Positions 1 to 64,000 of a stretch of 64,000 bases of DNA are shown one piece after another. Numbering within the stretch: position 1 is the first letter of the stretch; each line of letters begins with the position of its first letter. The notes under the pieces were generated by a model. The model did no database searches. It was given only the letters and a program-made list of their open reading frames with translations, and was not told the origin of the DNA. Origin of the DNA: a virus; IMG/VR virus record IMGVR_UViG_3300032288_004617, positions 19,541 through 83,540 of that record. The stretch is one strand, 5' to 3'. Made by a program: the position numbers and the translations under genes.

Positions 1-952
1 CTTGTCCTGCTTTTTTCATAGCTTGTCCTTGCATTTTCATAGCTAGACCTTTGTCTCTTCTTGCTATTCCCTCTTTTTTAAGTTGTGCAGCTGTCTTACC
101 ACCATCACCAAACTTTTTAATTGTACCTCCTTTTTTCTTCATAGGTATCTCACCTTCCATCATACGCATCTTTTTAGATTCACCTTTTTCGTGTTTCATC
201 ATTGCTGACTTAGATGCATACTTCTCTCCTGTTTTTTTCTCAGATAAAAGTTTCCCTTTAAGTTTACCTATTTTCCCTCCTTTTTTCATATATTGTTTTA
301 TTTGTTTTTTTCTATAATCTTGGTTTTGTTTTTTAATCTTTTCTGCATATCCATCACTCATCGCACTACTCTTAAGACCTTCAACAGTTTTCATTGCATC
401 TTTTCTGCCTACTTCGTATCTAGTCACTTTAGTTGTAGTTTGTGCAGGTGTAACTCCTAAATTTACTTTCTTAACAACAACAGGAAAACTCTTTTTCCCT
501 GCAGCATATCCTACAGTGTCAATTGCATGTGAGAAGCTATCTCCCTCTAACCCCTTAGCAGTTTTTACAACAAGTCCTGATTTATCTGCTTTATATGTTT
601 GTCCTGTACCTTTGTTTTCAGCTCTTGTAACCTTACCTTTGTTGTTAGTTGTCAGATAAACGTCAGAAGAAGGTGACATTTTAGAGTTATTCAAATTAGA
701 TACATACCCTCCTTTATTTGGACTTTTTGAAACTGGTGCTGTAGTCTTTTTTTGTGCAGTCGTTGGTGTCTTTTCAACCTGTGCTACAGTTTTCTTTGGT
801 ACAGTTGCTTTACCTTTTGAAACAGGTGCTACAGTTTTCTTTGGTGCAAATACTTTACCTTTTGAAACCGGTGCTGCAGTTTTCTTTTGTGCAACCATTG
901 GTGTCTTTGAAACAGGTTTTTTTGGTGTTGTTTTTGGGTATGGAGTTGCCAT
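1..952 (-). CDS. Lys-rich virion cargo-like protein, 3' end outside window
   Basis: The reading frame starts at an ATG at 952 and runs off the window without a stop, giving at least 317 residues. The first ~75 residues are imperfect repeats of a basic unit of the form PKKTVAPVSKGK, which gives a histone-H1-like composition. Further on, the KGG-type motifs MKKGGKIGKLK and KKGGTIKKFGDGGK appear, of the kind seen in the next genes of this cluster. I do not recognise a family. The position downstream of the muzzle-like and tail lysozyme genes suggests a protein packaged in or ejected from the particle, which is inference. It is the last visible member of a run of four Lys-rich genes. Confidence 0.75.
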   Translation of the reverse strand, partial: MATPYPKTTPKKPVSKTPMVAQKKTAAPVSKGKVFAPKKTVAPVSKGKATVPKKTVAQVEKTPTTAQKKTTAPVSKSPNKGGYVSNLNNSKMSPSSDVYLTTNNKGKVTRAENKGTGQTYKADKSGLVVKTAKGLEGDSFSHAIDTVGYAAGKKSFPVVVKKVNLGVTPAQTTTKVTRYEVGRKDAMKTVEGLKSSAMSDGYAEKIKKQNQDYRKKQIKQYMKKGGKIGKLKGKLLSEKKTGEKYASKSAMMKHEKGESKKMRMMEGEIPMKKKGGTIKKFGDGGKTAAQLKKEGIARRDKGLAMKMQGQAMKKAGQ

Positions 953-985
953 ATAATTATGATTTAGTTATTTATATTTTTATTA

Positions 986-2215
986 TTACTTCTTCTTTTT
1001 TGAAGTTTTAGCTAGACTTCCTATTGCCTCACTTGCAGCATATGCTTGAACTGCCTTTTTAACTATCTTCTTAGCTTTTGGAACTATTAGTTTTTTAGCA
1101 CTTGTCCCTGCTAGCTTTTTAGTACCTTCACCAAGTAATTTTTGAGTTCCAGAATTTAACAATTTAGGAGAAGATTTAGCTATTGCTTTTGGTGCTGCTT
1201 TAGTTAGTAATTTTTTAGAGCCTTCTGTAATTAGCTTTTTAGTAGCTGCTTTTGCAAGCATCTTAGTTCCTAGAGCTTTAACACCTCCACCTGGAGTCGC
1301 AGCCATTAAAAGTGTCTCCGTTAGTTCTCCTCTTAATTTAGGCATAATCTTAGTCATTTTTTGACTAATAGCATTTTTATATGCATCTCGTTCAACTTTT
1401 GAAAGATTATCTCGGCTCGATCTTCCTCCGGCCCAATTTTCATAAGTTGTCATTTTTTCAATATTTTTCCACTCATCTTCAGATAATTTTGCTCCACTGG
1501 CTCCTTTTTTAAGCAAATTATCTCCGGCTTTTTTCATAGTGACTTGAAAAGCTTTATATTTTTCTTCAGCTGTTTGTGGTTTTGCTTTTGCTGTTTGTGC
1601 CTTTTCCACCTTCTTTTTTAACGATTGCTTCAACTCTGTGCCTTTTTTCTTCATCTCTAGGCCTTTTTTCTTCATCTCTAGACCTCTAGAATACTTACCA
1701 AGTCCTAAAGCCTCAAGTCCAGCTTTTGTGCCTACCTTACTTTTAACTAATTGGTCTATAGTGGATCCTGCAGCTATCTTAGCCTTTACATTTTTAATAT
1801 ATGCATTCTTCTGAGCTTCACTTGAGAAACCTCCTGGTAAAGTTTTAGCTTTAACTTTTGCAACACTTACAGGTGCAACTTCCGCTTTTGAAGTTGGCAT
1901 CTTAATCTCACTCAACTTTTTGCTATCAGGAACTAATTCTGTCTGAAGCTTCATCTCTATATTATCAGGAGATTTTGGTGCTATAGGTTTATTATTTTGT
2001 GATACATTTTCAAATGAATCATTTGTTTTTATACCTACTTGTTTTCCACCTTCTTCGAACTTTCTAAGGGATCTTCCTTTAGTCTTTTTTGAAATAGGTT
2101 TAACTGCTATCTTTTTAGCAGAAGGTTTAGCCATAACTTTCTTAGTTGAGGCTTTTTTAGTCATAACTTTCTTAGCCATGACCTTTTTAGTTGTAATTTT
2201 TTTAGTTGTAGCCAT
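986..2215 (-). CDS. Histone-H1-like basic virion cargo candidate
   Basis: This is a 409-residue protein. I place the start at the ATG at 2215 (MATTKK) rather than at an in-frame GTG at 2236. Residues 1-45 are a string of TTKK, MAKK and STKK repeats, and the C-terminal ~90 residues are again Lys/Ala-rich (AKKIVKKAVQ) and end in KKKK. The middle is helical and carries a perfect tandem GLEMKKK repeat and a KFEEGGK motif. Basic tails at both ends recall histone H1 and bacterial H1-like proteins, so DNA binding inside the capsid or nucleoid binding after ejection are both possible. No enzymatic motif is visible. It lies 45 bp downstream of the 740-residue gene. Confidence 0.8.
   Translation of the reverse strand: MATTKKITTKKVMAKKVMTKKASTKKVMAKPSAKKIAVKPISKKTKGRSLRKFEEGGKQVGIKTNDSFENVSQNNKPIAPKSPDNIEMKLQTELVPDSKKLSEIKMPTSKAEVAPVSVAKVKAKTLPGGFSSEAQKNAYIKNVKAKIAAGSTIDQLVKSKVGTKAGLEALGLGKYSRGLEMKKKGLEMKKKGTELKQSLKKKVEKAQTAKAKPQTAEEKYKAFQVTMKKAGDNLLKKGASGAKLSEDEWKNIEKMTTYENWAGGRSSRDNLSKVERDAYKNAISQKMTKIMPKLRGELTETLLMAATPGGGVKALGTKMLAKAATKKLITEGSKKLLTKAAPKAIAKSSPKLLNSGTQKLLGEGTKKLAGTSAKKLIVPKAKKIVKKAVQAYAASEAIGSLAKTSKKKK
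1640..1681. repeat. 21-bp perfect tandem repeat, two copies
   Basis: Two identical 21-bp units (1640-1660 and 1661-1681) lie in frame in the H1-like gene and encode GLEMKKK twice. The unit length is a multiple of three, so copy-number change would not break the frame. Confidence 0.9.
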
Positions 2216-2260
2216 TTTTCTATTTCTTTTTTCCACTTTATTACTTTAATTAATTTATTA

Positions 2261-4483
2261 TTATGCTTCAGCATCAACTGATTGTTCTGTTGTATTTGTA
2301 GGACCAAGCCCTATTCTATTTAGATTATCATTATTTTTTATCTGGAAATCATAATACGGATCATAATTAACACCCATACCATAGTAATCTAAAGAATAAT
2401 CAGGAGTAAGATTTGATATCAAATTAAGTTGCTGAGTATTTGAGAAATTATTCATAGCTACATTATGATTGTATCTTAAATACTCTCTTAAATCAGCCTC
2501 TGTATTTGCTTTAGCCATTAAACTTCTTCCTTCAAAATTTAAAAGGTTTGATCCTTGAGCTATATTCTCTCTATCAGATTGTCCAATATTAAATTGTTCT
2601 GCTGCAGCTTGATTTTGAGCATTTGTTATATTTGCATTATAACTAGCTTCATTTTCATAACTTTGTGTTGTTGATAATAATGATGCCAATGCTGCAGCTC
2701 TTTGTGCAGGTGGTAAAGAGTCAACTTGACTTGCTAAAAAGTTTCTATTTTCAGCTGCTGACTGAAGTTGACGATCAATACCAATCTTAATAGGATCAAT
2801 TCTTTGAAACCTATTACTAACTAACATTTCAGGTTGTTGACCTGATGGAGGCAATACGCTTTGATCTGGAGTATAAAAAGCTCTTGCTCCTTTTTGTCTC
2901 GTACTCAAATCTACTTCATCCTTAATAGGTCCTTCTTCAGCAGGTGCTTTCGCTTCACCTTCATCAGGTGTATATACATTAATATTGTAATCAGACTCCT
3001 CACTTTTTATCTCTTTCAATCTTTTTACTCTATTTTGAGATTCAGGTGAAAGTTCTGCTAATATTTCTGGTGTTATTTGATTCGCAGTGTATACCCCTTT
3101 TGACTTAAGAAGTTTACTTTCTTCCGGTGTAACTAAGTCTAGTTTTAAACTATATCTTCCAGAAGTAAAGTTACCCATCTTCTTATCATATAATCTAATT
3201 CTTTCTTCCGGTGTTTTTGCCTTAGTTGGATCTTCTACGAAAGTTTCATTCTTTAAATAATCTTCTGCCTTCGCTACTGTTTCTTCACTGAAGTTATCTG
3301 GGTTTTTAATAATATCATTAGCAGATGCACGCATTCTTTTATCAGCTCTTTTCTGAAACTCTAATACAGCTGCTTGTTCTTTGTTTAAAGGTAGATTATC
3401 TTTAAATTTAACCTCTCCTTTTTTTAATGCCTCTTGATCTATATACTTTCCAAAAACTTTTTCGTCTGAAATAATATCAGGGAAATTCTCATATAAATTA
3501 ACTAAAATTGTTTGAGGATCTTTCTCAGTACCATAGTTTGTCTGATTAGATTTTTGGTAAACTCTTTCTTCATTTTTAAACTCATTGTCTACATAAGTCC
3601 CTCTTAATCTAGTTTTATCTTTAGCAGATGTAGTTGTTCCAGGATATTTCTGGTAATACTTCTTTAAAACATCATTATACTCAGTTTCAGAAATAGATCC
3701 TTCTATAGATGCTTTTCTTAAATCAGCATATATCTTATCTGCATCCTCTCCTGCTTCTATCCTCGTAATAAATTCTCCACCTTTATCAAAAAGTGGAAGA
3801 TCGTTCATTGCTCTTCTACCTTCCTCTTCAGAAAGATTATATTTCTTTAGTAAGTTTTGAAAAGCTTGTTCTTGGACTCCTCCAAATTTAAACTCTCCTT
3901 CTTGATTTTCTTGTTTCTTTTTTGACTCTTGAATATCAAATACCTTATCAAAGAATTTTTTTCTTTTGTCTTCTAATGGTTTCTTTTTAGACTCAATATC
4001 GTAAATCTTTTTAGATAAGTATTCATTATTAATTTGACTTGTGCCTTTATCAACAGCTTTCTTTTCTATCTCTTTCTTTAAAACAGAGAATACATCTTCT
4101 TGTTCATCATTTAACTTAGTCAGCCCAATCTTTTTTGAATACTTATCCAATGCAGATGCATATGTATCTTTTGTTGAAAAGTTTAAATCAAACTCTCCAC
4201 TTAATCTCTTTGCTTCAGATTTAGTTAAATGTATAGAATCTGAAACTACCTCTGTGTCTGTAGGTAGATTCACTTTTATACCTCCATTCTCATGTTTAGG
4301 GCCTTCTGCTTTCTTTACTTTTCCATTAGGATATTTCAAAAACTCATCCCCTTCAATCTCAGCATTAGGTTTCCTTGGATCATCTTTTCGTAATCCTGCT
4401 TCAACATCCCCTGTTAAAAGTTTCTCAATATTTTTATCAGAATCTTTTACTTCAATCTTGCTTATATCAAATCCTTTTGCCAT
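2261..4483 (-). CDS. Large internal virion or cargo protein
   Basis: This is a 740-residue hydrophilic, largely helical protein. Near the N terminus it has KHENGGIKVNLPTDTEVVSD followed by an SEAKRL helix. I recognise this as a pattern common in large Bacteroidota phage proteins (HxxGGxxVNLPxGxxVxSD), but I know no function for it. KGG-like motifs recur (KFGGVQ, DKGGEF). Long charged coiled-coil stretches cover roughly residues 110-400, and the C-terminal 150 residues are rich in Asn, Gln and Ala. The gene overlaps the 359-residue gene upstream by one base, so the two are probably translated together. Context downstream of the tail genes suggests an ejected or capsid-internal protein. Confidence 0.8.
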   Translation of the reverse strand: MAKGFDISKIEVKDSDKNIEKLLTGDVEAGLRKDDPRKPNAEIEGDEFLKYPNGKVKKAEGPKHENGGIKVNLPTDTEVVSDSIHLTKSEAKRLSGEFDLNFSTKDTYASALDKYSKKIGLTKLNDEQEDVFSVLKKEIEKKAVDKGTSQINNEYLSKKIYDIESKKKPLEDKRKKFFDKVFDIQESKKKQENQEGEFKFGGVQEQAFQNLLKKYNLSEEEGRRAMNDLPLFDKGGEFITRIEAGEDADKIYADLRKASIEGSISETEYNDVLKKYYQKYPGTTTSAKDKTRLRGTYVDNEFKNEERVYQKSNQTNYGTEKDPQTILVNLYENFPDIISDEKVFGKYIDQEALKKGEVKFKDNLPLNKEQAAVLEFQKRADKRMRASANDIIKNPDNFSEETVAKAEDYLKNETFVEDPTKAKTPEERIRLYDKKMGNFTSGRYSLKLDLVTPEESKLLKSKGVYTANQITPEILAELSPESQNRVKRLKEIKSEESDYNINVYTPDEGEAKAPAEEGPIKDEVDLSTRQKGARAFYTPDQSVLPPSGQQPEMLVSNRFQRIDPIKIGIDRQLQSAAENRNFLASQVDSLPPAQRAAALASLLSTTQSYENEASYNANITNAQNQAAAEQFNIGQSDRENIAQGSNLLNFEGRSLMAKANTEADLREYLRYNHNVAMNNFSNTQQLNLISNLTPDYSLDYYGMGVNYDPYYDFQIKNNDNLNRIGLGPTNTTEQSVDAEA

Positions 4484-5562
4484 TATAAAAATATTTGTCC
4501 GTTTTCAATCTTTGAAATTTTACCCTTGTAAGTTTTTCCTCCATATTTAAAATTTATAGAATCTCCTACTTGGTGTTTGAAAGATCCTCCACTCTTCATC
4601 TTTGGTAAGTCTTCTTCTTCCCCAGATTCTCCCTCTTCAGATTCTCCTAACAACTGTTGTGCTATTTGCATAACCTCTTGGTAAGTTTGTTGATCTACCC
4701 CTTGTTGTTTTAAGTATGCATCAATAGCTTCAATACTTCCTAACTTATCAACAAGCTGTTGAGCTATTTGCTCCATACGAGGTCCCTCTGCATTTTGAGA
4801 CTCTTGTCCTTGTTGTTCTGGAGTTTCTTGTTGCTCCTCTGCTCCCATTTGATTTTGGTCTTCTCCCATCATTTGGTTGAACATTCCACCACCATCTTCG
4901 AATTTAAAGAGACCTCCATACTTAAATGTACCTAATTCACTATTAGTCATATTCGCATTTGCAGTTTGTGAAGCATTTACATAACGTCTCTCTTGTTTCT
5001 TTTTGTTATACCAATCTTGTGCATAATTGTCCATTTTCTGGTTAGCGTATCCTGACATTCCTTCTCTAGCTAAACCTAAGCCTAAAGATAATGAATTGCC
5101 TATGATATCAAGATTCTTTCCTTTTGCTCCTTGTGGTGCTCCTAATGCCCTTCCTAAATTGTAAACTCTAGAATTTAAGTCACTACCTGTAGGACTTAAG
5201 TATGGCATATTATTTATGTCAAATGTTTTATTATTTATGTCAAATGACTTATTACCAGATTCCTTTAATTTATCTAAACCTTCAATCTCTTGGTTATTAC
5301 TTACAGCATTCATAGTACTTGTATGAAACTCTTTGTCTATAACCCCTGCAGTTTTTGCATCGTCTAGAGCTTTCATTTTATCATACTCAGTTGCCTTTGG
5401 ATCAGTTAATACTTGATACAGTGAGTCTGTATCGACTCCCATTCCTAAATCTTCTGTGCTACCTTTAACCCTGTACTTATCAGGATCTTCCATTACTTTT
5501 TTATATCTAGCATCTGCCCGATCATTCCTGTAGTCCTGAAACCAATTTGATAAATTATTCAT
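4483..5562 (-). CDS. Gln/Glu-rich internal virion protein with KGG motifs
   Basis: This is a 359-residue protein of unknown family. The N-terminal half is charged, and a small duplicated stretch (FDINNKTFDINNM) lies near residues 107-119. The segment FKYGGLFKFEDGGG is followed by a Gln-, Met- and Glu-rich low-complexity region of roughly residues 225-320. The C terminus has MKSGGSFKHQVGDS and a short beta-rich SH3-like tail (NFKYGGKTYKGKISK). The KYGG, EDGG and KSGG motifs link it to its neighbours. It is the first of four consecutive cargo-like genes after the tail lysozyme. Confidence 0.8.
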   Translation of the reverse strand: MNNLSNWFQDYRNDRADARYKKVMEDPDKYRVKGSTEDLGMGVDTDSLYQVLTDPKATEYDKMKALDDAKTAGVIDKEFHTSTMNAVSNNQEIEGLDKLKESGNKSFDINNKTFDINNMPYLSPTGSDLNSRVYNLGRALGAPQGAKGKNLDIIGNSLSLGLGLAREGMSGYANQKMDNYAQDWYNKKKQERRYVNASQTANANMTNSELGTFKYGGLFKFEDGGGMFNQMMGEDQNQMGAEEQQETPEQQGQESQNAEGPRMEQIAQQLVDKLGSIEAIDAYLKQQGVDQQTYQEVMQIAQQLLGESEEGESGEEEDLPKMKSGGSFKHQVGDSINFKYGGKTYKGKISKIENGQIFL

Positions 5563-5620
5563 AATGATAAAATTATGTATTTTTATTTTAGTTTAAAAAA
5601 TTATAGAAATTATTGAAACT

Positions 5621-6475
5621 TTAAGAAGCAGGCCCTATTGAAAAAAGACTCTCTGCTTGTTGTGCTTCAAATGGTAACTCTTGTTTATACATATCCATAT
5701 TAACTTTACCAGCTTCTGTTGCTTTAGTATTTGGATCATCTGTATTATATGTTATTTTACTTAAAGCTTGAATAAATCCATTCTTACTTTCTTCTTTAGC
5801 TAACTCCTGTCTTGCTGTAGAATTCTTCTCTTTTTCAATCTTAGCTGTCTCTATTTCAAGTTGTTTTCTAAATTCCTCTGTTGTCAAAGGTGTTCCATTT
5901 TCAGAAACATTTAAGACTTCAAAGCGAGATGCTGATTGTGGCATACTTCCTCTCTCTAAATACCCTGTTGAATTATCACCACTGCCACTGGTATTATCTA
6001 TTTTAACATCTATATTAGAGGGATTGTATATTTCAGTTGCGTATTTACCTCCATCAAAACTTTTAAAAAACCCTTGTCTTTGAACACCTCTAACATTTTC
6101 ATTAGCAGGGCTTTCCCATTCAGTTGTAAAATAGTATGAGGCTTGTTCAGGTGATTCAAAGTTTCTACTTAAATAAGCTTTAGAATTAGACTCACTTAAA
6201 GCATAGTCTATTTGTCCTTTCCAATTAGACATGTCTCCATTTAAATAATTAACTAGACCTTTTCTTCTTGGACCTGTGTGTTGGAATAGCCCAATACCTC
6301 CACCTCCGTTCTTGCCTCCTTCTGTAATTGAAGCATTGAAATTACTTTCGTATTTTATATTCGCAAGCATACCTAATGCATGATTCTTAGATACCCCCTT
6401 TGATTGGAGGTAACTTAGAATCTCGTTAGGATCTACTGATCTATTAGCTACATCTTTTGCTCTTTCTGCTGCCAT
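5621..6475 (-). CDS. Tail-associated lysozyme
   Basis: This is a 284-residue protein. Residues ~15-130 match the phage tail lysozyme fold (Phage_lysozyme2-like): a helix with GVSKNHALGMLANIKYESNF, where the Glu is the likely general acid, followed by GGGGIGLFQHTGPRR. These hydrolases cut peptidoglycan locally during DNA entry. The C-terminal half is low in recognisable features and charged. It follows the 2318-residue muzzle-like gene with a 10-bp gap, which fits a tail tip role. The enzymatic class is fairly secure; particle location is inferred from context. Confidence 0.85.
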   Translation of the reverse strand: MAAERAKDVANRSVDPNEILSYLQSKGVSKNHALGMLANIKYESNFNASITEGGKNGGGGIGLFQHTGPRRKGLVNYLNGDMSNWKGQIDYALSESNSKAYLSRNFESPEQASYYFTTEWESPANENVRGVQRQGFFKSFDGGKYATEIYNPSNIDVKIDNTSGSGDNSTGYLERGSMPQSASRFEVLNVSENGTPLTTEEFRKQLEIETAKIEKEKNSTARQELAKEESKNGFIQALSKITYNTDDPNTKATEAGKVNMDMYKQELPFEAQQAESLFSIGPAS

Positions 6476-6485
6476 TTTTTAAAGT

Positions 6486-9400
6486 TTATTGTTCGTAATA
6501 CTCTCTTGTGTCACCCATAAATCTAAATAACATTTTAAATCTACTTTCAACATCATTTGTTAGCCTAATTAAAAAATGGTCACCTCTTAATCTATCTTTA
6601 TAGTTGTTTCTATAATCAAGAAGTCTTGAATCTAGTACCTTGTCAATTTGAGCACAGTCATTAATCCAAATAGGTAACCCACTTCTTTCATTTCTTATTA
6701 AGTTGTAAAGATAGTTAAAAGAATATTTACCTGCAATTTCAGATTGTAAAATATCTATAGAATTTGTATTAAATTTTGGATAAGATATTTGTTGACTCAA
6801 ATTGTTATTAATTTGTGTATTCAATTTCAACTGCCCTGAATTTTGAAAACTATTGTATACAATTGCTTTATTGAATCCAGATCCATAAATATCAGTGAAA
6901 TCCCATTTATTGTAATACTTTCTAACATCTAACCAATACTCAATATCTGTCAACACAGAATTTGTATATCTAGTTGTAAGTGGAAACTCAACTGTAAACG
7001 GATATAGTTTTCCGTAGAACACTTGGTAACTTGAAAGGAATGGTAAATGTGTCCATAACCCTATCTCTGAAGATGTTGTAGAGTAATTAATACCTGTTTG
7101 AAAGTAATTATTATATGCTATATAGTAATTAGGTTTAAATGAATAATAAGATATCCAAGTCTTCAATAAAGGAGAGTAACCTACTGTCCAAGAACACTCT
7201 TTAAAATAAGTAGGGTTCCCTAAAGCTATTTCTTGTATTGCATAAGTTGTCTCTATTTTTTGACACACTCCACAAATATCACCTGGAGATACGTCTACAA
7301 ATGTATCCGGACAAGTAACTTCCTGAACTGATTCGTAAAATATTGTCTCAGTTTCTGTAGAATAAATCACATTTAAATCTGCATCACTAGTAGCTGCTAT
7401 TAGTTCTGCTTTAGAATTATCAAATATTGCTGAACCGAACATGTAATCACCTCCAAAATTCCAACCTTCTACTTTTATATCGTGACATCCAGCAGTTAGT
7501 TCAATAGGATAGATGTGTCCTCTTACAAAAGCAATTGTATCACCTGAATTGTTTGGAGTGTGTTGCGGTTGCATAGCTGTCCAATCAGATTCCAATGCAA
7601 CAACACCATCAATAGAAAATCTGAATTTATTATCTGCAACTACAAATATGTAGTATGTCTTTGTTGTAGGTATACTAACTATACTTGTAGCCCCATACCA
7701 TACATTTGAAGGCATTTGATTTACTCCATAAAAAATAAATGCTAAATTACCCGTTAGAGTAGTTACACCAAATGTTGTAGGGTTTGATGTTGCAAATCTA
7801 AAAATAAGCTTTGGACCAACTTGTGTCACACTATAACCTAATCCAGCTAATGTTATACCGTGTGTTGTTATAAAATCTGTAGCCGTTTGAGTAAGACTTG
7901 TGTTGAATGTTGCTAAGTATCCAACCCCATTCAGCTCTATATTACATGTACCTGATGTATTTGTTAATATAATGCTTGTCTCTTTCATAGAAACAGTTTT
8001 ACCCAATCTATTTACATAGTTGCTATAAATTACACCATTTCCTGTCCAAAAGGGGTTTAATAGGTATTCGTATGTATAACCTGTTGGATACATTCCATCT
8101 ACCAATGCAGAACCATCTGGATTATATGCATCATACAGTGCAGGATATCTCCAACCATAAGCTGTACTTTTAGAATTCACTACAGTTATAGGAGTCCCTT
8201 GAGGTACCTTAGATGTAGTAGTTATTTTTGTACACACTCCATCTACAAGAGTATATCCAGTAGGACAAGGTACATCTACATAAAAACCAACTTCCTCATC
8301 ATATTCTAAAGTATCGTTTATAATTGAATAATCTTTTTTAGTCAGGAATAGTCTTTTTTGTCTTTCGTCCCACCCCATGGCAATACCTAATCCTTTGAAG
8401 TTGTTATCTATGTCTATATTTGGGAAACTGTTTAAAATTTTAAATGGTAAGTTCTCTTTAAACCATTTCTCTAAACCTGATGTAATCTCATCTAAAGACT
8501 TTCCACCTGGTGCTAAGTTGAAAACTTTACCTCTCTTAGCATCTACCCAAAAATGTCCGAAGTCACAACTAATTTTTGCATTATGTTGAGTTCCTGCATA
8601 TCCTAAATCAGTCTTATTGAAGTCAACCGCTCTTCCTGCAAATATACCTCCTTGTCCAAGATTCTTAGTTTCAGGAGTAAGTCTGTCTCGGATTTGGTCA
8701 ATTGATCCAAATATACTAACACCATTTGTAAATCTTGCTAAAATTTGCTCAGACTCTATACCATCCATCTCAATAAGTTTACCAAAACTTTTTGGAAATT
8801 GATATGTATTTAATGGTTTATATATTAACCAAGGATCAATTAAATCATTATCTGAAGAATCCGGTTCAGAGTATATAACACCATTTGGTTGGATACTTAA
8901 AGCATCATATTGTAATCTATTATACGTTGTTGGTAAAACTCTATGGGCTACCTCACTTGCTGTAGAAGAGTATACTGTATTGTAAAAATATGTGTTAGGT
9001 TCTTTAATACTTAAATTCTTCTCTTGTGTCCAATCTATTACATCATTCACATTAGGATAGAAGTTTTCATGGTATTCTCTTTTTGCGTATCTATAATTCA
9101 TATTATATTCAGATTCAACTAAGAAATATGGTATACCGTATGAATATAAGAAAAACTTTGATGGAGGTTTAATATAGAAACCTGTATTTCCTGACAATTG
9201 ATGTAGGTTATAAGTACTTCCATTAGAAGGCCATATAAATGAAGCTGTATAATTATCAGAGTCATTTATCATAAAATCTAGGAAAAATCTACCACTAGAT
9301 ACTGTATTTAGATGTGGATTTATATTAAAATTACTAGAGTATTCAAATGGAGTCAAAGGTGCTAATCCAAAAGCATCTGTTTTAAAGAATGGAAACTTTC

Positions 9401-12400
9401 TTTTAACAGCAAATCTACTAATAAAAATATCTCCTCCTAAAACTGTATTACATTCAGAATTATCATTTATGTCACCACAAAACCCTGTACTAAGCCAACT
9501 TATAGAGTTAATACTTCCATATTGAGATGGGTTGTATTGCTTCATTGTCACATAAGGTGAAGAAGCGTTAGTAGTATATTGAGCAGCTTTTCCTATGAGG
9601 GTATCTGTTAATCTTCTACTTGAATTATCTAAACTATAATTTGTATTATCATAGTTAACAATTGTTCCTGGATAATTTATTCTATAGCTATCTCCAAATG
9701 AGATTAGAACAGAATCTTCCCTTCCTACATTATTAATCTTATATATATTGCCATTGTACTCATTTGAGACATTCCAATATCCCTCTTTTAAATACTGAAC
9801 AACTTCCGCAGATCTTAATAATGAATCACCCTGATTATTAGGCATAAATGTACTATAATGACCAACAACTGTCTGATAATACGCAAAATTATTAGGCTTA
9901 CCCATATTAGTAAATGTCTGAAGCCATTGAAGTCTATATTGTCCTGTTTTTTTAATGGCCATAATTACATATGCTGCAATTGCTAGACCAGCGATAATAA
10001 CCGCAGCAGGAGAAGATACCCCACCTGCAGCGGCAGTAACTGTCCAGCTTGAAGACTGTATCACAACCTCTAAAGCAGATTCAAGAATAGCTAAAGATGT
10101 GGCTAAAGATTTTGCCTGATCCCCTAATAAAATATATGTTGGGTGATCTAAAACTTCATCAAAATACATTCTACCCTTACCCACTAGATACCCATCAATA
10201 GCTATCTCTCTTGTTAAAGTTGGCTTATTAAAGTGTATATTTGGAGAGTGAAAAGTAAAAATACTATTACTAGTACTTCCAAATGGATGCCCCTGATATT
10301 GCCCATTAAGAAGATCGTTACCTAAGGCATTCAAAGGGTAATTACTGTACATCTCACCCTGGAAGGATGATCTATATACATCAAAACATATACCTTTTGC
10401 TATAACAGATTTCTCAACCCTTCTATCTCCTATAAAAATTTCATACCCTGTTATTGCAAGTCTCTCAGATAATGTTAATAAATCATTATTGACAGCTATG
10501 TCTAGAAAAGTTCTGATAACATCAGCTGTAAGATTGAAACCAATAGGGTATATAACACTGTCACCAAAATTCGAAGGTGTTTGGTTTTGTGTAGACATGA
10601 ATGGAGATATCTTATTATCAGGATATTTGAAATGTCTTATAGGCTTATCCATAAAGTTCGCTTCAGTAGATAAGATATACTCAGTTCCAATAGATCCTAA
10701 TACAAAGTAGTCCTCGAACTTAGTCACATAGTCTGCAGGTAACGCACTTAAATCTGTACTTTTTATAATTAAATTAGAAGAATCATATAATTCTGAATTA
10801 CATGGGTACTTTTCAGTAGACTCCCAATAAGAGAATTCCCCCTTTTGGTATGGAACAGGATCGCAATCTCCTAGCTTAGGTATAGTGTATGTACACACAG
10901 AGCTATATGTTTGTTTTTTTCCAAATGTAAGATTTATAAAAGAGTTTATTTGCGAATACTCTACAGCCCTTTGGTACATATTAAAATTACCACAAGGTGG
11001 TGCTAGAGTATACTTTAATACACCTCTCATTTTTAATGCTGTATCTATTGCTATATATGCATAATCTGTTGTAAAATCTGTTTTATTCAACTCTAATCTA
11101 GTTACATTAGTGTCGAAATCTGAAACTAATAAAGAGTAAGATGTGATATCTGAAGTTGCTCCACAACTATCATAAACACTTATTCTAATAGTATTTCCTG
11201 TGTTAGAATCTGAACTGTCACATTTAACTCTTGATAAATCTACTAATATTTTATCCTCTCCATTAAATTCGGCCTTAAACCAAAGTACACTTTTATTTAA
11301 GAAGTTTCCAAACTCAGCACTGTAATAAGTTGATGCTATAGTTGTAATTAACGCTGCACTTGTAGTAGCTCCAAAATCTTGGAAATAGAATGGTATGTCT
11401 ATTTGAGGACTTTGTAATGTCGATAGTGCAGTTGCTGCTCCACATGTTGTGTTTGGTAATGGATTTGATTTAACAAATACCAAACTCGACATAGGCATAT
11501 AATCATTCTCAAATGTTGTATTTCTTTGAATGTTTCCACTTGAATCTGGCTTCCAATAGTTCCAAACACTTGGTGATTGTACTTCAGTGTACATATCATC
11601 TTCCCATTGGACAAGTGTAGAAGTCTCTTCATCAACGCTAATAGCAAACATATTCTCTTCAACTAAGGTAAGCTCTTCACTACAGTTTGTCCCAAATTCA
11701 GGTGTACAAGATCCTATATATGTCGAAGGATTATTTAAAATGTATTTTATGTCATCAAATTGTGGATCTGTTGACACTTTAATAGCTTCTATATTTGTAT
11801 TGATGTAGCTAACTAAACTTAACTCTGAATTAATTGTTATATCTCCACTAGGTATTGAAGTGAGTGTAGAAGCTTCTCCTGCTACTGAAACAACACAAGA
11901 TAATTCATTAACTCTAGTTATAGTTGTAGTCTCTCCTGATCCTGCAGGAATTGTACATAAATCCGGATCTACAGTTGCAGTATTGTTATACTGCCAATAT
12001 TTGTCACGTTCTGTTCCATTACAATTAGAAGTATATGCATTTATAGATTGGTAATTCTTATCTCCAGTACTCATAAGCTCTATCTCAATAGGCTTTGGAG
12101 GTCTTGAAATTAAAGGGAAATTTGCTGTAGTATATCCTCCATTAAAAAAGAATCTTATAGAGTATGGATATACTTCATCTCTCATAGCTGATTTATAATT
12201 GGAAACATTTTCTCCTTCCATATACAAATCCTCTTTTGCTTGAAGTGTCCCCCATTTAGCTAAAGATCCCATTAAGTTGACTACAGGTTGAAGATTTACT
12301 TCTCTATGCTCTTTTAATCCATATTGAAATAGTGTACCATTACTATCTGACATACCTTTTGATGTAATATAAAAAGGTTTTTGGGAAATTAGGTCATCAA

Positions 12401-13442
12401 AAGATACTTGTTTTTTCCCATTCAACGATGTGATTATAACCTTTAGATTATCTATTGGATATGTATTATATTCATAATAGGAAACTGATGCATCTAATCC
12501 TGACTTACTTACAACTGCTATTTTATAATAGTCATAGTTACTATCTAAATTAGAGACAGATAAACTAATAGCCTTATCTGTTAAATAGTCTAAGTTAGTT
12601 TGGTCTAAAATATTGTTATTTCTATCAAATATCGCAATAGGATTAGTCATTGAATAATAGTTTGAGATATTATTCCCTAATTTATCACAATAAGCTAAAA
12701 GGACTTCTATCATACCTGCTCTAAGTTTTCCACCTGATCTGATAGATTCTACTTTTAAACAAGGTTTTTCAAATAGTTTAAATATCCTCATTTTGTCTAC
12801 ATTCAGACAAGTGTCTGTAACAACATTAGTACATTCGTCAATATCTGTAAAATAATACGAAATGTTATCTAATTGTATATATCTTGGAGGATTTAAATTA
12901 TCTGTAAAATAAATTACCTTACCTGACTTCTCATCTTTTATATGAATATTATTTTCAAAAATTGGATAGTCTATGCTAAAGTTAAGGCTACCTGTAGACA
13001 GTCCTGTTAACGTACAAAAGTCTGAAATAATTGTCGTATATGTACATATAGCTACTGGTCTTATTTGTTTCTCTAAAGGATTCTCTAAGATTACAGATAT
13101 ATTACAATTACAAGAATTTTCAACTTGTTGTAAATCTGTATATGTATAAAAACTACTTATATAGCCAATCTCGGAATCTCCTGTTGTAGGATTTGTTAAA
13201 AAGAAATATGTCCTATCTCCATTAATATCATACTTATGGCCAATAACTTTATATCCAGATTTAAAACCTGTACATTTTATATTAGAAGATTCATTCTGAA
13301 GAACAACAGGTCCATTTCCATGTTCATCTTGAAAATTAACATTTAATGCAAATGAGTATTCAGTCTCTTTTAATTCTGCTTCATGAGAATCTCGGTTCAT
13401 CCCCTCTTTAGGAGATGATAGTTTTTTGTTACTTGCTGCCAT
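6486..13442 (-). CDS. Giant muzzle-like tail protein
   Basis: This 2318-residue beta-rich protein is the largest in the window. The N terminus (KEGMNRDSHEAELKETEYSF, then ALNV and GNGPVVLQNE) matches the start I know from crAss-like muzzle and P22 gp10-like tail-nozzle proteins. Around residues 1130-1165 a long apolar stretch (SSPAAVIIAGLAIAAYVIMA) could span or insert in a membrane, unusual for a tail protein. Residues ~1830-1900 carry a domain with the signature SLTQTATDF shared with the 748-residue virion protein at 37054-39300. Near residues 1700 and 2070 are Cys-containing segments (PCPTGYTLVDGVC). It overlaps the upstream gene by one base. It probably closes the tail and contacts the outer membrane. 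Confidence 0.8.
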   Translation of the reverse strand: MAASNKKLSSPKEGMNRDSHEAELKETEYSFALNVNFQDEHGNGPVVLQNESSNIKCTGFKSGYKVIGHKYDINGDRTYFFLTNPTTGDSEIGYISSFYTYTDLQQVENSCNCNISVILENPLEKQIRPVAICTYTTIISDFCTLTGLSTGSLNFSIDYPIFENNIHIKDEKSGKVIYFTDNLNPPRYIQLDNISYYFTDIDECTNVVTDTCLNVDKMRIFKLFEKPCLKVESIRSGGKLRAGMIEVLLAYCDKLGNNISNYYSMTNPIAIFDRNNNILDQTNLDYLTDKAISLSVSNLDSNYDYYKIAVVSKSGLDASVSYYEYNTYPIDNLKVIITSLNGKKQVSFDDLISQKPFYITSKGMSDSNGTLFQYGLKEHREVNLQPVVNLMGSLAKWGTLQAKEDLYMEGENVSNYKSAMRDEVYPYSIRFFFNGGYTTANFPLISRPPKPIEIELMSTGDKNYQSINAYTSNCNGTERDKYWQYNNTATVDPDLCTIPAGSGETTTITRVNELSCVVSVAGEASTLTSIPSGDITINSELSLVSYINTNIEAIKVSTDPQFDDIKYILNNPSTYIGSCTPEFGTNCSEELTLVEENMFAISVDEETSTLVQWEDDMYTEVQSPSVWNYWKPDSSGNIQRNTTFENDYMPMSSLVFVKSNPLPNTTCGAATALSTLQSPQIDIPFYFQDFGATTSAALITTIASTYYSAEFGNFLNKSVLWFKAEFNGEDKILVDLSRVKCDSSDSNTGNTIRISVYDSCGATSDITSYSLLVSDFDTNVTRLELNKTDFTTDYAYIAIDTALKMRGVLKYTLAPPCGNFNMYQRAVEYSQINSFINLTFGKKQTYSSVCTYTIPKLGDCDPVPYQKGEFSYWESTEKYPCNSELYDSSNLIIKSTDLSALPADYVTKFEDYFVLGSIGTEYILSTEANFMDKPIRHFKYPDNKISPFMSTQNQTPSNFGDSVIYPIGFNLTADVIRTFLDIAVNNDLLTLSERLAITGYEIFIGDRRVEKSVIAKGICFDVYRSSFQGEMYSNYPLNALGNDLLNGQYQGHPFGSTSNSIFTFHSPNIHFNKPTLTREIAIDGYLVGKGRMYFDEVLDHPTYILLGDQAKSLATSLAILESALEVVIQSSSWTVTAAAGGVSSPAAVIIAGLAIAAYVIMAIKKTGQYRLQWLQTFTNMGKPNNFAYYQTVVGHYSTFMPNNQGDSLLRSAEVVQYLKEGYWNVSNEYNGNIYKINNVGREDSVLISFGDSYRINYPGTIVNYDNTNYSLDNSSRRLTDTLIGKAAQYTTNASSPYVTMKQYNPSQYGSINSISWLSTGFCGDINDNSECNTVLGGDIFISRFAVKRKFPFFKTDAFGLAPLTPFEYSSNFNINPHLNTVSSGRFFLDFMINDSDNYTASFIWPSNGSTYNLHQLSGNTGFYIKPPSKFFLYSYGIPYFLVESEYNMNYRYAKREYHENFYPNVNDVIDWTQEKNLSIKEPNTYFYNTVYSSTASEVAHRVLPTTYNRLQYDALSIQPNGVIYSEPDSSDNDLIDPWLIYKPLNTYQFPKSFGKLIEMDGIESEQILARFTNGVSIFGSIDQIRDRLTPETKNLGQGGIFAGRAVDFNKTDLGYAGTQHNAKISCDFGHFWVDAKRGKVFNLAPGGKSLDEITSGLEKWFKENLPFKILNSFPNIDIDNNFKGLGIAMGWDERQKRLFLTKKDYSIINDTLEYDEEVGFYVDVPCPTGYTLVDGVCTKITTTSKVPQGTPITVVNSKSTAYGWRYPALYDAYNPDGSALVDGMYPTGYTYEYLLNPFWTGNGVIYSNYVNRLGKTVSMKETSIILTNTSGTCNIELNGVGYLATFNTSLTQTATDFITTHGITLAGLGYSVTQVGPKLIFRFATSNPTTFGVTTLTGNLAFIFYGVNQMPSNVWYGATSIVSIPTTKTYYIFVVADNKFRFSIDGVVALESDWTAMQPQHTPNNSGDTIAFVRGHIYPIELTAGCHDIKVEGWNFGGDYMFGSAIFDNSKAELIAATSDADLNVIYSTETETIFYESVQEVTCPDTFVDVSPGDICGVCQKIETTYAIQEIALGNPTYFKECSWTVGYSPLLKTWISYYSFKPNYYIAYNNYFQTGINYSTTSSEIGLWTHLPFLSSYQVFYGKLYPFTVEFPLTTRYTNSVLTDIEYWLDVRKYYNKWDFTDIYGSGFNKAIVYNSFQNSGQLKLNTQINNNLSQQISYPKFNTNSIDILQSEIAGKYSFNYLYNLIRNERSGLPIWINDCAQIDKVLDSRLLDYRNNYKDRLRGDHFLIRLTNDVESRFKMLFRFMGDTREYYEQ

Positions 13443-14302
13443 TAGAAATTTGTTTCGTATTGTCTAGATTCTAATTGATTTAATCTTTTTATGTCTTGGA
13501 AAACAGAAGGTTTTAATCTTGTCATCTTTAACTCTGTTGATGCATTCTTTAAAGATATTGTCTCTTCTTGCTTATAGATTTGGTATAAGTTTTGTATACC
13601 TAAAGAATCATTATTCCCCATTAGTCTTTCTGTTAATCTTCTTTTTAAGAAATACTCTAGGTATGTCTCTAAATGTCCATTAGGTGTTTCAGGTATCTCT
13701 ATGTTACCATCTTCGTCAGAAGGTAAACCATAGTAAATCATGTAGATATATCCACTGTTGAAATTTGCTTGTAATCTGAAATTATTTATAACAATCTCGT
13801 TTGGATTATCTGTTATTATTTTATTTCTACATGATGCGTGGCAATTACTTTTTTCAAATGATCTACCTAAAGTAAGTAACCTTGGACTTTGATAAGTGAA
13901 TGTAACTGCATTTCCATTATAATAAAGATTCTCCTTAATAACATTTTCAGAAATAGTTTCACAACCTGCACTACACTCTGACCACTCTTTATTCTTAATA
14001 GTTCTTTCTTTATATATCACTGAGTTGATAAGTGAATCTTGCTCTACACCATCGTGATTAATCATCTCACCAGGCTCACATAGATATGCAGCATACAAAC
14101 TAAAAAAAGAATCAGGAAGTTTAGCAAAACCATTCTCCACTGTAACAATTGTCTCTTGTCTATAAGTTATATCATTTCCAAATCTCTTCAGTCCTAATGT
14201 TATATCTCTATATAAAGATGTATCATCAATAAGTCCTGCATCTGCATACTTACTGAAGTCACTTTTTATTTGAGCAATTAAAGCTTCTACGTTACTAAAC
14301 AT
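13442..14302 (-). CDS. Neck or tail ring protein, crAss-like
   Basis: This is a 286-residue protein of mixed helix and strand. The N terminus (ALIAQIKSDFSKY) leads to a helical bundle, then FAKLPDSFFSLYAAYLCEPG, a pattern of adaptor or tail-tubular proteins in podoviruses (a helix pair followed by a LPxxf strand). Three Cys pairs (SAGCET, NCHASC) may be structural. It sits directly between the IHF-like gene and the muzzle-like gene with no gap, the place where crAss-like phages encode ring proteins. No catalytic motif is seen. A gatekeeper or stabilisation role is inferred from order only. Confidence 0.6.
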   Translation of the reverse strand: MFSNVEALIAQIKSDFSKYADAGLIDDTSLYRDITLGLKRFGNDITYRQETIVTVENGFAKLPDSFFSLYAAYLCEPGEMINHDGVEQDSLINSVIYKERTIKNKEWSECSAGCETISENVIKENLYYNGNAVTFTYQSPRLLTLGRSFEKSNCHASCRNKIITDNPNEIVINNFRLQANFNSGYIYMIYYGLPSDEDGNIEIPETPNGHLETYLEYFLKRRLTERLMGNNDSLGIQNLYQIYKQEETISLKNASTELKMTRLKPSVFQDIKRLNQLESRQYETNF

Positions 14303-14788
14303 CTATATTAATTTTAATTTTTGTACTGTGTATATGTAGTTTTTGTATTTCTTTCCTGCGTAAACATTTTCCTTTACACTTTGAGCTATCGAATGCACGT
14401 AGCTGTTATCCATGCTCCAACAATATGGTGGAAGATGTCGCTCCTTTACAGGATAAAACATTGGTTCAATATACCTTGCATCCTTCTTTTGATTGTAATA
14501 CATTTCAGAAGTCCCATCAGGATATACATAACTAGCAATCCTTTTCTTTGGAGATCTAAATACAAAAAAATATCCAAGATTCTTAATAGCTACACCACCC
14601 CTATTGTTAACAACGTCAAATGCAATTGTTTTAAATATTTCTATAACTACTTTGATGTAAAGGTTTCTATTTGTTATTCTATGAATCTTAGGTATCTTCT
14701 GCTTAAACTTATTATAATGAGGCCACATTCCAATAGCTGAAATGTGTTTCATTTTTAAATATTGTATATTAGCAAAACCCCAAGCCAT
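14303..14788 (-). CDS. IHF/HU-like DNA-binding protein (tail-side copy)
   Basis: This is a 161-residue basic protein. Residues ~41-80 have the HU/IHF pattern: an amphipathic helix (YIKVVIEIFKTIAF), then NNRGGVAIKNLGYFFVF, corresponding to the G-x-V-x-I-x-x-L-G-x-F signature. The flanking N-terminal 35 residues and the C-terminal 80 residues are extra to a standard HU, which is ~90 residues. crAss-like phages carry two IHF-like proteins among their structural genes. The second copy here is at 50249-50665, far away. Whether it binds DNA or is only a structural tail piece cannot be told from sequence. Confidence 0.65.
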   Translation of the reverse strand: MAWGFANIQYLKMKHISAIGMWPHYNKFKQKIPKIHRITNRNLYIKVVIEIFKTIAFDVVNNRGGVAIKNLGYFFVFRSPKKRIASYVYPDGTSEMYYNQKKDARYIEPMFYPVKERHLPPYCWSMDNSYVHSIAQSVKENVYAGKKYKNYIYTVQKLKLI

Positions 14789-15489
14789 TATTGAACTGTT
14801 TTACTTTTTTGATTTATGTCTAAATTAGGATTTGAATCTTCAACAGAAGTTCTATATATTGAACCAAGTTCTGTTAAGGTATCTCCAACCACTCTATCTA
14901 AAAATCTATCAGGGCATACAAATTCATAATCCCAAACAGACTTACAATTAGAAGTATTAGATCCGTTGCAACTAGATACGTCTTCAGTAGCCTTCTTATC
15001 TAAGGTGATCATCCTTAACTCTAACAATTGAGTAGTTGAATTAGGTAATACAATATACCCATCTGAAATTGTATAATATCTTGTTGTATCTCTTGTATAC
15101 TTTCTCTTCTTTAACTCTGCAAATCTTTGTGGAGAAATATAATCATATTCTTCCTCTCCTTCAATATTCATAACGGATATAATTCCAGATCCATTCTTTC
15201 CAAAAATACCATCCGGTATCTTCTTTACAGACCTCATTATATTTCTACAAATATTAAACTCAAAAATGCAACAAGTTTTATAGTCCACAGACTCTAACTC
15301 AAAACAAGATATTGTAGAAATTATACCATCTTCTCTGTATAGAGTCATTTCATCAAGCTTTTGGCTCATATAAAATTTTGCCTTTGTCTTACCTATATTT
15401 AAAACAAATCTGTCGCTTATATGTCCATCTTTTGTCAAGGCTTTAAGGTTATTACTTACCCTTGAAACAAATTCACTGTTAGTTATCAT
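14788..15489 (-). CDS. Adaptor or ring-like neck protein
   Basis: This is a 233-residue protein. The first 120 residues mix strands and helices; then QRFAELKKRKYTR is followed by the strand YTISDGYIVLPN, a pattern typical of podovirus head-to-tail adaptor proteins. The C-terminal helix (RFLDRVVGDTLTELGSIYRT) also fits. It overlaps the IHF-like gene by one base and the next upstream gene by 11 bp, so it belongs to the tightly coupled neck cluster. The function is inferred from shape and order; confidence in a neck role is moderate. Confidence 0.55.
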   Translation of the reverse strand: MITNSEFVSRVSNNLKALTKDGHISDRFVLNIGKTKAKFYMSQKLDEMTLYREDGIISTISCFELESVDYKTCCIFEFNICRNIMRSVKKIPDGIFGKNGSGIISVMNIEGEEEYDYISPQRFAELKKRKYTRDTTRYYTISDGYIVLPNSTTQLLELRMITLDKKATEDVSSCNGSNTSNCKSVWDYEFVCPDRFLDRVVGDTLTELGSIYRTSVEDSNPNLDINQKSKTVQ

Positions 15490-15796
15490 TTGAATAAAAT
15501 CTTATATATGTATCTCTCACGCTTTTTAAAACTGCACACTGTTCAAACATTTGAACTTCTATCAACTCTGAAATTACTCTGTTTATTGTTTCAACTAATT
15601 CAGTTGGTTCAAATATGATTTCATTTTCTACATTTTTTGACAGTACTTTCATAATCAACATATTTGGATATTCTTTTAAATAATTATATCTTTTACTAAG
15701 TTGTAAGTAATACTCAATGTCTTGATCGTCCAATGTATACAAATGGACTTTAAATCTATCCTCCTCAAGTTCACAAGATCTGCTTATGTTAATCAT
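15479..15796 (-). CDS. Small protein opening the neck/tail operon
   Basis: This is a 105-residue protein starting at the ATG at 15796 (MINISRSCELEE). An upstream in-frame TTG at 15811 is less likely. It is a charged, helical protein without a family I recognise. It is the first gene after the terminator at 15861-15883 and the -7 box at 15837-15844, so it opens the transcription unit running to the window start. Its stop overlaps the next gene by 11 bp. Confidence 0.7.
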   Translation of the reverse strand: MINISRSCELEEDRFKVHLYTLDDQDIEYYLQLSKRYNYLKEYPNMLIMKVLSKNVENEIIFEPTELVETINRVISELIEVQMFEQCAVLKSVRDTYIRFYSNDN

Positions 15797-15836
15797 TTCA
15801 GTTTTTACCAAAATTACTTATTCTTTTTTAGTAGGT

Positions 15837-15844
15837 CAAATTTA
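15837..15844 (-). promoter_or_regulatory. Promoter -7 box for neck/tail operon
   Basis: On the minus strand the box reads TAAATTTG, identical to the -7 box of five other late promoters. A -33 TTTG is not present at the usual distance because that position is occupied by the T-tract and stem of the preceding terminator. It lies about 41 bp upstream of the ATG at 15796. Confidence 0.5.
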
Positions 15845-15860
15845 TAACTTTTTTGACAAT

Positions 15861-15883
15861 AAAAAACCCCTCACTAGGAGGGG
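15861..15883 (-). terminator. Rho-independent terminator after tail genes
   Basis: On the minus strand a 6-bp GC-rich stem (CCCCTC with GAGGGG, 5-nt loop) is followed by six T. It lies after the 15919-16482 gene and before the neck operon. Confidence 0.85.
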
Positions 15884-15918
15884 ATTAGAATGTAAGAAAA
15901 ACCACTAAAACTTACAGA

Positions 15919-16482
15919 CTAAGATATTTTAGTAATCTTACATACAGCATTTCTTGGATATGTTGTAACCTTACTAGGAGTTGCAGATGCTTCTATTTTT
16001 ATAGTGAATCCAGCAATAAGGTTAATTCTTGATGCAAACAGTTTAAAAGGTATTGATACATTTGTCATTCCATTTGTAGAAATCTCTCTATTCACTGCAG
16101 CATTGTATGGAGAATTATTTACAAGTAACCTTAAATTTAATTTTCCTGTACTCGTACTAAACATCTCTCCTACATATTCTATCTCATATTCACCATCTCC
16201 ACCCAAAGGGACTGTATAAGTTGTTCCAGCCATAGTGTTATACACAGGAAAATTACCAGGGGTATTTGCACCTAATGCTTGTTCTGAATAGTATACTGTT
16301 TTTGATGTTATATTAGGTACAAGATTTCCTTCTAAATATTCCTCTATATTTAAGAAAACTGACTCTACTGAATCTCCTGTAACACTACCTATTAAAGGTA
16401 AATCTACTCCGGTGTAAACACATGGTTTATTAGTGGGAGTCGTTTGGGAGCATGGACACTCTATTGGAATATTTGTACACAT
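15919..16482 (-). CDS. Cys-rich-module tail protein with beta-sandwich C terminus
   Basis: This is a 187-residue protein. The N terminus has MCTNIPIECPCSQTT, then CVYTGVDLP and GDSVESVFLNIEEYL. This Cys-rich lead followed by a C-V-x-Y-x-G segment and a GDSL-like helix is shared with neighbouring tail proteins. The rest is beta-rich (TYTVPLGGDGEYEIEYVG; NREISTNGMTNVSIPF), like a small jelly-roll head domain. The likely role is a minor fibre or fibre-tip protein on the tail. It is the last gene before the terminator at 15861-15883. Confidence 0.65.
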   Translation of the reverse strand: MCTNIPIECPCSQTTPTNKPCVYTGVDLPLIGSVTGDSVESVFLNIEEYLEGNLVPNITSKTVYYSEQALGANTPGNFPVYNTMAGTTYTVPLGGDGEYEIEYVGEMFSTSTGKLNLRLLVNNSPYNAAVNREISTNGMTNVSIPFKLFASRINLIAGFTIKIEASATPSKVTTYPRNAVCKITKIS

Positions 16483-16535
16483 TATAAAATATTTTAAACT
16501 TTTTTATTATTCTTGTAAGTACTATATACTAAAAA

Positions 16536-17780
16536 TTAATTATAAACTCTGATTTCTAAACTCGCATTATCTAAAGTGCTATCCCTTCCTATTGTTGAAG
16601 GATCATAGGTTCTTATAGCAACAACATCACCACTATTTCTTTTTGTATAACCAATTACTTGAGGATCTGTCAAACTTAATGTTAATTGAGAAAATGTTTT
16701 TGAAGCAGTAAAAGCACCTGTTAATGTTCCGCTATAAGTACCAGCTGAAGTTCTTGTCCAAACTATTGCACCAATTGTATTCTCTAAAACAGTCGCAGTA
16801 GGTGCAGCCGTTCCACTCTGAGAAATTAAAGCTGAATACACTTTGTAAGGTCTAAAATCTACAGAAGGACCTGTAGCTCCTGTTGCCCCATTAGGAGTAA
16901 AGTCTACAACCAAAATATCACCTGATAAAAAACTACCTTCATTTTGAATTACAGTTACATCTATGTGAGCTACTAAACCTACAGTAGAATAACCTGTAAT
17001 TTTACCCATCCAAAAGTTAGTTTCGTCAGAGTTAGCATTATAAATTTTTAGTAATCCATAGTAATTAGTGCCACCAATGTTGTTTGAGAAAGCAGCTAAA
17101 AAATCTACCATATCAATGTTGACATTATTATTAAAGTTAATATAAACTTTAGTAGCAAAACCTGGAACACTATTATCAAAATTGAGGTTTGTTGGTAACG
17201 GAGTAGCACTCGTTCCTGCCTGAAATATCCATTTACTAGACCATCCACCTGGAACACCGTCTATACCATTTGTTCCATTTGTTCCATTTACACCTGGGGC
17301 ACCTGCAGGACCTATTAAAGATATTCCAGATCCCCAAACACCAGAAACTTTTGGTCCATATAAAATATGAGTTACATTATCAATGTAGTAATCCCCATTA
17401 GAACCATTGTATATTTCAGGAGCCACATTTCCACTAAGAATAGTGTTTCCATTTAATCCATTAGCTCCAGTTGCTCCTGTACAAACGTACTGAGTTGTCA
17501 TTATTAAATTCGTATCTCCATTAACAAGATCAATCCTCACTCCACCATAAGCACAGTTTGGACCTGGAGCTTCTTGTTGTAGATTGAAATAGTTAGCAGA
17601 GCTTACTTCACAATACTTAGCGTTTATTTTAGTAAGTACATCTGATAAAAGATTTCCACTAATAACATCTATACAAGATAAACTCTCTCCAGAATATCTC
17701 ACACATCCAGCATCTACTTCAAAGGCACATCCACATGTTGACTCTGCACATGCTGTTGTTGTATTTGTACAATTACACAT
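16536..17780 (-). CDS. Collagen-like tail fibre with Cys-rich N-terminal module
   Basis: This is a 414-residue protein. The N terminus holds many Cys (MCNCTNTTTACAESTCGCAF) and then CVRYSGESLS with LLSDVLTKI, the shared tail module. Two collagen-like G-x-x runs follow: near residue 83 (GATGANGLNGN) and residues ~150-172 (GPAGAPGVNGTNGTNG), with a third short one near residue 293 (NGATGATGP). Between and after these are beta-rich domains. Such architecture is typical of trimeric receptor-binding or decoration fibres. The C terminus (YDPSTIGRDSTLDNASLEIR) probably forms the distal head. Confidence 0.75.
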   Translation of the reverse strand: MCNCTNTTTACAESTCGCAFEVDAGCVRYSGESLSCIDVISGNLLSDVLTKINAKYCEVSSANYFNLQQEAPGPNCAYGGVRIDLVNGDTNLIMTTQYVCTGATGANGLNGNTILSGNVAPEIYNGSNGDYYIDNVTHILYGPKVSGVWGSGISLIGPAGAPGVNGTNGTNGIDGVPGGWSSKWIFQAGTSATPLPTNLNFDNSVPGFATKVYINFNNNVNIDMVDFLAAFSNNIGGTNYYGLLKIYNANSDETNFWMGKITGYSTVGLVAHIDVTVIQNEGSFLSGDILVVDFTPNGATGATGPSVDFRPYKVYSALISQSGTAAPTATVLENTIGAIVWTRTSAGTYSGTLTGAFTASKTFSQLTLSLTDPQVIGYTKRNSGDVVAIRTYDPSTIGRDSTLDNASLEIRVYN

Positions 17781-17803
17781 ATTAGTTTTTTAAATATTAT
17801 TTA

Positions 17804-18130
17804 TTATAATTTTATTCTAAGAAATCCGTTTGTATCTTTATAAGGCTTGCCTGTCAAAAGTCCTGCAGTAGCTGCAGCCGTTTCATCAGCATACACCGGA
17901 AGAGTTGTCAAATCAATAGTCTTTGAAAACTGTTGATTGATAACTTGCATCTTTAACATTATTTTACTAATAACAGATGTAAGAGTTTCTCCAATAGCTA
18001 TTCCAAAAAAAGTGTATGCGTTTTTAGTCACAACACATTCAGTACTGATTAATGAACTGCATTCAACAGATGTATCGTCAACTGCAGGTTTTGTTATTTC
18101 TTTACAGTTTGTTGATTTTGTAATTCCCAT
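17804..18130 (-). CDS. Small Cys-module tail protein
   Basis: This 108-residue protein has a Cys-containing N terminus (KSTNCKEIT, ECSSLISTECVV) and the helix IGETLTSVISKIMLK, equivalent to the GDSL-type helix of its neighbours. The last 40 residues resemble the peptide following the helix in short fibre proteins (VYADETAAATAGLLTGKPYK, then a strand). That tail pattern occurs widely in phage fibre proteins as a small capping motif. It is compact and lies between two related genes with small gaps, so it is probably a fibre subunit. Confidence 0.6.
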   Translation of the reverse strand: MGITKSTNCKEITKPAVDDTSVECSSLISTECVVTKNAYTFFGIAIGETLTSVISKIMLKMQVINQQFSKTIDLTTLPVYADETAAATAGLLTGKPYKDTNGFLRIKL

Positions 18131-18134
18131 TATA

Positions 18135-18602
18135 TTAAGGTTGAAGATTATCTAACATTATTTGTAATAACTCTTGTAAGTTAGCCGGCTGATTTCCACA
18201 AGCATCTACTAATACACCGTAGTCTAAATTTAAACAAGCGATGTTATCAGAGAATATTTTTGGACAGTCTGTACAATCAGGTGATCCAGAACAGTCATCA
18301 CATTTCATTCCAATGAATGCCATAACCTCTTCTAACTTCTGCTCTAAGCCTATAATAGCTGCACTAACTGTTAAAGGATTAGCACCATTATTGAAATCTA
18401 TACATTGACTAGTTAAAGCTGTTAAATCAGTATTTGCTTTTAACTCATCAAGTCCATCATTAATATCTTCTATAACATCTTGAACTGAAAGACAGTTATC
18501 AGGATCTAATCCTGTATCATCTCTTAAAATCCCTTCATAGTCTACACAAATAGATGACGATCTCTTACCACATCTATTTGATATTTTATCTCTACAACTC
18601 AT
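18135..18602 (-). CDS. Cys-rich tail or baseplate-like protein
   Basis: This is a 155-residue protein with about 13 Cys. The N terminus has CRDKISNRCGKRSSSICVDY followed by EGILRDDTG and SVQDVIEDINDGL, matching the shared module. The second half has KCDDCSGSPDCTDCPKIF, which could bind a metal or form disulfides. It overlaps the next upstream gene by 11 bp. No catalytic motif is seen; I infer a structural role at the tail from its position in the Cys-rich cluster. Confidence 0.6.
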   Translation of the reverse strand: MSCRDKISNRCGKRSSSICVDYEGILRDDTGLDPDNCLSVQDVIEDINDGLDELKANTDLTALTSQCIDFNNGANPLTVSAAIIGLEQKLEEVMAFIGMKCDDCSGSPDCTDCPKIFSDNIACLNLDYGVLVDACGNQPANLQELLQIMLDNLQP

Positions 18603-18852
18603 CTAATTTCAATATTGCGTTTTTAATAACTTGTTCTCTTATAAGTTTAATCTCTTCTTGATCTAAATAACAAATATTATTGCAAACAAATCTTTCCAAT
18701 CTTAACATCTCTCTCATCCTATCTAAACTAATCCCACATCCATAGTCAAATTTGATTTTCATCATTTGCTCCATAGATGTAGACTTGATGTACTTTGAAA
18801 GTACCTCATTTGTTGGTCTATTATTTGAATTGGTTACGTTTTGACTGCTCAC
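18592..18852 (-). CDS. Small unknown protein in tail cluster
   Basis: This 86-residue, mostly helical protein starts at a GTG (18852); no in-frame ATG occurs until residue ~29. It has two Cys in FVCNNICYLDQEE. It overlaps the upstream gene by 32 bp and the downstream gene by 11 bp, so translation is probably coupled along this set. I do not recognise a family. Confidence 0.55.
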   Translation of the reverse strand: MSSQNVTNSNNRPTNEVLSKYIKSTSMEQMMKIKFDYGCGISLDRMREMLRLERFVCNNICYLDQEEIKLIREQVIKNAILKLDEL

Positions 18853-19072
18853 TATCTAGGTAGTTTGTTATTAACATTATCTGTTCTTGTGTCGGGCATA
18901 CGTCTTTAATATTGCTTATCAAAGAGTCTATCTCGTCAATTAATTCTTTATACTCAATCTTCTTTTCAGGAATCTTCACTGTATTGTAAAGAGTCACCGT
19001 TCTATTTCTAAGTAACCTTAGTGTATTAGAATTACCTCCACAAAGACCTCCTGTATTATTGCAAGAACACAT
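18821..19072 (-). CDS. Small Cys-leading helical protein in tail cluster
   Basis: This 83-residue protein begins MCSCNNTGGLCGG, another Cys-rich lead like those of the neighbouring tail proteins, and continues as a charged helical segment (YKELIDEIDSLISNIKD). It may be a truncated or helper relative of the fibre proteins. It follows the 174-residue gene with a one-base gap. Confidence 0.55.
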   Translation of the reverse strand: MCSCNNTGGLCGGNSNTLRLLRNRTVTLYNTVKIPEKKIEYKELIDEIDSLISNIKDVCPTQEQIMLITNYLDSEQSKRNQFK

Positions 19073-19073
19073 A

Positions 19074-19598
19074 CTAATGACACGTTTTACAATTTTTCAA
19101 CTTGTCTACTTTTTTTAAGACCTGTTGGAATATCATTGATGCTTCACTTTCTAGATTCTCTCTTACATGAGCTTCAGCTCCTCGTAATAAATATTCAATC
19201 TCTGTTAACTTATCTAAGATTAACTTTCTACTAGGATTTGTAAAACTGTCGATGTATATTCTGTCTAATTCAGACTGTACTTGATCCGTTTTTAAAAACC
19301 TAACTTCCTTATTAAAAGTACTAGGTGATCCTATAACTTTAATAATATAAATACCATCCGGAAGTGTCAATAGCTCTGAAGAGCTGCAATCAACACAACC
19401 AAGACTAAAAGAATTAGAGTTAAAAATATTTAACTTATTCTTATCAAAAAACTTTGTGAAAGGTTCAGAATATCCTGGAAGTGTAATTTCAATAATAGAA
19501 GGTCTATTCTCCAATAACTCCCAAAAAGAGAAATCAAATATCTTTAAATAATATAAATCACTTTTTATATCAAAATCTATATTTACGGCTTGACTCAT
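19074..19598 (-). CDS. Unknown tail-cluster protein, first gene of its unit
   Basis: This is a 174-residue protein. The first 115 residues are beta-rich (VNIDFDIKSDLYYLKIFDFS, later DGIYIIKVIGSPSTFNKEV), resembling a small Ig-like or carbohydrate-binding-like fold. The C-terminal helix includes TEIEYLLRGAEAHVRENL and a CKTCH end. A promoter (19603-19634) sits right against the ATG, with only 4 bp between the -7 box and the start, suggesting a leaderless or near-leaderless message. Function is unknown; context is the fibre module. Confidence 0.65.
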   Translation of the reverse strand: MSQAVNIDFDIKSDLYYLKIFDFSFWELLENRPSIIEITLPGYSEPFTKFFDKNKLNIFNSNSFSLGCVDCSSSELLTLPDGIYIIKVIGSPSTFNKEVRFLKTDQVQSELDRIYIDSFTNPSRKLILDKLTEIEYLLRGAEAHVRENLESEASMIFQQVLKKVDKLKNCKTCH

Positions 19599-19602
19599 TA
19601 TA

Positions 19603-19634
19603 CAAATTTAGTTGTTAAGTTTTGGTTAAACAAA
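19603..19634 (-). promoter_or_regulatory. Late promoter, TTTG-N20-TAAATTTG
   Basis: On the minus strand, TTTG at 19634-19631 is followed by exactly 20 bp and TAAATTTG at 19610-19603. The ATG of the 174-residue gene starts 4 bp after the -7 box. This is an exact match to the late class in this window. Confidence 0.75.
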
Positions 19635-19658
19635 AGTATTGAAAATTTTGATATTTAG

Positions 19659-20246
19659 TTAGAATTCATTTAGTAAACAATAACTTACTGATCGTTGGTC
19701 TTTTAATTGAGCTACCCACTTTAAATGTTCTTGCTTATCATTTAACACTTGACATCCCATACTCCATTCTCCAATAAAAACTTTTTTTGATGTAGTTTTT
19801 GGATCATAGCTATTAGAGTGGAAATTTATTCCGTACAATCCATCTGTAGGGTTTCCGATTTCCTCAGATTTTCCATCTTTATCTCCATCTCTATAAACAG
19901 AAATAGGACCAACTTGAACTAATGCCGGCATTTTCCCATTGTGCAAACCATACCTCCAAACACCATAGTACCACTTATCAGCTTTCACTACAGCAGAACC
20001 TAATTTGTTATACTTAATGAATCCTCCTTTTAAGCCTGGAGTACCAGGATTAGTTGTTCCTGTTGTAACACTTAAGAATTTTTGATCCTTATCAAATAAA
20101 TAAAACTTATCATCATAGACATTTTCAGCATCTTCTTTACTTCTTATTCCTATAATAAAGTCTTCTTTTGGAAAACCCTTAAATCCTTGAACAGCTTTTG
20201 CTCTTTCTAAAATTTCTTTGTCTGTGTAATTTCTTACGTTGTTCAT
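19659..20246 (-). CDS. YkuD-like (L,D-transpeptidase-fold) cell-wall enzyme, endolysin candidate
   Basis: This is a 195-residue protein with no signal peptide. The C-terminal half has the active-site arrangement of the YkuD fold: GINFHSNS (His143) and, after a spacer, IGEWSMGCQVL (Cys165), matching the family pattern H-x14-24-S-x-G-C. Residues ~119-125 (RDGDKDG) may bind calcium. Such proteins occur in Bacteroidota phages next to holin and spanin genes, as here, where the gene ends a five-gene lysis cassette and overlaps the spanin-like gene by 4 bp. Known family members make or cut peptidoglycan cross-links; a lytic role is inferred from context. Confidence 0.7.
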   Translation of the reverse strand: MNNVRNYTDKEILERAKAVQGFKGFPKEDFIIGIRSKEDAENVYDDKFYLFDKDQKFLSVTTGTTNPGTPGLKGGFIKYNKLGSAVVKADKWYYGVWRYGLHNGKMPALVQVGPISVYRDGDKDGKSEEIGNPTDGLYGINFHSNSYDPKTTSKKVFIGEWSMGCQVLNDKQEHLKWVAQLKDQRSVSYCLLNEF

Positions 20247-20797
20247 ACTAATAGTTTTTTTATAAATGTTATTAATTTTCCTATATGACTAACTAATATT
20301 CCAAGTATTAATCCTATTAAAAAATAGTTAATTTTTCTATTTGATTTTTTAGTAGTCCTTGAGTCTGCTCTCAACTCAACTCTTTTTGTTTTATTTTTTT
20401 GTTTTATTTCAGCAACTTTTACTTTAGTACCTTCCTTAACAATTTTTGTAATTGTTTTGTATTTCAATCTTATCTCTTGTCTTGTTTGAGGTGGAGTTAT
20501 ATATGTATTATCAACCGGAAACTCAATCTTTATTGACTTTAAATACCAATACAAATTTGTCTTCGGCCCTTCATGTTTGACACTAATATATACAAAATTA
20601 TTCTCAACCATAGTATCACCATAAAAATATACATTACCTGTATCAGAAATAGTTTTAACTATTGTATCTCTATGTGTACTTACAATTGTTGGATCTAATT
20701 TTATAGCCCTTTTTAAATGTCTATTTGCTCTCTCCGTTGTTGAACAAGATATTGTTGATAGTAAAATTAAACAGATTGCTATTATTTGGTTTTTCAC
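20243..20797 (-). CDS. Unimolecular-spanin-like lipoprotein
   Basis: This is a 184-residue protein starting at a GTG (20797). The N terminus is a lipoprotein signal: KNQIIAICLILLSTISC, with lipobox Cys18. The C terminus has a membrane helix (YFLIGLILGILVSHIGKLI, about residues 157-175) followed by basic residues. In between is a charged, partly beta-rich periplasm-sized segment. A lipid anchor in the outer membrane plus a helix in the inner membrane is exactly the topology of unimolecular spanins such as T1 gp11. It lies between the two-helix holin candidate and the YkuD-like gene, which supports a role in outer-membrane disruption. Confidence 0.75.
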   Translation of the reverse strand: MKNQIIAICLILLSTISCSTTERANRHLKRAIKLDPTIVSTHRDTIVKTISDTGNVYFYGDTMVENNFVYISVKHEGPKTNLYWYLKSIKIEFPVDNTYITPPQTRQEIRLKYKTITKIVKEGTKVKVAEIKQKNKTKRVELRADSRTTKKSNRKINYFLIGLILGILVSHIGKLITFIKKLLV

Positions 20798-20807
20798 TTT
20801 TATCAGT

Positions 20808-21044
20808 TTATTTCATTGTTATTCTATTTCCAATTGCATCAGAAATCTTAGTGCTAACTGCTGTGCCCATAAATACTAAAAATACTTCAAAGTTAAATCC
20901 TTTTAAAATAAAATGTATTGTAGCAGCAATAGTTGCAAATAGATAAGATGTGAACATTGTCAATGAAGTTCTACTCCATCTCATTCTTCCATCTTCAGCT
21001 TTTTTCTTTAATGTGTCGTTAACTATATCTCTTACTATACTCAT
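20808..21044 (-). CDS. Small two-helix holin candidate
   Basis: This 78-residue protein has a charged N terminus (DTLKKKAEDGRMRWSRTS) and two hydrophobic segments, MFTSYLFATIAATIHFIL (about 29-46) and FEVFLVFMGTAVSTKI (about 52-67). Size and topology fit a small phage holin. It sits between the patatin-like and the spanin-like genes, with gaps of 2 and 10 bp. The family is not recognised with certainty. Confidence 0.65.
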   Translation of the reverse strand: MSIVRDIVNDTLKKKAEDGRMRWSRTSLTMFTSYLFATIAATIHFILKGFNFEVFLVFMGTAVSTKISDAIGNRITMK

Positions 21045-21046
21045 AT

Positions 21047-21970
21047 CTATTTCAAGGTATTCAAGTAAAATGCTCTCATTAAATCTTTATTAATCTTTGT
21101 AGAAGTTTCACCATCTTTTAACATGTTTTCCATGTTCTTATCTGAAGCATCATCTATCTTACCACTTGACATAGATATTATAGATTTACATCTAATATAT
21201 GTCCCTAACCTTCTTCCTAAAAGGTTTGGTAATAATGCATATAAATTTGTTAACGTATAATCTGTTAATTGAGATCCTTCTGCAAGTAATATATCCACAG
21301 TTGGTTCAGCCCAAGAAATCATCCCACCGTCTAATGTCTTATTACTTATTACAGACTTCTTTTCCCCTGTTGAGAAAGAAATTATATTAATCTTCTCATA
21401 ACCTTCTTTTAAGCATTCAAGTAAGGCCATCATAGATGCATTGTTTACATACATCCCTCCATCAATATACTTATCTCCTCTTATCTCAATAGGCTTGAAA
21501 AAAGACTGTGCAGAAGCACTACTTCTTATAACCTCAAATAATGTGTAATTATCCTCATCGTTCTGCTTTGCCTTTGATGACTTAAATAACTTACCTTCCT
21601 TTTTAGATATATTATAAGCTGGTATTAATATTTCAGTTTTGCAATCCTTTAAAGTAAGATTTTTAGTATAATCTAATATAACCTTATTAAAATATTTATC
21701 GTCATATTTTGGCCTTAGGTATCCAAATCTAAGTATATTTTTGTCAAATATATTCTCCCCATGTATAGTGTACAAATCTAGAATATCCTCTGTAGAATAT
21801 CCTACAGAAAGTAGCACTGCTATTATGGCTCCCGTTGAAGTTCCTGTTATTAAGTCGAAATGATCTTTAATAGGTTTTTTTATAATCTTCTCAAATTCGA
21901 CAAGTTGTACTAAAGCTGTAAGACCTCTAATACCCCCTCCATCTATTTCTAATACATTAGCTATTTTCAT
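21047..21970 (-). CDS. Patatin-like phospholipase in lysis cassette
   Basis: This is a 307-residue protein with all the patatin signatures: DGGGIRG (residues 10-16, oxyanion hole), GTSTG (43-47, nucleophile Ser45) and YIDGGMYVNN (Asp170 of the catalytic dyad), plus the usual SASAQSFFKP segment before it. Patatin-like enzymes hydrolyse acyl chains from phospholipids. There is no signal peptide. It overlaps the class-4 holin-like gene by 14 bp and precedes the small holin candidate by 2 bp, so it is embedded in the lysis unit. The natural reading is membrane lipid attack at lysis, but an anti-host or entry role is possible. No cyclic-nucleotide synthase lies beside it, so it is not a CBASS pair. 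Confidence 0.85.
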   Translation of the reverse strand: MKIANVLEIDGGGIRGLTALVQLVEFEKIIKKPIKDHFDLITGTSTGAIIAVLLSVGYSTEDILDLYTIHGENIFDKNILRFGYLRPKYDDKYFNKVILDYTKNLTLKDCKTEILIPAYNISKKEGKLFKSSKAKQNDEDNYTLFEVIRSSASAQSFFKPIEIRGDKYIDGGMYVNNASMMALLECLKEGYEKINIISFSTGEKKSVISNKTLDGGMISWAEPTVDILLAEGSQLTDYTLTNLYALLPNLLGRRLGTYIRCKSIISMSSGKIDDASDKNMENMLKDGETSTKINKDLMRAFYLNTLK

Positions 21971-22418
21971 CTGGTGTCATTTTTTTTATTAAAGCTTGTA
22001 GCCCAAATTTATTTTTTAATAGCTTTACTAGAGGTTGTGGTAATATCCCTATCTCCCCACAGTTTTCCAAAAGTGAAGTTAAATACACACCATAAAAACC
22101 TGCCATCGTAATTGAAGGTAAGAAGAAGAATAAAGTACTTCCTTTTGAAATCCACCAACTAATTGATAATATAAAAGATGTTGCTACAAAATATATTGGC
22201 ATTCTCCAAAATCTATAAGAATTAAATACTCCGACTTTCATAGACTTAAAAACTCCTGTTATCCAATCTGCACCCATCAACGCCCATAAAGTATACACTG
22301 CACTTGATGTGTCCCACATATATCCTGTTATAAAAGATGTTAGAGCTCCTACAAAAGCAATTAAAGAATTAGTAGACCAGTGTTTAAACCTAAACAAAGA
22401 TGCTAAGAAATCAGACAT
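21957..22418 (-). CDS. Class-4 holin-like membrane protein
   Basis: This is a 153-residue protein from the ATG at 22418 (MSDFLASLF). The frame stays open upstream to a TTG at 22580, but that lies at the promoter, so the shorter form is preferred. It has about four hydrophobic segments. The core WALMGADWITGVFKSMKVG followed by YGVYLTSLLENCGEIG matches the phage holin 4 family (Cph1/toxin-secretion type), whose signature is a D-x-x-T-G turn after the second helix. It is the first gene of the lysis cassette. Having two holin candidates suggests a holin/antiholin or holin/pinholin pair. Confidence 0.75.
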   Translation of the reverse strand: MSDFLASLFRFKHWSTNSLIAFVGALTSFITGYMWDTSSAVYTLWALMGADWITGVFKSMKVGVFNSYRFWRMPIYFVATSFILSISWWISKGSTLFFFLPSITMAGFYGVYLTSLLENCGEIGILPQPLVKLLKNKFGLQALIKKMTPDENS

Positions 22419-22550
22419 CGATTCAAACCCTAAAAAAGATCTATTATTAGAACTCGGTCCATTTCCTGCATAACTTGTTAAACTATACAATTGAGACTTT
22501 ATGGAGATTATTAAATTTTTCAAAATAAGATTTCTGTAATTAATAAAACA

Positions 22551-22581
22551 CGAAATTAATAATCTAACTTTAATTATCAAA
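22551..22581 (-). promoter_or_regulatory. Promoter for lysis cassette, TTTG-N19-TAATTTCG
   Basis: On the minus strand TTTG (22581-22578) is followed by 19 bp and TAATTTCG (22558-22551). Transcription would start near 22545, leaving a leader of about 125 nt before the holin-like ATG at 22418. I see no strong hairpin in this leader. Confidence 0.5.
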
Positions 22582-22609
22582 AATGATAGACTTTTTTAGG
22601 ACTAAAAAT

Positions 22610-22858
22610 CTACAGAAAATAGTTTACTGCTATCTCAGGATAATAAGTTTGCAAAAATTCAAACATTCCCGATTTATGTAGTATAATTTCATTTGCCAAA
22701 GTTTCCTCAATAGTGCTAATAATACTACACTCATCACCAAATAAAATTAAATCTTTTAAAGCGATATTAGTAGGTGCTAACTCATAATATAGAGTCCCAT
22801 CACCATTATCTGTAAATCTTCTTGTTTCAATTAAAAATTGTTCCATATTAAAATTCAT
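22610..22858 (-). CDS. Small protein downstream of giant fibre
   Basis: This 82-residue protein has a start overlapping the stop of the 1737-residue fibre gene by 11 bp. It has DNGDGTLYYELAP, a short beta segment, and a helical C terminus ending in a hydrophobic tail (YYPEIAVNYFL). Position right after a fibre gene fits a fibre-assembly chaperone, as in many tailed phages, but there is no recognisable family. Confidence 0.55.
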   Translation of the reverse strand: MNFNMEQFLIETRRFTDNGDGTLYYELAPTNIALKDLILFGDECSIISTIEETLANEIILHKSGMFEFLQTYYPEIAVNYFL

Positions 22859-25800
22859 ATGCTACTAAATGAGACCATTGGTTTATTGTTGCTAATGCTG
22901 TTACACCATTTGTTCTAAGACACTGTACCCCTAATAAAGTGTCAATACCTGGTAGATCTGTTGTCAGCGTTCCTTGTGCTGTAGCACCTGTAGTACGATT
23001 AGTTATTCTATACTTTACTGTGGATGTGCCTGGTTCGTTATACATATCAAATATGTAAAATGCTGTTAAAGCAGCTCCTGCTGTTCTATTAGCAGGGAAG
23101 TTAACTCCTAGATCAATTTTAGAAGCTGTACCTACACCATCATTATAAAACACTTGTAAATTAGTATCTGCTGCATCTGAACCAACTCCTATAAAGTTAA
23201 TTAATGATGAATTGTCTACAGTATTTGACAGAGTACCTAATGTTGTAATAGGTAAGAAACCGTGAAACTGTTTAGCTCCTGCAACATATGCTGCATCTTG
23301 AATACACCAACCTACAGAGAAAAAGAAACCTTGACCTACTGAATGTCTTAATGAAGCCGTTCTAATACCTGCTTTTGCCCCTACCGTAGATGTAGTAGGA
23401 ACTTGTAGTCTTATTGTTCTATTTATAGTAGATCCTGTTGATATTGATATAGCTGCAGCAGTTCCAGAAACAGTAGCGGCAGAAACGTTACCCATAACAG
23501 TCATAGTAGCAGAACCATTATTTGCATGGTATCCTGAAGGATAATTACTAGGTGGCAATGCTGGAATAAATAATGGGGCAGCACTATTAAAATTAACCCA
23601 GTCTGTAGAACTCAGATAGCCATTTTGAGTAGCACTCGCAACTTGTTGAGATATATTTACTCCACTGCCTATTACTGATCCTGTACCCCCTGTTACAGAT
23701 ATACCATCTGTTCCTACATCTGTAAAGTCACCTATAGTAAGAGCATCTTGTTTACCGTTCCAAGTACTTTTTTCAGTATCTGTAACAAAACGATAAGATG
23801 CTGATTGTGTAATATTTGCTGGATCAGATGTGTCTAAATTAGCAACGTTTGATAAACCTACATCACTTTTAGTCAATTGTTTATTCTTCCATAAAGAAGT
23901 AGCAAAATCATAATAGATAATGTCATTGTTTGCTAATGTTCCAGTGTCAATTTTAACGTTGTGTATTTCATTTAACTCAAAACCATTCTGTACCTTAACA
24001 AATATTTCCCCATTAGTTGCACTTTTTCTAGTTATAATACCTATAAATACCAAATGATCTGGAGCTACAGGTTTATTAATTAAACCAAAAATTAAATCTC
24101 CATTAACCCCCAACCATACAGGATCACCTTCATTACCACTATTAGTATTTAAACCAGCAAGCAATCCTTCTGTAACTACAATACCTTGGTCATTTAATAT
24201 ACCAGTTGCTGTAACTAATCCCATTGTTTTAGAGGAAGTTGCTTCAGAAGTATTACTTGCTTTTGAAACAATCATGTTAGTCCCATTAGCACTTGTTACA
24301 TAAACTGCTTGGCCTTTTGTAATAGCTTCACCATATTTAACAATATGAGAAACAGTAGATGCAGATGTTGGTAATGTAGCTAAAGTTCCATCACCTCTGA
24401 TATATTCAGCTGTTGTACCAGCACCAACCACTGCAATATCCCCACTAGATGTAATTGGACTATTTGAAACAGTGAATGCACTTGGCATTGTTAAGCCTAC
24501 AGAAGTTACTCCACCTGTTGGCAATGCACTTATATTACCATTTAGTTTTCCTATTGCACCAAGAATACTATCTGATGCAGATAAAGTTCCTGCTGCTGAA
24601 ACATATCCTGTTAGAGGAGCGGAAATTGCTCTTGCATCTGTAAAATAAAGATTTGTCCCTTCAGTTAAATTTGTCGTACTTACAGATCTAGTAAGTTGTC
24701 CAGTGGTAGTTGCTCCGATAACACCAGACGCTGCCCCTGTTAAATTATTAACAGTAACTTCTCCTGATGATGCTATACCTATTCTTGTAAGATTATTAGT
24801 ACGTATATTTAAACTAAACGCATCTGTCAGTCCTATAATTGTATCTGCTCCATATGCATTACCACCTTTTTTAAACCAGTCAGCTGGAGAAATACTATTT
24901 AAAGTAGTTATATTACTTATCGCATGAGTGTTCATATTAAGTGTAGCAGCCATAGGTTTGCTACCATCTAACATTAAAAACTGAGTGTGCCCTGCATCTC
25001 CTGTTGTTAAATTAGATAAAGATAAGTGATCTGAACTTGCAGAAGTTCCACCAGATCTAAAACCAACTACAGGTCTTTGGTCAATTATTTCTGTTATATT
25101 AGTTGCACCAAATGTGACAATAATACCTGCAATTAATGTAACTGCATCTTTAATAAATGTTGGAGGTATAGGTATTACACCTGTTTCTGCAGCACTCAAA
25201 GATGCGAAAGTTGTTTGTCCATAAACAACATAGTATTTTTCATGACCAGTTCCTCCTACAACATATACAGAATGTTTTGCATATTGACCTGCTGTTAAAG
25301 CTGTAAGTGTACCTGCATTATCCCATGATAAAGGTATTGTTTGAGTTGCGGTTTGTATTACACCATTTAATGTTGGTACAAATGTTATATTAGTTCCTCC
25401 TACCGGACTAAATACATTTGATGCATAATAATAAATACCACTATTGACATTTAAATGAAAAGGTGTTACATTTTCTGTCACCTGAGAACCTGATGCATAT
25501 ATAGGCCCCATCGCACTTCTAAACAGATTATCAAATCTATTTGATGTATGCTCAGCATGTGCAGGGACTTCATCTAACAGTTCAATACCTGTTCCATTTG
25601 TAACAACTCTACCTAATAATATATTATTGATTGTATCAGGTTGAGATCCATTACTTGTTAATGCACCTGTAGTGTCAAAGTAAATATATCTATCTTGGTT
25701 TGCTGAAAGTGTTATTGATGTACTACTCCAATCTTTTCTTAATACAACATCTGTAACAGGTAGTTCATAATAACCATATCCTGAACTAATATTAACAGTA

Positions 25801-28061
25801 AAGCCACCACCATTAGTAAGATCACCACCTTCCATAAGGCCCATAGTCCCACCTTCTAATAGTAATGTTGATATATCAGAATGTTCACCTGTTGGATAAG
25901 TTACAGCTAGTTTTCCGGTTATCTCAAACTGTGCATCATTACTATCTAAGTATGCCCATGCAAAGTTAGGAGAAACATTATTAACTTTGGTGTGATCAGC
26001 TGATCCATTAAATGTACCTGAAGCTGTTGGATGTTCAATGAATAAATCCCATGTTGTAGAATTATCTACATCCAATGATGTTATTATGGCATTTGATGCA
26101 ACACCAGAATTTTCCATATACAACCCCATGTCAAAATAGTCAACATATGTTGCAAGAAGAGTTAGCAAAGCACCATTCACAAGATGAAAAGCTTTCCCTG
26201 TTCCGTCTGATGTATGTCCTGAGCCTACTACTTTAACTTCCGAATTTGTACCTGATACAAATGTACCTGCAAGTATACCTGATGTAGGTATATTATAATA
26301 ATTTTCTAAGTTAGCAAAAGCATAAAATCCATTTGTCGAAATGACTTTTACACCATAATCATATACACCATTAAAGTCTATATACTCACCATAGAAATAT
26401 GTATCTTGAGTAATAGATTGAACAAATATACCTACACTACAGTCTTCAAAAGATATTTTATGTGCTTGAGAGAAATCTCCTGTATCATCTATTGATAGAC
26501 CTGCATACCCTGCTCCAGCATTTTGTAAGGTAAGAAAAGATACTTCATTATTTGCACCAAGTAATATAATATCATGATTATTTGCATCCGGTTGTATTTG
26601 TGTTGTTTTAATACTTGATCCAATAATACTTACATATGGATGAGATGCAAGATCAATTACAGGCTCTGTAAAAACACCTGGCCCTACTTGTACAATATAT
26701 CTATTTGTTATACTTGAACCTGTTATAAAATTTACAGCTGCAGCAATAGATGTAAAATTACCACCCTTCTTAGCAACTGTAATTATTCTTGGATCTTTAT
26801 TTACTTCATATATAGGGGCTGCAATAGGAACTTCTGTTTTTAAGAATGTATCAGTTCCTTCGAATTTACCTGTAGTACTAGGGTGCTCTACAATAATATC
26901 TTTTGTATTATTCTCAAAATTAAGAGCCGTTCCATATATACTAGGAGCAGATCCTACATTAGGAGCATAAATACCTGTAGACCACCTTTGAAAATTAACT
27001 GCTGTTAATCTTAATGATGCACCATTCTCAACCCAAAATCCTGTACCACCTGCAGCTCCTGTCGCTTTAGTTAATAAGCATCCATTAACAATAAATGCAC
27101 AACCAGGTTGATCTGCTTTAGCAAATATTAAACCTGTCGTTGTAGTTATACCTCCATTAGTAGATGTAACATTTCTTAATTGCATTCTACCAATACCAGA
27201 TCCATCATTTGTTACATGGAATCCTAATGTAAATGGATAACCACCATATTTAACATTAGAACATTGTAGTATACAATTTCCCCCACTAGTACCTATCGTT
27301 TTAGCATGAGTGTAATTGGCCCCAAATCTTACATTTTCAGCATATGCTATTGCATTAGTTTGTGGGACAGTTGGAGAAGAGTATACAACAGCAGAAACAC
27401 CTGTGCCAGTAGAACCCTGAACTTGCAAATCAATTATCATAGATTGATCAGCCATTATGAATACACTATTACTGCTATTATTAGCTTCTACGATAGTATT
27501 CATACTACTGTCTCCTTTAACAGTAACCCAAGATTTCATAGTGATAACAGGTTCTAAATATAAACCTGCATTAACTCTAACTACAAAAGGATTACTAGAT
27601 GAAGCTGTAGTAATACTAGCAACAGCTGCAGCTATAGACGTAAAATCTGCGACACCTGACACTGTATCTACAGTAACAATATTAGTACTCTTTTTTAAGA
27701 GAGTTGCCCAACGATCATAGTTGTTTAAAGTTTCAGATGTAATGTATTTTTCATTATCTGTCCCTGTATTTACTTCTAGTTGTGTAGCTTTACTAGCTGA
27801 CTCACTATATATCCATTTAGTTAAATCTGAATAGTATGCACCAGCTGGATAATATGTTCCACCTATACTACCATACCAAAATTTATTACCTTGTGCATTA
27901 TCTACAATAAATACATCATACAGTCCTACTGTTGTAGGATCTGGTAATGCAGAGTAGTTTGCTACATGAGTTATAACAACTGTAGTAGGCCCTGGACCTC
28001 CTCCGGTGTTTGCTTCGTAGTAATCAAGTGTTCCTGTAAAAGGATTAAATTTCCAAGACAT
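22848..28061 (-). CDS. Giant receptor-binding tail fibre with pectate-lyase-like beta-helices
   Basis: This is a 1737-residue protein. The first residues MSWKFNPFTGTLDYYE match a particle-anchoring motif also present in the 713-residue fibre (MAYKINPITGKHDYYQ). Two right-handed beta-helix domains follow, each opened by a similar repeat (DFTSIAAAVASI near residue 140 and NFTSIAAAVNFI near 435), so the domain is internally duplicated. The later half has typical fibre segments, including ITKGQAVYVTSANGTNM and VGLSNVANLDTSDPANIT. The C-terminal ~200 residues resemble a distal head domain. It is the likely main host-recognition protein. Confidence 0.85.
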   Translation of the reverse strand: MSWKFNPFTGTLDYYEANTGGGPGPTTVVITHVANYSALPDPTTVGLYDVFIVDNAQGNKFWYGSIGGTYYPAGAYYSDLTKWIYSESASKATQLEVNTGTDNEKYITSETLNNYDRWATLLKKSTNIVTVDTVSGVADFTSIAAAVASITTASSSNPFVVRVNAGLYLEPVITMKSWVTVKGDSSMNTIVEANNSSNSVFIMADQSMIIDLQVQGSTGTGVSAVVYSSPTVPQTNAIAYAENVRFGANYTHAKTIGTSGGNCILQCSNVKYGGYPFTLGFHVTNDGSGIGRMQLRNVTSTNGGITTTTGLIFAKADQPGCAFIVNGCLLTKATGAAGGTGFWVENGASLRLTAVNFQRWSTGIYAPNVGSAPSIYGTALNFENNTKDIIVEHPSTTGKFEGTDTFLKTEVPIAAPIYEVNKDPRIITVAKKGGNFTSIAAAVNFITGSSITNRYIVQVGPGVFTEPVIDLASHPYVSIIGSSIKTTQIQPDANNHDIILLGANNEVSFLTLQNAGAGYAGLSIDDTGDFSQAHKISFEDCSVGIFVQSITQDTYFYGEYIDFNGVYDYGVKVISTNGFYAFANLENYYNIPTSGILAGTFVSGTNSEVKVVGSGHTSDGTGKAFHLVNGALLTLLATYVDYFDMGLYMENSGVASNAIITSLDVDNSTTWDLFIEHPTASGTFNGSADHTKVNNVSPNFAWAYLDSNDAQFEITGKLAVTYPTGEHSDISTLLLEGGTMGLMEGGDLTNGGGFTVNISSGYGYYELPVTDVVLRKDWSSTSITLSANQDRYIYFDTTGALTSNGSQPDTINNILLGRVVTNGTGIELLDEVPAHAEHTSNRFDNLFRSAMGPIYASGSQVTENVTPFHLNVNSGIYYYASNVFSPVGGTNITFVPTLNGVIQTATQTIPLSWDNAGTLTALTAGQYAKHSVYVVGGTGHEKYYVVYGQTTFASLSAAETGVIPIPPTFIKDAVTLIAGIIVTFGATNITEIIDQRPVVGFRSGGTSASSDHLSLSNLTTGDAGHTQFLMLDGSKPMAATLNMNTHAISNITTLNSISPADWFKKGGNAYGADTIIGLTDAFSLNIRTNNLTRIGIASSGEVTVNNLTGAASGVIGATTTGQLTRSVSTTNLTEGTNLYFTDARAISAPLTGYVSAAGTLSASDSILGAIGKLNGNISALPTGGVTSVGLTMPSAFTVSNSPITSSGDIAVVGAGTTAEYIRGDGTLATLPTSASTVSHIVKYGEAITKGQAVYVTSANGTNMIVSKASNTSEATSSKTMGLVTATGILNDQGIVVTEGLLAGLNTNSGNEGDPVWLGVNGDLIFGLINKPVAPDHLVFIGIITRKSATNGEIFVKVQNGFELNEIHNVKIDTGTLANNDIIYYDFATSLWKNKQLTKSDVGLSNVANLDTSDPANITQSASYRFVTDTEKSTWNGKQDALTIGDFTDVGTDGISVTGGTGSVIGSGVNISQQVASATQNGYLSSTDWVNFNSAAPLFIPALPPSNYPSGYHANNGSATMTVMGNVSAATVSGTAAAISISTGSTINRTIRLQVPTTSTVGAKAGIRTASLRHSVGQGFFFSVGWCIQDAAYVAGAKQFHGFLPITTLGTLSNTVDNSSLINFIGVGSDAADTNLQVFYNDGVGTASKIDLGVNFPANRTAGAALTAFYIFDMYNEPGTSTVKYRITNRTTGATAQGTLTTDLPGIDTLLGVQCLRTNGVTALATINQWSHLVAYEF

Positions 28062-28098
28062 ATTTAGTTTTTTATAAAATGAATTAAATCATTTATGT

Positions 28099-28761
28099 TT
28101 AGTTATAATTTATTTTTTTAAATTTCCCATTTAATGCTTCGAAAGTTGTCTGCATATCTTTTGGTAATAAATCTATTCCCATTGCAAACATTTCATAACA
28201 AGCTAAAATCTTTTCAAAGTTAGATCTATGATGCGTGCATGCAAATATACTATCTATTCTATGTTGGAAACTAACAACTACATCATAACGGAATTTTTCA
28301 AACAACTCTATAATATAAGATGCATCTTCAGGACTTATTCCACGATTTAACCAATGATTTTTAGTTGCATTAATATAATCTACGTGCATGGCATTCATTT
28401 CTCTCAATACTAATAATTTTAACTCATCAAAAGATATTTTTTCAAAATCTTTATCTAAAAACTTTGTAAAATAAATAGTACATATATCACATTTGAAATT
28501 GGTGAAATCTATACACATCCTTGTCTTAACTGCATCATAATCTCCATGAGTGTAAAATTTCATGAAGAATACTTCTTTTTTGACTCTTTCTATAGTAGAA
28601 AATATATTGTGACATTTTAAATCCTTAATGTCTTCTTTAGATTCTCTTTTAAAGATTAATTTAGATATATCTTTATGAAAATAGTAAACTAAAATTCCAA
28701 AAATAATAACTGTAAAAAGTAAGTAAGGTGGTAAATTGATGTGTCCAAGAAAGTCAAACAT
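28099..28761 (-). CDS. Membrane-anchored unknown protein between fibre genes
   Basis: This is a 220-residue protein with one N-terminal membrane helix (PPYLLFTVIIFGILVYYF, about residues 12-29). The remaining ~190 residues are helical with several Cys and His (FKCDICTIYF, ACTHHRSNF). No family is recognised. It lies among fibre genes, but a transmembrane anchor is unusual for a fibre. It could be expressed in the infected cell, for example as an exclusion factor or lysis helper. Both views are inference. Confidence 0.65.
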   Translation of the reverse strand: MFDFLGHINLPPYLLFTVIIFGILVYYFHKDISKLIFKRESKEDIKDLKCHNIFSTIERVKKEVFFMKFYTHGDYDAVKTRMCIDFTNFKCDICTIYFTKFLDKDFEKISFDELKLLVLREMNAMHVDYINATKNHWLNRGISPEDASYIIELFEKFRYDVVVSFQHRIDSIFACTHHRSNFEKILACYEMFAMGIDLLPKDMQTTFEALNGKFKKINYN

Positions 28762-28820
28762 TTTAATTATTAAAATAAAGTTGTTGTAATAGGTTTTTTA
28801 TTTTTTATAATGTATATATT

Positions 28821-29165
28821 TTATACCGGCACTTTAGCATCAATTAATTCTTGTACCTTTACTTCAATAGCTAACCTCATGTTGTGTAGAGTTGTCATTA
28901 AGTCAGGATGTTCAACTTTAATACTAGCTAAAGTAATAGGAGCATGATCATCACCTGGGTTCTGGCACAATATACGTGATTCGCACATATGCTGATCTTC
29001 TGTCAACTGTACTACTACTTTCTCAAAAGTAATACCGTATGTAGCTTCAAATTCTTCCTTAATAGGTAAGATGATATCTAATACGTCTACTTGATAATGC
29101 TCTTCGTTGAACATTGAAAACACTTCATTCTTAACGAAGTCTACTGTTATGTTTTGTAATTCCAT
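28821..29165 (-). CDS. Small unknown acidic protein
   Basis: This is a 114-residue acidic protein starting MELQNITVDFVKNEV. It looks alpha/beta (VLDIILPIKEEFEATYGI; KVVVQLTEDQHMCESRI). It is located between a fibre and a membrane-anchored protein gene, separated by small gaps. There is no recognisable domain; a tail accessory or chaperone is possible. Confidence 0.6.
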   Translation of the reverse strand: MELQNITVDFVKNEVFSMFNEEHYQVDVLDIILPIKEEFEATYGITFEKVVVQLTEDQHMCESRILCQNPGDDHAPITLASIKVEHPDLMTTLHNMRLAIEVKVQELIDAKVPV

Positions 29166-29179
29166 AATTCTTAATTTAC

Positions 29180-30790
29180 TTATCTTACATTTGTATCTAC
29201 TATTCTATTTGCTCCTGTCCCTACTTGCCAAGTTATTGTTCCTGTATCTGCTGTATTTGAAACAACATTACCGTATATTTTACCAGTCATTGATCCTGTT
29301 GCTTTAATTGCAGCACTATCTGAAGAACCACAATAAAAAGAAGCTGATGAATGAAGTATCAATGTACCACCTGTCCAATCTATGCAAGGGTAAGTTCCAC
29401 TTGTATTAGCTGTGTTTAAGTTCTTGATAGGTCCTAGTATTCTAAGCGTTCCTGCTGTTAATGATATTGTACCATTATAACCAGCTCCACCATTATTTGC
29501 ACCAGTATAGTAACTGTATAAACTAACATCTGCTGTTCCTGATACAGTAAGTTTATTATATATATGCCCAAAATCTTGGATTATAGCAACACCTCCTGAA
29601 ATAGTAGCACCTGAAAAATCACCTCTACCTGAGTATCTAATAACTCCATTAAATCTACCACCTGATTGCACTAGTGCTCCTGTAACTTCTCCGTGAAATT
29701 CACCAGCTCTTAAATCTAAATAAATACAAGTACCTGTAAATTTAAGTACATCAGCGTACATTGTAACTTTAGACCATATAATACTAGAATTTACAATAGC
29801 ACCTGATGCAAGTTCTAGTGTCATTATTTTAGTACCTGTAGCTGATATTTCCATCATACCACTAGGAGCATTGATGTTGAAATAAGACAAGTTAGCATAA
29901 CTATCTCCATCTAAAAAGAATGAAGATCCACTTCCTCCTGGAATGTAAGAAACACCGTTAAAAGATATTCTTGAATTATAACTTGTATAATCCGCAAGAA
30001 TTGCTGTAGATGTAGATGATTTAACATTAATAGTATTTATTCTTCCTATTGTTTCTGGAGCTCCTATATAAATAGCATATGTAGAAGTAGATTGACAATT
30101 TCGAAAATCTATATCCATCAACAATCCTGCCCCACTAGTATAGAAAGCTGAACCGTTTGTGGATATTACATTATTAATTTTAACACTGTTAGTATTTAAA
30201 GCAGTATATGTTCCTGCTGTACAGTTTGTTCTTATTGTGTGAGTTGTGCTAGAAGAAGCATATATTGCTTCAAAAGTAGTGTCTACATTCATTCTTGATC
30301 CTTCAATAATATAGACATTAGTTGCAACGTTAGAAGTAGAAAATTTACCATATCCGTATACATTTGTACTAGAAGTAAATGCATTATTTCTAAACATTGG
30401 TCCTGTTGTAGATTTACTTAAAATAGCACCTGGATGAAAATACCAATTGATACCATCTTTTAATAAACCATTAGCTGCTGTAGTTGTTGTAGTGTAAGTT
30501 CCTGGATAAACAACAATCATATCTCCAGGCGTAGAAGCAGCAAAAGCTAAATCTACAGTAGCGTAATAAACTGGTAAACCATTATCATGAGGTACAACAG
30601 CTATAAGACCTCCTGCTGTACCAAAAGCATCAACAATAGCACCTGAAGAATCTTTCTTTCTAACAAGATAGTTCATATCTATTTGCTCAAAGTAACAGTT
30701 ATTAGGTAAACCTGCGTGATCTGCAGAACTTCCTACTTGTCTAGTAACAGGAAAAGGACCACCTGTTTTATTTATAATTTCTATAGCCAT
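29180..30790 (-). CDS. Beta-helix tail fibre or spike, 536 residues
   Basis: The N terminus (EIINKTGGPFPVTRQVG, then CYFEQIDMNYLVRKKDS) is followed by a beta-helix with VVYPGTYTTTTTAANGLLK and GINWYFHPGAILSK. The same landmark pair (PGSYTVTTTATNG; GVNWFFYPGAVITK) is found in the adjacent 713-residue protein, so the two are paralogues over this segment. The remainder is Ser/Thr/Gly-rich repeats typical of a trimeric spike body. No lyase active site can be identified by eye. Confidence 0.75.
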   Translation of the reverse strand: MAIEIINKTGGPFPVTRQVGSSADHAGLPNNCYFEQIDMNYLVRKKDSSGAIVDAFGTAGGLIAVVPHDNGLPVYYATVDLAFAASTPGDMIVVYPGTYTTTTTAANGLLKDGINWYFHPGAILSKSTTGPMFRNNAFTSSTNVYGYGKFSTSNVATNVYIIEGSRMNVDTTFEAIYASSSTTHTIRTNCTAGTYTALNTNSVKINNVISTNGSAFYTSGAGLLMDIDFRNCQSTSTYAIYIGAPETIGRINTINVKSSTSTAILADYTSYNSRISFNGVSYIPGGSGSSFFLDGDSYANLSYFNINAPSGMMEISATGTKIMTLELASGAIVNSSIIWSKVTMYADVLKFTGTCIYLDLRAGEFHGEVTGALVQSGGRFNGVIRYSGRGDFSGATISGGVAIIQDFGHIYNKLTVSGTADVSLYSYYTGANNGGAGYNGTISLTAGTLRILGPIKNLNTANTSGTYPCIDWTGGTLILHSSASFYCGSSDSAAIKATGSMTGKIYGNVVSNTADTGTITWQVGTGANRIVDTNVR

Positions 30791-30800
30791 AATTCTTGTT

Positions 30801-32942
30801 TTATTCTACGTCAGCATCTTCTATAATAGTACCACCTGTAATGTTTGTCAACGCATAACTATTCTCTCTTATAATACTACCTGTTAGATTTATTAATGAA
30901 TTATTAGTAAATGGAGTACCTGCGATATCTGACTCTATATAAAAGTAAAGATCTGTACCTGGGGTGTCTTGGGAAGCAGTGAGATCTAACGTTCCTGAAG
31001 CATTTATTAATGCCGCCATTCTTTGTGCAAGTAATTGACGAGTGTTATATGTTGCTACATCACTTTCAGTAAAAGTTTCACCTAAACCTGTACCATCGTT
31101 TAGGTCAACTGATGTTGAAACAACACTATCAACAATATATTTTCTTTTAGCTTTTTTAGCAGAAGTTAAACCTGTAATTCTATTAGTATTTAAACCACCT
31201 GTAAGTACTTTAATATCTCTGTTTGCACCACCAACAATAATAGGTGGAACTTCTACGTTTGATGTAAGTAATACTGCACCGTTACATACTAAAGTACCAC
31301 CGTTGTAAGTAACACAAGTACCTGTAGCTTGAGCTGTAAGAAGATTTTTAATTCTTCCGTTGATTACTAACTTACCTGAGTTTAATGTAAATGCATCTCT
31401 ATTTCCTAAATAGTCAGTACCTCCATATTCAAATTCACCATTTACTACTACAGTTCCACCTGCAATAATTCTTGCTCCAAGAGTGAATACATTAGAACCA
31501 TTGCCCCAAAGTATTGTTTTACCCCCTGTAGCATTTAAGGCGAATGAGTAACCGTGGTATGGTAATTCTATATTTGCAAAACCTCCTGTAATAGTATGAT
31601 TAGCATTTGTTCCACTATCTGCTTTATAGGAAACTGTTCCCCCATTTATAGTAGCATAGCCAACAGTACCCCCTTTGAAATTACCACCTGTATTATACAA
31701 ATAAGCACAAGTACCATTATGATTAAAGTTTCCACCACTAGTCATTGCTATACCGTTAGCATAGCCAGTAACAGTAATATCTACTGCACCTCCATTAGTT
31801 CCATAACCATAAACAGAACCAACAGCTCTACCTACGTTAAATGTGCCATTTATAATTTGATACATAGCACCTACAGCATCGGCAGTAGTAGACTGTAATA
31901 AGCTAGCATTTACTGTAATATATGTGCTACCACTATTGAATCTTATAGCTGATCCTGCAGTACATCTGAATGTATGTGTATTTACTAATACATTACTTTG
32001 GTAAGCAATATATAATAAGTGACTTCCTGATGCAATAGCGTGTCTTACATTATATACGGCAAATGCATTATTATATATTGAGAAAGTAGCTGCTACAACT
32101 GTCTGTTGTACAAAATCTGCTTCAAAAGTAAAATCTAGGGATATACTTGTGCTATCATCACCTGCCCAATGAACACCTTGAGTACCACCTGTTTTGTAGA
32201 AAGTACCTTTACCATAAACATTACAAGTACTAGCTAATCCCGACAAACTAAACATCCATCCGTTAGTTACCTTTGTTATAACAGCACCCGGATAAAAGAA
32301 CCAATTTACACCTGATTTAGCAATACCATTAGTAGCAGTAGTTGTTACAGTATATGATCCTGGGAATACAAATATAGTGTCTCCGAATACAGCAGCATCT
32401 CTTGCTAATTCTAATGTTGTATAGTAAGTGAATATTCCAGTTGTTTGGTTTGGAATACCTACCTTTCCTCCTAACGTAATTGTTGCCCAAGTATTATCTC
32501 CTCTTAGAAAAGTTGTATTATCCCTTGTCCCTGATAACCCTAGACGGTTCACATTTACTACACCTGTTGCTAGATTAGCAGCATTTATTCCTGTAATATT
32601 TAAGCCATTACCTGTAAATGTAGTTGCTCTTAATGGGCCTAAATGCTGAATAGCTGCTGTCTTATTTCCTCCTGCATCTACTGTTGTTCCTAATAAATAA
32701 AAAGGTGTAGATGGAACAGTTACAGGTGCATATGTAATATAAGAAGTGCCACTGTAAATCCAAGTACTTGCATCAACTGAAGATACATATAGTACATCTG
32801 CTGTTGCAGGTGTATTAGGATCAAAAATTACTCCAGGTGATGTTGGTGTCAATTGATCAAAATTTACAACCTCAGATGGTGTTACTACCGGTAATTGATA
32901 ATAATCATGCTTACCTGTTATAGGATTAATTTTATAAGCCAT
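30801..32942 (-). CDS. Beta-helix tail fibre with NPITG-DYY anchor, 713 residues
   Basis: This protein begins MAYKINPITGKHDYYQL, the anchor motif shared with the 1737-residue fibre. After a ~150-residue collar it has the beta-helix landmark FVFPGSYTVTTTATNG with GVNWFFYPGAV, related to the 536-residue neighbour. The C-terminal ~130 residues (KYIVDSVVSTSVDLND to the end) form a separate domain rich in Thr and Asn. It is a probable receptor-binding fibre whose product attaches at the same site as the giant fibre. Confidence 0.8.
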   Translation of the reverse strand: MAYKINPITGKHDYYQLPVVTPSEVVNFDQLTPTSPGVIFDPNTPATADVLYVSSVDASTWIYSGTSYITYAPVTVPSTPFYLLGTTVDAGGNKTAAIQHLGPLRATTFTGNGLNITGINAANLATGVVNVNRLGLSGTRDNTTFLRGDNTWATITLGGKVGIPNQTTGIFTYYTTLELARDAAVFGDTIFVFPGSYTVTTTATNGIAKSGVNWFFYPGAVITKVTNGWMFSLSGLASTCNVYGKGTFYKTGGTQGVHWAGDDSTSISLDFTFEADFVQQTVVAATFSIYNNAFAVYNVRHAIASGSHLLYIAYQSNVLVNTHTFRCTAGSAIRFNSGSTYITVNASLLQSTTADAVGAMYQIINGTFNVGRAVGSVYGYGTNGGAVDITVTGYANGIAMTSGGNFNHNGTCAYLYNTGGNFKGGTVGYATINGGTVSYKADSGTNANHTITGGFANIELPYHGYSFALNATGGKTILWGNGSNVFTLGARIIAGGTVVVNGEFEYGGTDYLGNRDAFTLNSGKLVINGRIKNLLTAQATGTCVTYNGGTLVCNGAVLLTSNVEVPPIIVGGANRDIKVLTGGLNTNRITGLTSAKKAKRKYIVDSVVSTSVDLNDGTGLGETFTESDVATYNTRQLLAQRMAALINASGTLDLTASQDTPGTDLYFYIESDIAGTPFTNNSLINLTGSIIRENSYALTNITGGTIIEDADVE

Positions 32943-32948
32943 GGTCTA

Positions 32949-33239
32949 TTATGAATAAGCTATATTAGTCACATTTGAACCATTTATTGCAGAGTTGATA
33001 TAAGTAAATATCTCTGTAATAGTTTCAACACCATTTGGTGTAGTACCTGAATGAAGTATGCTGATAACATTATCTGTACCAACTGGATCATAGGTTAAGG
33101 CTCTATTATAATTCGAAGAAGCTTGAATTCTTGCCATTTTTGAAGACTCTTCTAAAAGTAACTCTTTAACTAAACATAATTGTTTATTTAATGATTGCAT
33201 TGTATGAAATGCATTAGGATCTAATTTTGTATATTTCAT
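32949..33239 (-). CDS. Small fibre-module protein, first of unit
   Basis: This 96-residue protein has a helical N-terminal half (HTMQSLNKQLCLVKELLLEE) and a looser second half with VISILHSGTTPNGVETITE. It starts ~34 bp after the promoter at 33273-33304 and so heads the unit with the 713- and 536-residue fibres. No family is recognised. It could be a small connector between fibre and tail. Confidence 0.65.
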   Translation of the reverse strand: MKYTKLDPNAFHTMQSLNKQLCLVKELLLEESSKMARIQASSNYNRALTYDPVGTDNVISILHSGTTPNGVETITEIFTYINSAINGSNVTNIAYS

Positions 33240-33272
33240 AAAAATTGTTTTAGTTCTGAGGTTTTAGAGTTT

Positions 33273-33304
33273 CAAATTTACTCTAAAATTGAGTAGTCAA
33301 CAAA
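33273..33304 (-). promoter_or_regulatory. Late promoter, TTTG-N20-TAAATTTG
   Basis: On the minus strand TTTG (33304-33301), 20 bp, TAAATTTG (33280-33273). It directly follows the terminator at 33325-33351 and, with it, forms a cassette nearly repeated at 36953-37030. Confidence 0.8.
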
Positions 33305-33324
33305 ATCATAGACTTTCTTAAAAC

Positions 33325-33351
33325 AAAAAAAAAGAGAGGCGGTTACCTCCC
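33325..33351 (-). terminator. Rho-independent terminator after 110-residue gene
   Basis: On the minus strand GGGAGG pairs with CCTCTC (one G-U) around a six-base loop and is followed by a run of nine T. On the plus strand one pair would be an A-C mismatch, which supports the minus orientation. It lies downstream of 33379-33711. Confidence 0.85.
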
Positions 33352-33378
33352 TTTATTTTCATATTTTAAATTTACTAC

Positions 33379-33711
33379 TTATTGAATATGTTTTTCTATA
33401 AGTGATTGGAAATTGTTATAGATTGTTTTCTCAGCAGTTGTTAGTGCATCATATCCACCTTCAACTAGCCAGTCGTTTACTCTGATTGTAGCTACAGATA
33501 ATGCTTCAGAATTTACTGATCCATCAATATAATCAGTCATGTAAGCAGAAGCAATTCCATCGACAAACTTATTGTAAATAGTCAAATCTTTTTTTACAAG
33601 ATCTGTTACTTCAAGAAAGCTTGTATTGTCATTTAAAAAATCACATTCAACAGATGTATCGAAGTCTCCTGCTAAAGATTTTACTTTGTATGTTAATTTA
33701 ATTATATTCAT
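33379..33711 (-). CDS. Small protein after tandem spikes
   Basis: This 110-residue protein starts MNIIKLTYKVKSLAG, a strand, and continues as helices (EVTDLVKKDLTIYNKFVDGI) with a C-terminal helix ending KHIQ. It follows the 521-residue spike by 4 bp and ends before a terminator, so it closes the spike unit. A spike or fibre chaperone is a reasonable guess from position; no family is recognised. Confidence 0.6.
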   Translation of the reverse strand: MNIIKLTYKVKSLAGDFDTSVECDFLNDNTSFLEVTDLVKKDLTIYNKFVDGIASAYMTDYIDGSVNSEALSVATIRVNDWLVEGGYDALTTAEKTIYNNFQSLIEKHIQ

Positions 33712-33715
33712 TTTT

Positions 33716-35281
33716 TTAAAAATTTGGTAATACTAATCCTGATACTTGTGTATAATCTTGGGGTGTGAACAATGTTGTTCCTAGTGCTCCACCAATCAAT
33801 ACGTTTCCTTTTACATTGTTACATCCAAAAGAACCAACACTTGTGTCGTTTAAAAATCTATCTCCTGCTCCTGATGAGTAAGCCACACAGTTGTAAAAAT
33901 ATCCTTTTGTTGTAACAGCATCTAAAGCAATAACGTTTGAGTTAACTGTATTGTAGTTCTTAAACAATACGTTTTTAGCATACACTTCACAACTGTTTAC
34001 AGCATAAACACAAGGTCCTGCAAGAGAATCGTTTAATACTTTTGTTACCTCTCCTTCAAGTTTTATTTTGTTACCATGTCCTAATAATAATACAGGTATA
34101 TATTTTGAAAATATGTTTCCTTTTATATCGTAACTCATATAGTCATTACCTGAAGCACTAACACCGTATACACCAAAACCTTCATTTGCATATAGATTAC
34201 CATATACTCTTATAATACCACCTGGATTTTGCAATGTAGAAATGCATGCTGCTTGGTATATAGTACCTGGACCATAAACAAATGTGTTTGAATTATTTAT
34301 CAAATCACCGTAGATTTCAAGTGTCCCGGAACTTGCTTGTGATAATACACATACTTTTAATCTGCTGTCATAAGTTGTTGTTCTATTATCTGAAATTATT
34401 TTTGGGCACTTGACAATAGCTGTACCTACAAAGGCACTCGATGGTGAGTTAGCCGAAAGATTTATTAACTTACCTGGACCAGCCATGTGTTTAGAAACCT
34501 CTAATGTAACAAACGTACTTCCTCTAAATGTTACAAGATATCCATTCTTACAGTTTGATTCTAACTTGTTACATCTTATATGTAATTGAGCATTTGTATA
34601 ACCAACTAAAATCTTTGACTCTATAACACCTAAAAAACTTGTTGCATCTTGTATAGATTCATCAAATTCTAGATATATGTTAGTAGTATATTGTTGTATC
34701 AATGCTCTTGCATTGCTATAAAAACAAGCGTGTCCATATATTTTACATACTCCTGTATTCACGTCATCAAAAAAACCACCGTTAGTGAATACAACACCTT
34801 CTTCACAATTTACATACACATAAGGTTTTAATAACATGTTGTCAACATAGACACCTTTTCTAAGGACAACTAACGCAGGTGCACTTATTGTAGGAGAAAG
34901 AGCAAGAGCTGCTGTTGATGCAGCATCATAAGTACGGTAAGGTTTATCAAATCTATTCACTTCTCCTGTTGAATCATTTCCGTTTAATGGATCTGGATCA
35001 ACAAAGAATACATTTGCATAGTTAACTGAAGCACTTAAAGTGATATCAATGTTTTGCAACAAAGATACTCCATTAATTGAGGCTAGATTTAAATTACCTG
35101 TTTGTCCATTTATAGCTGTGACACCTGAAGGTGCTGGAGCAGGAACTTTAGCTAATATATCATCTACTGTAGTAAATGCTGCAGGTCTTGATTTTGTTGT
35201 TGTATATAACGGTATACGCTCTTCGCCAGACAAATTTTTATCTTTTTTAAGAGTGTTTACTGAAAGTCCGTTTATTGGCAT
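33716..35281 (-). CDS. Tail spike, paralogue 2 of tandem pair
   Basis: This is a 521-residue protein whose N terminus (MPINGLSVNTLKKDKNLSGE, then RIPLYTTTKSR and FTTVDDILAKV) is nearly the same as that of the next upstream gene. A beta-helix body follows with NANGG-like turns, and the C-terminal half is also strongly conserved between the two (SCEVYAKN; GSFGCNNVKGN). The middle third (about residues 205-300) differs most. This is a typical picture for duplicated receptor-binding proteins diverging in the exposed domain. It has its own promoter-like signal at 35300-35330. Confidence 0.8.
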   Translation of the reverse strand: MPINGLSVNTLKKDKNLSGEERIPLYTTTKSRPAAFTTVDDILAKVPAPAPSGVTAINGQTGNLNLASINGVSLLQNIDITLSASVNYANVFFVDPDPLNGNDSTGEVNRFDKPYRTYDAASTAALALSPTISAPALVVLRKGVYVDNMLLKPYVYVNCEEGVVFTNGGFFDDVNTGVCKIYGHACFYSNARALIQQYTTNIYLEFDESIQDATSFLGVIESKILVGYTNAQLHIRCNKLESNCKNGYLVTFRGSTFVTLEVSKHMAGPGKLINLSANSPSSAFVGTAIVKCPKIISDNRTTTYDSRLKVCVLSQASSGTLEIYGDLINNSNTFVYGPGTIYQAACISTLQNPGGIIRVYGNLYANEGFGVYGVSASGNDYMSYDIKGNIFSKYIPVLLLGHGNKIKLEGEVTKVLNDSLAGPCVYAVNSCEVYAKNVLFKNYNTVNSNVIALDAVTTKGYFYNCVAYSSGAGDRFLNDTSVGSFGCNNVKGNVLIGGALGTTLFTPQDYTQVSGLVLPNF

Positions 35282-35299
35282 AATCTATATATTATATTG

Positions 35300-35330
35300 T
35301 AAAATTAATTAAGTTTAATCTCTCTTCAAA
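35300..35330 (-). promoter_or_regulatory. Promoter between tandem spikes, TTTG-N19-TAATTTTA
   Basis: On the minus strand TTTG (35330-35327), 19 bp, TAATTTTA (35307-35300). The ATG of the downstream spike is about 19 bp after the -7 box. The same TAATTTTA box is seen on the plus strand at 54665-54672. Confidence 0.55.
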
Positions 35331-35360
35331 AAATATTGTAATTTATAAAACAAGTTAATT

Positions 35361-36914
35361 TTAGAAGTTTGGAACTGTAACACCTGTCACTTGAGTATAA
35401 CCTTGCGGTGAAAATACCGGAGTTGCTACGGCAGCTCCTAAAGGAATGTTACCTTTTGTATTTACACATCCAAAAGATCCTACACTTGTATCTCTCAAAA
35501 ACTTATCACCAGATCCTGTGCTATAAGCTGTACAATTATAAAAGTACGCTTTTGCTGCAACATTATCTAAGGCTACAATACCTGAATTTACAGTGTTATA
35601 ATTTTTTAAGTGTGTGTTTTTAGCATATACTTCACAACTATTTACTGCATATATACAAGAGCCTGCAATAGAATCATTTAATACTTTTGTAACTTCTCCT
35701 TCTAGTTTAACTACATTTCCTGCACCTAACAAACAAATAGGAATAGACTTAGAACTTATATTACCTTTTATATCATACTTTGTATAATCATTTCCTGAAG
35801 CATACACTGTATAAATACCGAAAGTATCACCTGCATATAAGTTACCATACACTCTTGTCACAGCACCTAATGCTGATTGTATTGAGTGTAGACATGCTTG
35901 TTGTCCTGTAGATCCAGGTGCATATGAAAAGTTATCTGATAAATTATATAAATCTCCGTATATCTCTAACACTGCTGTCGAAGTCGAAGCTTGTTGGGTT
36001 ACGCAACTTTTATTTTGAATATTTCCTGCATTATAGGGTGTTCTATTTGTGGCAACTATCTTAGGGCAGTATATTTTTATAGTATTTGACATACCTATTG
36101 TACTGAATGTTTTCCTCGGACCTTGTATATAATTTCTAACATTTAGTGTAGCTTCAACACCATATCTAAGAGTAACTATTGTGTTATTTGAACCATTAGT
36201 ATCTATGCTATTACAAACCACATGTAATTTACAAGTCCCACTTACATAACTTGATAATATAGCCCAACCTATCAATGTAGATTGCATATCTACTTTATCA
36301 AATTCAAAGTATATATCACTTCCATAATTTTGAGTCAATGGTCTAGAGTTTGTATAAAAACAAGCATTTCCATATATCTTACAAACACCTGTACTTGCAT
36401 CATCAAAAAAACCACCAAATGTAAATACAACACCTTCTTCGCATTTTATATATACATATGGTCTAAGAAGCATATAATCTATATATGTCCCTTTACGTAA
36501 TACTATTAATGCCGGAGATGTTTGTGTAGGTGCTAATGCTATTGCAGCTAAACCTGCTGCATAATACGAAAAGTAAGGTTTATCAAATCTATTCACTTCT
36601 CCTGTCGAGTCATTTCCGTTTACAGGATCTACAAAAAATGTATTTGCGTAGTTCAATGCTGAACTTACAGGAATATCAATATTTTGGAGTAAGGATGTGC
36701 CATTAACTGTTGCTAGTTGTAAACTGTTTGTTTGATTATCTAATGAGTCAACTATTGCTCCTGTTGTTGGAGAAGATACTTTAGCTAATATGTCATCAAC
36801 CGTTGTAAACTTTGATGGTTTGGATTTTGTTGTTGTATAAACAGGTATACGTTCAGATCCACTCAAGCTTTTAGCCTTCTTTAAAGTATTTACTAAAATT
36901 CCATTTATTGGCAT
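35361..36914 (-). CDS. Tail spike, paralogue 1 of tandem pair
   Basis: This is a 517-residue protein starting MPINGILVNTLKKAKSLSGS, the same N-terminal particle-binding segment as its downstream copy, then TVNGTSLLQNIDIPVS and NYANTFFVDPVNGNDSTGE. A right-handed beta-helix body follows; no enzyme motif is visible. The pair differs mainly in the centre. The first gene is read from a canonical late promoter (36953-36984) directly behind a terminator. Having two spikes with the same anchor could give a mixed or switchable receptor range. Confidence 0.8.
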   Translation of the reverse strand: MPINGILVNTLKKAKSLSGSERIPVYTTTKSKPSKFTTVDDILAKVSSPTTGAIVDSLDNQTNSLQLATVNGTSLLQNIDIPVSSALNYANTFFVDPVNGNDSTGEVNRFDKPYFSYYAAGLAAIALAPTQTSPALIVLRKGTYIDYMLLRPYVYIKCEEGVVFTFGGFFDDASTGVCKIYGNACFYTNSRPLTQNYGSDIYFEFDKVDMQSTLIGWAILSSYVSGTCKLHVVCNSIDTNGSNNTIVTLRYGVEATLNVRNYIQGPRKTFSTIGMSNTIKIYCPKIVATNRTPYNAGNIQNKSCVTQQASTSTAVLEIYGDLYNLSDNFSYAPGSTGQQACLHSIQSALGAVTRVYGNLYAGDTFGIYTVYASGNDYTKYDIKGNISSKSIPICLLGAGNVVKLEGEVTKVLNDSIAGSCIYAVNSCEVYAKNTHLKNYNTVNSGIVALDNVAAKAYFYNCTAYSTGSGDKFLRDTSVGSFGCVNTKGNIPLGAAVATPVFSPQGYTQVTGVTVPNF

Positions 36915-36952
36915 AATGTCTTTTTTATTATGATTTGAGGTTTTAGGAAAAA

Positions 36953-36984
36953 CAAATTTAATGTAAAATTAAGTATAGCACAAA
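36953..36984 (-). promoter_or_regulatory. Late promoter, TTTG-N20-TAAATTTG
   Basis: On the minus strand TTTG (36984-36981), 20 bp, TAAATTTG (36960-36953). The spike ATG is about 39 bp further on. Sequence from the -7 box through the terminator stem at 37030 is closely similar to 33273-33351. Confidence 0.8.
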
Positions 36985-37004
36985 ATTATAAACTTTCCTA
37001 AAAC

Positions 37005-37030
37005 AAAAAAAGAGAGGCGGTTACCTCTCT
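37005..37030 (-). terminator. Rho-independent terminator after 748-residue gene
   Basis: On the minus strand a 7-bp stem AGAGAGG/CCTCTCT with a six-base loop is followed by six or more T. Its hairpin core is nearly the same as that at 33325-33351. Confidence 0.9.
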
Positions 37031-37053
37031 TCCTTTTTTATTATGTTTACCTA

Positions 37054-39300
37054 TTAGATAGGGAAAGCTTGTACTGGAGAAACTCCTGCATTAGCTGCCA
37101 AGTTATTTAATAAGTCTTCAATTGCATTATGTCTACCAATCTCTACAAAGAAGTTGTAATCGATATCATCATTAATTCTTCCTGCGAATCCTTGTGTATG
37201 ATTAAAGTTACTAACTTTCAATGTATACTGAATATATTGAGCAGTACTGTTTGGTAAGTTTGTAGTCTCACCTCTCAATAATTTACCTAAGTAAGATCTT
37301 GGAGATTCTCCTCTGAAGTAAGCATTAGCTTCTTGCTCTTTCTTACGTAAGTTACCTGCTAAATGTGTTCTGTGTTGTTGACGAGATAAGTATTTACCTT
37401 GGTATCCACCTTCTGGAATACTTCCGATACCCTCACGAATTTCTTCAGGGAATCCTGCAGCAACTTGAATTTTTGTAGATGTTTCTAAGAAACCAACTTC
37501 TTCGTACAATGCCTCTTCAGCATCTAAAACGAAAACTCTTGATTTAAATCTAATACCACATTTACAGTTTCCACTTGGAGAAACAGCTGCTTCACTTGCA
37601 GATACAGTCCAGTCGATATTTTCATAAGACTCAGGAGCTGAAGTGATATAAGCATCTTTGTAGATAACATCACACTCTTCACCAACTAAGTTAGAAATAA
37701 CTGAAGTTGTATATTTAGTTTGACAACCTGCTGTGTAAGTAACTGCAGCAGCTAATGTACCATCTAAATCACTTACATCATTTGCAATTGAGATAGTTGG
37801 CAAAGCAACACCAATGTTTTCAAAAGTTAAAACACCTAAAGCAGCTGTAACTTTAACACCTTCGTTAGCTAAAATAGTAGCTCCATGTGCAGTAACAAAG
37901 TTAGCAGCAGTTTGAGTTAAACTAGTAGCAAAAGTTGCTGTGTAATCAGTACCACCAATGTTAATGTCTGCTGTTCCAGAAGTACCAGTTAAAGTTAACA
38001 ATCTGTATTGAGCTAAAGCAACAGTTAAGTTAGTGTAAGCACCTTGTAACTCTACTAATCTATCATTTCCACATTCTCCATCAGCTAACCATAAGTCATA
38101 CGCTTCAGAAACTGCATTAACTGTGTCTCCTAAAGTCCAAGCTGTAGTTGTAGCAGCAGCATTAGAATCACATAAGTCAGCAATTTTACCTACTAAATCT
38201 ACTGTGAATGTATTGCTTGGAACTGCACCACCTAATAAAGTTGCAATTTGTGCATCAGTAATTTTAGCTGTAAATACTGCTGTATAGAATCCTACACCTG
38301 CATCATTTCCAGATTTAATAACTGTACCTGCTGAGTAGTTTGCCATTGCTGTAATTAAAGCAGTTTTGTCAACACCATCATCTTCAATAGTGAATGCGTA
38401 AACATAACCACCTGTTACTGCAGTGTATCCAGCAGGACAAGTATCACATCCTTTAATGAAAGATGCTACTGTTGAACTGAAATCAGCAGGTGCACTTGCA
38501 GCTAATAATTGGTAAGTAGAAATAGATCCACTACGTAAAATTCTTTTTACAGGAACATTGTATTGTGCTGCAACGATAGCTTTAGCAACATCATCACCTG
38601 TATCACATAACTCTAATGTATAGAAGTTAAAAGGAATCAAGTTAGCTGCAATATCATTTGTACACTCAAAAACAGGTGTTACATCAATAAAGTCTGCAAC
38701 AGTTTTTCCTCCTGTTAATTGTTTTCTACGTAATCTCTCAACTGCTTCTAATACGATTGCTTTACAATCAACTGCATCACAGTTATCACAAGTATCACAA
38801 GTGTTGAAAGGATCACATGAAGGAATCTCAATATTAATTCCGATGAACTCTTCAGCGTTTTTTCCACCTCTGTACTCAATTGCTCCACCTGTAAGTTTAA
38901 GAGCTAATCTGAAATAAGAATCTCCTGTTTTCCATTTGAACTCAGATCCTGGAGTACCATCATATCCAATAACAACCTCATCAACGATGTGCTCAGTAAT
39001 TTTTGGAGCAGATACTGCTAATCCACGAATTGAATCTAAAGAGAAAGGAACTGTAGATTTGTCTTTGTCAGAATAAGAACGACCTGGAGTTTTTCCATCG
39101 ATACCTAATCTAATTGTAAAATCTTTTTTATCTTTTGCTTTTCCTGCGAAAGATGAAATAACTTTCAATCCATCAGCTGTAGCTTTAGTTTGATCAACTG
39201 CTGCTAATTGTCCTTTTGCAAGGTGCAAAGATCCACCAGTTGTCTTAACTGCTCCATTGATTAAGAAGAAGTCTCTGTTAAACGGTTTGTTTAATCCCAT
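37054..39300 (-). CDS. Large abundant virion protein with Cys cluster
   Basis: This is a 748-residue protein of a family I cannot name. Residues 162-179 hold five Cys in CDPFNTCDTCDNCDAVDC, possibly a metal site. Residues ~436-522 form a domain with TATFATSLTQTAANFVTAHG, closely similar to a segment of the muzzle-like protein (about 1830-1900). The C terminus (YIQYTLKVSNFNHTQGFAGR) is a compact beta region. Codon use is more G/C-rich at third positions and Ala/Thr-rich, as in the capsid gene, suggesting strong expression, and it has its own terminator. It could be an auxiliary capsid, head-fibre or main tail protein. Confidence 0.7.
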   Translation of the reverse strand: MGLNKPFNRDFFLINGAVKTTGGSLHLAKGQLAAVDQTKATADGLKVISSFAGKAKDKKDFTIRLGIDGKTPGRSYSDKDKSTVPFSLDSIRGLAVSAPKITEHIVDEVVIGYDGTPGSEFKWKTGDSYFRLALKLTGGAIEYRGGKNAEEFIGINIEIPSCDPFNTCDTCDNCDAVDCKAIVLEAVERLRRKQLTGGKTVADFIDVTPVFECTNDIAANLIPFNFYTLELCDTGDDVAKAIVAAQYNVPVKRILRSGSISTYQLLAASAPADFSSTVASFIKGCDTCPAGYTAVTGGYVYAFTIEDDGVDKTALITAMANYSAGTVIKSGNDAGVGFYTAVFTAKITDAQIATLLGGAVPSNTFTVDLVGKIADLCDSNAAATTTAWTLGDTVNAVSEAYDLWLADGECGNDRLVELQGAYTNLTVALAQYRLLTLTGTSGTADINIGGTDYTATFATSLTQTAANFVTAHGATILANEGVKVTAALGVLTFENIGVALPTISIANDVSDLDGTLAAAVTYTAGCQTKYTTSVISNLVGEECDVIYKDAYITSAPESYENIDWTVSASEAAVSPSGNCKCGIRFKSRVFVLDAEEALYEEVGFLETSTKIQVAAGFPEEIREGIGSIPEGGYQGKYLSRQQHRTHLAGNLRKKEQEANAYFRGESPRSYLGKLLRGETTNLPNSTAQYIQYTLKVSNFNHTQGFAGRINDDIDYNFFVEIGRHNAIEDLLNNLAANAGVSPVQAFPI

Positions 39301-39328
39301 TGTTAAAAATTTATTAATTTATTTATGA

Positions 39329-40000
39329 TTATATTTCGGAGAAAAGTGCATTACTTTGTATTTCATACCCTGCTACATCTCCATTTGTTGCTGAAAATTG
39401 TTTTGCCATTGCAATAATGACTTTGTTCATGACTTTATCATCGAATTCAGGATCTATGTCTACTGAAGCTGTATTGTCAAGTTTTATATACCCTTCTATA
39501 TCTAATTTCTTTGGGTATCTGTAGTAGCTAATATTTACCTTATCAATTTCAAAATCTGTTTTATAAACGGCTACTTTATTTTCTGTTGTAAGATAAAAGG
39601 TCTCTCTGTACTCAAAAGATGGCGAATTGCTGGAATCTCCTAATAGCTCTTCTATATTCTCACTCTTTACTTCAAAAGGCTTCTTTAATTTTTGAGACTT
39701 ACAATTTCCTTTTGTTGCGTAAATATGCAAGTTTGCTAAGTCAAAGTAATCTTTAGGTAAATGAAAGGTAGTATAGTTTGTTTTCTGATCAGCTTTTGCT
39801 AAATCTTTTTCTAATATTAGAAGAGGAGAGATGTAACGAATTACATCTTCACTCCTTTTCTCTAATATCCAAGATACATATCTTGTTAATGTTGTATTAA
39901 GAAGCGTAATAAATCTAGGCAAGTCAACATTGACATTATTATTAGTCATGTTTCTATTCACTGTATCTAGAAATGATACGTATACTTCTTTAATCTTCAT
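39329..40000 (-). CDS. Head-tail adaptor-like protein
   Basis: This 223-residue protein has an N-terminal helix pair (LPRFITLLNTTLTRYVSWIL) followed by TTFHLPKDYFDLANLHIYAT, the LPxDyxxL pattern of podovirus adaptor or neck proteins, and later VNISYYRYPKKLD. The final helices (FDDKVMNKVIIAMAKQF) match the usual end of such proteins. It overlaps the upstream gene by 11 bp and follows the capsid region, the expected place for a connector. A similar pattern is seen at 14788-15489. Confidence 0.65.
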   Translation of the reverse strand: MKIKEVYVSFLDTVNRNMTNNNVNVDLPRFITLLNTTLTRYVSWILEKRSEDVIRYISPLLILEKDLAKADQKTNYTTFHLPKDYFDLANLHIYATKGNCKSQKLKKPFEVKSENIEELLGDSSNSPSFEYRETFYLTTENKVAVYKTDFEIDKVNISYYRYPKKLDIEGYIKLDNTASVDIDPEFDDKVMNKVIIAMAKQFSATNGDVAGYEIQSNALFSEI

Positions 40001-40955
40001 CGTCTGCTAATAATATATCTCTTTTTACAGATGCTAATGAACTATTCTTAGCAATGTTTTCTGCTGAATTTTTTAAATCTGGTCCTATTTCTTTATCTTC
40101 ATAAAAGTAAAGACCACTAATTTTTGTTACTTTACCACCTTTTTTGTAAGCATCTCTAATAGCCTGATAAATTGTGATTTTTTCTAACCCAACTTTTGTC
40201 TCAGACTCTTCAACTAATTTATTAAAGGCAGTTGTTTTATCGTCATTCTCTCCAGTTAAATAGTCGTTAAACATTCCTATTAAAACTGAATCCTCAATAG
40301 AGGATGAGAAATTCATTCCTGTGTAATGTAGAATTGCTACAAGTCTTGGTTTATCTGTTTTCAATAATGCTGTAAAAGCACCAATTGCAGCAAACTTAGC
40401 TAATGCTCTCTCATCTTTAATTTTGATATCTTTACTAATATCAATAACTACATAAGAAGAATCATTGTATCTTGTATTTCCTTCTTGTCCTTTTGGTGTA
40501 ACTTGTTTTGTTAATAATCCAAAATAAAGCTCCATTCTATCAATAGGATCAAGTGTATTGTATGTTTTCTTAGAATAAACTTTAAAATTAGTTTTATCAA
40601 AGAATGCATTATTATTTAACTCAAAAGCCAGATCATCGCCTATTGCATGTCTGTAAGGTAATAATAGATTTTTCTTTAGACCTGTAACTAGAGTTTTAAT
40701 CTCTGTTGCATCTGTGTCTCTATAGCATGGAGAGTATTCATAGAAACCTGTATCCCAAGTCCCTGTTCTTCCACCATCTCTACTTACAAAGCTTACTTGA
40801 AATGATTCAGATACTCCTCTTGAAGGAAGTTTTGTGACTCCTGCTTTGATGTACCCCGTTGGTGCATCCATATCCTTTTTGTCTTTGATGACGTAAGTTG
40901 AGTTTTCTTTAACTTCAAATCCGTCAATGACAAATAATGTTTTTCTTGTTGACAT
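39990..40955 (-). CDS. Unknown structural-module protein
   Basis: This is a 321-residue protein beginning at the ATG at 40955 (MSTRKTLFVIDGF). An in-frame TTG at 40976 falls inside the -7 box and is rejected. It is alpha/beta, with a strand-rich start and a mid-part containing YVVIDISKDIKIKDERALAK and a helical C terminus ending in an acidic tail (LLADDED). No family is recognised. It has a canonical late promoter and sits between the capsid and adaptor-like genes, so a minor head or neck component is plausible. Confidence 0.7.
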   Translation of the reverse strand: MSTRKTLFVIDGFEVKENSTYVIKDKKDMDAPTGYIKAGVTKLPSRGVSESFQVSFVSRDGGRTGTWDTGFYEYSPCYRDTDATEIKTLVTGLKKNLLLPYRHAIGDDLAFELNNNAFFDKTNFKVYSKKTYNTLDPIDRMELYFGLLTKQVTPKGQEGNTRYNDSSYVVIDISKDIKIKDERALAKFAAIGAFTALLKTDKPRLVAILHYTGMNFSSSIEDSVLIGMFNDYLTGENDDKTTAFNKLVEESETKVGLEKITIYQAIRDAYKKGGKVTKISGLYFYEDKEIGPDLKNSAENIAKNSSLASVKRDILLADDED

Positions 40956-40973
40956 TCTTGGTTTATTTTTGTT

Positions 40974-41005
40974 CAAATTTACTTACAAGAAGCATCCTTT
41001 ACAAA
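40974..41005 (-). promoter_or_regulatory. Late promoter, TTTG-N20-TAAATTTG
   Basis: On the minus strand TTTG (41005-41002), 20 bp, TAAATTTG (40981-40974); the ATG is at 40955. It stands just behind the terminator at 41031-41050. Confidence 0.8.
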
Positions 41006-41030
41006 AATATAAGATTTTCTAAAACTATTT

Positions 41031-41050
41031 GGGGAGATATTTCACTCCCC
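41031..41050 (-). terminator. Hairpin terminator after capsid gene
   Basis: On the minus strand a 6-bp stem GGGGAG/CTCCCC with an 8-base loop lies 29 bp after the capsid stop. The following AAATAGTTTT is a weak T-tract, so read-through into the next unit is likely. Flanking CTAAAA and TTTTAG could lengthen the stem with a bulge. Confidence 0.6.
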
Positions 41051-41078
41051 TTTTAGTTTTATGGTTAGGTTTGATATC

Positions 41079-42773
41079 TTAACCTCTTCCTTTTTCTTGT
41101 AACTCAATAGTTACGTATCTTGTAGTATCTAATACTAAAGCAGAAGATTGAGAAGTTGCCCAGAATGTTCTACCCATTTGTTTGATAGAAGAAGCAACGT
41201 TTTCAAATTGATCTTTATTAGCTGTACGTCCTTGCTCGTATCCGTATGTTACGTGAGGTTGCCCTTCAGGTTTAACATAGTAGATATTAGCTTGTTGTGA
41301 ACCACCTTCAACCAATTTAGCGTTTTTCACTTTGCTAGTTACATTAGAGTATTCTGGACTAGTAACATCCCAAATAACTAATGAGTTAGATGTGTGTGCA
41401 AAACCTTCTGAATAGAATCCTGAAGAGAATCTGTCTGTGCTTGGCATATAATCTAAAGAGTCATCGTGCTCAACTGTAACTTTTCCAACTCCTGGGAATT
41501 GTACTTCTGTAATTGCTACTGCAGCTAAAGATAAGTTATTCAATGATCCTGAGAATACTTTTGATGGTAATTGTCCATCAGTACCGATTAAACCTGCTGG
41601 TAAACCATTCAATTGGCTAATAGCGTGTTCACGGAATAATTGTAACATATTTTGGTAAGCTAACCAACCTGCTTTAAATTTAACAGAACGTTGTCCTACT
41701 GGAATATCAGAATTTTGGTAGATGTAAGAAACTGCTTCATAAATATGATCTAAAGTGATACCACCTTGTCTTGCATATTTAATCAATTTACCTCTACGGA
41801 TTTGATGCCATACACCCTCATTTACACGCTTAACTCCATTAGCAGTATTAACTGTTGCAGCTTTAGCGAATAAAAGCTCGTTTGCTTCCATTTGAGATAA
41901 TTCCATCAATGCTAAGTATTCTAATGTAGAACCAATCATCATTGGATTTAAAGTACCATTAGGATTTTTCTTAGCTACGAACATACCGTTTTTACCACCC
42001 ATTGCTTCTAACTGAGCATTGATTTTATCAGATACACCGTTAGCAAATCCTGTAAGACCTGGAGACTTCATTCTAGCAGCTTTACCTGTAACGAAAGTCT
42101 CAATTCCTCTTGGATCAGATAATAAGAACTCATTAGTAATTGTTCCTGTAGGATCTTTAACTAAAGATAAAGTTGAGAATGCAGTGTCGAATTCAGCAAT
42201 TTTGTTAGTCAACTTAATCCACTCTCTACCAGCTCTTAAATACTCTTTAGGGAAATATTTAGATTTGTCATTAGTTTGCATTGTAACATAGTGCTTGAAG
42301 TTTTCTCCAACTTGCTCTACATCATGTTCTGCAGAAACCATAACTTGTTCTCCATAAACAGGATCGTAAGTTAAAATATCTCCTTTAGTAAACTCTTGGT
42401 TTAATACTAAAACAAAAATACCATTGTCAATACCTGGGAAGTCATACTCAGCTGAAGTATCTTCTGCAGTATAACATTTAACCTCTGAACGGTCAACTGG
42501 TAAATCATAAGTGATTGATTGTCCTTCAGCAACCTCTAATACTGCAGCTTGAGAGAATAAATCTTTCAAGAATGGCATAGATTTTTTGTGAGATGTTGCA
42601 AATAAGTTAATCAAACCTAAATGTTTTTTGTGTGAATTATTATCATCCATTAAGTATGTAGAAACCTTTGCAGAGTCCATCCAACCTAAAGTCTTTAATT
42701 CTTTCACGTTTGTAAATCCAACAACGTAATCACCGTTGATAGACTCATGTAAATCGAATCTGTTTTGAGACAT
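41079..42773 (-). CDS. Major capsid protein
   Basis: This is a 564-residue protein. It follows an acidic scaffold candidate and the portal gene, the standard head order, and precedes a terminator. Sequence features fit an HK97-type capsid protein: an N-terminal arm with SINGDYVVGFTNVKELKTLG, an extended E-loop-like region and a long central helix around EWIKLTNKIAEFD. There is also a C-terminal beta-rich part with DRFSSGFYSEGFAHTSN, which I associate with crAss-like capsid proteins. Third codon positions are relatively G/C-rich for this genome, as expected for a highly expressed gene. The call rests on context and general likeness. Confidence 0.75.
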   Translation of the reverse strand: MSQNRFDLHESINGDYVVGFTNVKELKTLGWMDSAKVSTYLMDDNNSHKKHLGLINLFATSHKKSMPFLKDLFSQAAVLEVAEGQSITYDLPVDRSEVKCYTAEDTSAEYDFPGIDNGIFVLVLNQEFTKGDILTYDPVYGEQVMVSAEHDVEQVGENFKHYVTMQTNDKSKYFPKEYLRAGREWIKLTNKIAEFDTAFSTLSLVKDPTGTITNEFLLSDPRGIETFVTGKAARMKSPGLTGFANGVSDKINAQLEAMGGKNGMFVAKKNPNGTLNPMMIGSTLEYLALMELSQMEANELLFAKAATVNTANGVKRVNEGVWHQIRRGKLIKYARQGGITLDHIYEAVSYIYQNSDIPVGQRSVKFKAGWLAYQNMLQLFREHAISQLNGLPAGLIGTDGQLPSKVFSGSLNNLSLAAVAITEVQFPGVGKVTVEHDDSLDYMPSTDRFSSGFYSEGFAHTSNSLVIWDVTSPEYSNVTSKVKNAKLVEGGSQQANIYYVKPEGQPHVTYGYEQGRTANKDQFENVASSIKQMGRTFWATSQSSALVLDTTRYVTIELQEKGRG

Positions 42774-42799
42774 ATTTATTTATATTAATTTATTAGTTA

Positions 42800-43966
42800 C
42801 TATTTTAAATCTTCAAGCCTTACAGCTTTATTTGTATTAACCGGTGCAGAAAGGCTAGATGCAGAATCAGTTCTTCTGATAATCTTTAGCTTTCTTGCTC
42901 CTTCTAATTGTTTTTCAACCACTGCTTTCTTTGTTACTTGTTTGATAAACTCTTCTTTATCAGTCATAAACAACATCAGCTCGGCAGCTTTTTCAGGGTT
43001 CAATCTCATCTCATTGTAGACGATATCCATCTCGTACTTACCTTCCTTATTAGCTTTAGTTGCAAAATCTACTAACTTTGTTTTAGCTTTATCATTTAAC
43101 TCAAAAACATTCCCAAGAGTAGTTTTAATATCAGTTTTATACTTTTTAAATAACTCTTCTCGTTCTTTTTTATCCTGTTCTGATTTCAAAACTTCTGCTT
43201 TAACCTTTGCATCAATAGCTGTTCTCAACGATGCATCAGCTTCTTCAGCCATCTCTGCTAAAATTCCTTCAGACTCATAAGACTTTATCAATCTATTTAT
43301 ATCAGCTTCAGTCTGTCCTGCAGCTTGATTTCTTAAAAAGATAACTGTCTTTTGATCCTCTACACTTTCCAGATCTAATCCTTCTAAAGGATCAGAGAAT
43401 TTCTGTTTAATGTCAAGTAAATCTTTTAAAGATCCTCCGTTATTCTCAACTTCAATTAAATTCTTAGTAAATTCAGAAACACCATCTAATGAAATTTTAT
43501 TCTTAGTAGCTGATTCTTGAATCTCATCAATCTTTGATTGAAATATTGACTTAAAAGTTTCTTCATCAAATTCAATATCATCAATTGAAACCTCCTGCTC
43601 TACTCCGTCAACCTCTTGTATGATTGATCCGATCTCATCACCCCATAAACTTTTTAAAGTGTTACGGTAGATTTTAGAGCTTTCAGGTTCAATTTCTGTA
43701 TTTTCAACTTTTGTTTCAAAGTCTAAAATTGAATCATTTTCAGATTTTTCTTCATTTAAAGTTGGTTTCTCTTCAGTTGTAGAACTAATGTTCTCTGATT
43801 TGTCAACATCTCCAAAATCAAAACCTGGTAATAATGGCTCTTCATTTTTTAAACTGTCTGAAATAACCTTTGTTACTTCTTCAGCAGACTCTGTTTTTGT
43901 AATTGGTGCATTGTTCTCAAGTAAATCTTGTAAAGATACTACACCTGCACTTCCTTCATTTTGCAT
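42800..43966 (-). CDS. Acidic scaffold-like protein
   Basis: This is a 388-residue, Glu/Asp/Lys-rich protein, almost wholly helical from residue ~130 on, with a disordered acidic N terminus (residues 1-110). It lies between portal and capsid genes. Scaffolding proteins of tailed phages have this composition and place. The C terminus (SSLSAPVNTNKAVRLEDLK) could contact the capsid protein. The gene begins 1 bp after a perfect -7 box (43968-43975), implying a message with little or no leader. No protease motif is visible. Confidence 0.7.
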   Translation of the reverse strand: MQNEGSAGVVSLQDLLENNAPITKTESAEEVTKVISDSLKNEEPLLPGFDFGDVDKSENISSTTEEKPTLNEEKSENDSILDFETKVENTEIEPESSKIYRNTLKSLWGDEIGSIIQEVDGVEQEVSIDDIEFDEETFKSIFQSKIDEIQESATKNKISLDGVSEFTKNLIEVENNGGSLKDLLDIKQKFSDPLEGLDLESVEDQKTVIFLRNQAAGQTEADINRLIKSYESEGILAEMAEEADASLRTAIDAKVKAEVLKSEQDKKEREELFKKYKTDIKTTLGNVFELNDKAKTKLVDFATKANKEGKYEMDIVYNEMRLNPEKAAELMLFMTDKEEFIKQVTKKAVVEKQLEGARKLKIIRRTDSASSLSAPVNTNKAVRLEDLK

Positions 43967-43967
43967 A

Positions 43968-43999
43968 CAAATTTATTTTTTGGTTTTTATTTTAACAAA
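43968..43999 (-). promoter_or_regulatory. Late promoter of scaffold/capsid unit, TTTG-N20-TAAATTTG
   Basis: On the minus strand TTTG (43999-43996), 20 bp, TAAATTTG (43975-43968), then one base, then ATG. The start codon falls about where transcription should begin. Confidence 0.75.
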
Positions 44000-44053
44000 T
44001 TGATATTCAATTCATACAACTATTTTCATAATTATAAGAAAATATACAATATT

Positions 44054-46801
44054 CTAATTTTTATTAATTGCTGCTATATACTCACCACTTTGGCGAGTTT
44101 TAGATTTCTCTTCTAATGCTCTAGCTTTTAATTCTAAGTCCTTAAGTTTCAATTCTCTAGCATCATTCATTTGCTGTTCTCTTAACTTAAAATTATTAGC
44201 ATCACTTTCCATTCTATGATTTAATTCTAGATTTTTTATAGATTGATTAGCTTGTTCACTGATATATTCCATACTATTTGGATCTGTTTTCATATCAGCA
44301 GCTCTACCCATTGCTTGTATCTTTTCTTGCTCTAATCTAGATTCTCTATCTTTTTGTTTAGACATTTCTTGTCTCTCCCACTCTTTTTGATTATTTTGAT
44401 CAATCATTTGTTGCTGTTGTGCAGCTTGTTGTGATTGTGAATCTTGTGCTTGTTGTTGTTCTTTCTGTCTTGCTTTTCTTTCCATATTAGCAATTTCTAC
44501 AACTTCAGACCAAGAATCTGAACCTATTAACCTTGCTAATTCTAATGTATCTGATCCTGTTGTATTATTAGAAATAAGTAAGTTCTTAAATGTTTCAAGA
44601 TTTTTTCTCTTCTTACTATCTGAAGTAACAATCATTCCAAGTCTTCGTAAAGGAAACTCAGGATCTGTCATCTTTAAAAATTGAATTGATCCATCAGACT
44701 TTGTATAGTAAAGAGATAAATCTTTTTTATTAGACTGACAATATTGTGCTACAGATAAATGTAGCTCTAAAGCTCCTTTATGGAAATTTGAGAACTCCTC
44801 ATGTACTCCTGATATTTGAGCTACATTTGATTCATTACTTAATCTAACTCCCTCAGCAGTTTCATACTTTGTCGGTTGATTTAATATTGGATTTATTCCA
44901 ATCAGTTCATAAGCTTTCTTTTGAAAGAAATCTGCTAATTGAACTCTACTTGCAATCTCTTGTGCATGTGAGATATTAATTGCTTGTATTGGATTGGCAT
45001 TATTCATTGTCTTCTGAGAATCGAGCGAGAAATTAACTGGCATAAGTCCTACAGATTTTGCTGTATTTCTCATAGCCATTAATGCACTTTCTGCATCTCC
45101 CCATCCTTCATACTCAGAAGGAATTAAATCAGTACTCATTAATAGTACCATACCCAATTCCTTTTCAATCAATGCACCAATCTGATTCATACAAAGATTA
45201 TACTTTGCTTGGAATGGTAAAAACTTACCTACAGTTGATACACCGGCTTTACCTGCAACAGGTAATAAAGTATCGTATTCCGAATCCCCTTGAATTTGAT
45301 GCTCCATAGGAGTTACATCTATATAAATAGGTTCAGACAAATTTCCACTTTGAATTTTTACACCGTAATATGTGACAGGTTTATATTGCCATTTTAATGT
45401 TCCTGGTTCAAAATTCGTTATAATATCGTGAATGCTTTGTTTAAAAGTTTGCTTAATATTATTATCCTTTAAGAAATCTTTTAGAATATCTTCTGTTACT
45501 TCTTCTGTAACAACTCTTCCATAATCATTTTCATATGTTAGGTATCCCCATAAATCATATGCTTTAAAATATACTTCAGTTACTTGACATAAATCTCTTC
45601 TATGGATAAAGTCATCTCTTAGTAATCTAGCCAATGAATTGTGTATACCAACATTTCCATCTGCCATTCTAGGTAAATACCTTTCTTTTACAGAAGATGA
45701 TCCATCTTTATTAAAAACAGTTTCAATACCCATTGGTGTATCTAACTCATCCTGTAAGTTCAACATGAAGTTGTAATCATGATACCCTTTAAAAGGTACT
45801 GTCTCTAATTGAAGGAAATTTGAATTAATTGCTTGTTCTACAGTTCCTGAAACAACTCCTGCTGATACAAAATTGTCCCAAGTTGTATTTCCACCTAAAA
45901 GTTCTTTTTGTTTTTCTGCTGAAATTTTATGTCCATACTCTGAAATACACTCACTTGGTGTTTTCGGTACAACTCTTCCAACATACTCTCCTTTTTGAAT
46001 ATCCTCTAATTCAATCTCTTTAGAGAAGAATGTAACTTTTGGACTCCAGTTATTAGGTTGGTATTTATCGTGGTATATTTTATACTCTCTAAAACATCTT
46101 CCTGATGTTAAGTAGTCTTTTAGAGATTGTTTATTTAACTTTAATAGATTGAATCTTTCTTCATCATGCTCTAATGTAGCTTCACCCCAAACAACACCAT
46201 TTGTTTTAAATCCTTTATTCTTAGAATCTTCGTTTGCTTTTGTTGTAAACTCGTTTCTAGCTTCTTCTAATTGACTAAGATATTGTTGTTGTTCTTCTTC
46301 AGAAGAAAATTGTTTACCTTCTGTAGTAAGTCCATTTTCTGCTAAGTGTGTCTCTACATAATTATCAACTACTTCTTTAAGAAGTTTTTTAATTTGATCA
46401 TCTTTATATCTTATGAAATCATTCTTTGCGACTTCTCCGGTATCTTGTACATGAAACTTATCTTGCAAATCAACATACTTATCAACAATAGTGTTTACTA
46501 CAATACTCGTAATATCATAATGTTTTAAAAATGTAGGGATTCCTACACCGTCTAATAAATTTTCTAATCCCTTTAAATGTGGGACTACTTCAGAAAGCTC
46601 TTGGTAAGACATCTTACCCTCAACCATTCTATAGTTATCAAAAAAACTTAAGTTCTCATGGATTTGTTTCAAACCAATATGCTCAAAAGAGTCCATTACA
46701 GCTTTCTTCCATTTATCCGTATCCTTTACCTTTTTAGGTACAGTCATTGGAGGAAGTAAATCTGTTCTACTAAGTGAATCTAAAAAAGACGTATTCATCA
46801 T
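44054..46801 (-). CDS. Portal protein
   Basis: This is a 915-residue protein, longer than most portals but within the crAss-like range. The N-terminal 100 residues are helical; the central part mixes strands and helices (YGVKIQSGNLSEPIYIDVTP; a long helix near AIGTLIEKELG-like sequence), and residues ~770-890 form a Gln- and Glu-rich coiled coil (KEQQQAQDSQSQQAAQQQQM). Gene order terminase-portal-scaffold-capsid supports the call. Two adjacent ATGs stand at 46801 and 46798. A -7 box TAAGTTTG is 4 bp upstream. Confidence 0.8.
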   Translation of the reverse strand: MMNTSFLDSLSRTDLLPPMTVPKKVKDTDKWKKAVMDSFEHIGLKQIHENLSFFDNYRMVEGKMSYQELSEVVPHLKGLENLLDGVGIPTFLKHYDITSIVVNTIVDKYVDLQDKFHVQDTGEVAKNDFIRYKDDQIKKLLKEVVDNYVETHLAENGLTTEGKQFSSEEEQQQYLSQLEEARNEFTTKANEDSKNKGFKTNGVVWGEATLEHDEERFNLLKLNKQSLKDYLTSGRCFREYKIYHDKYQPNNWSPKVTFFSKEIELEDIQKGEYVGRVVPKTPSECISEYGHKISAEKQKELLGGNTTWDNFVSAGVVSGTVEQAINSNFLQLETVPFKGYHDYNFMLNLQDELDTPMGIETVFNKDGSSSVKERYLPRMADGNVGIHNSLARLLRDDFIHRRDLCQVTEVYFKAYDLWGYLTYENDYGRVVTEEVTEDILKDFLKDNNIKQTFKQSIHDIITNFEPGTLKWQYKPVTYYGVKIQSGNLSEPIYIDVTPMEHQIQGDSEYDTLLPVAGKAGVSTVGKFLPFQAKYNLCMNQIGALIEKELGMVLLMSTDLIPSEYEGWGDAESALMAMRNTAKSVGLMPVNFSLDSQKTMNNANPIQAINISHAQEIASRVQLADFFQKKAYELIGINPILNQPTKYETAEGVRLSNESNVAQISGVHEEFSNFHKGALELHLSVAQYCQSNKKDLSLYYTKSDGSIQFLKMTDPEFPLRRLGMIVTSDSKKRKNLETFKNLLISNNTTGSDTLELARLIGSDSWSEVVEIANMERKARQKEQQQAQDSQSQQAAQQQQMIDQNNQKEWERQEMSKQKDRESRLEQEKIQAMGRAADMKTDPNSMEYISEQANQSIKNLELNHRMESDANNFKLREQQMNDARELKLKDLELKARALEEKSKTRQSGEYIAAINKN

Positions 46802-46805
46802 TGTA

Positions 46806-46836
46806 CAAACTTACTAATTGTAGATTTCATATTAAA
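46806..46836 (-). promoter_or_regulatory. Possible portal promoter, TTTA-N19-TAAGTTTG
   Basis: On the minus strand TTTA (46836-46833), 19 bp, TAAGTTTG (46813-46806), then 4 bp to the ATG. The -7 box fits the consensus, the -33 box has one mismatch. Confidence 0.45.
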
Positions 46837-46856
46837 AAACATAAGATTTTTCACCA

Positions 46857-48905
46857 TTAAAAGGCACTTGGTCTCTTTGATCCAAAGACAGATAGTCCTA
46901 CCTTTTTAGGTCCTGAAATATTATTATATTCAGCGGTTTTTCTCTTTTCTGTAGGTCTAACATTGTTCTTGTCTAACTCTCTTGCATAAGCTAATGCATG
47001 CATAAATGCAGTGATTCTATCGAAGTTACCTCCTTTTCTATAAGAAAGCATTTCTTTTAGAAGAGCTATATCTAGAATATACTCAACTCCGTATTTAATT
47101 AACTCGTTCCCATCTTCATCAATCCCAATCACATGCTCTTCCTTACAATAGTCTATAAGCATGTTAAACATATAAGCCTTATTACCTCCTGTAGGATAGA
47201 TACCGAATTTTGAGTTTAACTTTACGTTTCCATTTTGTGATGAGTTAGAAAAAGATATTGATGGTGCTAATAATTGTTCAGATTTATATTTAGTGTCTAA
47301 AAACTGTTTAAAACTGACATCGACAGCCTCCATCATACAAATTGCATTAAATGCTTCAATCAAGGTCTCTCCTGTTTTATGAAAGTCAGAATGTCTAAAT
47401 GGTCTTGCTACATATGATGCTGCAATTGTCTCACAAGGTGAGTTCATTTCTAAGTTTCTTCTCTTAAGTACATAAAATGAACCAAGAGAATCTGTATCAG
47501 ATTGGTCTAATTTATAATCATCGAGTCCTGAAACATGAGTATATTTTGGTGGAGTAGTTTCAGGAAGTTCTCCAAATAAAAGAATTGGAGCATCTGCTTC
47601 TCCACCTCCATGGGAAACCTCTGCTAGTTTTTTTGCAGAAAATTCCTGTTTATACTCTCCATTGTGCTTGTAGATATTTACACTCTTTCCTGTTATGCCT
47701 TCATCCTCTAATTTTCTTATATGCTTATCAATAACAGCTGTAGGAAATGGATTGGAAGAAGCTGTTATAAATACATCTGCAATTTCTAATGGAAAGTACA
47801 TTCTATTTCTTTCTCTATCCTCTTCCTTTTTAAATGCATTATTTTTATCTTTTATAAAAGTAGATGCTTTCTCCCAATCTGTTGCATTTACTTTTATCTT
47901 CTCCAGATCATTATTTTCAATATCTAGGTATTCTGCTAAATTTATGGCTTTTTTAGGTACAGGTAGACGATAAGACATCTGTCCTGGAACAAATGTGCAG
48001 AAGCTCTCTTTCTTACTCCTCTCCCATGTTATAAACTCAGGATCAACTTTCCTATCTAATGTATCCCAATTCATAGGTAGCATGTCATAAGCTTCAGGAT
48101 TTGATAATACATCCTTCGCATCTTTACTAAGATCCTGATTACCAGAAGTACCACTTAAAATAGGTACAAGCTTCATACCATATTGAGTCTTAAATGAAGG
48201 AAGTGCTGATTGTAGTACTTTTTTAAAACCCCACTTTCCACACTCATCAAGGATAAATCCTACAGGAGATAAACCTGCACCTTTTTCAGAAGAGTTATCT
48301 GTACCCCCAGATCCGTTAGTTATTGATATATGAGAATGTGGTAACCTGAAACCATCTTTCTCTTTAATGCCTAATTCAACTTTATTATCCCACTCTTGTA
48401 TTAATTGAGGTATATACATTGCAGGGCTTACATTATTAAACCCTACTTTTAAAAGAGTTGATATAGCTTTTAAATCTCCATCATTACCTCCCATAACAGA
48501 AGTAGTACCATTAGCTTTAGTTGAATTTAACCAAGTAATCAAAGATGCTAACATACTAGATTTTGTAAAACCACGACATCCAAAAAGCATTAATCCTAAA
48601 CCTTTAGCTTCAGCTTCTTCATAATTCTCCATAACAAATAACATATTGTCATCTAGTGGAGGATTCATTATAAGCTCTTTACCATCTTTTGTTGGGATAG
48701 GTGTCTTAAAGAAGTTTAAATGCCAATATAACCAAGGGTGAATATGATACCCACCGATAGTTATACCTTCTGTAATTTTTCTCTTTTCCTCTAAATAAAA
48801 ATCTATTACATCTATTTGCTGATCAAAAAAGTTTTTTCTAGGATTCCACTTTGGAGGATTCTTAATATTTATGAAAAGTTCATTAGATGTTAGAAATTGA
48901 GACAT
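46857..48905 (-). CDS. terL: Terminase large subunit
   Basis: This 682-residue protein is the packaging motor. The Walker A-like P-loop is LFGCRGFTKSS (residues 107-117), in which Thr replaces the Gly usual before Lys. Walker B is GFILDECGKW, with Asp220-Glu221. The C-terminal RNase H-like nuclease is marked by THVSGLDDYKLDQSDTDS and, near the end, NFDRITAFMHALAYARELD, giving the expected acidic residues. The gene leads the head module and is followed by portal. A small terminase subunit is not obvious; the 154-residue gene just upstream in transcription is a possible candidate. Confidence 0.93.
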   Translation of the reverse strand: MSQFLTSNELFINIKNPPKWNPRKNFFDQQIDVIDFYLEEKRKITEGITIGGYHIHPWLYWHLNFFKTPIPTKDGKELIMNPPLDDNMLFVMENYEEAEAKGLGLMLFGCRGFTKSSMLASLITWLNSTKANGTTSVMGGNDGDLKAISTLLKVGFNNVSPAMYIPQLIQEWDNKVELGIKEKDGFRLPHSHISITNGSGGTDNSSEKGAGLSPVGFILDECGKWGFKKVLQSALPSFKTQYGMKLVPILSGTSGNQDLSKDAKDVLSNPEAYDMLPMNWDTLDRKVDPEFITWERSKKESFCTFVPGQMSYRLPVPKKAINLAEYLDIENNDLEKIKVNATDWEKASTFIKDKNNAFKKEEDRERNRMYFPLEIADVFITASSNPFPTAVIDKHIRKLEDEGITGKSVNIYKHNGEYKQEFSAKKLAEVSHGGGEADAPILLFGELPETTPPKYTHVSGLDDYKLDQSDTDSLGSFYVLKRRNLEMNSPCETIAASYVARPFRHSDFHKTGETLIEAFNAICMMEAVDVSFKQFLDTKYKSEQLLAPSISFSNSSQNGNVKLNSKFGIYPTGGNKAYMFNMLIDYCKEEHVIGIDEDGNELIKYGVEYILDIALLKEMLSYRKGGNFDRITAFMHALAYARELDKNNVRPTEKRKTAEYNNISGPKKVGLSVFGSKRPSAF

Positions 48906-48907
48906 AA

Positions 48908-49372
48908 TTAAATATTATTAAACATTATTTTTAAATTATCTTCTGTTAAATGTTTTTCTGTTGTAGACTCCATAAATTTTGCAATGATTTCAGGTTGCAA
49001 TTCTATTAACTCACCATTCTTAACAGAATAAAATAATCTTGACACTTGTGTAATATTCTCAAGAATAAGTGTATCTTCTGGATCCAGGTATGACATATCA
49101 ATTTCCATCACTGTCGCAAGATTTGTCAACACAGTTATTCTATTCATCAACCCTTCTAAATCTTTAATAGCTAAAGTTGTAAACTGTTGTCCATGAGCAA
49201 TCTCTAATAAAAGACCTCTCATATCATCAAAAGTAACTGATGGATTATTCTTTTTATATTCAACTACCTCTTGTTGTTTTTTAAAATTCTCTGATAAAGA
49301 TTTATCAATAACTTTAGATGTTTCCAAATACTCACTGATTTGGCTCTTAACGAATTCTTGTAACTTTTCCAT
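48908..49372 (-). CDS. Helical protein upstream of terminase, possible small terminase
   Basis: This is a 154-residue, almost fully helical and charged protein (KSQISEYLETSKVIDKSL; FDDMRGLLLEIAHGQQFTTL). It ends 3 bp before the terminase ATG. Position and size fit a small terminase subunit, but no helix-turn-helix is evident. It may instead be a coiled-coil head protein. Confidence 0.6.
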   Translation of the reverse strand: MEKLQEFVKSQISEYLETSKVIDKSLSENFKKQQEVVEYKKNNPSVTFDDMRGLLLEIAHGQQFTTLAIKDLEGLMNRITVLTNLATVMEIDMSYLDPEDTLILENITQVSRLFYSVKNGELIELQPEIIAKFMESTTEKHLTEDNLKIMFNNI

Positions 49373-49373
49373 A

Positions 49374-49592
49374 TTAATTATACTTATTTAATTTTTGTGA
49401 TTCCTTTTTTAATGCTTTCTCTGCTGCTGAATAGAAGTCTTCATCTGTTATCGACAATAAATCTGACTTACTGAATTTTTCAAATCCATCCATATTCTTT
49501 AAAACTGCTAAAACTGTTTGTGAAAAAGTGTAGTCAGGTATTAATGCCCTAAACTCTTCCATCTTTCCATCTACTAAAACTCTGTAATTCAT
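49374..49592 (-). CDS. Small unknown protein in head cluster
   Basis: This 72-residue protein starts MNYRVLVDGKMEEFRAL and looks beta-hairpin then helix (DEDFYSAAEKALKKESQKL). It is one base from the next gene and 3 bp from the previous one, so it is translated as part of the set. I do not recognise a family. Confidence 0.6.
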   Translation of the reverse strand: MNYRVLVDGKMEEFRALIPDYTFSQTVLAVLKNMDGFEKFSKSDLLSITDEDFYSAAEKALKKESQKLNKYN

Positions 49593-49595
49593 TTT

Positions 49596-50258
49596 TTATA
49601 ATTTAATTATTCTAAATCTTACAGTTACAGTTTTAAACACTCTTTCTGTAACCTTATATTCTATGTTTAATGTTTTCTCATTTAATCCTTGTCTAAATCC
49701 AATTGTAGATATAGTGACATCTAATTTATTTTCACTTTTATTAATTGGCGTAATAACATCAACATGTGTACAACCACATCCAACAGTTGTTTTATTAATT
49801 TTCTGAGGTTTCTTTGAAAGAATATTAAAAGAAAGTTTAACTGTATTCTGATCAGTCACTCCTAAATCGTATAAAAATTCTTTATTAGTATTTTTTACTT
49901 TATGATCTGAAGAAGTTTGAATTATTGTATATTCTCCTGAACTATCACTAACTTCAAGTGCTTCCCATAAAGGTGTCAACCCTATTTCAATTCTTCCACA
50001 TGTTTCTGTTTTAGATGCACTCTTTTGTCTTATACAACAACCACATGCTGTGCAATGAGGGCCATCTCCACATAATCCTGTCTTAATTTTTAATTTATCA
50101 GTGAATGATAATTTCTCTGATGGTATATTATCTGAATTATATTCACATGGTGAACACTTACTAACCCTATCTTGATACCACTCTTGATCAATAGGCAATT
50201 CATTTAAGAAAGCTTTTGCAATAACTGCCCCTTTTTTAAGTATGTTTTTCATTTCCAT
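49596..50258 (-). CDS. Cys-rich zinc-binding-like protein
   Basis: This is a 220-residue protein. The first ~95 residues contain RVSKCSPCEYNSDNI and later HCTACGCCIRQKSASKTETC, a paired-Cys layout that fits one or two zinc-binding sites. I have seen this layout in small proteins of Bacteroidota phages. The second half is a beta-rich domain (KVKNTNKEFLYDLGVTDQNT; VGCGCTHVD; YKVTERVFKTVTVRF), like an Ig-type or DUF1573-like fold. Function is unknown. It overlaps the IHF-like gene by 10 bp. Confidence 0.65.
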   Translation of the reverse strand: MEMKNILKKGAVIAKAFLNELPIDQEWYQDRVSKCSPCEYNSDNIPSEKLSFTDKLKIKTGLCGDGPHCTACGCCIRQKSASKTETCGRIEIGLTPLWEALEVSDSSGEYTIIQTSSDHKVKNTNKEFLYDLGVTDQNTVKLSFNILSKKPQKINKTTVGCGCTHVDVITPINKSENKLDVTISTIGFRQGLNEKTLNIEYKVTERVFKTVTVRFRIIKL

Positions 50259-50665
50259 TTTGTGTTTTGATAATTTTCAATTTCCTCCGTACTCATTCTT
50301 CCAACATAACTATAATCTGATATAACTGACTTTTTTGCATGTCTTCTTTCACACTTTGTAACCATAAGTTTTGTCAATTCATTCTGCCTTTTTAATGAAA
50401 ACAATTGTCCTTTTTTTATGTACAACTCTTTACTTTTAATGTAAACTTCTTTATATCTGAATGCCTTTAGAAAACCTATCTTAAGGTACATGTAGCCTAT
50501 GTAAGGTAGTTTTATTGAAAGTACTAAAGGATCCTTCATAACTGAATGAATATATTTTGTCATGAAATTTAAAATATACTCAACTTGTTTTTCAGTAGCT
50601 CCTGTACTAGCTGCTACCTTTATAATTATGTCCTTGTTAGTAGATATTTCTTTACCATTATCCAT
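50249..50665 (-). CDS. IHF/HU-like DNA-binding protein (head-side copy)
   Basis: This 138-residue protein has HU/IHF hallmarks: IIIKVAASTGATEKQVEYIL (helix-turn-helix arm of the family), NFMTKYIHSVMKDPLVLS and IKLPYIGYMYLKIG, matching the L-P-x-x-G-x-F strand. The C-terminal part is basic (KKGQLFSLKRQNELTKLM). It is expressed from the divergent promoter at 51070-51100 as the second gene of the minus-strand block. Its partner is probably the protein at 14303-14788, as crAss-like phages have two such genes. A capsid or tail structural use is also possible. Confidence 0.7.
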   Translation of the reverse strand: MDNGKEISTNKDIIIKVAASTGATEKQVEYILNFMTKYIHSVMKDPLVLSIKLPYIGYMYLKIGFLKAFRYKEVYIKSKELYIKKGQLFSLKRQNELTKLMVTKCERRHAKKSVISDYSYVGRMSTEEIENYQNTKWK

Positions 50666-51054
50666 TAACCTGCCACTAGTGAAAACATAACTCTTGTAAA
50701 ATCTCCGTTATTTGCTTGATAATAATCAGAAAGACTTTGTAATTCAGGATTTAAAAAAGATACTCTTGTATTCATATCAGACTTTATTAAGAATCCACCT
50801 TCTCTTAACTCGGAATTCAAGCAATTTAAATTCTCTTTCTCTAAACCTAATAATTTACAAGCATAGTTTTTTGTCTCCTTGCTGTATCCTTTTTTTATAT
50901 AAATGCTAAGCAATGTAACTAACTTAGCTCTTAGCATCTTTGTCTTATCACCTGTAATTGTCTTATAACATGAATATACTGTTATCAAGTTCTTCAGAAC
51001 TTCAAATTCATTTTTCGACTTAATTTCTAATTGGTAAATATTCATATGTAGCAT
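50665..51054 (-). CDS. First gene of minus-strand block, unknown
   Basis: This is a 129-residue helical protein beginning MLHMNIYQLEIKSKNEFEVL. The sequence has Lys- and Leu-rich helices (KTKMLRAKLVTLLSIYIKKG) and looks like a winged-helix or bundle (YACKLLGLEKENLN; LREGGFLIKSDMN), so it may regulate the block, which is a guess. It follows the divergent promoter by about 15 bp and overlaps the IHF-like gene by one base. Confidence 0.65.
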   Translation of the reverse strand: MLHMNIYQLEIKSKNEFEVLKNLITVYSCYKTITGDKTKMLRAKLVTLLSIYIKKGYSKETKNYACKLLGLEKENLNCLNSELREGGFLIKSDMNTRVSFLNPELQSLSDYYQANNGDFTRVMFSLVAG

Positions 51055-51069
51055 TCAATAATTATGGGG

Positions 51070-51100
51070 CGAATATAACACTATTTTGTTAGAAAACAAA
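51070..51100 (-). promoter_or_regulatory. Divergent promoter, leftward arm, TTTG-N19-TATATTCG
   Basis: On the minus strand TTTG (51100-51097), 19 bp, TATATTCG (51077-51070). It opens the head block; the ATG at 51054 is 15 bp after the -7 box. Confidence 0.65.
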
Positions 51101-51138
51101 CAACTTATACCATATTTAACATATTTTAACACAATTGA

Positions 51139-51170
51139 ATTGTTTTTTTAACATCCAAAATGTATATTTG
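51139..51170 (+). promoter_or_regulatory. Divergent promoter, rightward arm, ATTG-N20-TATATTTG
   Basis: ATTG (51139-51142), 20 bp, TATATTTG (51163-51170). It overlaps the ATG at 51160, so translation of the first rightward gene must start later, most likely at 51175. Confidence 0.6.
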
Positions 51171-51174
51171 TATT

Positions 51175-51387
51175 ATGATATTTGAAGACTACTTTTACGA
51201 AGTTTGGAATGAAATGCCGGACTCTATAATAACAGAGGAATACTACAATAAGAATGAAGCTTTATTTGAAGCTATTACTTATGACTTCTTTCATTATAAC
51301 GAACAGACAAATGGTTTGCCATCATATTTGGCTAGATTTGTTATTCAACAGATTGTAAATAATTCTTTAATTTTAGGAATTAGATAA
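51175..51387 (+). CDS. Small acidic protein, first of rightward block
   Basis: This 70-residue protein starts at the ATG at 51175 (MIFEDYFYEVWNEM); the earlier ATG at 51160 lies in the -7 box. It is acidic and aromatic, with a helical C terminus (ARFVIQQIVNNSLILGI). Being the first gene of the early block, it could be a host-takeover protein, but nothing recognisable supports a function. Confidence 0.55.
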   Translation: MIFEDYFYEVWNEMPDSIITEEYYNKNEALFEAITYDFFHYNEQTNGLPSYLARFVIQQIVNNSLILGIR

Positions 51388-51394
51388 TCTTTTT

Positions 51395-51425
51395 TTTGAT
51401 ATTCTATGATTTTTTTGTATTTTTA
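51395..51425 (+). promoter_or_regulatory. Promoter of polymerase-like gene, TTTG-N19-TATTTTTA
   Basis: TTTG (51395-51398), 19 bp, TATTTTTA (51418-51425). About 50 bp of leader precede the ATG at 51479 and contain an A-rich stretch just before the start. Confidence 0.6.
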
Positions 51426-51478
51426 CAGAATGTATGCTTATGCGTATAAAATAAAAACCGATGTAATTTCATAAAAAT

Positions 51479-52864
51479 ATGAAGAATAGAGTTCCAAGCA
51501 AATATGTGTATAAACTATACACAATCCCCGAAAAACTAAATAATGATATCCTGGCACTAGATCTATGCTCAACTCAATATGAAAGAGTTGTTAGGTTTAT
51601 TGGTGTCCTAAAAAAGAAATCATATCAGCAAAATAGAGATTTTTGTCTTCCTGTAACTCTTCCAAGAGATTACTTAACTACATTTTTAACAACTAGCTAT
51701 TACAAATTGACAAATATGCTTGTTGAAAATGGAATTATAGAAAGAGATGATTACTGGAATCAAAAAAAGTCAATTTGCAAAAAATACAATATTTCCCCAA
51801 AATACTTCCAAAGAGATATATATTCTATAGATAATAATAGTATAGAAAGTATAGAAGAAAATAAAGGTATAAAAACAGTAAGTCTATCATTTAAATGCAT
51901 TTTTAAGAAAGAGGACGTTGAAACTGAGCGAGTTATAGACTCTGCTAAAAAACAGTTAAACAGTCTAAAAATTGACGAAAAAAGATTGAAAAATGTCTCT
52001 GAAGAATTGGTTGAAAATATATCTGAAAATGACTTTATTTTGAACTCTGCTATCACTGAACCACAGTTTGAAGTTAAGATGATGGTTAACTCTGAATTTA
52101 AAACAAGGTGGGTGAATTTAAAAGATGCTCTAGAACTTGCTAGAGTTAACAATAAAGATCTGATACAAGATAGAAAGTGTTTCTTTATCATGGATATATC
52201 TGAATTTATCCTTAGAAAAAAGGACATGGTAAGAATTTACCATAATGAGTCAATTGATCGTTTGTCTAAAAAGTATTGGACTGTTTCTAGAAATAGTACA
52301 AATAACAGGTTGGACACTAACTTAACAAACCTTCCAACTGGATTGGTTAAAGCTATAATGGAGGACAATGATCTGGTTCAAGTTGATTTAAGTAATTCTC
52401 AGTTTGCTATCTTAGCTAACATTCTTCCGGAAAACTTGACACACCCAAGTACAGTGGAGTTCAAGGAAAGTGCTTCTAGTGGCAAGTTTTACGAGTCTGT
52501 ACAAAATAAGTTAAATCTTGATACTAGAAATACAGCTAAACAAACGACATTTGAATTATTATTCTCTTCCCATAAAAATAAATCTAAAAATTTATCTAAA
52601 ATGAGAGATGCCTATCCTGAATTATTAGAGTATATCGACAATTATAAAATTGAGAATGGGCATAAGAATTTCTCAATATCTCTTCAAAAGGAGGAGTCTA
52701 GGATATTTATTGACGGAATACTAAAAAGATTATCAGATTTGAAAATACCATGCCTATCAAAGCATGATTCAATTATATGTAAAAGAGAGGATTTCACAGA
52801 AGTATTGGAAGTTATGAATCTTATTTTTGATAGTAACAATTTTAAAGGAAACCTTGTGTATTAA
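51479..52864 (+). CDS. Divergent miniature family-A polymerase-like protein
   Basis: This 461-residue protein has no standard annotation, but the C-terminal 170 residues carry three motifs in order that align with the palm of DNA polymerase I. Motif A is VQVDLSNSQFAILANIL (Asp303; Q308 in place of the usual Glu), motif B is RNTAKQTTFELLFSS (R350, K354, F358, F362 at polymerase I spacing), and motif C is LSKHDSII (His429-Asp430, Ser in place of Glu). The N-terminal ~200 residues, with a winged-helix-like start, replace the exonuclease and part of the fingers. It could be a primase-polymerase, a replication initiator, or an inactivated relative. It is the first substantial gene of the replication block. 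Confidence 0.65.
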   Translation: MKNRVPSKYVYKLYTIPEKLNNDILALDLCSTQYERVVRFIGVLKKKSYQQNRDFCLPVTLPRDYLTTFLTTSYYKLTNMLVENGIIERDDYWNQKKSICKKYNISPKYFQRDIYSIDNNSIESIEENKGIKTVSLSFKCIFKKEDVETERVIDSAKKQLNSLKIDEKRLKNVSEELVENISENDFILNSAITEPQFEVKMMVNSEFKTRWVNLKDALELARVNNKDLIQDRKCFFIMDISEFILRKKDMVRIYHNESIDRLSKKYWTVSRNSTNNRLDTNLTNLPTGLVKAIMEDNDLVQVDLSNSQFAILANILPENLTHPSTVEFKESASSGKFYESVQNKLNLDTRNTAKQTTFELLFSSHKNKSKNLSKMRDAYPELLEYIDNYKIENGHKNFSISLQKEESRIFIDGILKRLSDLKIPCLSKHDSIICKREDFTEVLEVMNLIFDSNNFKGNLVY

Positions 52865-52884
52865 ATATCTTTTTACTATATTTA
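52853..52884 (+). promoter_or_regulatory. Weak promoter before 63-residue gene
   Basis: CTTG (52853-52856), 20 bp, TATATTTA (52877-52884). Each box has one mismatch. The ATG at 52901 is 16 bp on. Confidence 0.4.
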
Positions 52885-52900
52885 CATAAAAATAAATTAC

Positions 52901-53092
52901 ATGCAGAAAACAAAATTATACCCTATTAATTACATGGGTGTTGAATACACAGAGGAGTCAGTTAGTGATATTTTTGAATCCTTTTACCACTCAAAAAAGT
53001 CTGTTAGAAATGATGGAGGAATTTATATGTTTGACGGAATGGTGATCTATCCTGATGGATCTATGGTAGATGAAAGTGAAATAGATTATTAA
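52901..53092 (+). CDS. Small unknown protein before recombinase
   Basis: This 63-residue acidic protein has sequence YPINYMGVEYTEESVSDIFE, and GIYMFDGMVIYPDGS suggests a small beta-hairpin fold. It has a promoter-like signal and an A-rich leader. It lies 10 bp before the recombinase gene. No family is recognised. Confidence 0.55.
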   Translation: MQKTKLYPINYMGVEYTEESVSDIFESFYHSKKSVRNDGGIYMFDGMVIYPDGSMVDESEIDY

Positions 53093-53102
53093 TTTGAATA
53101 TT

Positions 53103-54170
53103 ATGGCGAAGAAAGAAGGTAAAGAGTTAAGTGTCAATGAAATACTTGACGATTTAAATAAGGTATTAAAGACAAATGTTCAATTTGCTAATTCAGGAAA
53201 AGGGTTAGATATTGAAAGAGTTAGAACTGGAAGTATTACATTTGACTCTGCAACAGGTGGAGGATTTCCAAAGGGTAGACATACAATACTTTATGGACCT
53301 GAAAGTTCTGGAAAGACTACATCAGCACTTATGGCTATTGCTAATTTCCAAAAATCAGATGACAAAAGACTTGCGTTATTTATTGATGGAGAGTTTGCTT
53401 TTGATAAGAAATATGCTAAAGCATTAGGAATTGATTTGTCAAGACTTTTAGTTGTACAACCAGATCATACAAACCAAGCCCAAGATATTCTATTAGAATT
53501 ATTGAATAAAGATTTAATAGGTATTCAAGTTTTTGACAGTATTGCAGCTGTACAACCTATTTCAGTATTAGAGAATGATTCTGATGCATCTAATATGGGT
53601 AAGCATGCACTTGCTATAGGAAATATCTTTAAGACTTGTAATGGTCTTGTAAGTAAGAATAAAATATGTTCTATCTTCATTAATCAAATTAGAGATAAGA
53701 TTGGTGGCTATGGAGGAGGTATTAGTATGCCTGGAGGACATGCACCAAAGTTCTATGCTTCATTAATGGTACAAGTTAATAGAGGTTCAAAAATAGATAA
53801 TCCTGATGGGACAACTACAAATAGAGGATCAATCTATGTTACAAAAAATAAAACAGCACCTCCATACAAAAAAGGTGAATACGATATGGAACATGGGACA
53901 GGTATTTCAATATCTCAGGAAGTCTTAGATTATGGTATTTTAACAGGTGTTCTTTATAAAGGTGGAAATACTTTTTATTATGATGAGACATTTGAGAATA
54001 AGTCTGATAATAAAGAGTCGCATGTAAAAGTTGGATCTTCAAAAGCATTAGCTAAAGAATTCTTAAATCAGAATATTGAGTTTAGAGATCATTTATATGA
54101 AATTATTGTAAATCATGTAATATCTCAATTCAATGATGAAGATGTTGACTTAGAAGAACAAAGAGATTAA
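53103..54170 (+). CDS. RecA/UvsX-like recombinase
   Basis: This is a 355-residue protein starting at the ATG at 53103; an in-frame TTG at 53094 is less likely. The RecA ATPase core is clear: GGGFPKGRHTILYGPESSGK with Walker A at residues 65-72, an equivalent of the RecA DAEHALD motif (DGEFAFD), and Walker B IQVFDS. The RecA motif NQIRDKIG is followed by GGHAPKFYASL, and TKNKTAPPYKKGEYDM lies where RecA has the VKNK-A-PF motif. It catalyses strand exchange in recombination-dependent replication and repair. It ends in an acidic tail and is closed by a terminator. Confidence 0.93.
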   Translation: MAKKEGKELSVNEILDDLNKVLKTNVQFANSGKGLDIERVRTGSITFDSATGGGFPKGRHTILYGPESSGKTTSALMAIANFQKSDDKRLALFIDGEFAFDKKYAKALGIDLSRLLVVQPDHTNQAQDILLELLNKDLIGIQVFDSIAAVQPISVLENDSDASNMGKHALAIGNIFKTCNGLVSKNKICSIFINQIRDKIGGYGGGISMPGGHAPKFYASLMVQVNRGSKIDNPDGTTTNRGSIYVTKNKTAPPYKKGEYDMEHGTGISISQEVLDYGILTGVLYKGGNTFYYDETFENKSDNKESHVKVGSSKALAKEFLNQNIEFRDHLYEIIVNHVISQFNDEDVDLEEQRD

Positions 54171-54175
54171 ATATT

Positions 54176-54202
54176 AGCCCCCCTTAATTGGGGGCTTTTT
54201 TA
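54176..54202 (+). terminator. Rho-independent terminator after recombinase
   Basis: A 7-bp GC-rich stem AGCCCCC/GGGGGCT with a 7-base loop is followed by six T. Confidence 0.93.
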
Positions 54203-54211
54203 TTTTAAACA

Positions 54212-54637
54212 ATGGCAAAGAAAAAAGTAGTAAGAAAATCAAGAGTAGAGAAACCTTTTAATCATGGCACGCAGAGTAAAGCTGCGTTCTTTGGATCTAT
54301 CAGGGCAGCATTAAGAAACTCTAGTAGATGGTGGAAACCTATTGCAGCATGTAAAGCTAATGCAAAAAGACCTTACAAAGGACCAAGTAAACTTCAGAAG
54401 TATGAGTACCAATGTAATATCTGTAAAGAATACTTTTCTGAAAAAGAAATAGCTATAGACCATATTGTAGAAGCTGGAAGTTTAAAGGATTATAACGACT
54501 TACCAGGATTTGTAGAAAGACTTTTCTGTGAGGTGGATGGGTTTCAGTGCTTATGCAACAAGAGAAAAGACGGAAAAGTAAGTTGTCATACTATTAAGAC
54601 TCAGGATTATATGAAAAAACAAAAAGAAAATAAATAA
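54212..54637 (+). CDS. HNH endonuclease with Cys zinc ligands
   Basis: This 141-residue protein has CNIC (C68, C71) and AIDHIVEAGSL (Asp83-His84 of the HNH core). FCEVDGFQCLC and SCH follow, supplying further Cys/His ligands. The N terminus is strongly basic. Phage HNH proteins of this layout nick or cut DNA; in this family they may work in genome processing or as homing elements. It sits between terminator and promoter, so it may be read by read-through or from a weak signal. Confidence 0.8.
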   Translation: MAKKKVVRKSRVEKPFNHGTQSKAAFFGSIRAALRNSSRWWKPIAACKANAKRPYKGPSKLQKYEYQCNICKEYFSEKEIAIDHIVEAGSLKDYNDLPGFVERLFCEVDGFQCLCNKRKDGKVSCHTIKTQDYMKKQKENK

Positions 54638-54641
54638 TAAT

Positions 54642-54672
54642 TTTGCATTTAATCATAAAAGTCTTAATTTTA
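54642..54672 (+). promoter_or_regulatory. Promoter of DUF3310-type gene, TTTG-N19-TAATTTTA
   Basis: TTTG (54642-54645), 19 bp, TAATTTTA (54665-54672); the ATG is at 54690 with an A-rich leader. Confidence 0.55.
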
Positions 54673-54689
54673 TAAAAAAATAAAAACAC

Positions 54690-55145
54690 ATGTTAATACG
54701 ATTAAATTCAAATCCTCTTCCATTATTCCTAACAGAAGGAAAGTGTTATGAGGCAGTATCTGTTCTTATTGAGGATGACGAGATGTATTCTTATAAAATA
54801 CTTGCTGATCATGGATACCATTTATATGTTCCTGCAAGATACTTCACTGTAGTAGAGGAATCACCTATTGAAATAACTCAAGAAGATGGACCAAAGTTCG
54901 ATGATACTATATTAGATACATTAAATAATGGTGGATCAACTGATTACTATAAGCTGGATCCTGAATGGAGGGAAGCCTCAGATATTATAGAAGCTAGAAA
55001 TATGAATTACAATCAAGGAAATATATTCAAGGCTGCAATGACATTCAATATTGGAAGACACCAAGGGACAGATGAGCTAAGAGATCTTAACAAGATTATA
55101 TTCTTTGCAGAAAGACAAAAACAATTAATCCTAAAAAACAAATAA
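54690..55145 (+). CDS. SH3-like plus DUF3310-type protein
   Basis: This is a 151-residue protein. Residues 1-60 form a strand-rich SH3-like part (EGKCYEAVSVLIEDDEMYSY). Residues ~85-148 have the DUF3310 outline: DYYKLDPEWREASDII, then GNIFKAAMTFNIGR and a D-L-x-K helix. DUF3310 relatives include T7 gp1.7, a nucleotide kinase, so a role in nucleotide metabolism is possible. It heads a four-gene run including the PhoH-like gene. Confidence 0.7.
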   Translation: MLIRLNSNPLPLFLTEGKCYEAVSVLIEDDEMYSYKILADHGYHLYVPARYFTVVEESPIEITQEDGPKFDDTILDTLNNGGSTDYYKLDPEWREASDIIEARNMNYNQGNIFKAAMTFNIGRHQGTDELRDLNKIIFFAERQKQLILKNK

Positions 55146-55146
55146 A

Positions 55147-55461
55147 ATGATTAAATTAACACAAGTGTTATTTCAGTTTTCAAAAACTTATGAGCAAAAG
55201 ATTAAAGATATATCAGAAATCTATCAAGAGGAAGTTAGACAAGCTGAGCTATCTAACGGTATCATACCACAACCACCAACTATTAAACCAAAGCCTGAAG
55301 ATTATGTTTCAACTTCTGTTCCTTTGTTTATAGAGAAAGAGTTGATTAAAGTTATTACCACTGATTTACTAGGTGCAACAATTATCTCAGATGGATTAGA
55401 TGTTCAGTATAATGTAGCTGAAACTCCAAGACAAGTTCATAATTTACTAAAAAGAAAATAA
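55147..55461 (+). CDS. Small unknown protein in replication run
   Basis: This 104-residue protein has a helical N terminus (FSKTYEQKIKDISEIYQEEV) followed by a Pro-rich linker (PQPPTIKPKPED) and a short alpha/beta tail. It is one base after the DUF3310-type gene and 5 bp before the PhoH-like gene. I do not recognise a family. Confidence 0.6.
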   Translation: MIKLTQVLFQFSKTYEQKIKDISEIYQEEVRQAELSNGIIPQPPTIKPKPEDYVSTSVPLFIEKELIKVITTDLLGATIISDGLDVQYNVAETPRQVHNLLKRK

Positions 55462-55466
55462 ACATT

Positions 55467-56129
55467 ATGTCAACAAAGCCTAACAAAGAGAAGAGGATTC
55501 TAAAAACAGAACCTAAGTTAAAGATTGAATTAAGTGATGAGCAGAAAGAAGTTGTTAAATTATTTCATGAGTTTGATGTAATCTTTATCAATGGAGACTT
55601 TGGGACAGGTAAAACGGCAACAGCTGTTCATATCGCTTTATCAGCATTTAGAAAGAAAATGTTTAATAAGATCTGGATTACTAGACCAATGCTGAAGAAT
55701 CAATTAGCAGCTCTTCCAGGTACATTAGAAGAGAAGTTACATCCATACATCTATCCAATCCTTCAGAACATGGAAATGTGTCAAGGAAAGGAGCTTACAG
55801 AGAAAATGAAAAAAGATGGTAATGTAGAAATCATTCCATTTGATGTAGCTAAAGGATTGACATTTTCAGATTCTGTAGTTATAGTTGATGAGTGGCAAGA
55901 TATAGATTATCAAGATTTCAGGACTATTTTAACAAGACTTGGAAAAGATAGTAAAATGATTTTCTGTGGTTCTAAAGAGCAAATTGATAGAACAATGTTA
56001 GATAAAACCTGCTACCACCGTGTGTCAAAATTAGAAAACAGTGGTATAGTTGGTTGGGCAGATTTAAAAGCTAATCATAGAAACGAGATATTAATGAAGA
56101 TTATAAATTATTTAGAGAAAAATGACTAA
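55467..56129 (+). CDS. PhoH-like ATPase
   Basis: This is a 220-residue protein with Walker A GDFGTGKT (residues 43-50) and Walker B VVIVDEWQD (Asp141-Glu142). The PhoH-type signature LPGTLEEKLHPYIYPI lies between them, with LKANHRN near the end. PhoH-like proteins are common in phage replication blocks and are thought to act as RNA or DNA helicase-like ATPases. It overlaps the next small gene by 8 bp. Confidence 0.9.
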   Translation: MSTKPNKEKRILKTEPKLKIELSDEQKEVVKLFHEFDVIFINGDFGTGKTATAVHIALSAFRKKMFNKIWITRPMLKNQLAALPGTLEEKLHPYIYPILQNMEMCQGKELTEKMKKDGNVEIIPFDVAKGLTFSDSVVIVDEWQDIDYQDFRTILTRLGKDSKMIFCGSKEQIDRTMLDKTCYHRVSKLENSGIVGWADLKANHRNEILMKIINYLEKND

Positions 56130-56322
56130 AGAAAGATATAAAGAAATAAGAAATCTTCCTAACTTCCTTCATATATATTTTATGGAGGAAAGTGGGACTA
56201 GCATTGCTCCACAAGAATTTGATCAATTTTTTACAACTTGGTTATTTGTTATGATTGGAATGGATCCAAATCAAGGAGTGCAAAAAATAATTAATTTTTT
56301 AGATACAAAGTTTGCAAATTAA
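56122..56322 (+). CDS. Small unknown protein downstream of PhoH
   Basis: This 66-residue alpha-helical, acidic-aromatic protein (YKEIRNLPNFLHIYFMEESG) overlaps the PhoH-like gene by 8 bp, implying coupled translation. No family is recognised. Confidence 0.55.
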   Translation: MTKERYKEIRNLPNFLHIYFMEESGTSIAPQEFDQFFTTWLFVMIGMDPNQGVQKIINFLDTKFAN

Positions 56323-56341
56323 ATATTTCTTACTATATTTG
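56311..56341 (+). promoter_or_regulatory. Promoter of SSB-like gene, TTTG-N19-TATATTTG
   Basis: TTTG (56311-56314), 19 bp, TATATTTG (56334-56341), a complete consensus match overlapping the end of the previous gene. Confidence 0.8.
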
Positions 56342-56387
56342 CATATATAATTAATAACAGTAGTAACACACACAAAAAACAAAAAGC

Positions 56388-57101
56388 ATGAACTACAACA
56401 ATTTTAGCATTAGTGCAGGTAAAGGAAAACTTTTCTTAAAAGAGAAAACTCCAACAGAAGGTTATGAAGAAATAACTTATGGTGCAGAAAACAAAAAAAC
56501 TTACCACAAGTATTTTACAAGTATCAAAGGGACTCCAAAGTATTTCGATACAAAAGAGGTAAAATTTGATGGTAAGACATTACGTTTCTTAGAGTTGACA
56601 TTAATTGATGGTCAAGAGTCAAACAAAGTATCTGTACCTTTAAAAAACACAAAAGGTGGATATACTGATGAGACAAGAGCAATCATCTCTTCATTAAACT
56701 CCTTAAAATTAGGTGAAGAAGTTACACTTTCAGTGAAAACATCAACATCTATTGGTAAGAACGGAAAAGAATACAAAAACTTGAATGTGTATATTAATTA
56801 CACAAACATCCTTAATGACGAAGGTAAAGGTCAAAGTACTGGATTTATTCCTTATACAGAAATCCCTGGACCAGAATCAAAAACTATTGCAGGAGATCAA
56901 GTTTGGGATTGGACAGCACAAACAGAATTCTTCTACCATAAGTTAGAAGAGATTAAAGCTAAGTTCGCAACAGGTACTCCGGAAGCTTATGGATCATCTC
57001 AACCAACAGCTCCTGCTGCTGCTACTGTCGAAGAAACAGCTCCAATCTCTTTATCAAAAATAGAGGCAGTGACTATCGAAGACGATGAGCTTCCATTCTG
57101 A
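56388..57101 (+). CDS. ssb: Single-stranded DNA-binding protein-like
   Basis: This is a 237-residue protein. The body is beta-rich (FSISAGKGKLFLKEK; KTLRFLELTLIDGQES; KYKNL-type strands), compatible with an OB fold. A low-complexity Pro/Ala/Thr linker and an acidic tip TIEDDELPF follow, the hallmark of SSB C-terminal tails that recruit partners. Strong promoter and terminator flank it, so it is its own unit and probably abundant. It lies in the replication block near the recombinase. The call rests mainly on the tail and context. Confidence 0.7.
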   Translation: MNYNNFSISAGKGKLFLKEKTPTEGYEEITYGAENKKTYHKYFTSIKGTPKYFDTKEVKFDGKTLRFLELTLIDGQESNKVSVPLKNTKGGYTDETRAIISSLNSLKLGEEVTLSVKTSTSIGKNGKEYKNLNVYINYTNILNDEGKGQSTGFIPYTEIPGPESKTIAGDQVWDWTAQTEFFYHKLEEIKAKFATGTPEAYGSSQPTAPAAATVEETAPISLSKIEAVTIEDDELPF

Positions 57102-57143
57102 TTATCAGCTACTTAAATAAACTAAAACTACAACTATGAAAAT

Positions 57144-57170
57144 AATCCTCCATTTTTTGGGGGATTTTTT
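57144..57170 (+). terminator. Rho-independent terminator after SSB-like gene
   Basis: Stem AATCCTCC/GGGGGATT (8 pairs, one T-G) with a 7-base T-rich loop and a T-tract. The end of the T-tract doubles as the -33 box of the next promoter. Confidence 0.85.
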
Positions 57171-57198
57171 GTTTATTATATAAATAGTATTATATTTG
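57168..57198 (+). promoter_or_regulatory. Promoter following SSB terminator, TTTG-N19-TATATTTG
   Basis: TTTG (57168-57171), 19 bp, TATATTTG (57191-57198), a full consensus match. The ATG at 57225 is 26 bp on. Confidence 0.8.
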
Positions 57199-57224
57199 TA
57201 AAAAATATTACTAAAAATAAAATT

Positions 57225-57512
57225 ATGGCAAATAGAAAACCCAATGCATCTTATACGTTTAAGCAAAATGTAACTTTGTTTAATTATGCAATTAAGTTTA
57301 TTAAGAGTGAGGTTCCAAATAACTGTACATTCTTATCATTAATCAAGAAACCAGATGGAGAGATTATGATTAAGGCATCTATTAAGAATAAAGCTACTAA
57401 TGTAAAAGATTCATTTTTATATACAATACCTCAAGACTTTTCCTTAACAGATTCTGACTTAGCTAGAATTAAAGAGTTAATTAATAATAAGTGTGTTGAA
57501 TATGGGAGCTAA
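57225..57512 (+). CDS. Small unknown basic protein
   Basis: This 95-residue protein is alpha/beta with a basic start (MANRKPNASYTFKQNV). It first shows helix-like and strand-like segments, then DSFLYTIPQDFSLTDSDLAR. It heads the operon that includes the phosphoesterase. No family is recognised. Confidence 0.6.
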   Translation: MANRKPNASYTFKQNVTLFNYAIKFIKSEVPNNCTFLSLIKKPDGEIMIKASIKNKATNVKDSFLYTIPQDFSLTDSDLARIKELINNKCVEYGS

Positions 57513-57687
57513 GGAAATGAAAGCCATCTACGAAGATTTATCATCTTCAGGTGACTTATTAGATATGTTTCCAACTTTAACAGGAAATTGGAAAGAAGAT
57601 AAAAGAGATTTTAAAGAATTGTATAATCAAGTTAGTAATTCTTTTGGTACAGATTTTAACATATATTTTGGAGATGAAGAATATTAA
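57502..57687 (+). CDS. Small acidic protein overlapping phosphoesterase start
   Basis: This 61-residue protein starts at the ATG at 57502 (MGAKEMKAIYEDL), overlapping the preceding gene by 11 bp and the next by 14 bp. It is acidic and helical (KEDKRDFKELYNQV). No family is recognised. Confidence 0.55.
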   Translation: MGAKEMKAIYEDLSSSGDLLDMFPTLTGNWKEDKRDFKELYNQVSNSFGTDFNIYFGDEEY

Positions 57688-58996
57688 CATTAAAGAGTTT
57701 TTAGAGAGTAAAAGAGAAGAGTTGTTTAATATCTATGAAGATATGTCAAACATCGCTAAATCAGCTAGAAAGTTGTGTGAGCAATATGGGGTTGAGTACA
57801 CAGAATCTTTTAGGGCATGTGCATCTAAGATTATAAATAGTGACAGAACGTTTGAGAATATATCTGAAACTGAAACTAATCAATATAAAGATGATTCAAA
57901 TCCTGTATCAGTTTTATCTGCCTTAAGAACAGATGGATCTATAATGAATATTACAGAGTATTGTGAAACATATAATTTACCTTATGACCAGGTTAAGAGT
58001 TATAAATTAGTTACACACACTGGTAAAGGTGCTTATTATAATATTGCTAGTAATAATGTTTCTACTTCTTTTGATCTGGAAGAAGAGAAGACTTCAATTG
58101 AGCAATCTTTAAGAGATATCGTCTCAAGAATTGGCATTAATCCTTCTAAAAGCTTATATAAAGAGAACACTGTTTTAAATGATGAATTCTTTGATAGACT
58201 TGTATTTACAGATGTTCATATCAACTTAGATCCAAATGGTGATGGAAGCCCTCTGTATGGAGGTATTTATGATAAGGCCGAGATATTAAGAAGATTGGAT
58301 GAAATGGTATCTTATGTTAGACAAGAGCAAGTGTCAACAGTACTGTATATTGATGAGCTTGGAGACTTTATGGATGGATATAAACAAGCTACAACTAGAA
58401 ATTCAGGCCACTCACTTCCTCAATTAACAAATGATAAGGATGCCTTTGATTTAGGTGTTGAATTTAAAATTTCATTGATAAATAAATTATTACCATTCTA
58501 TAAAAAGATTGTATGTAATAATGTTACAAATGATAACCATTCAGGAGATTTCTCATACTTTGTAAACATGGCTGCAAAAGGTGTATTGGAAACACTATAT
58601 CCAGATCAAGTTGAATACAATGTAATAAATAAATTCTTTTATCACTACTCTATTGGATGTCATACATTTGTTGCATCACATGGTAAGGATACAAAAGATA
58701 TGAAGCATGGTATGAAACCAACATTAGATTCTTCAGCAAAAGAAAAGATTGATCAATACTGTAAACATCATGGGTTATATAATGGTAATTATATAGAATT
58801 TAGCAAAGGAGATTCACATCAAGCTATTTTTGATGAATCTACAAGTAGCGATTTTAGCTATTACTCGTATCCTGCATTCTCTCCTCCAAGTGCTTGGGTA
58901 CAAACAAACTTTGGACTATCTAGATCTGGATTTAGATTCTTCAATATAAGTAAAGTTAGAAATCAAAAAATTACTCATCCGTATTATTTTAATTAA
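57674..58996 (+). CDS. Metallophosphoesterase with N-terminal extension
   Basis: This is a 440-residue protein from the ATG at 57674. The second half has the calcineurin-like metal-binding set: FTDVHI (D180, H182), GDFMDG (Asp231), TNDNHSG (Asn288-His289) and FVASHGKD (His336). Residues 1-150 are a helical, perhaps winged-helix, DNA-binding-like extension (SIMNITEYCETYNLPYDQVK resembles such a fold). Relatives include SbcD/Mre11-type nucleases and phage phosphatases; the context of recombination genes suggests a nucleic acid substrate. Confidence 0.8.
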   Translation: MKNINIKEFLESKREELFNIYEDMSNIAKSARKLCEQYGVEYTESFRACASKIINSDRTFENISETETNQYKDDSNPVSVLSALRTDGSIMNITEYCETYNLPYDQVKSYKLVTHTGKGAYYNIASNNVSTSFDLEEEKTSIEQSLRDIVSRIGINPSKSLYKENTVLNDEFFDRLVFTDVHINLDPNGDGSPLYGGIYDKAEILRRLDEMVSYVRQEQVSTVLYIDELGDFMDGYKQATTRNSGHSLPQLTNDKDAFDLGVEFKISLINKLLPFYKKIVCNNVTNDNHSGDFSYFVNMAAKGVLETLYPDQVEYNVINKFFYHYSIGCHTFVASHGKDTKDMKHGMKPTLDSSAKEKIDQYCKHHGLYNGNYIEFSKGDSHQAIFDESTSSDFSYYSYPAFSPPSAWVQTNFGLSRSGFRFFNISKVRNQKITHPYYFN

Positions 58997-58997
58997 T

Positions 58998-59594
58998 ATG
59001 AAAAGACCTGATGAATTGTCATATACGGTAGAAGAATTAAACCAAGAAGTCTGGAAAGATATACCAGGCTTCGAAGGTTTTTATCAAGCTAGTAACTTAG
59101 GAAGATTTAGATCTTTGCCTAGAGTTATAGTCAGAAGCAATGGTATTACTGAAAATAAACCTGGTCGTATTCTTAAGAATAATTACTACTCTAATGGGTA
59201 CGTCCAATTAATACTTTATGTAGATAAGGTTAGGACTAACTTTATAGCTCATAGAGTAATTGCTGAAATGTTTGTAGCTAATCCTTATAATAAAGATACT
59301 GTAAATCATAAAAATGGAATTAAAAATGATTTAAGGGAGCATAACTTAGAATGGTGTACTAGGTCTGAGAATAATTACCATGCTTACAAAATAGGTTTAT
59401 CAAAAGCTAATCCTAAAAAAGGAGAAGATAGTAGTAGAACAAAACTTACAAACTTAGAAGCTTTAGAGATTAGACAAACTTATAAACCTGGAAAATTTAA
59501 TAAAACCATTTTTGAGAAGTATAGAGATAAGATATCAAAAAGTGGATTTAATAGTATAGCAAGAGGAGAATCTTGGAAACATCTTACAAATTAA
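58998..59594 (+). CDS. NUMOD4-HNH homing endonuclease
   Basis: This is a 198-residue protein. The NUMOD4 DNA-binding motif (EVWKDIPGFEGFYQASNLGR) starts at residue 17. The HNH_3 core shows FIAHRVIAEMFV, then TVNHKNGIKNDLREHNLEWC. A C-terminal helix-turn-helix-like part follows. Free-standing homing endonucleases of this type cut intronless alleles and spread. It begins one base after the phosphoesterase gene, so the operon may have been invaded here. Confidence 0.93.
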   Translation: MKRPDELSYTVEELNQEVWKDIPGFEGFYQASNLGRFRSLPRVIVRSNGITENKPGRILKNNYYSNGYVQLILYVDKVRTNFIAHRVIAEMFVANPYNKDTVNHKNGIKNDLREHNLEWCTRSENNYHAYKIGLSKANPKKGEDSSRTKLTNLEALEIRQTYKPGKFNKTIFEKYRDKISKSGFNSIARGESWKHLTN

Positions 59595-59619
59595 AAGTAA
59601 AATTAATAATTTTTAACTA

Positions 59620-60429
59620 ATGAAGACATTGATTATTTCATTTGTCCTACTTATCAACTGTAGCTTGGCCCAATTTTGTGGGCCTTCTACTTTTGTAGGA
59701 CTTTTGTCACCTAATAATACAGATCAAATTACACCTGCTACAGGAAATGGTCTTAGACCTTATTGGAAATTTAAAGCTTTTGCAGGATGTACTTATACAT
59801 TTCAAACTTGTGGACTAACTTCTACAGATACAGAGTTAGAATTAATGTCCACTAGTGCTTTAGATTTTAATGATGACTACTGTTCTCTACAATCTTATAT
59901 CAGTTGGAAATGTCTTGTAGATGGGACTTACATAATCTTTCTGACAAGATATAGAAGTGGTACATGTAAAGTATTAAATCAAGATGTCTCTTTAAAGTAT
60001 AAAACAGATTGTGTCATTCTTCCAATAGAGTTAGCTTCATTCACTGTTAGAAATGAAAATGGTTCAAACTTACTGAAATGGACCACCTACTCTGAGGATC
60101 GATCAGATTATTTTTCTGTCGAAAGATATGATGGTTTTTGGGAATCTATTGTAAATGTAGATGCAGCAGGATATTCTCACCACACATTGAATTACAGCTA
60201 CTTAGATAATACTTTTAGCAATGGATGTGTAAATTACTACAGACTTAGAATGGTTGATATTAATGGAGAAGATAAAATATCCGATATTGAGTCAATAGAT
60301 AATACAGAAATATCAGAACATCTAGTAAAAGTTGTAAACTTGGAAGGAAAAGAAGTGAATATGAATGAAAAAGGGGTACTTATACTTATATATTCAACCG
60401 GAACAACAAAAATAATTTATAATTTATAA
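59620..60429 (+). CDS. Secreted protein with type IX-like C-terminal sorting domain
   Basis: This is a 269-residue protein with four parts. A signal peptide ends at SLA (residues 1-17). Residues ~20-131 are Cys-rich, with FCGPSTFVGLLSP, CTYTFQTCG and SWKCLVDGTYIIFLTRYRSG, a layout typical of the PPC-like adhesion or coat domains of Bacteroidota. Residues ~134-226 (LPIELASFTV, LLKWTTYSEDRSDYFSVERY, YYRLRMVDINGEDK) are the Fn3-like segment found before sorting domains. Residues 233-269 (VKVVNLEGKEVNMNEKG, VLILIYSTGTTKIIYN) look like a type A sorting domain. A phage protein shipped to the host surface by the host's own secretion system is implied; exclusion of other phages is one idea. Confidence 0.7.
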   Translation: MKTLIISFVLLINCSLAQFCGPSTFVGLLSPNNTDQITPATGNGLRPYWKFKAFAGCTYTFQTCGLTSTDTELELMSTSALDFNDDYCSLQSYISWKCLVDGTYIIFLTRYRSGTCKVLNQDVSLKYKTDCVILPIELASFTVRNENGSNLLKWTTYSEDRSDYFSVERYDGFWESIVNVDAAGYSHHTLNYSYLDNTFSNGCVNYYRLRMVDINGEDKISDIESIDNTEISEHLVKVVNLEGKEVNMNEKGVLILIYSTGTTKIIYNL

Positions 60430-60472
60430 TTTAATTGAAATATAATTATTACTTTTACAAAAAAATAAAAAC

Positions 60473-60742
60473 ATGGAGACATTATTAGGAAATAAAGTGT
60501 TGGTAAAAGGAGATGATCCAACAATTACAGAGTCAGGTATTTTATTAGAGATGCCAAACCCTTCTCAAAAACAAAGACCTGAAACAGGAGAGATTGTTTT
60601 AGTTGGAACAAAGCTAGAATATGACTTAAAAGTTGGAGATAAAATCCACTTCAATAAAATGGCAGCAAAAGAGTTTCACCACAATGGTAAGGACTATCTG
60701 ATTATAGCTGGAGGAGATATTAATGGATTTTTTGAAAAGTAA
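60473..60742 (+). CDS. GroES-like co-chaperonin
   Basis: This 89-residue protein has GNKVLVKGDDPTITESGILL (a start plus mobile-loop region), GEIVLVGTKLEYDLKVGDKI and GKDYLIIAGGDINGFFEK, aligning with Cpn10. Phage co-chaperonins such as T4 gp31 replace GroES to help fold capsid protein. No Cpn60 gene is in the window, so it probably works with host GroEL. Confidence 0.85.
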   Translation: METLLGNKVLVKGDDPTITESGILLEMPNPSQKQRPETGEIVLVGTKLEYDLKVGDKIHFNKMAAKEFHHNGKDYLIIAGGDINGFFEK

Positions 60743-60747
60743 TTAGT

Positions 60748-61038
60748 ATGTCAAAGAAATTATTATGTGTAGATGCAACTCCTGGTAAGGGGACATCTAA
60801 CTTTGAAAATTGGATTGTTGAAGGAGAGGTTTACACTTTAAGAGCTACAACAGGCTCTTTAGTCAATGAACAAGGTGTTTTACTCAAGGAGATTAAAAAT
60901 CCACCTGTATTTATCAAAGAACTAGCAGGAAGAGTGGAACCATCTTTTGCACGCAAACGTTTTGTAGAGGTTGATGATGCTATGAACTTAATGGAAGAGT
61001 CAAGTGCTGTAAAAGAAGAAAACTTAATTTTGAATTAA
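60748..61038 (+). CDS. Small SH3-like protein
   Basis: This 96-residue protein is strand-rich in its first 70 residues (CVDATPGKGTSNFENWIVEG; EVYTLRATTGSLV) with ARKRFVEVDDA before an acidic tail. It resembles small SH3-like phage proteins of unknown role. It is 5 bp after the co-chaperonin gene and one base before thymidylate synthase. Confidence 0.65.
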   Translation: MSKKLLCVDATPGKGTSNFENWIVEGEVYTLRATTGSLVNEQGVLLKEIKNPPVFIKELAGRVEPSFARKRFVEVDDAMNLMEESSAVKEENLILN

Positions 61039-61039
61039 T

Positions 61040-61990
61040 ATGGCTTGGATAGATAGTTTATATGAAACGGCAATATGGGATGTCCTACGAAATGGGTATA
61101 GATATCCAGATCCTAATAGAGAAGGTGTAAATAGATTTGAAATACCAAGCTATACATTTAGATATGAATTGGAAGACAAAGAATTACCTATAATAACTCT
61201 TAGGAAAATCTTTTACAAAGGAGCAATCAATGAGCTAATATGCTTTTTGAATGGATTTACAGATGTAAAGGAATATTGGAAAAGAGGTGTTAATTTTTGG
61301 GACAAGGATGTTGCCAATTTCAATAACACATCTGTTGAAGAACTAAGAGCAAATCCAGAAGCAAAAACTGACATGGGAGCAATTTACCCTTTTCAATGGA
61401 GGAATCCTGAGAGTGATCAAATTGCAAAGCTTATCTATACAATGGTGAATAATCCAATGTCTACAAGCTTAATTGTAAACTCTTGGGACCATAAGCAATT
61501 AAAAAACATGTGCTTACCTCCATGCCACTATTCTTTCCAGATCATCTGTTTTCCTAGTGAAAAACATGGATATGAATTTGAATTACATTGGTCCCAAAGA
61601 TCAACAGACCTATACTTAGGATTTCCAACAAACATAATCTTCTACACAGTTCTTTGTAAATTATTAGAACTTTTTACAGGATATAAAGCAAAAGCTGTAG
61701 TGGGAGATTTAAAAAATGTCCACTTGTATGATAACCAATATAGTGCTGCAACAGAAATCTCTTTGAGAAATCCATTTGTGCATAAATCTGCGACATTGGA
61801 AATACAAGAGGAATTAAAAAATATGCTTGAAAATTCTAATGCAATTATTAAGTCTATGGATTATAATAGCTTCATCACTTTCTTAAATGTTGTATTAGGT
61901 CTTTTAACTGATGAGATGTTCCAGGTGAATAATTATGAGAGTCATCCAGCATTAAAAGTAGAAATGTTAGCACACACAATTGATAAATAA
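61040..61990 (+). CDS. thyA: Thymidylate synthase
   Basis: This is a 316-residue protein. ThyA signatures are present: LPIITLRKIFYKGAINELIC at the N terminus, the active-site LPPCHYSFQ (Cys162), SQRSTDLYLGFPTNI and VVGDLKNVHLYDNQ (equivalent of the G-D-x-H-x-Y motif). It makes dTMP from dUMP with methylene tetrahydrofolate. Phages carry it to support DNA synthesis or to allow modified pyrimidines. It is somewhat longer than bacterial ThyA (~264 residues) because of insertions. No hydroxymethylase-specific substitution can be judged by eye. Confidence 0.9.
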   Translation: MAWIDSLYETAIWDVLRNGYRYPDPNREGVNRFEIPSYTFRYELEDKELPIITLRKIFYKGAINELICFLNGFTDVKEYWKRGVNFWDKDVANFNNTSVEELRANPEAKTDMGAIYPFQWRNPESDQIAKLIYTMVNNPMSTSLIVNSWDHKQLKNMCLPPCHYSFQIICFPSEKHGYEFELHWSQRSTDLYLGFPTNIIFYTVLCKLLELFTGYKAKAVVGDLKNVHLYDNQYSAATEISLRNPFVHKSATLEIQEELKNMLENSNAIIKSMDYNSFITFLNVVLGLLTDEMFQVNNYESHPALKVEMLAHTIDK

Positions 61991-61994
61991 TAAA

Positions 61995-62273
61995 ATGTAT
62001 AAAGCAAAAAACGACAGTTGGGATGAATTACATTCCATTATAGATAAAATTGAAAGTTTAGATCCAAACGACTTTGAGGAAAGGCTTTCTGAAATTGAGA
62101 ACAAAAAAAGATTCTCTGTAATTATTGACAGAAATTCTTGCTTCATAGTATTAGAAGCTGATGATAATACAGTTGAAATTGCATCTGCAATTAAAGACAC
62201 AAAAAAGGAAGCTGTAGTGTTGGCCCTTAATGATTTTTTTAACTTCTATAAATTCTTAACTTATGAAGACTAG
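61995..62273 (+). CDS. Small acidic protein after thymidylate synthase
   Basis: This 92-residue protein starts at the ATG at 61995 (MYKAKNDSWDEL). It is helical and acidic (IESLDPNDFEERLSEIENKK) with a beta stretch (RFSVIIDRNSCFIVLE). No family is recognised. Confidence 0.6.
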   Translation: MYKAKNDSWDELHSIIDKIESLDPNDFEERLSEIENKKRFSVIIDRNSCFIVLEADDNTVEIASAIKDTKKEAVVLALNDFFNFYKFLTYED

Positions 62274-62382
62274 TAAAATATTTGTAAATCTACTTCTTTT
62301 ATTTTGGACGTGGAATCACTTCCCAATACTTGTTGGGACATTTAGAGAGGATAGATATAATTACATACATATAATTAAATAA
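62263..62382 (+). CDS. 39-residue membrane peptide
   Basis: A short frame opens at the ATG at 62263 and ends at 62382. It overlaps the previous gene by 11 bp and ends one base before the next. It has KTSKIFVNLLLLFWTW, a single hydrophobic segment, and a basic tail. Overlapping starts and stops on both sides favour a real coupled gene, but it is short. Confidence 0.4.
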   Translation: MKTSKIFVNLLLLFWTWNHFPILVGTFREDRYNYIHIIK

Positions 62383-62383
62383 T

Positions 62384-62641
62384 ATGATGTCAGAATACGA
62401 AGAGGAAATACAAAAGAAGATTGGACTAGCTGTAATGCAAATGCATTCCCTAAATAAGACTGCAGGGAATGAAGTTGAACTTACTAATAGAGCCACATTT
62501 ATTGAGACTCTATTACTTGAGTGGGACAATCATATTGATAATCAAATTAATACATTATGGAAAAGCTTTACAGAAAATTACGCAACGGAAGATATCAAGA
62601 AGTCGATAGAAACCTATCACTTAATCAGGAAATCCTCTTAA
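62384..62641 (+). CDS. Small helical protein
   Basis: This 85-residue charged helical protein (MMSEYEEEIQKKIGLAVMQM) has a coil-like helix (RATFIETLLLEWDNHIDNQI). It overlaps the next gene by 85 bp, so translation is probably coupled. No family is recognised. Confidence 0.55.
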   Translation: MMSEYEEEIQKKIGLAVMQMHSLNKTAGNEVELTNRATFIETLLLEWDNHIDNQINTLWKSFTENYATEDIKKSIETYHLIRKSS

Positions 62642-63006
62642 GCTGTGCATTCCGATATTGTCTAGGAAGAAAAACTTACGTAACAAGTAGTTGTGTTGAG
62701 GAACTATTAAGACTTTCTGATGTACTCCCTGACACCTTTAAATACAGGACTGTGAAGGAAATCAAAGAAGCAGAAGTAGAAGATAATCTTGGTATGGCTA
62801 TGGATGCAGAAGGTTGGCTTAAGTTAGCAGACTTTTGGACACCTGAAAAAAGATTTTCCCTAGAAGCTAATAAATATAAAACAGATGAATGGATTTATGT
62901 AGATGAAGCTTACGAATCAAACGGAATCTACTACTCCATAGAAGGACACCAGGAGTATCACACCGTCCGGAACATCAAATCAAAAAATAAATCTTATAAT
63001 TTTTAA
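62557..63006 (+). CDS. Unknown protein overlapping preceding gene
   Basis: This 149-residue protein has its first 28 residues overlapping the previous gene in another frame. It is basic at the start (YRKLRNGRYQEVDRN) and mixed alpha/beta, ending in a basic tail. It closes the unit before a terminator. No family is recognised. Confidence 0.55.
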   Translation: MEKLYRKLRNGRYQEVDRNLSLNQEILLSCAFRYCLGRKTYVTSSCVEELLRLSDVLPDTFKYRTVKEIKEAEVEDNLGMAMDAEGWLKLADFWTPEKRFSLEANKYKTDEWIYVDEAYESNGIYYSIEGHQEYHTVRNIKSKNKSYNF

Positions 63007-63014
63007 AAATAATT

Positions 63015-63036
63015 TCCCCTTCATAGGGGATTTTTT
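63015..63036 (+). terminator. Rho-independent terminator
   Basis: Stem TCCCCT/AGGGGA with a 4-base loop followed by six T, directly after the 149-residue gene. Confidence 0.85.
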
Positions 63037-63048
63037 ATTTTAATTGTA

Positions 63049-63056
63049 TATATTTG
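63049..63056 (+). promoter_or_regulatory. Promoter -7 box after terminator
   Basis: TATATTTG, a full match, but the -33 position falls in the terminator and has no TTTG. The ATG at 63072 follows by 15 bp. Confidence 0.45.
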
Positions 63057-63071
63057 TAGAAAATAAAAATC

Positions 63072-63779
63072 ATGGAAAACAAATTAGTATTACCAAAGAA
63101 GTATAAAGCAAGAGAAGAGAGGTTTGAAAAGTACAACGGAATGGAGAAACTTTCATACTCTCAAATAGGATCATTCACAGATCCATTATATAGAAATGAC
63201 TATATTCGTCAATACATGTTCGGAATACCTTCTGAGGGGACAATATGGACAGATTTCGGATCAGCTGTTGGAGAATACATAGAGACAAACGGAGCTACTT
63301 GTAGCCCTCTATTAAATGAAGAATCTATTGCTTCACTAAAAGCTATTCCTCGTCCTAAAAAAGCTGCATACGAATATCCTATTGCTGTTGTCGTAGACAC
63401 ACCTGAAGGAGACTTAGTTATTGAAGGCTATATTGATGAGTTAGAATACGTATCAGACACAGAAGTTATTGTCCGAGATTTTAAAACAGGAAACATAGAC
63501 AAGAAAGTGGAACAATATGCAAGTGATGACTACCAACAAACAACCCTGTATTCATATCACATGGAAACTGAAGGATATAAAGTTGTTGACTCTTGCGTTC
63601 TTCTCCTTTCTAGAAAAGGAAACGGATTCCCAAAATATCCTGTAAGACTTGAGAACAAATCTGTTCACATCCCAACACCTTATTCAAAAGAACGTGCAGA
63701 GAAATACTTCAACAAAGTTAGAAAAACTGCAAAGGAAATCTCAGACATGTATAAAGTGTTTTTAAAACTAAACTCATGA
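63072..63779 (+). CDS. PD-(D/E)XK nuclease, RecB/Cas4-like
   Basis: This is a 235-residue protein with the nuclease motifs GYIDEL (Asp122), VIVRDFKTGN (D136-x-K138) and QTTLYSYH (QxxxY-type motif, residues ~156-160). It lacks the four-Cys iron-sulfur cluster of Cas4. Such nucleases act in recombination or end processing in phage replication blocks. It overlaps the next gene by 4 bp. Confidence 0.85.
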   Translation: MENKLVLPKKYKAREERFEKYNGMEKLSYSQIGSFTDPLYRNDYIRQYMFGIPSEGTIWTDFGSAVGEYIETNGATCSPLLNEESIASLKAIPRPKKAAYEYPIAVVVDTPEGDLVIEGYIDELEYVSDTEVIVRDFKTGNIDKKVEQYASDDYQQTTLYSYHMETEGYKVVDSCVLLLSRKGNGFPKYPVRLENKSVHIPTPYSKERAEKYFNKVRKTAKEISDMYKVFLKLNS

Positions 63780-64000
63780 AACTAGAAGCCGGACAGAAAT
63801 TCAAAGACGAACATGGTGAAATCCTCACCATTGTTTCTGTCGTTGAAAAAGACATAGACAAATATGGAACCGTATATGCATCCTCCTCAAAAGAAACATC
63901 TTCAGCATACACAAAACTAAATAACGAAGATTCAGAACATCACGGAACAATTCCATTCTTCCTAGAAACATTCTTAGAAAACACTACATATGTACAAGAT
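63776..64000 (+). CDS. Unknown protein, cut by window end
   Basis: This frame starts at the ATG at 63776, overlapping the nuclease gene by 4 bp, and runs past the window, giving 75 residues so far. The beginning (MKLEAGQKFKDEHGEIL) is strand-rich like a small SH3 or TUDOR-type fold. No family can be named from the fragment. Confidence 0.6.
   Translation, partial: MKLEAGQKFKDEHGEILTIVSVVEKDIDKYGTVYASSSKETSSAYTKLNNEDSEHHGTIPFFLETFLENTTYVQD

What the first reader, a model, noticed from the sequence alone, without database searches (positions are those of the whole stretch)
59620..60429. Phage-borne secreted protein built like a type IX secretion cargo
A 269-residue protein in the replication block has a signal peptide, a Cys-rich PPC-like domain, an Fn3-like segment and a C-terminal stretch like the type A sorting domain of Bacteroidota. 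These features are read in the sequence; type IX cargo logic is established knowledge. If real, the phage would use the host's own outer-surface secretion route, perhaps to block other phages or alter adhesion. I know of no described phage gene of this kind.
Basis: partly seen in the sequence, partly recalled or inferred. Interest (0 to 1): 0.85.

Follow-up and report, generated by a model that had tools for sequence, protein, structure and literature searches.

The report
Phage surface protein with mini T9SS tag
This phage gene encodes a secreted protein ending in a 45-residue tag that hundreds of other Bacteroidota phage contigs also carry; the tag looks like a shortened version of the address label their hosts use to send proteins to the outside of the cell, so these phages probably decorate or arm the surface of the cells they infect.

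Summary
The ORF (59620-60429, 269 aa) is real, under purifying selection (dN/dS 0.13 against a sister contig), and lies in a phage related to Cellulophaga phage phi17:2. It has a signal peptide obeying the Bacteroidetes Q-rule, a Cys-rich N-domain (weakly PPC-like), a high-confidence Fn3-like domain and a ~45-residue C-terminal tail.

The tail is nevertheless a recurrent C-terminal tag. An IMG/VR scan gave 247 related places. In the 80 kept, it sits at the extreme C-terminus behind variable N-parts; 74 of 76 proteins with an intact 5' end look signal-peptide-bearing. Profile comparison links it to the last part of the type A CTD (60-85%; shuffles at most 14%). It is rare in bacteria (2 of 395 genomes); three tail-bearing genomes checked have SprA.

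Best reading: cargo sent through the host type IX system by a compact CTD variant. Phage T9SS cargo was already described (Cryophage 2020; crAss-BACON phages 2019); the compact, unmodelled, phage-enriched tag is the new part. Type IX export and surface function remain inferred.

The parts
59620..60429 (+). Gene for the 269-aa secreted protein (P0001), stop included
   Evidence: identical in contig L001, 86% identical over 213 aa in L002; dN/dS 0.13
59620..59670 (+). Signal peptide, residues 1-17, cleavage A17|Q18 (Q-rule)
   Evidence: sequence; same K/R + hydrophobic + Q pattern in 69 of 76 relatives; Q-rule PMC5837995
59671..60012 (+). Cys-rich N-terminal domain, residues 18-131, found at the mature N-terminus of other phage and Bacteroidota proteins
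   Evidence: 36% identity to a 2676-aa Bacteroidota ORF; phage relatives L102-L109; PPC hits in two homologues; low AF2 confidence
60016..60279 (+). Fn3-like domain 'LPIEL..W.T.SE..YYRL..VD.NG', residues 133-220
60292..60426 (+). Compact C-terminal tag, residues 225-269, SIDN..LVK.VNLEGKEVN...KG...IYSTGTTK
58998..59594 (+). NUMOD4/HNH homing-type endonuclease gene directly upstream; absent from sister contig L002, where the cargo gene follows the phosphoesterase gene directly. Neighbour, not part of the cargo protein

Best explanation
A phage-encoded cargo protein for the host's type IX secretion system (T9SS). It is made during infection, exported by Sec and cut before Q18 (inferred from sequence). 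It is then carried across the outer membrane by the host T9SS, which recognises a compact ~45-residue C-terminal tag: a shortened CTD variant that keeps stretches matching the conserved G-x-V strand, the G...Y strand (motif D-like) and the final basic strand (motif E-like), and lacks the N-terminal YPNP (motif A) half (route inferred). The Cys-rich domain is thereby displayed on, or released from, the infected cell. The most likely benefit is altering the cell surface, for example masking receptors against competing phages or changing adhesion (inferred, perhaps 35%). The tag is shared by a large phage gene family with varied N-terminal parts. Shown: the gene, architecture, conservation, C-terminal position, spread and profile relation. 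Inferred: T9SS export and function.
For: Spread: 247 related places in IMG/VR; 26 of 46 contigs tested encode a T4-type Gp23 capsid protein. Position: all 60 non-redundant tail hits end within 8 residues of the stop, and 54 of 57 have an SP-like start, against 176 of 978 background ORFs. Modularity: in 56 proteins the C-terminal parts form one BLAST cluster and the N-parts 12; three bacterial proteins carry the tail without the Fn3 motif. CTD relation: hhalign 80.2%, 60.1% with a larger set, shuffles at most 14%, 64-85% combined, Fn3 and N-domain controls at most 0.2%. The same Fn3 domain precedes full-length CTDs (87-120 residues) in bacteria and short tails in phages. Three tail-bearing bacterial genomes have SprA. 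Basic residue in the last 10 positions of 55 of 55 tails. [quoted passage not shown] motif E lysines are needed (PMC10202324). Some phages of this set also carry full type A CTDs.
Against: No TIGR04183/PF18962 hit for P0001; one of nine relatives reaches only E=0.45. Tail-only model: three strands, no significant PDB match. A five-sequence phage-only tail set gave only 17% in hhalign. Host unknown, and no protein-level data. All relatives are uncultured metagenome contigs.
Confidence: 0.68

Rival explanations
1. The protein is Sec-exported but stays in the periplasm (or leaves by another route), and the tail is an ordinary C-terminal structural extension of the Fn3 domain rather than an export tag.
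For: No curated CTD model matches; the tail is predicted as a small meander next to Fn3; nearly all phage members have the Fn3 motif before the tail.
Against: The tail occurs without the Fn3 motif in bacterial LRR-like proteins; the same Fn3 is followed by full CTDs in bacteria; it is always at the very C-terminus; profile relation to the CTD.
Confidence: 0.18
2. A virion structural protein (Fn3-type decoration or fibre).
For: Fn3 domains are common on virions (own knowledge); several relatives lie next to the capsid gene gp23.
Against: Signal peptides in 74 of 76 relatives would take the protein out of the cytoplasm where virions are built; in the window it lies among nucleotide-metabolism genes, away from the structural genes.
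Confidence: 0.07
3. A recently captured host gene with no phage-specific role.
For: The detectable cellular relatives found by name are Bacteroidota, Ignavibacteria or unclassified bacteria.
Against: Purifying selection; phage Fn3 sequences group together (Fitch changes 3 against 12 or more in shuffles; midpoint root and biased sampling); tail rare in bacteria.
Confidence: 0.05

Closest known systems
Cryophage T9SS cargo (Bellas et al. 2020, PMC7468147)
   Same: Phage-encoded proteins proposed to use the host T9SS; cargo genes vary; superinfection exclusion suggested there.
   Different: Cryophage cargos carry type A sorting domains and are two enzymes and a PA14 protein; here the tag is a compact unmodelled variant, in a phi17:2-like phage and many T4-type or huge phages. 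Their text calls it a unique occurrence; it is not.
Type A T9SS CTD (TIGR04183 / PF18962)
   Same: C-terminal position, Sec signal peptide, profile similarity in the C-terminal half, terminal basic residues.
   Different: About 45 residues instead of about 72, no YPNP motif A (0 of 78), below model thresholds, no seven-strand sandwich predicted.
crAss-BACON cluster 2 phages (de Jonge et al. 2019, PMC6949934)
   Same: T9SS sorting-domain proteins noted in Bacteroidetes phages.
   Different: Linked to BACON carbohydrate-binding repeats; a compact tag is not described in the passages read.
Type C CTD (ChiA, NF033708)
   Same: Another non-A/B T9SS signal.
   Different: NF033708 did not match P0001 or the nine relatives in A10 at E<=10.

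Membership tests
Type A T9SS sorting domain (TIGR04183/PF18962) | Match to the curated model above cut-off | tested here: not met
   No hit at E<=10 for P0001; none at E<=1 in the record
Type A T9SS sorting domain (TIGR04183/PF18962) | Seven-strand Ig-like beta-sandwich | tested here: not met
   Tail model has three strands
Type A T9SS sorting domain (TIGR04183/PF18962) | Motif A (YPNP-like) | tested here: not met
   0 of 78 family members have PNP in the last 120 aa
Type A T9SS sorting domain (TIGR04183/PF18962) | Homology of the C-terminal half | tested here: met
   hhalign 60-85% against full CTDs, negative controls at most 14%; remote homology only
T9SS cargo (functional class) | Sec signal peptide | tested here: met
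   Rule-based, no SignalP; 74 of 76 relatives SP-like
T9SS cargo (functional class) | Export tag at the extreme C-terminus | tested here: met
   60 of 60 within 8 residues of the stop; that the tag exports is inferred
T9SS cargo (functional class) | Organism has a T9SS | tested here: inconclusive
   Tail-bearing bacteria G003, G004, G006 have SprA; the window phage's host is unknown, related phages infect Cellulophaga
T9SS cargo (functional class) | T9SS-dependent appearance outside the cell | not testable with these tools
   Needs an experiment
PPC domain (PF04151) | Match to model | tested here: inconclusive
   P0001 no; two homologues yes, best E=0.007

The most novel reading that the evidence does not exclude
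Large aquatic-type Bacteroidota phages share a dedicated, compact T9SS export tag of about 45 residues, absent from Pfam, NCBIfam and PHROGs and rare in bacteria. They append it to interchangeable cargos to control the surface or surroundings of the infected cell. It would be a natural minimal CTD.
Probability: 0.55. Interest if true: 0.78.

Novelty: new variant of a known kind. Interest (0 to 1): 0.62.

Why it matters
If true, use of the host's type IX system is a common phage trait rather than a single oddity, and standard annotation misses it because the tag falls below every curated model tried. The tag would also be a natural test of which part of a CTD is enough for export, a question opened by the HBP35 22-residue result. 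It gives a one-profile way to list phage proteins that may act outside the host cell.

Tried and rejected
TIGR04183/PF18962/NCBIfam/Pfam/PHROG scans of P0001: nothing. PDB sequence search: only chance hits. Genome scan with P0001 alone: nothing. The first alignment meant for AF2 misplaced the N-terminal fragments (A6) and was replaced by A7. Foldseek of the whole model is dominated by Fn3 matches in the PDB, and the tail-only model has no significant PDB match. The first small tail model (A3) gave 1 of 296 genomes; the larger one gave 2 of 395. Own-genus and whole-file searches were not possible for a virus record. Considered and rejected: lipoprotein (LINC has N at -1, and the conserved cut is before Q18); host contamination (a T4-type capsid gene on 26 of 46 contigs). 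No cultured phage with the tail was found: phi17:2, phi19:1 and phi46:3 lack it, and protein searches of the phage collection hit only huge uncultured phages.

Full report
Setting. The window is part of an 83.5-kb virus record. Its terminase, portal and virion genes match PHROG phage families, and its terminase is nearest to Cellulophaga phages phi17:2 and phi4:1, about 39% identity. The gene at 59620-60429 follows a RecA/UvsX, PhoH and phosphoesterase run and precedes GroES and thymidylate synthase genes. A contig with an identical protein (L001) and a sister contig (L002, 86% protein identity over 213 residues) carry it. In L002 it follows the phosphoesterase gene directly; the HNH gene at 58998-59594 is extra in the window. 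Over 213 codons dN/dS is 0.13; the N-domain has dN 0.134 and the Fn3 part 0.047.

Architecture. Signal-peptide-like residues 1-17 end at A|Q, as the Bacteroidetes Q-rule predicts (PMC5837995). Residues 18-131 form a Cys-rich domain that matches the mature N-terminus of a Bacteroidota protein (36%) and of phage proteins L102-L109; two homologues reach the Pfam PPC model, best E=0.007. Residues 133-220 are Fn3-like; 83 of 198 sampled genomes of the phylum encode something similar to P0001, mostly to this segment, and AF2 gives about 90 pLDDT for 141-220. Residues 225-269 are the tail, predicted confidently as three strands.

The named test. TIGR04183 and PF18962 do not match at E<=10, and no sandwich is predicted.

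What the tail is. In annotated phage records the relatives are four huge uncultured phages (462-642 kb); all four also encode proteins above the TIGR04183 cut-off. A scan with Fn3+tail found 247 related places in IMG/VR. Among the 80 kept, the stretch from the YYRL motif to the stop is 49-59 residues in 75 of 77 measurable cases. The other two, L125 and this protein, read 97, most likely because the pattern matched earlier; their last 45 residues align normally. Bacterial Fn3 proteins from my loci have 87-120 residues in 36 of 38 cases, and 53 in two short-tail cases. A tail model over 3977 viral ORFs gave 60 non-redundant hits, all within 8 residues of the stop, 54 of 57 with an SP-like start against 18% background. 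Leaving this protein out of the model, it still scores E=4.6e-15. N-parts fall into 12 BLAST clusters, C-parts into one. No member of the set tested matches a PHROG convincingly.

Relation to the T9SS CTD. Profile-profile comparison gives 80.2%, 60.1% with 47 phage tails against 36 CTDs, and 64-85% with bacterial tails added. Column shuffles stay at or below about 14%, and Fn3 and N-domain controls at 0.2% or less. A five-sequence phage subset gave only 17%, so this is remote homology. The aligned part is the second half of the CTD. In the literature the last 22 residues of HBP35, motifs D and E, suffice to export GFP, and motif E lysines matter (PMC10202324; also PMC11285876).

Distribution. 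With the phage-built model, 2 of 395 sampled genomes of the phylum of G003 have the tail; with a broader model that includes bacterial tails, 8 of 36 genomes of the order of G003 do. Three of these (G003, G004, G006) carry SprA. Three bacterial LRR-like proteins have the tail without the Fn3 motif. In an Fn3 tree the phage copies group together, with 3 label changes against at least 12 in shuffles. This rests on midpoint rooting, an 80-100-residue domain and a sample drawn by similarity to phage members.

Mechanism. Sec export then T9SS export is inferred from the above. Surface masking or adhesion change is one plausible benefit; release of the cargo is another. Nothing here tests it.

Novelty. 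Phage T9SS cargo was published in 2020 (PMC7468147), which called it a unique occurrence, and T9SS-sorting-domain proteins in crAss-BACON phages in 2019 (PMC6949934). I found no description of the compact tag in nine searches of an open-licence library, which does not hold most subscription papers.

Noticed in passing
window 57644-58996 vs L002:4708-5997: The phrog_22398/phosphoesterase-like gene shares its first ~150 residues with the sister contig but has an unrelated C-terminal part; the HNH gene next to it is absent there, which suggests an exchange of gene segments.
   Followed up: no
L105:1018-7935 (229-kb contig; TIGR04183 hits also in the 142-kb and 62.9-kb contigs): Five consecutive secreted-type genes next to the gp23 capsid gene: an S8 subtilase with SprB repeats and a full type A CTD, a SprB protein with a CTD, a SprB protein, and two short-tail proteins.
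   Followed up: partly
L003:4691-6369 (LR745206.1): The huge-phage homologue appears split by a frameshift between its N-terminal part and the Fn3+tail part; assembly error or decay not resolved.
   Followed up: no
L005:3583-4656 (LR756500.1): The PhoH-like protein looks as if it holds an intein-like insertion just before its TGKT motif (read by eye).
   Followed up: no
L200, L201, L204: Bacterial proteins, LRR-like by eye, carry the short tail without the Fn3 motif, showing the tail is separable.
   Followed up: partly
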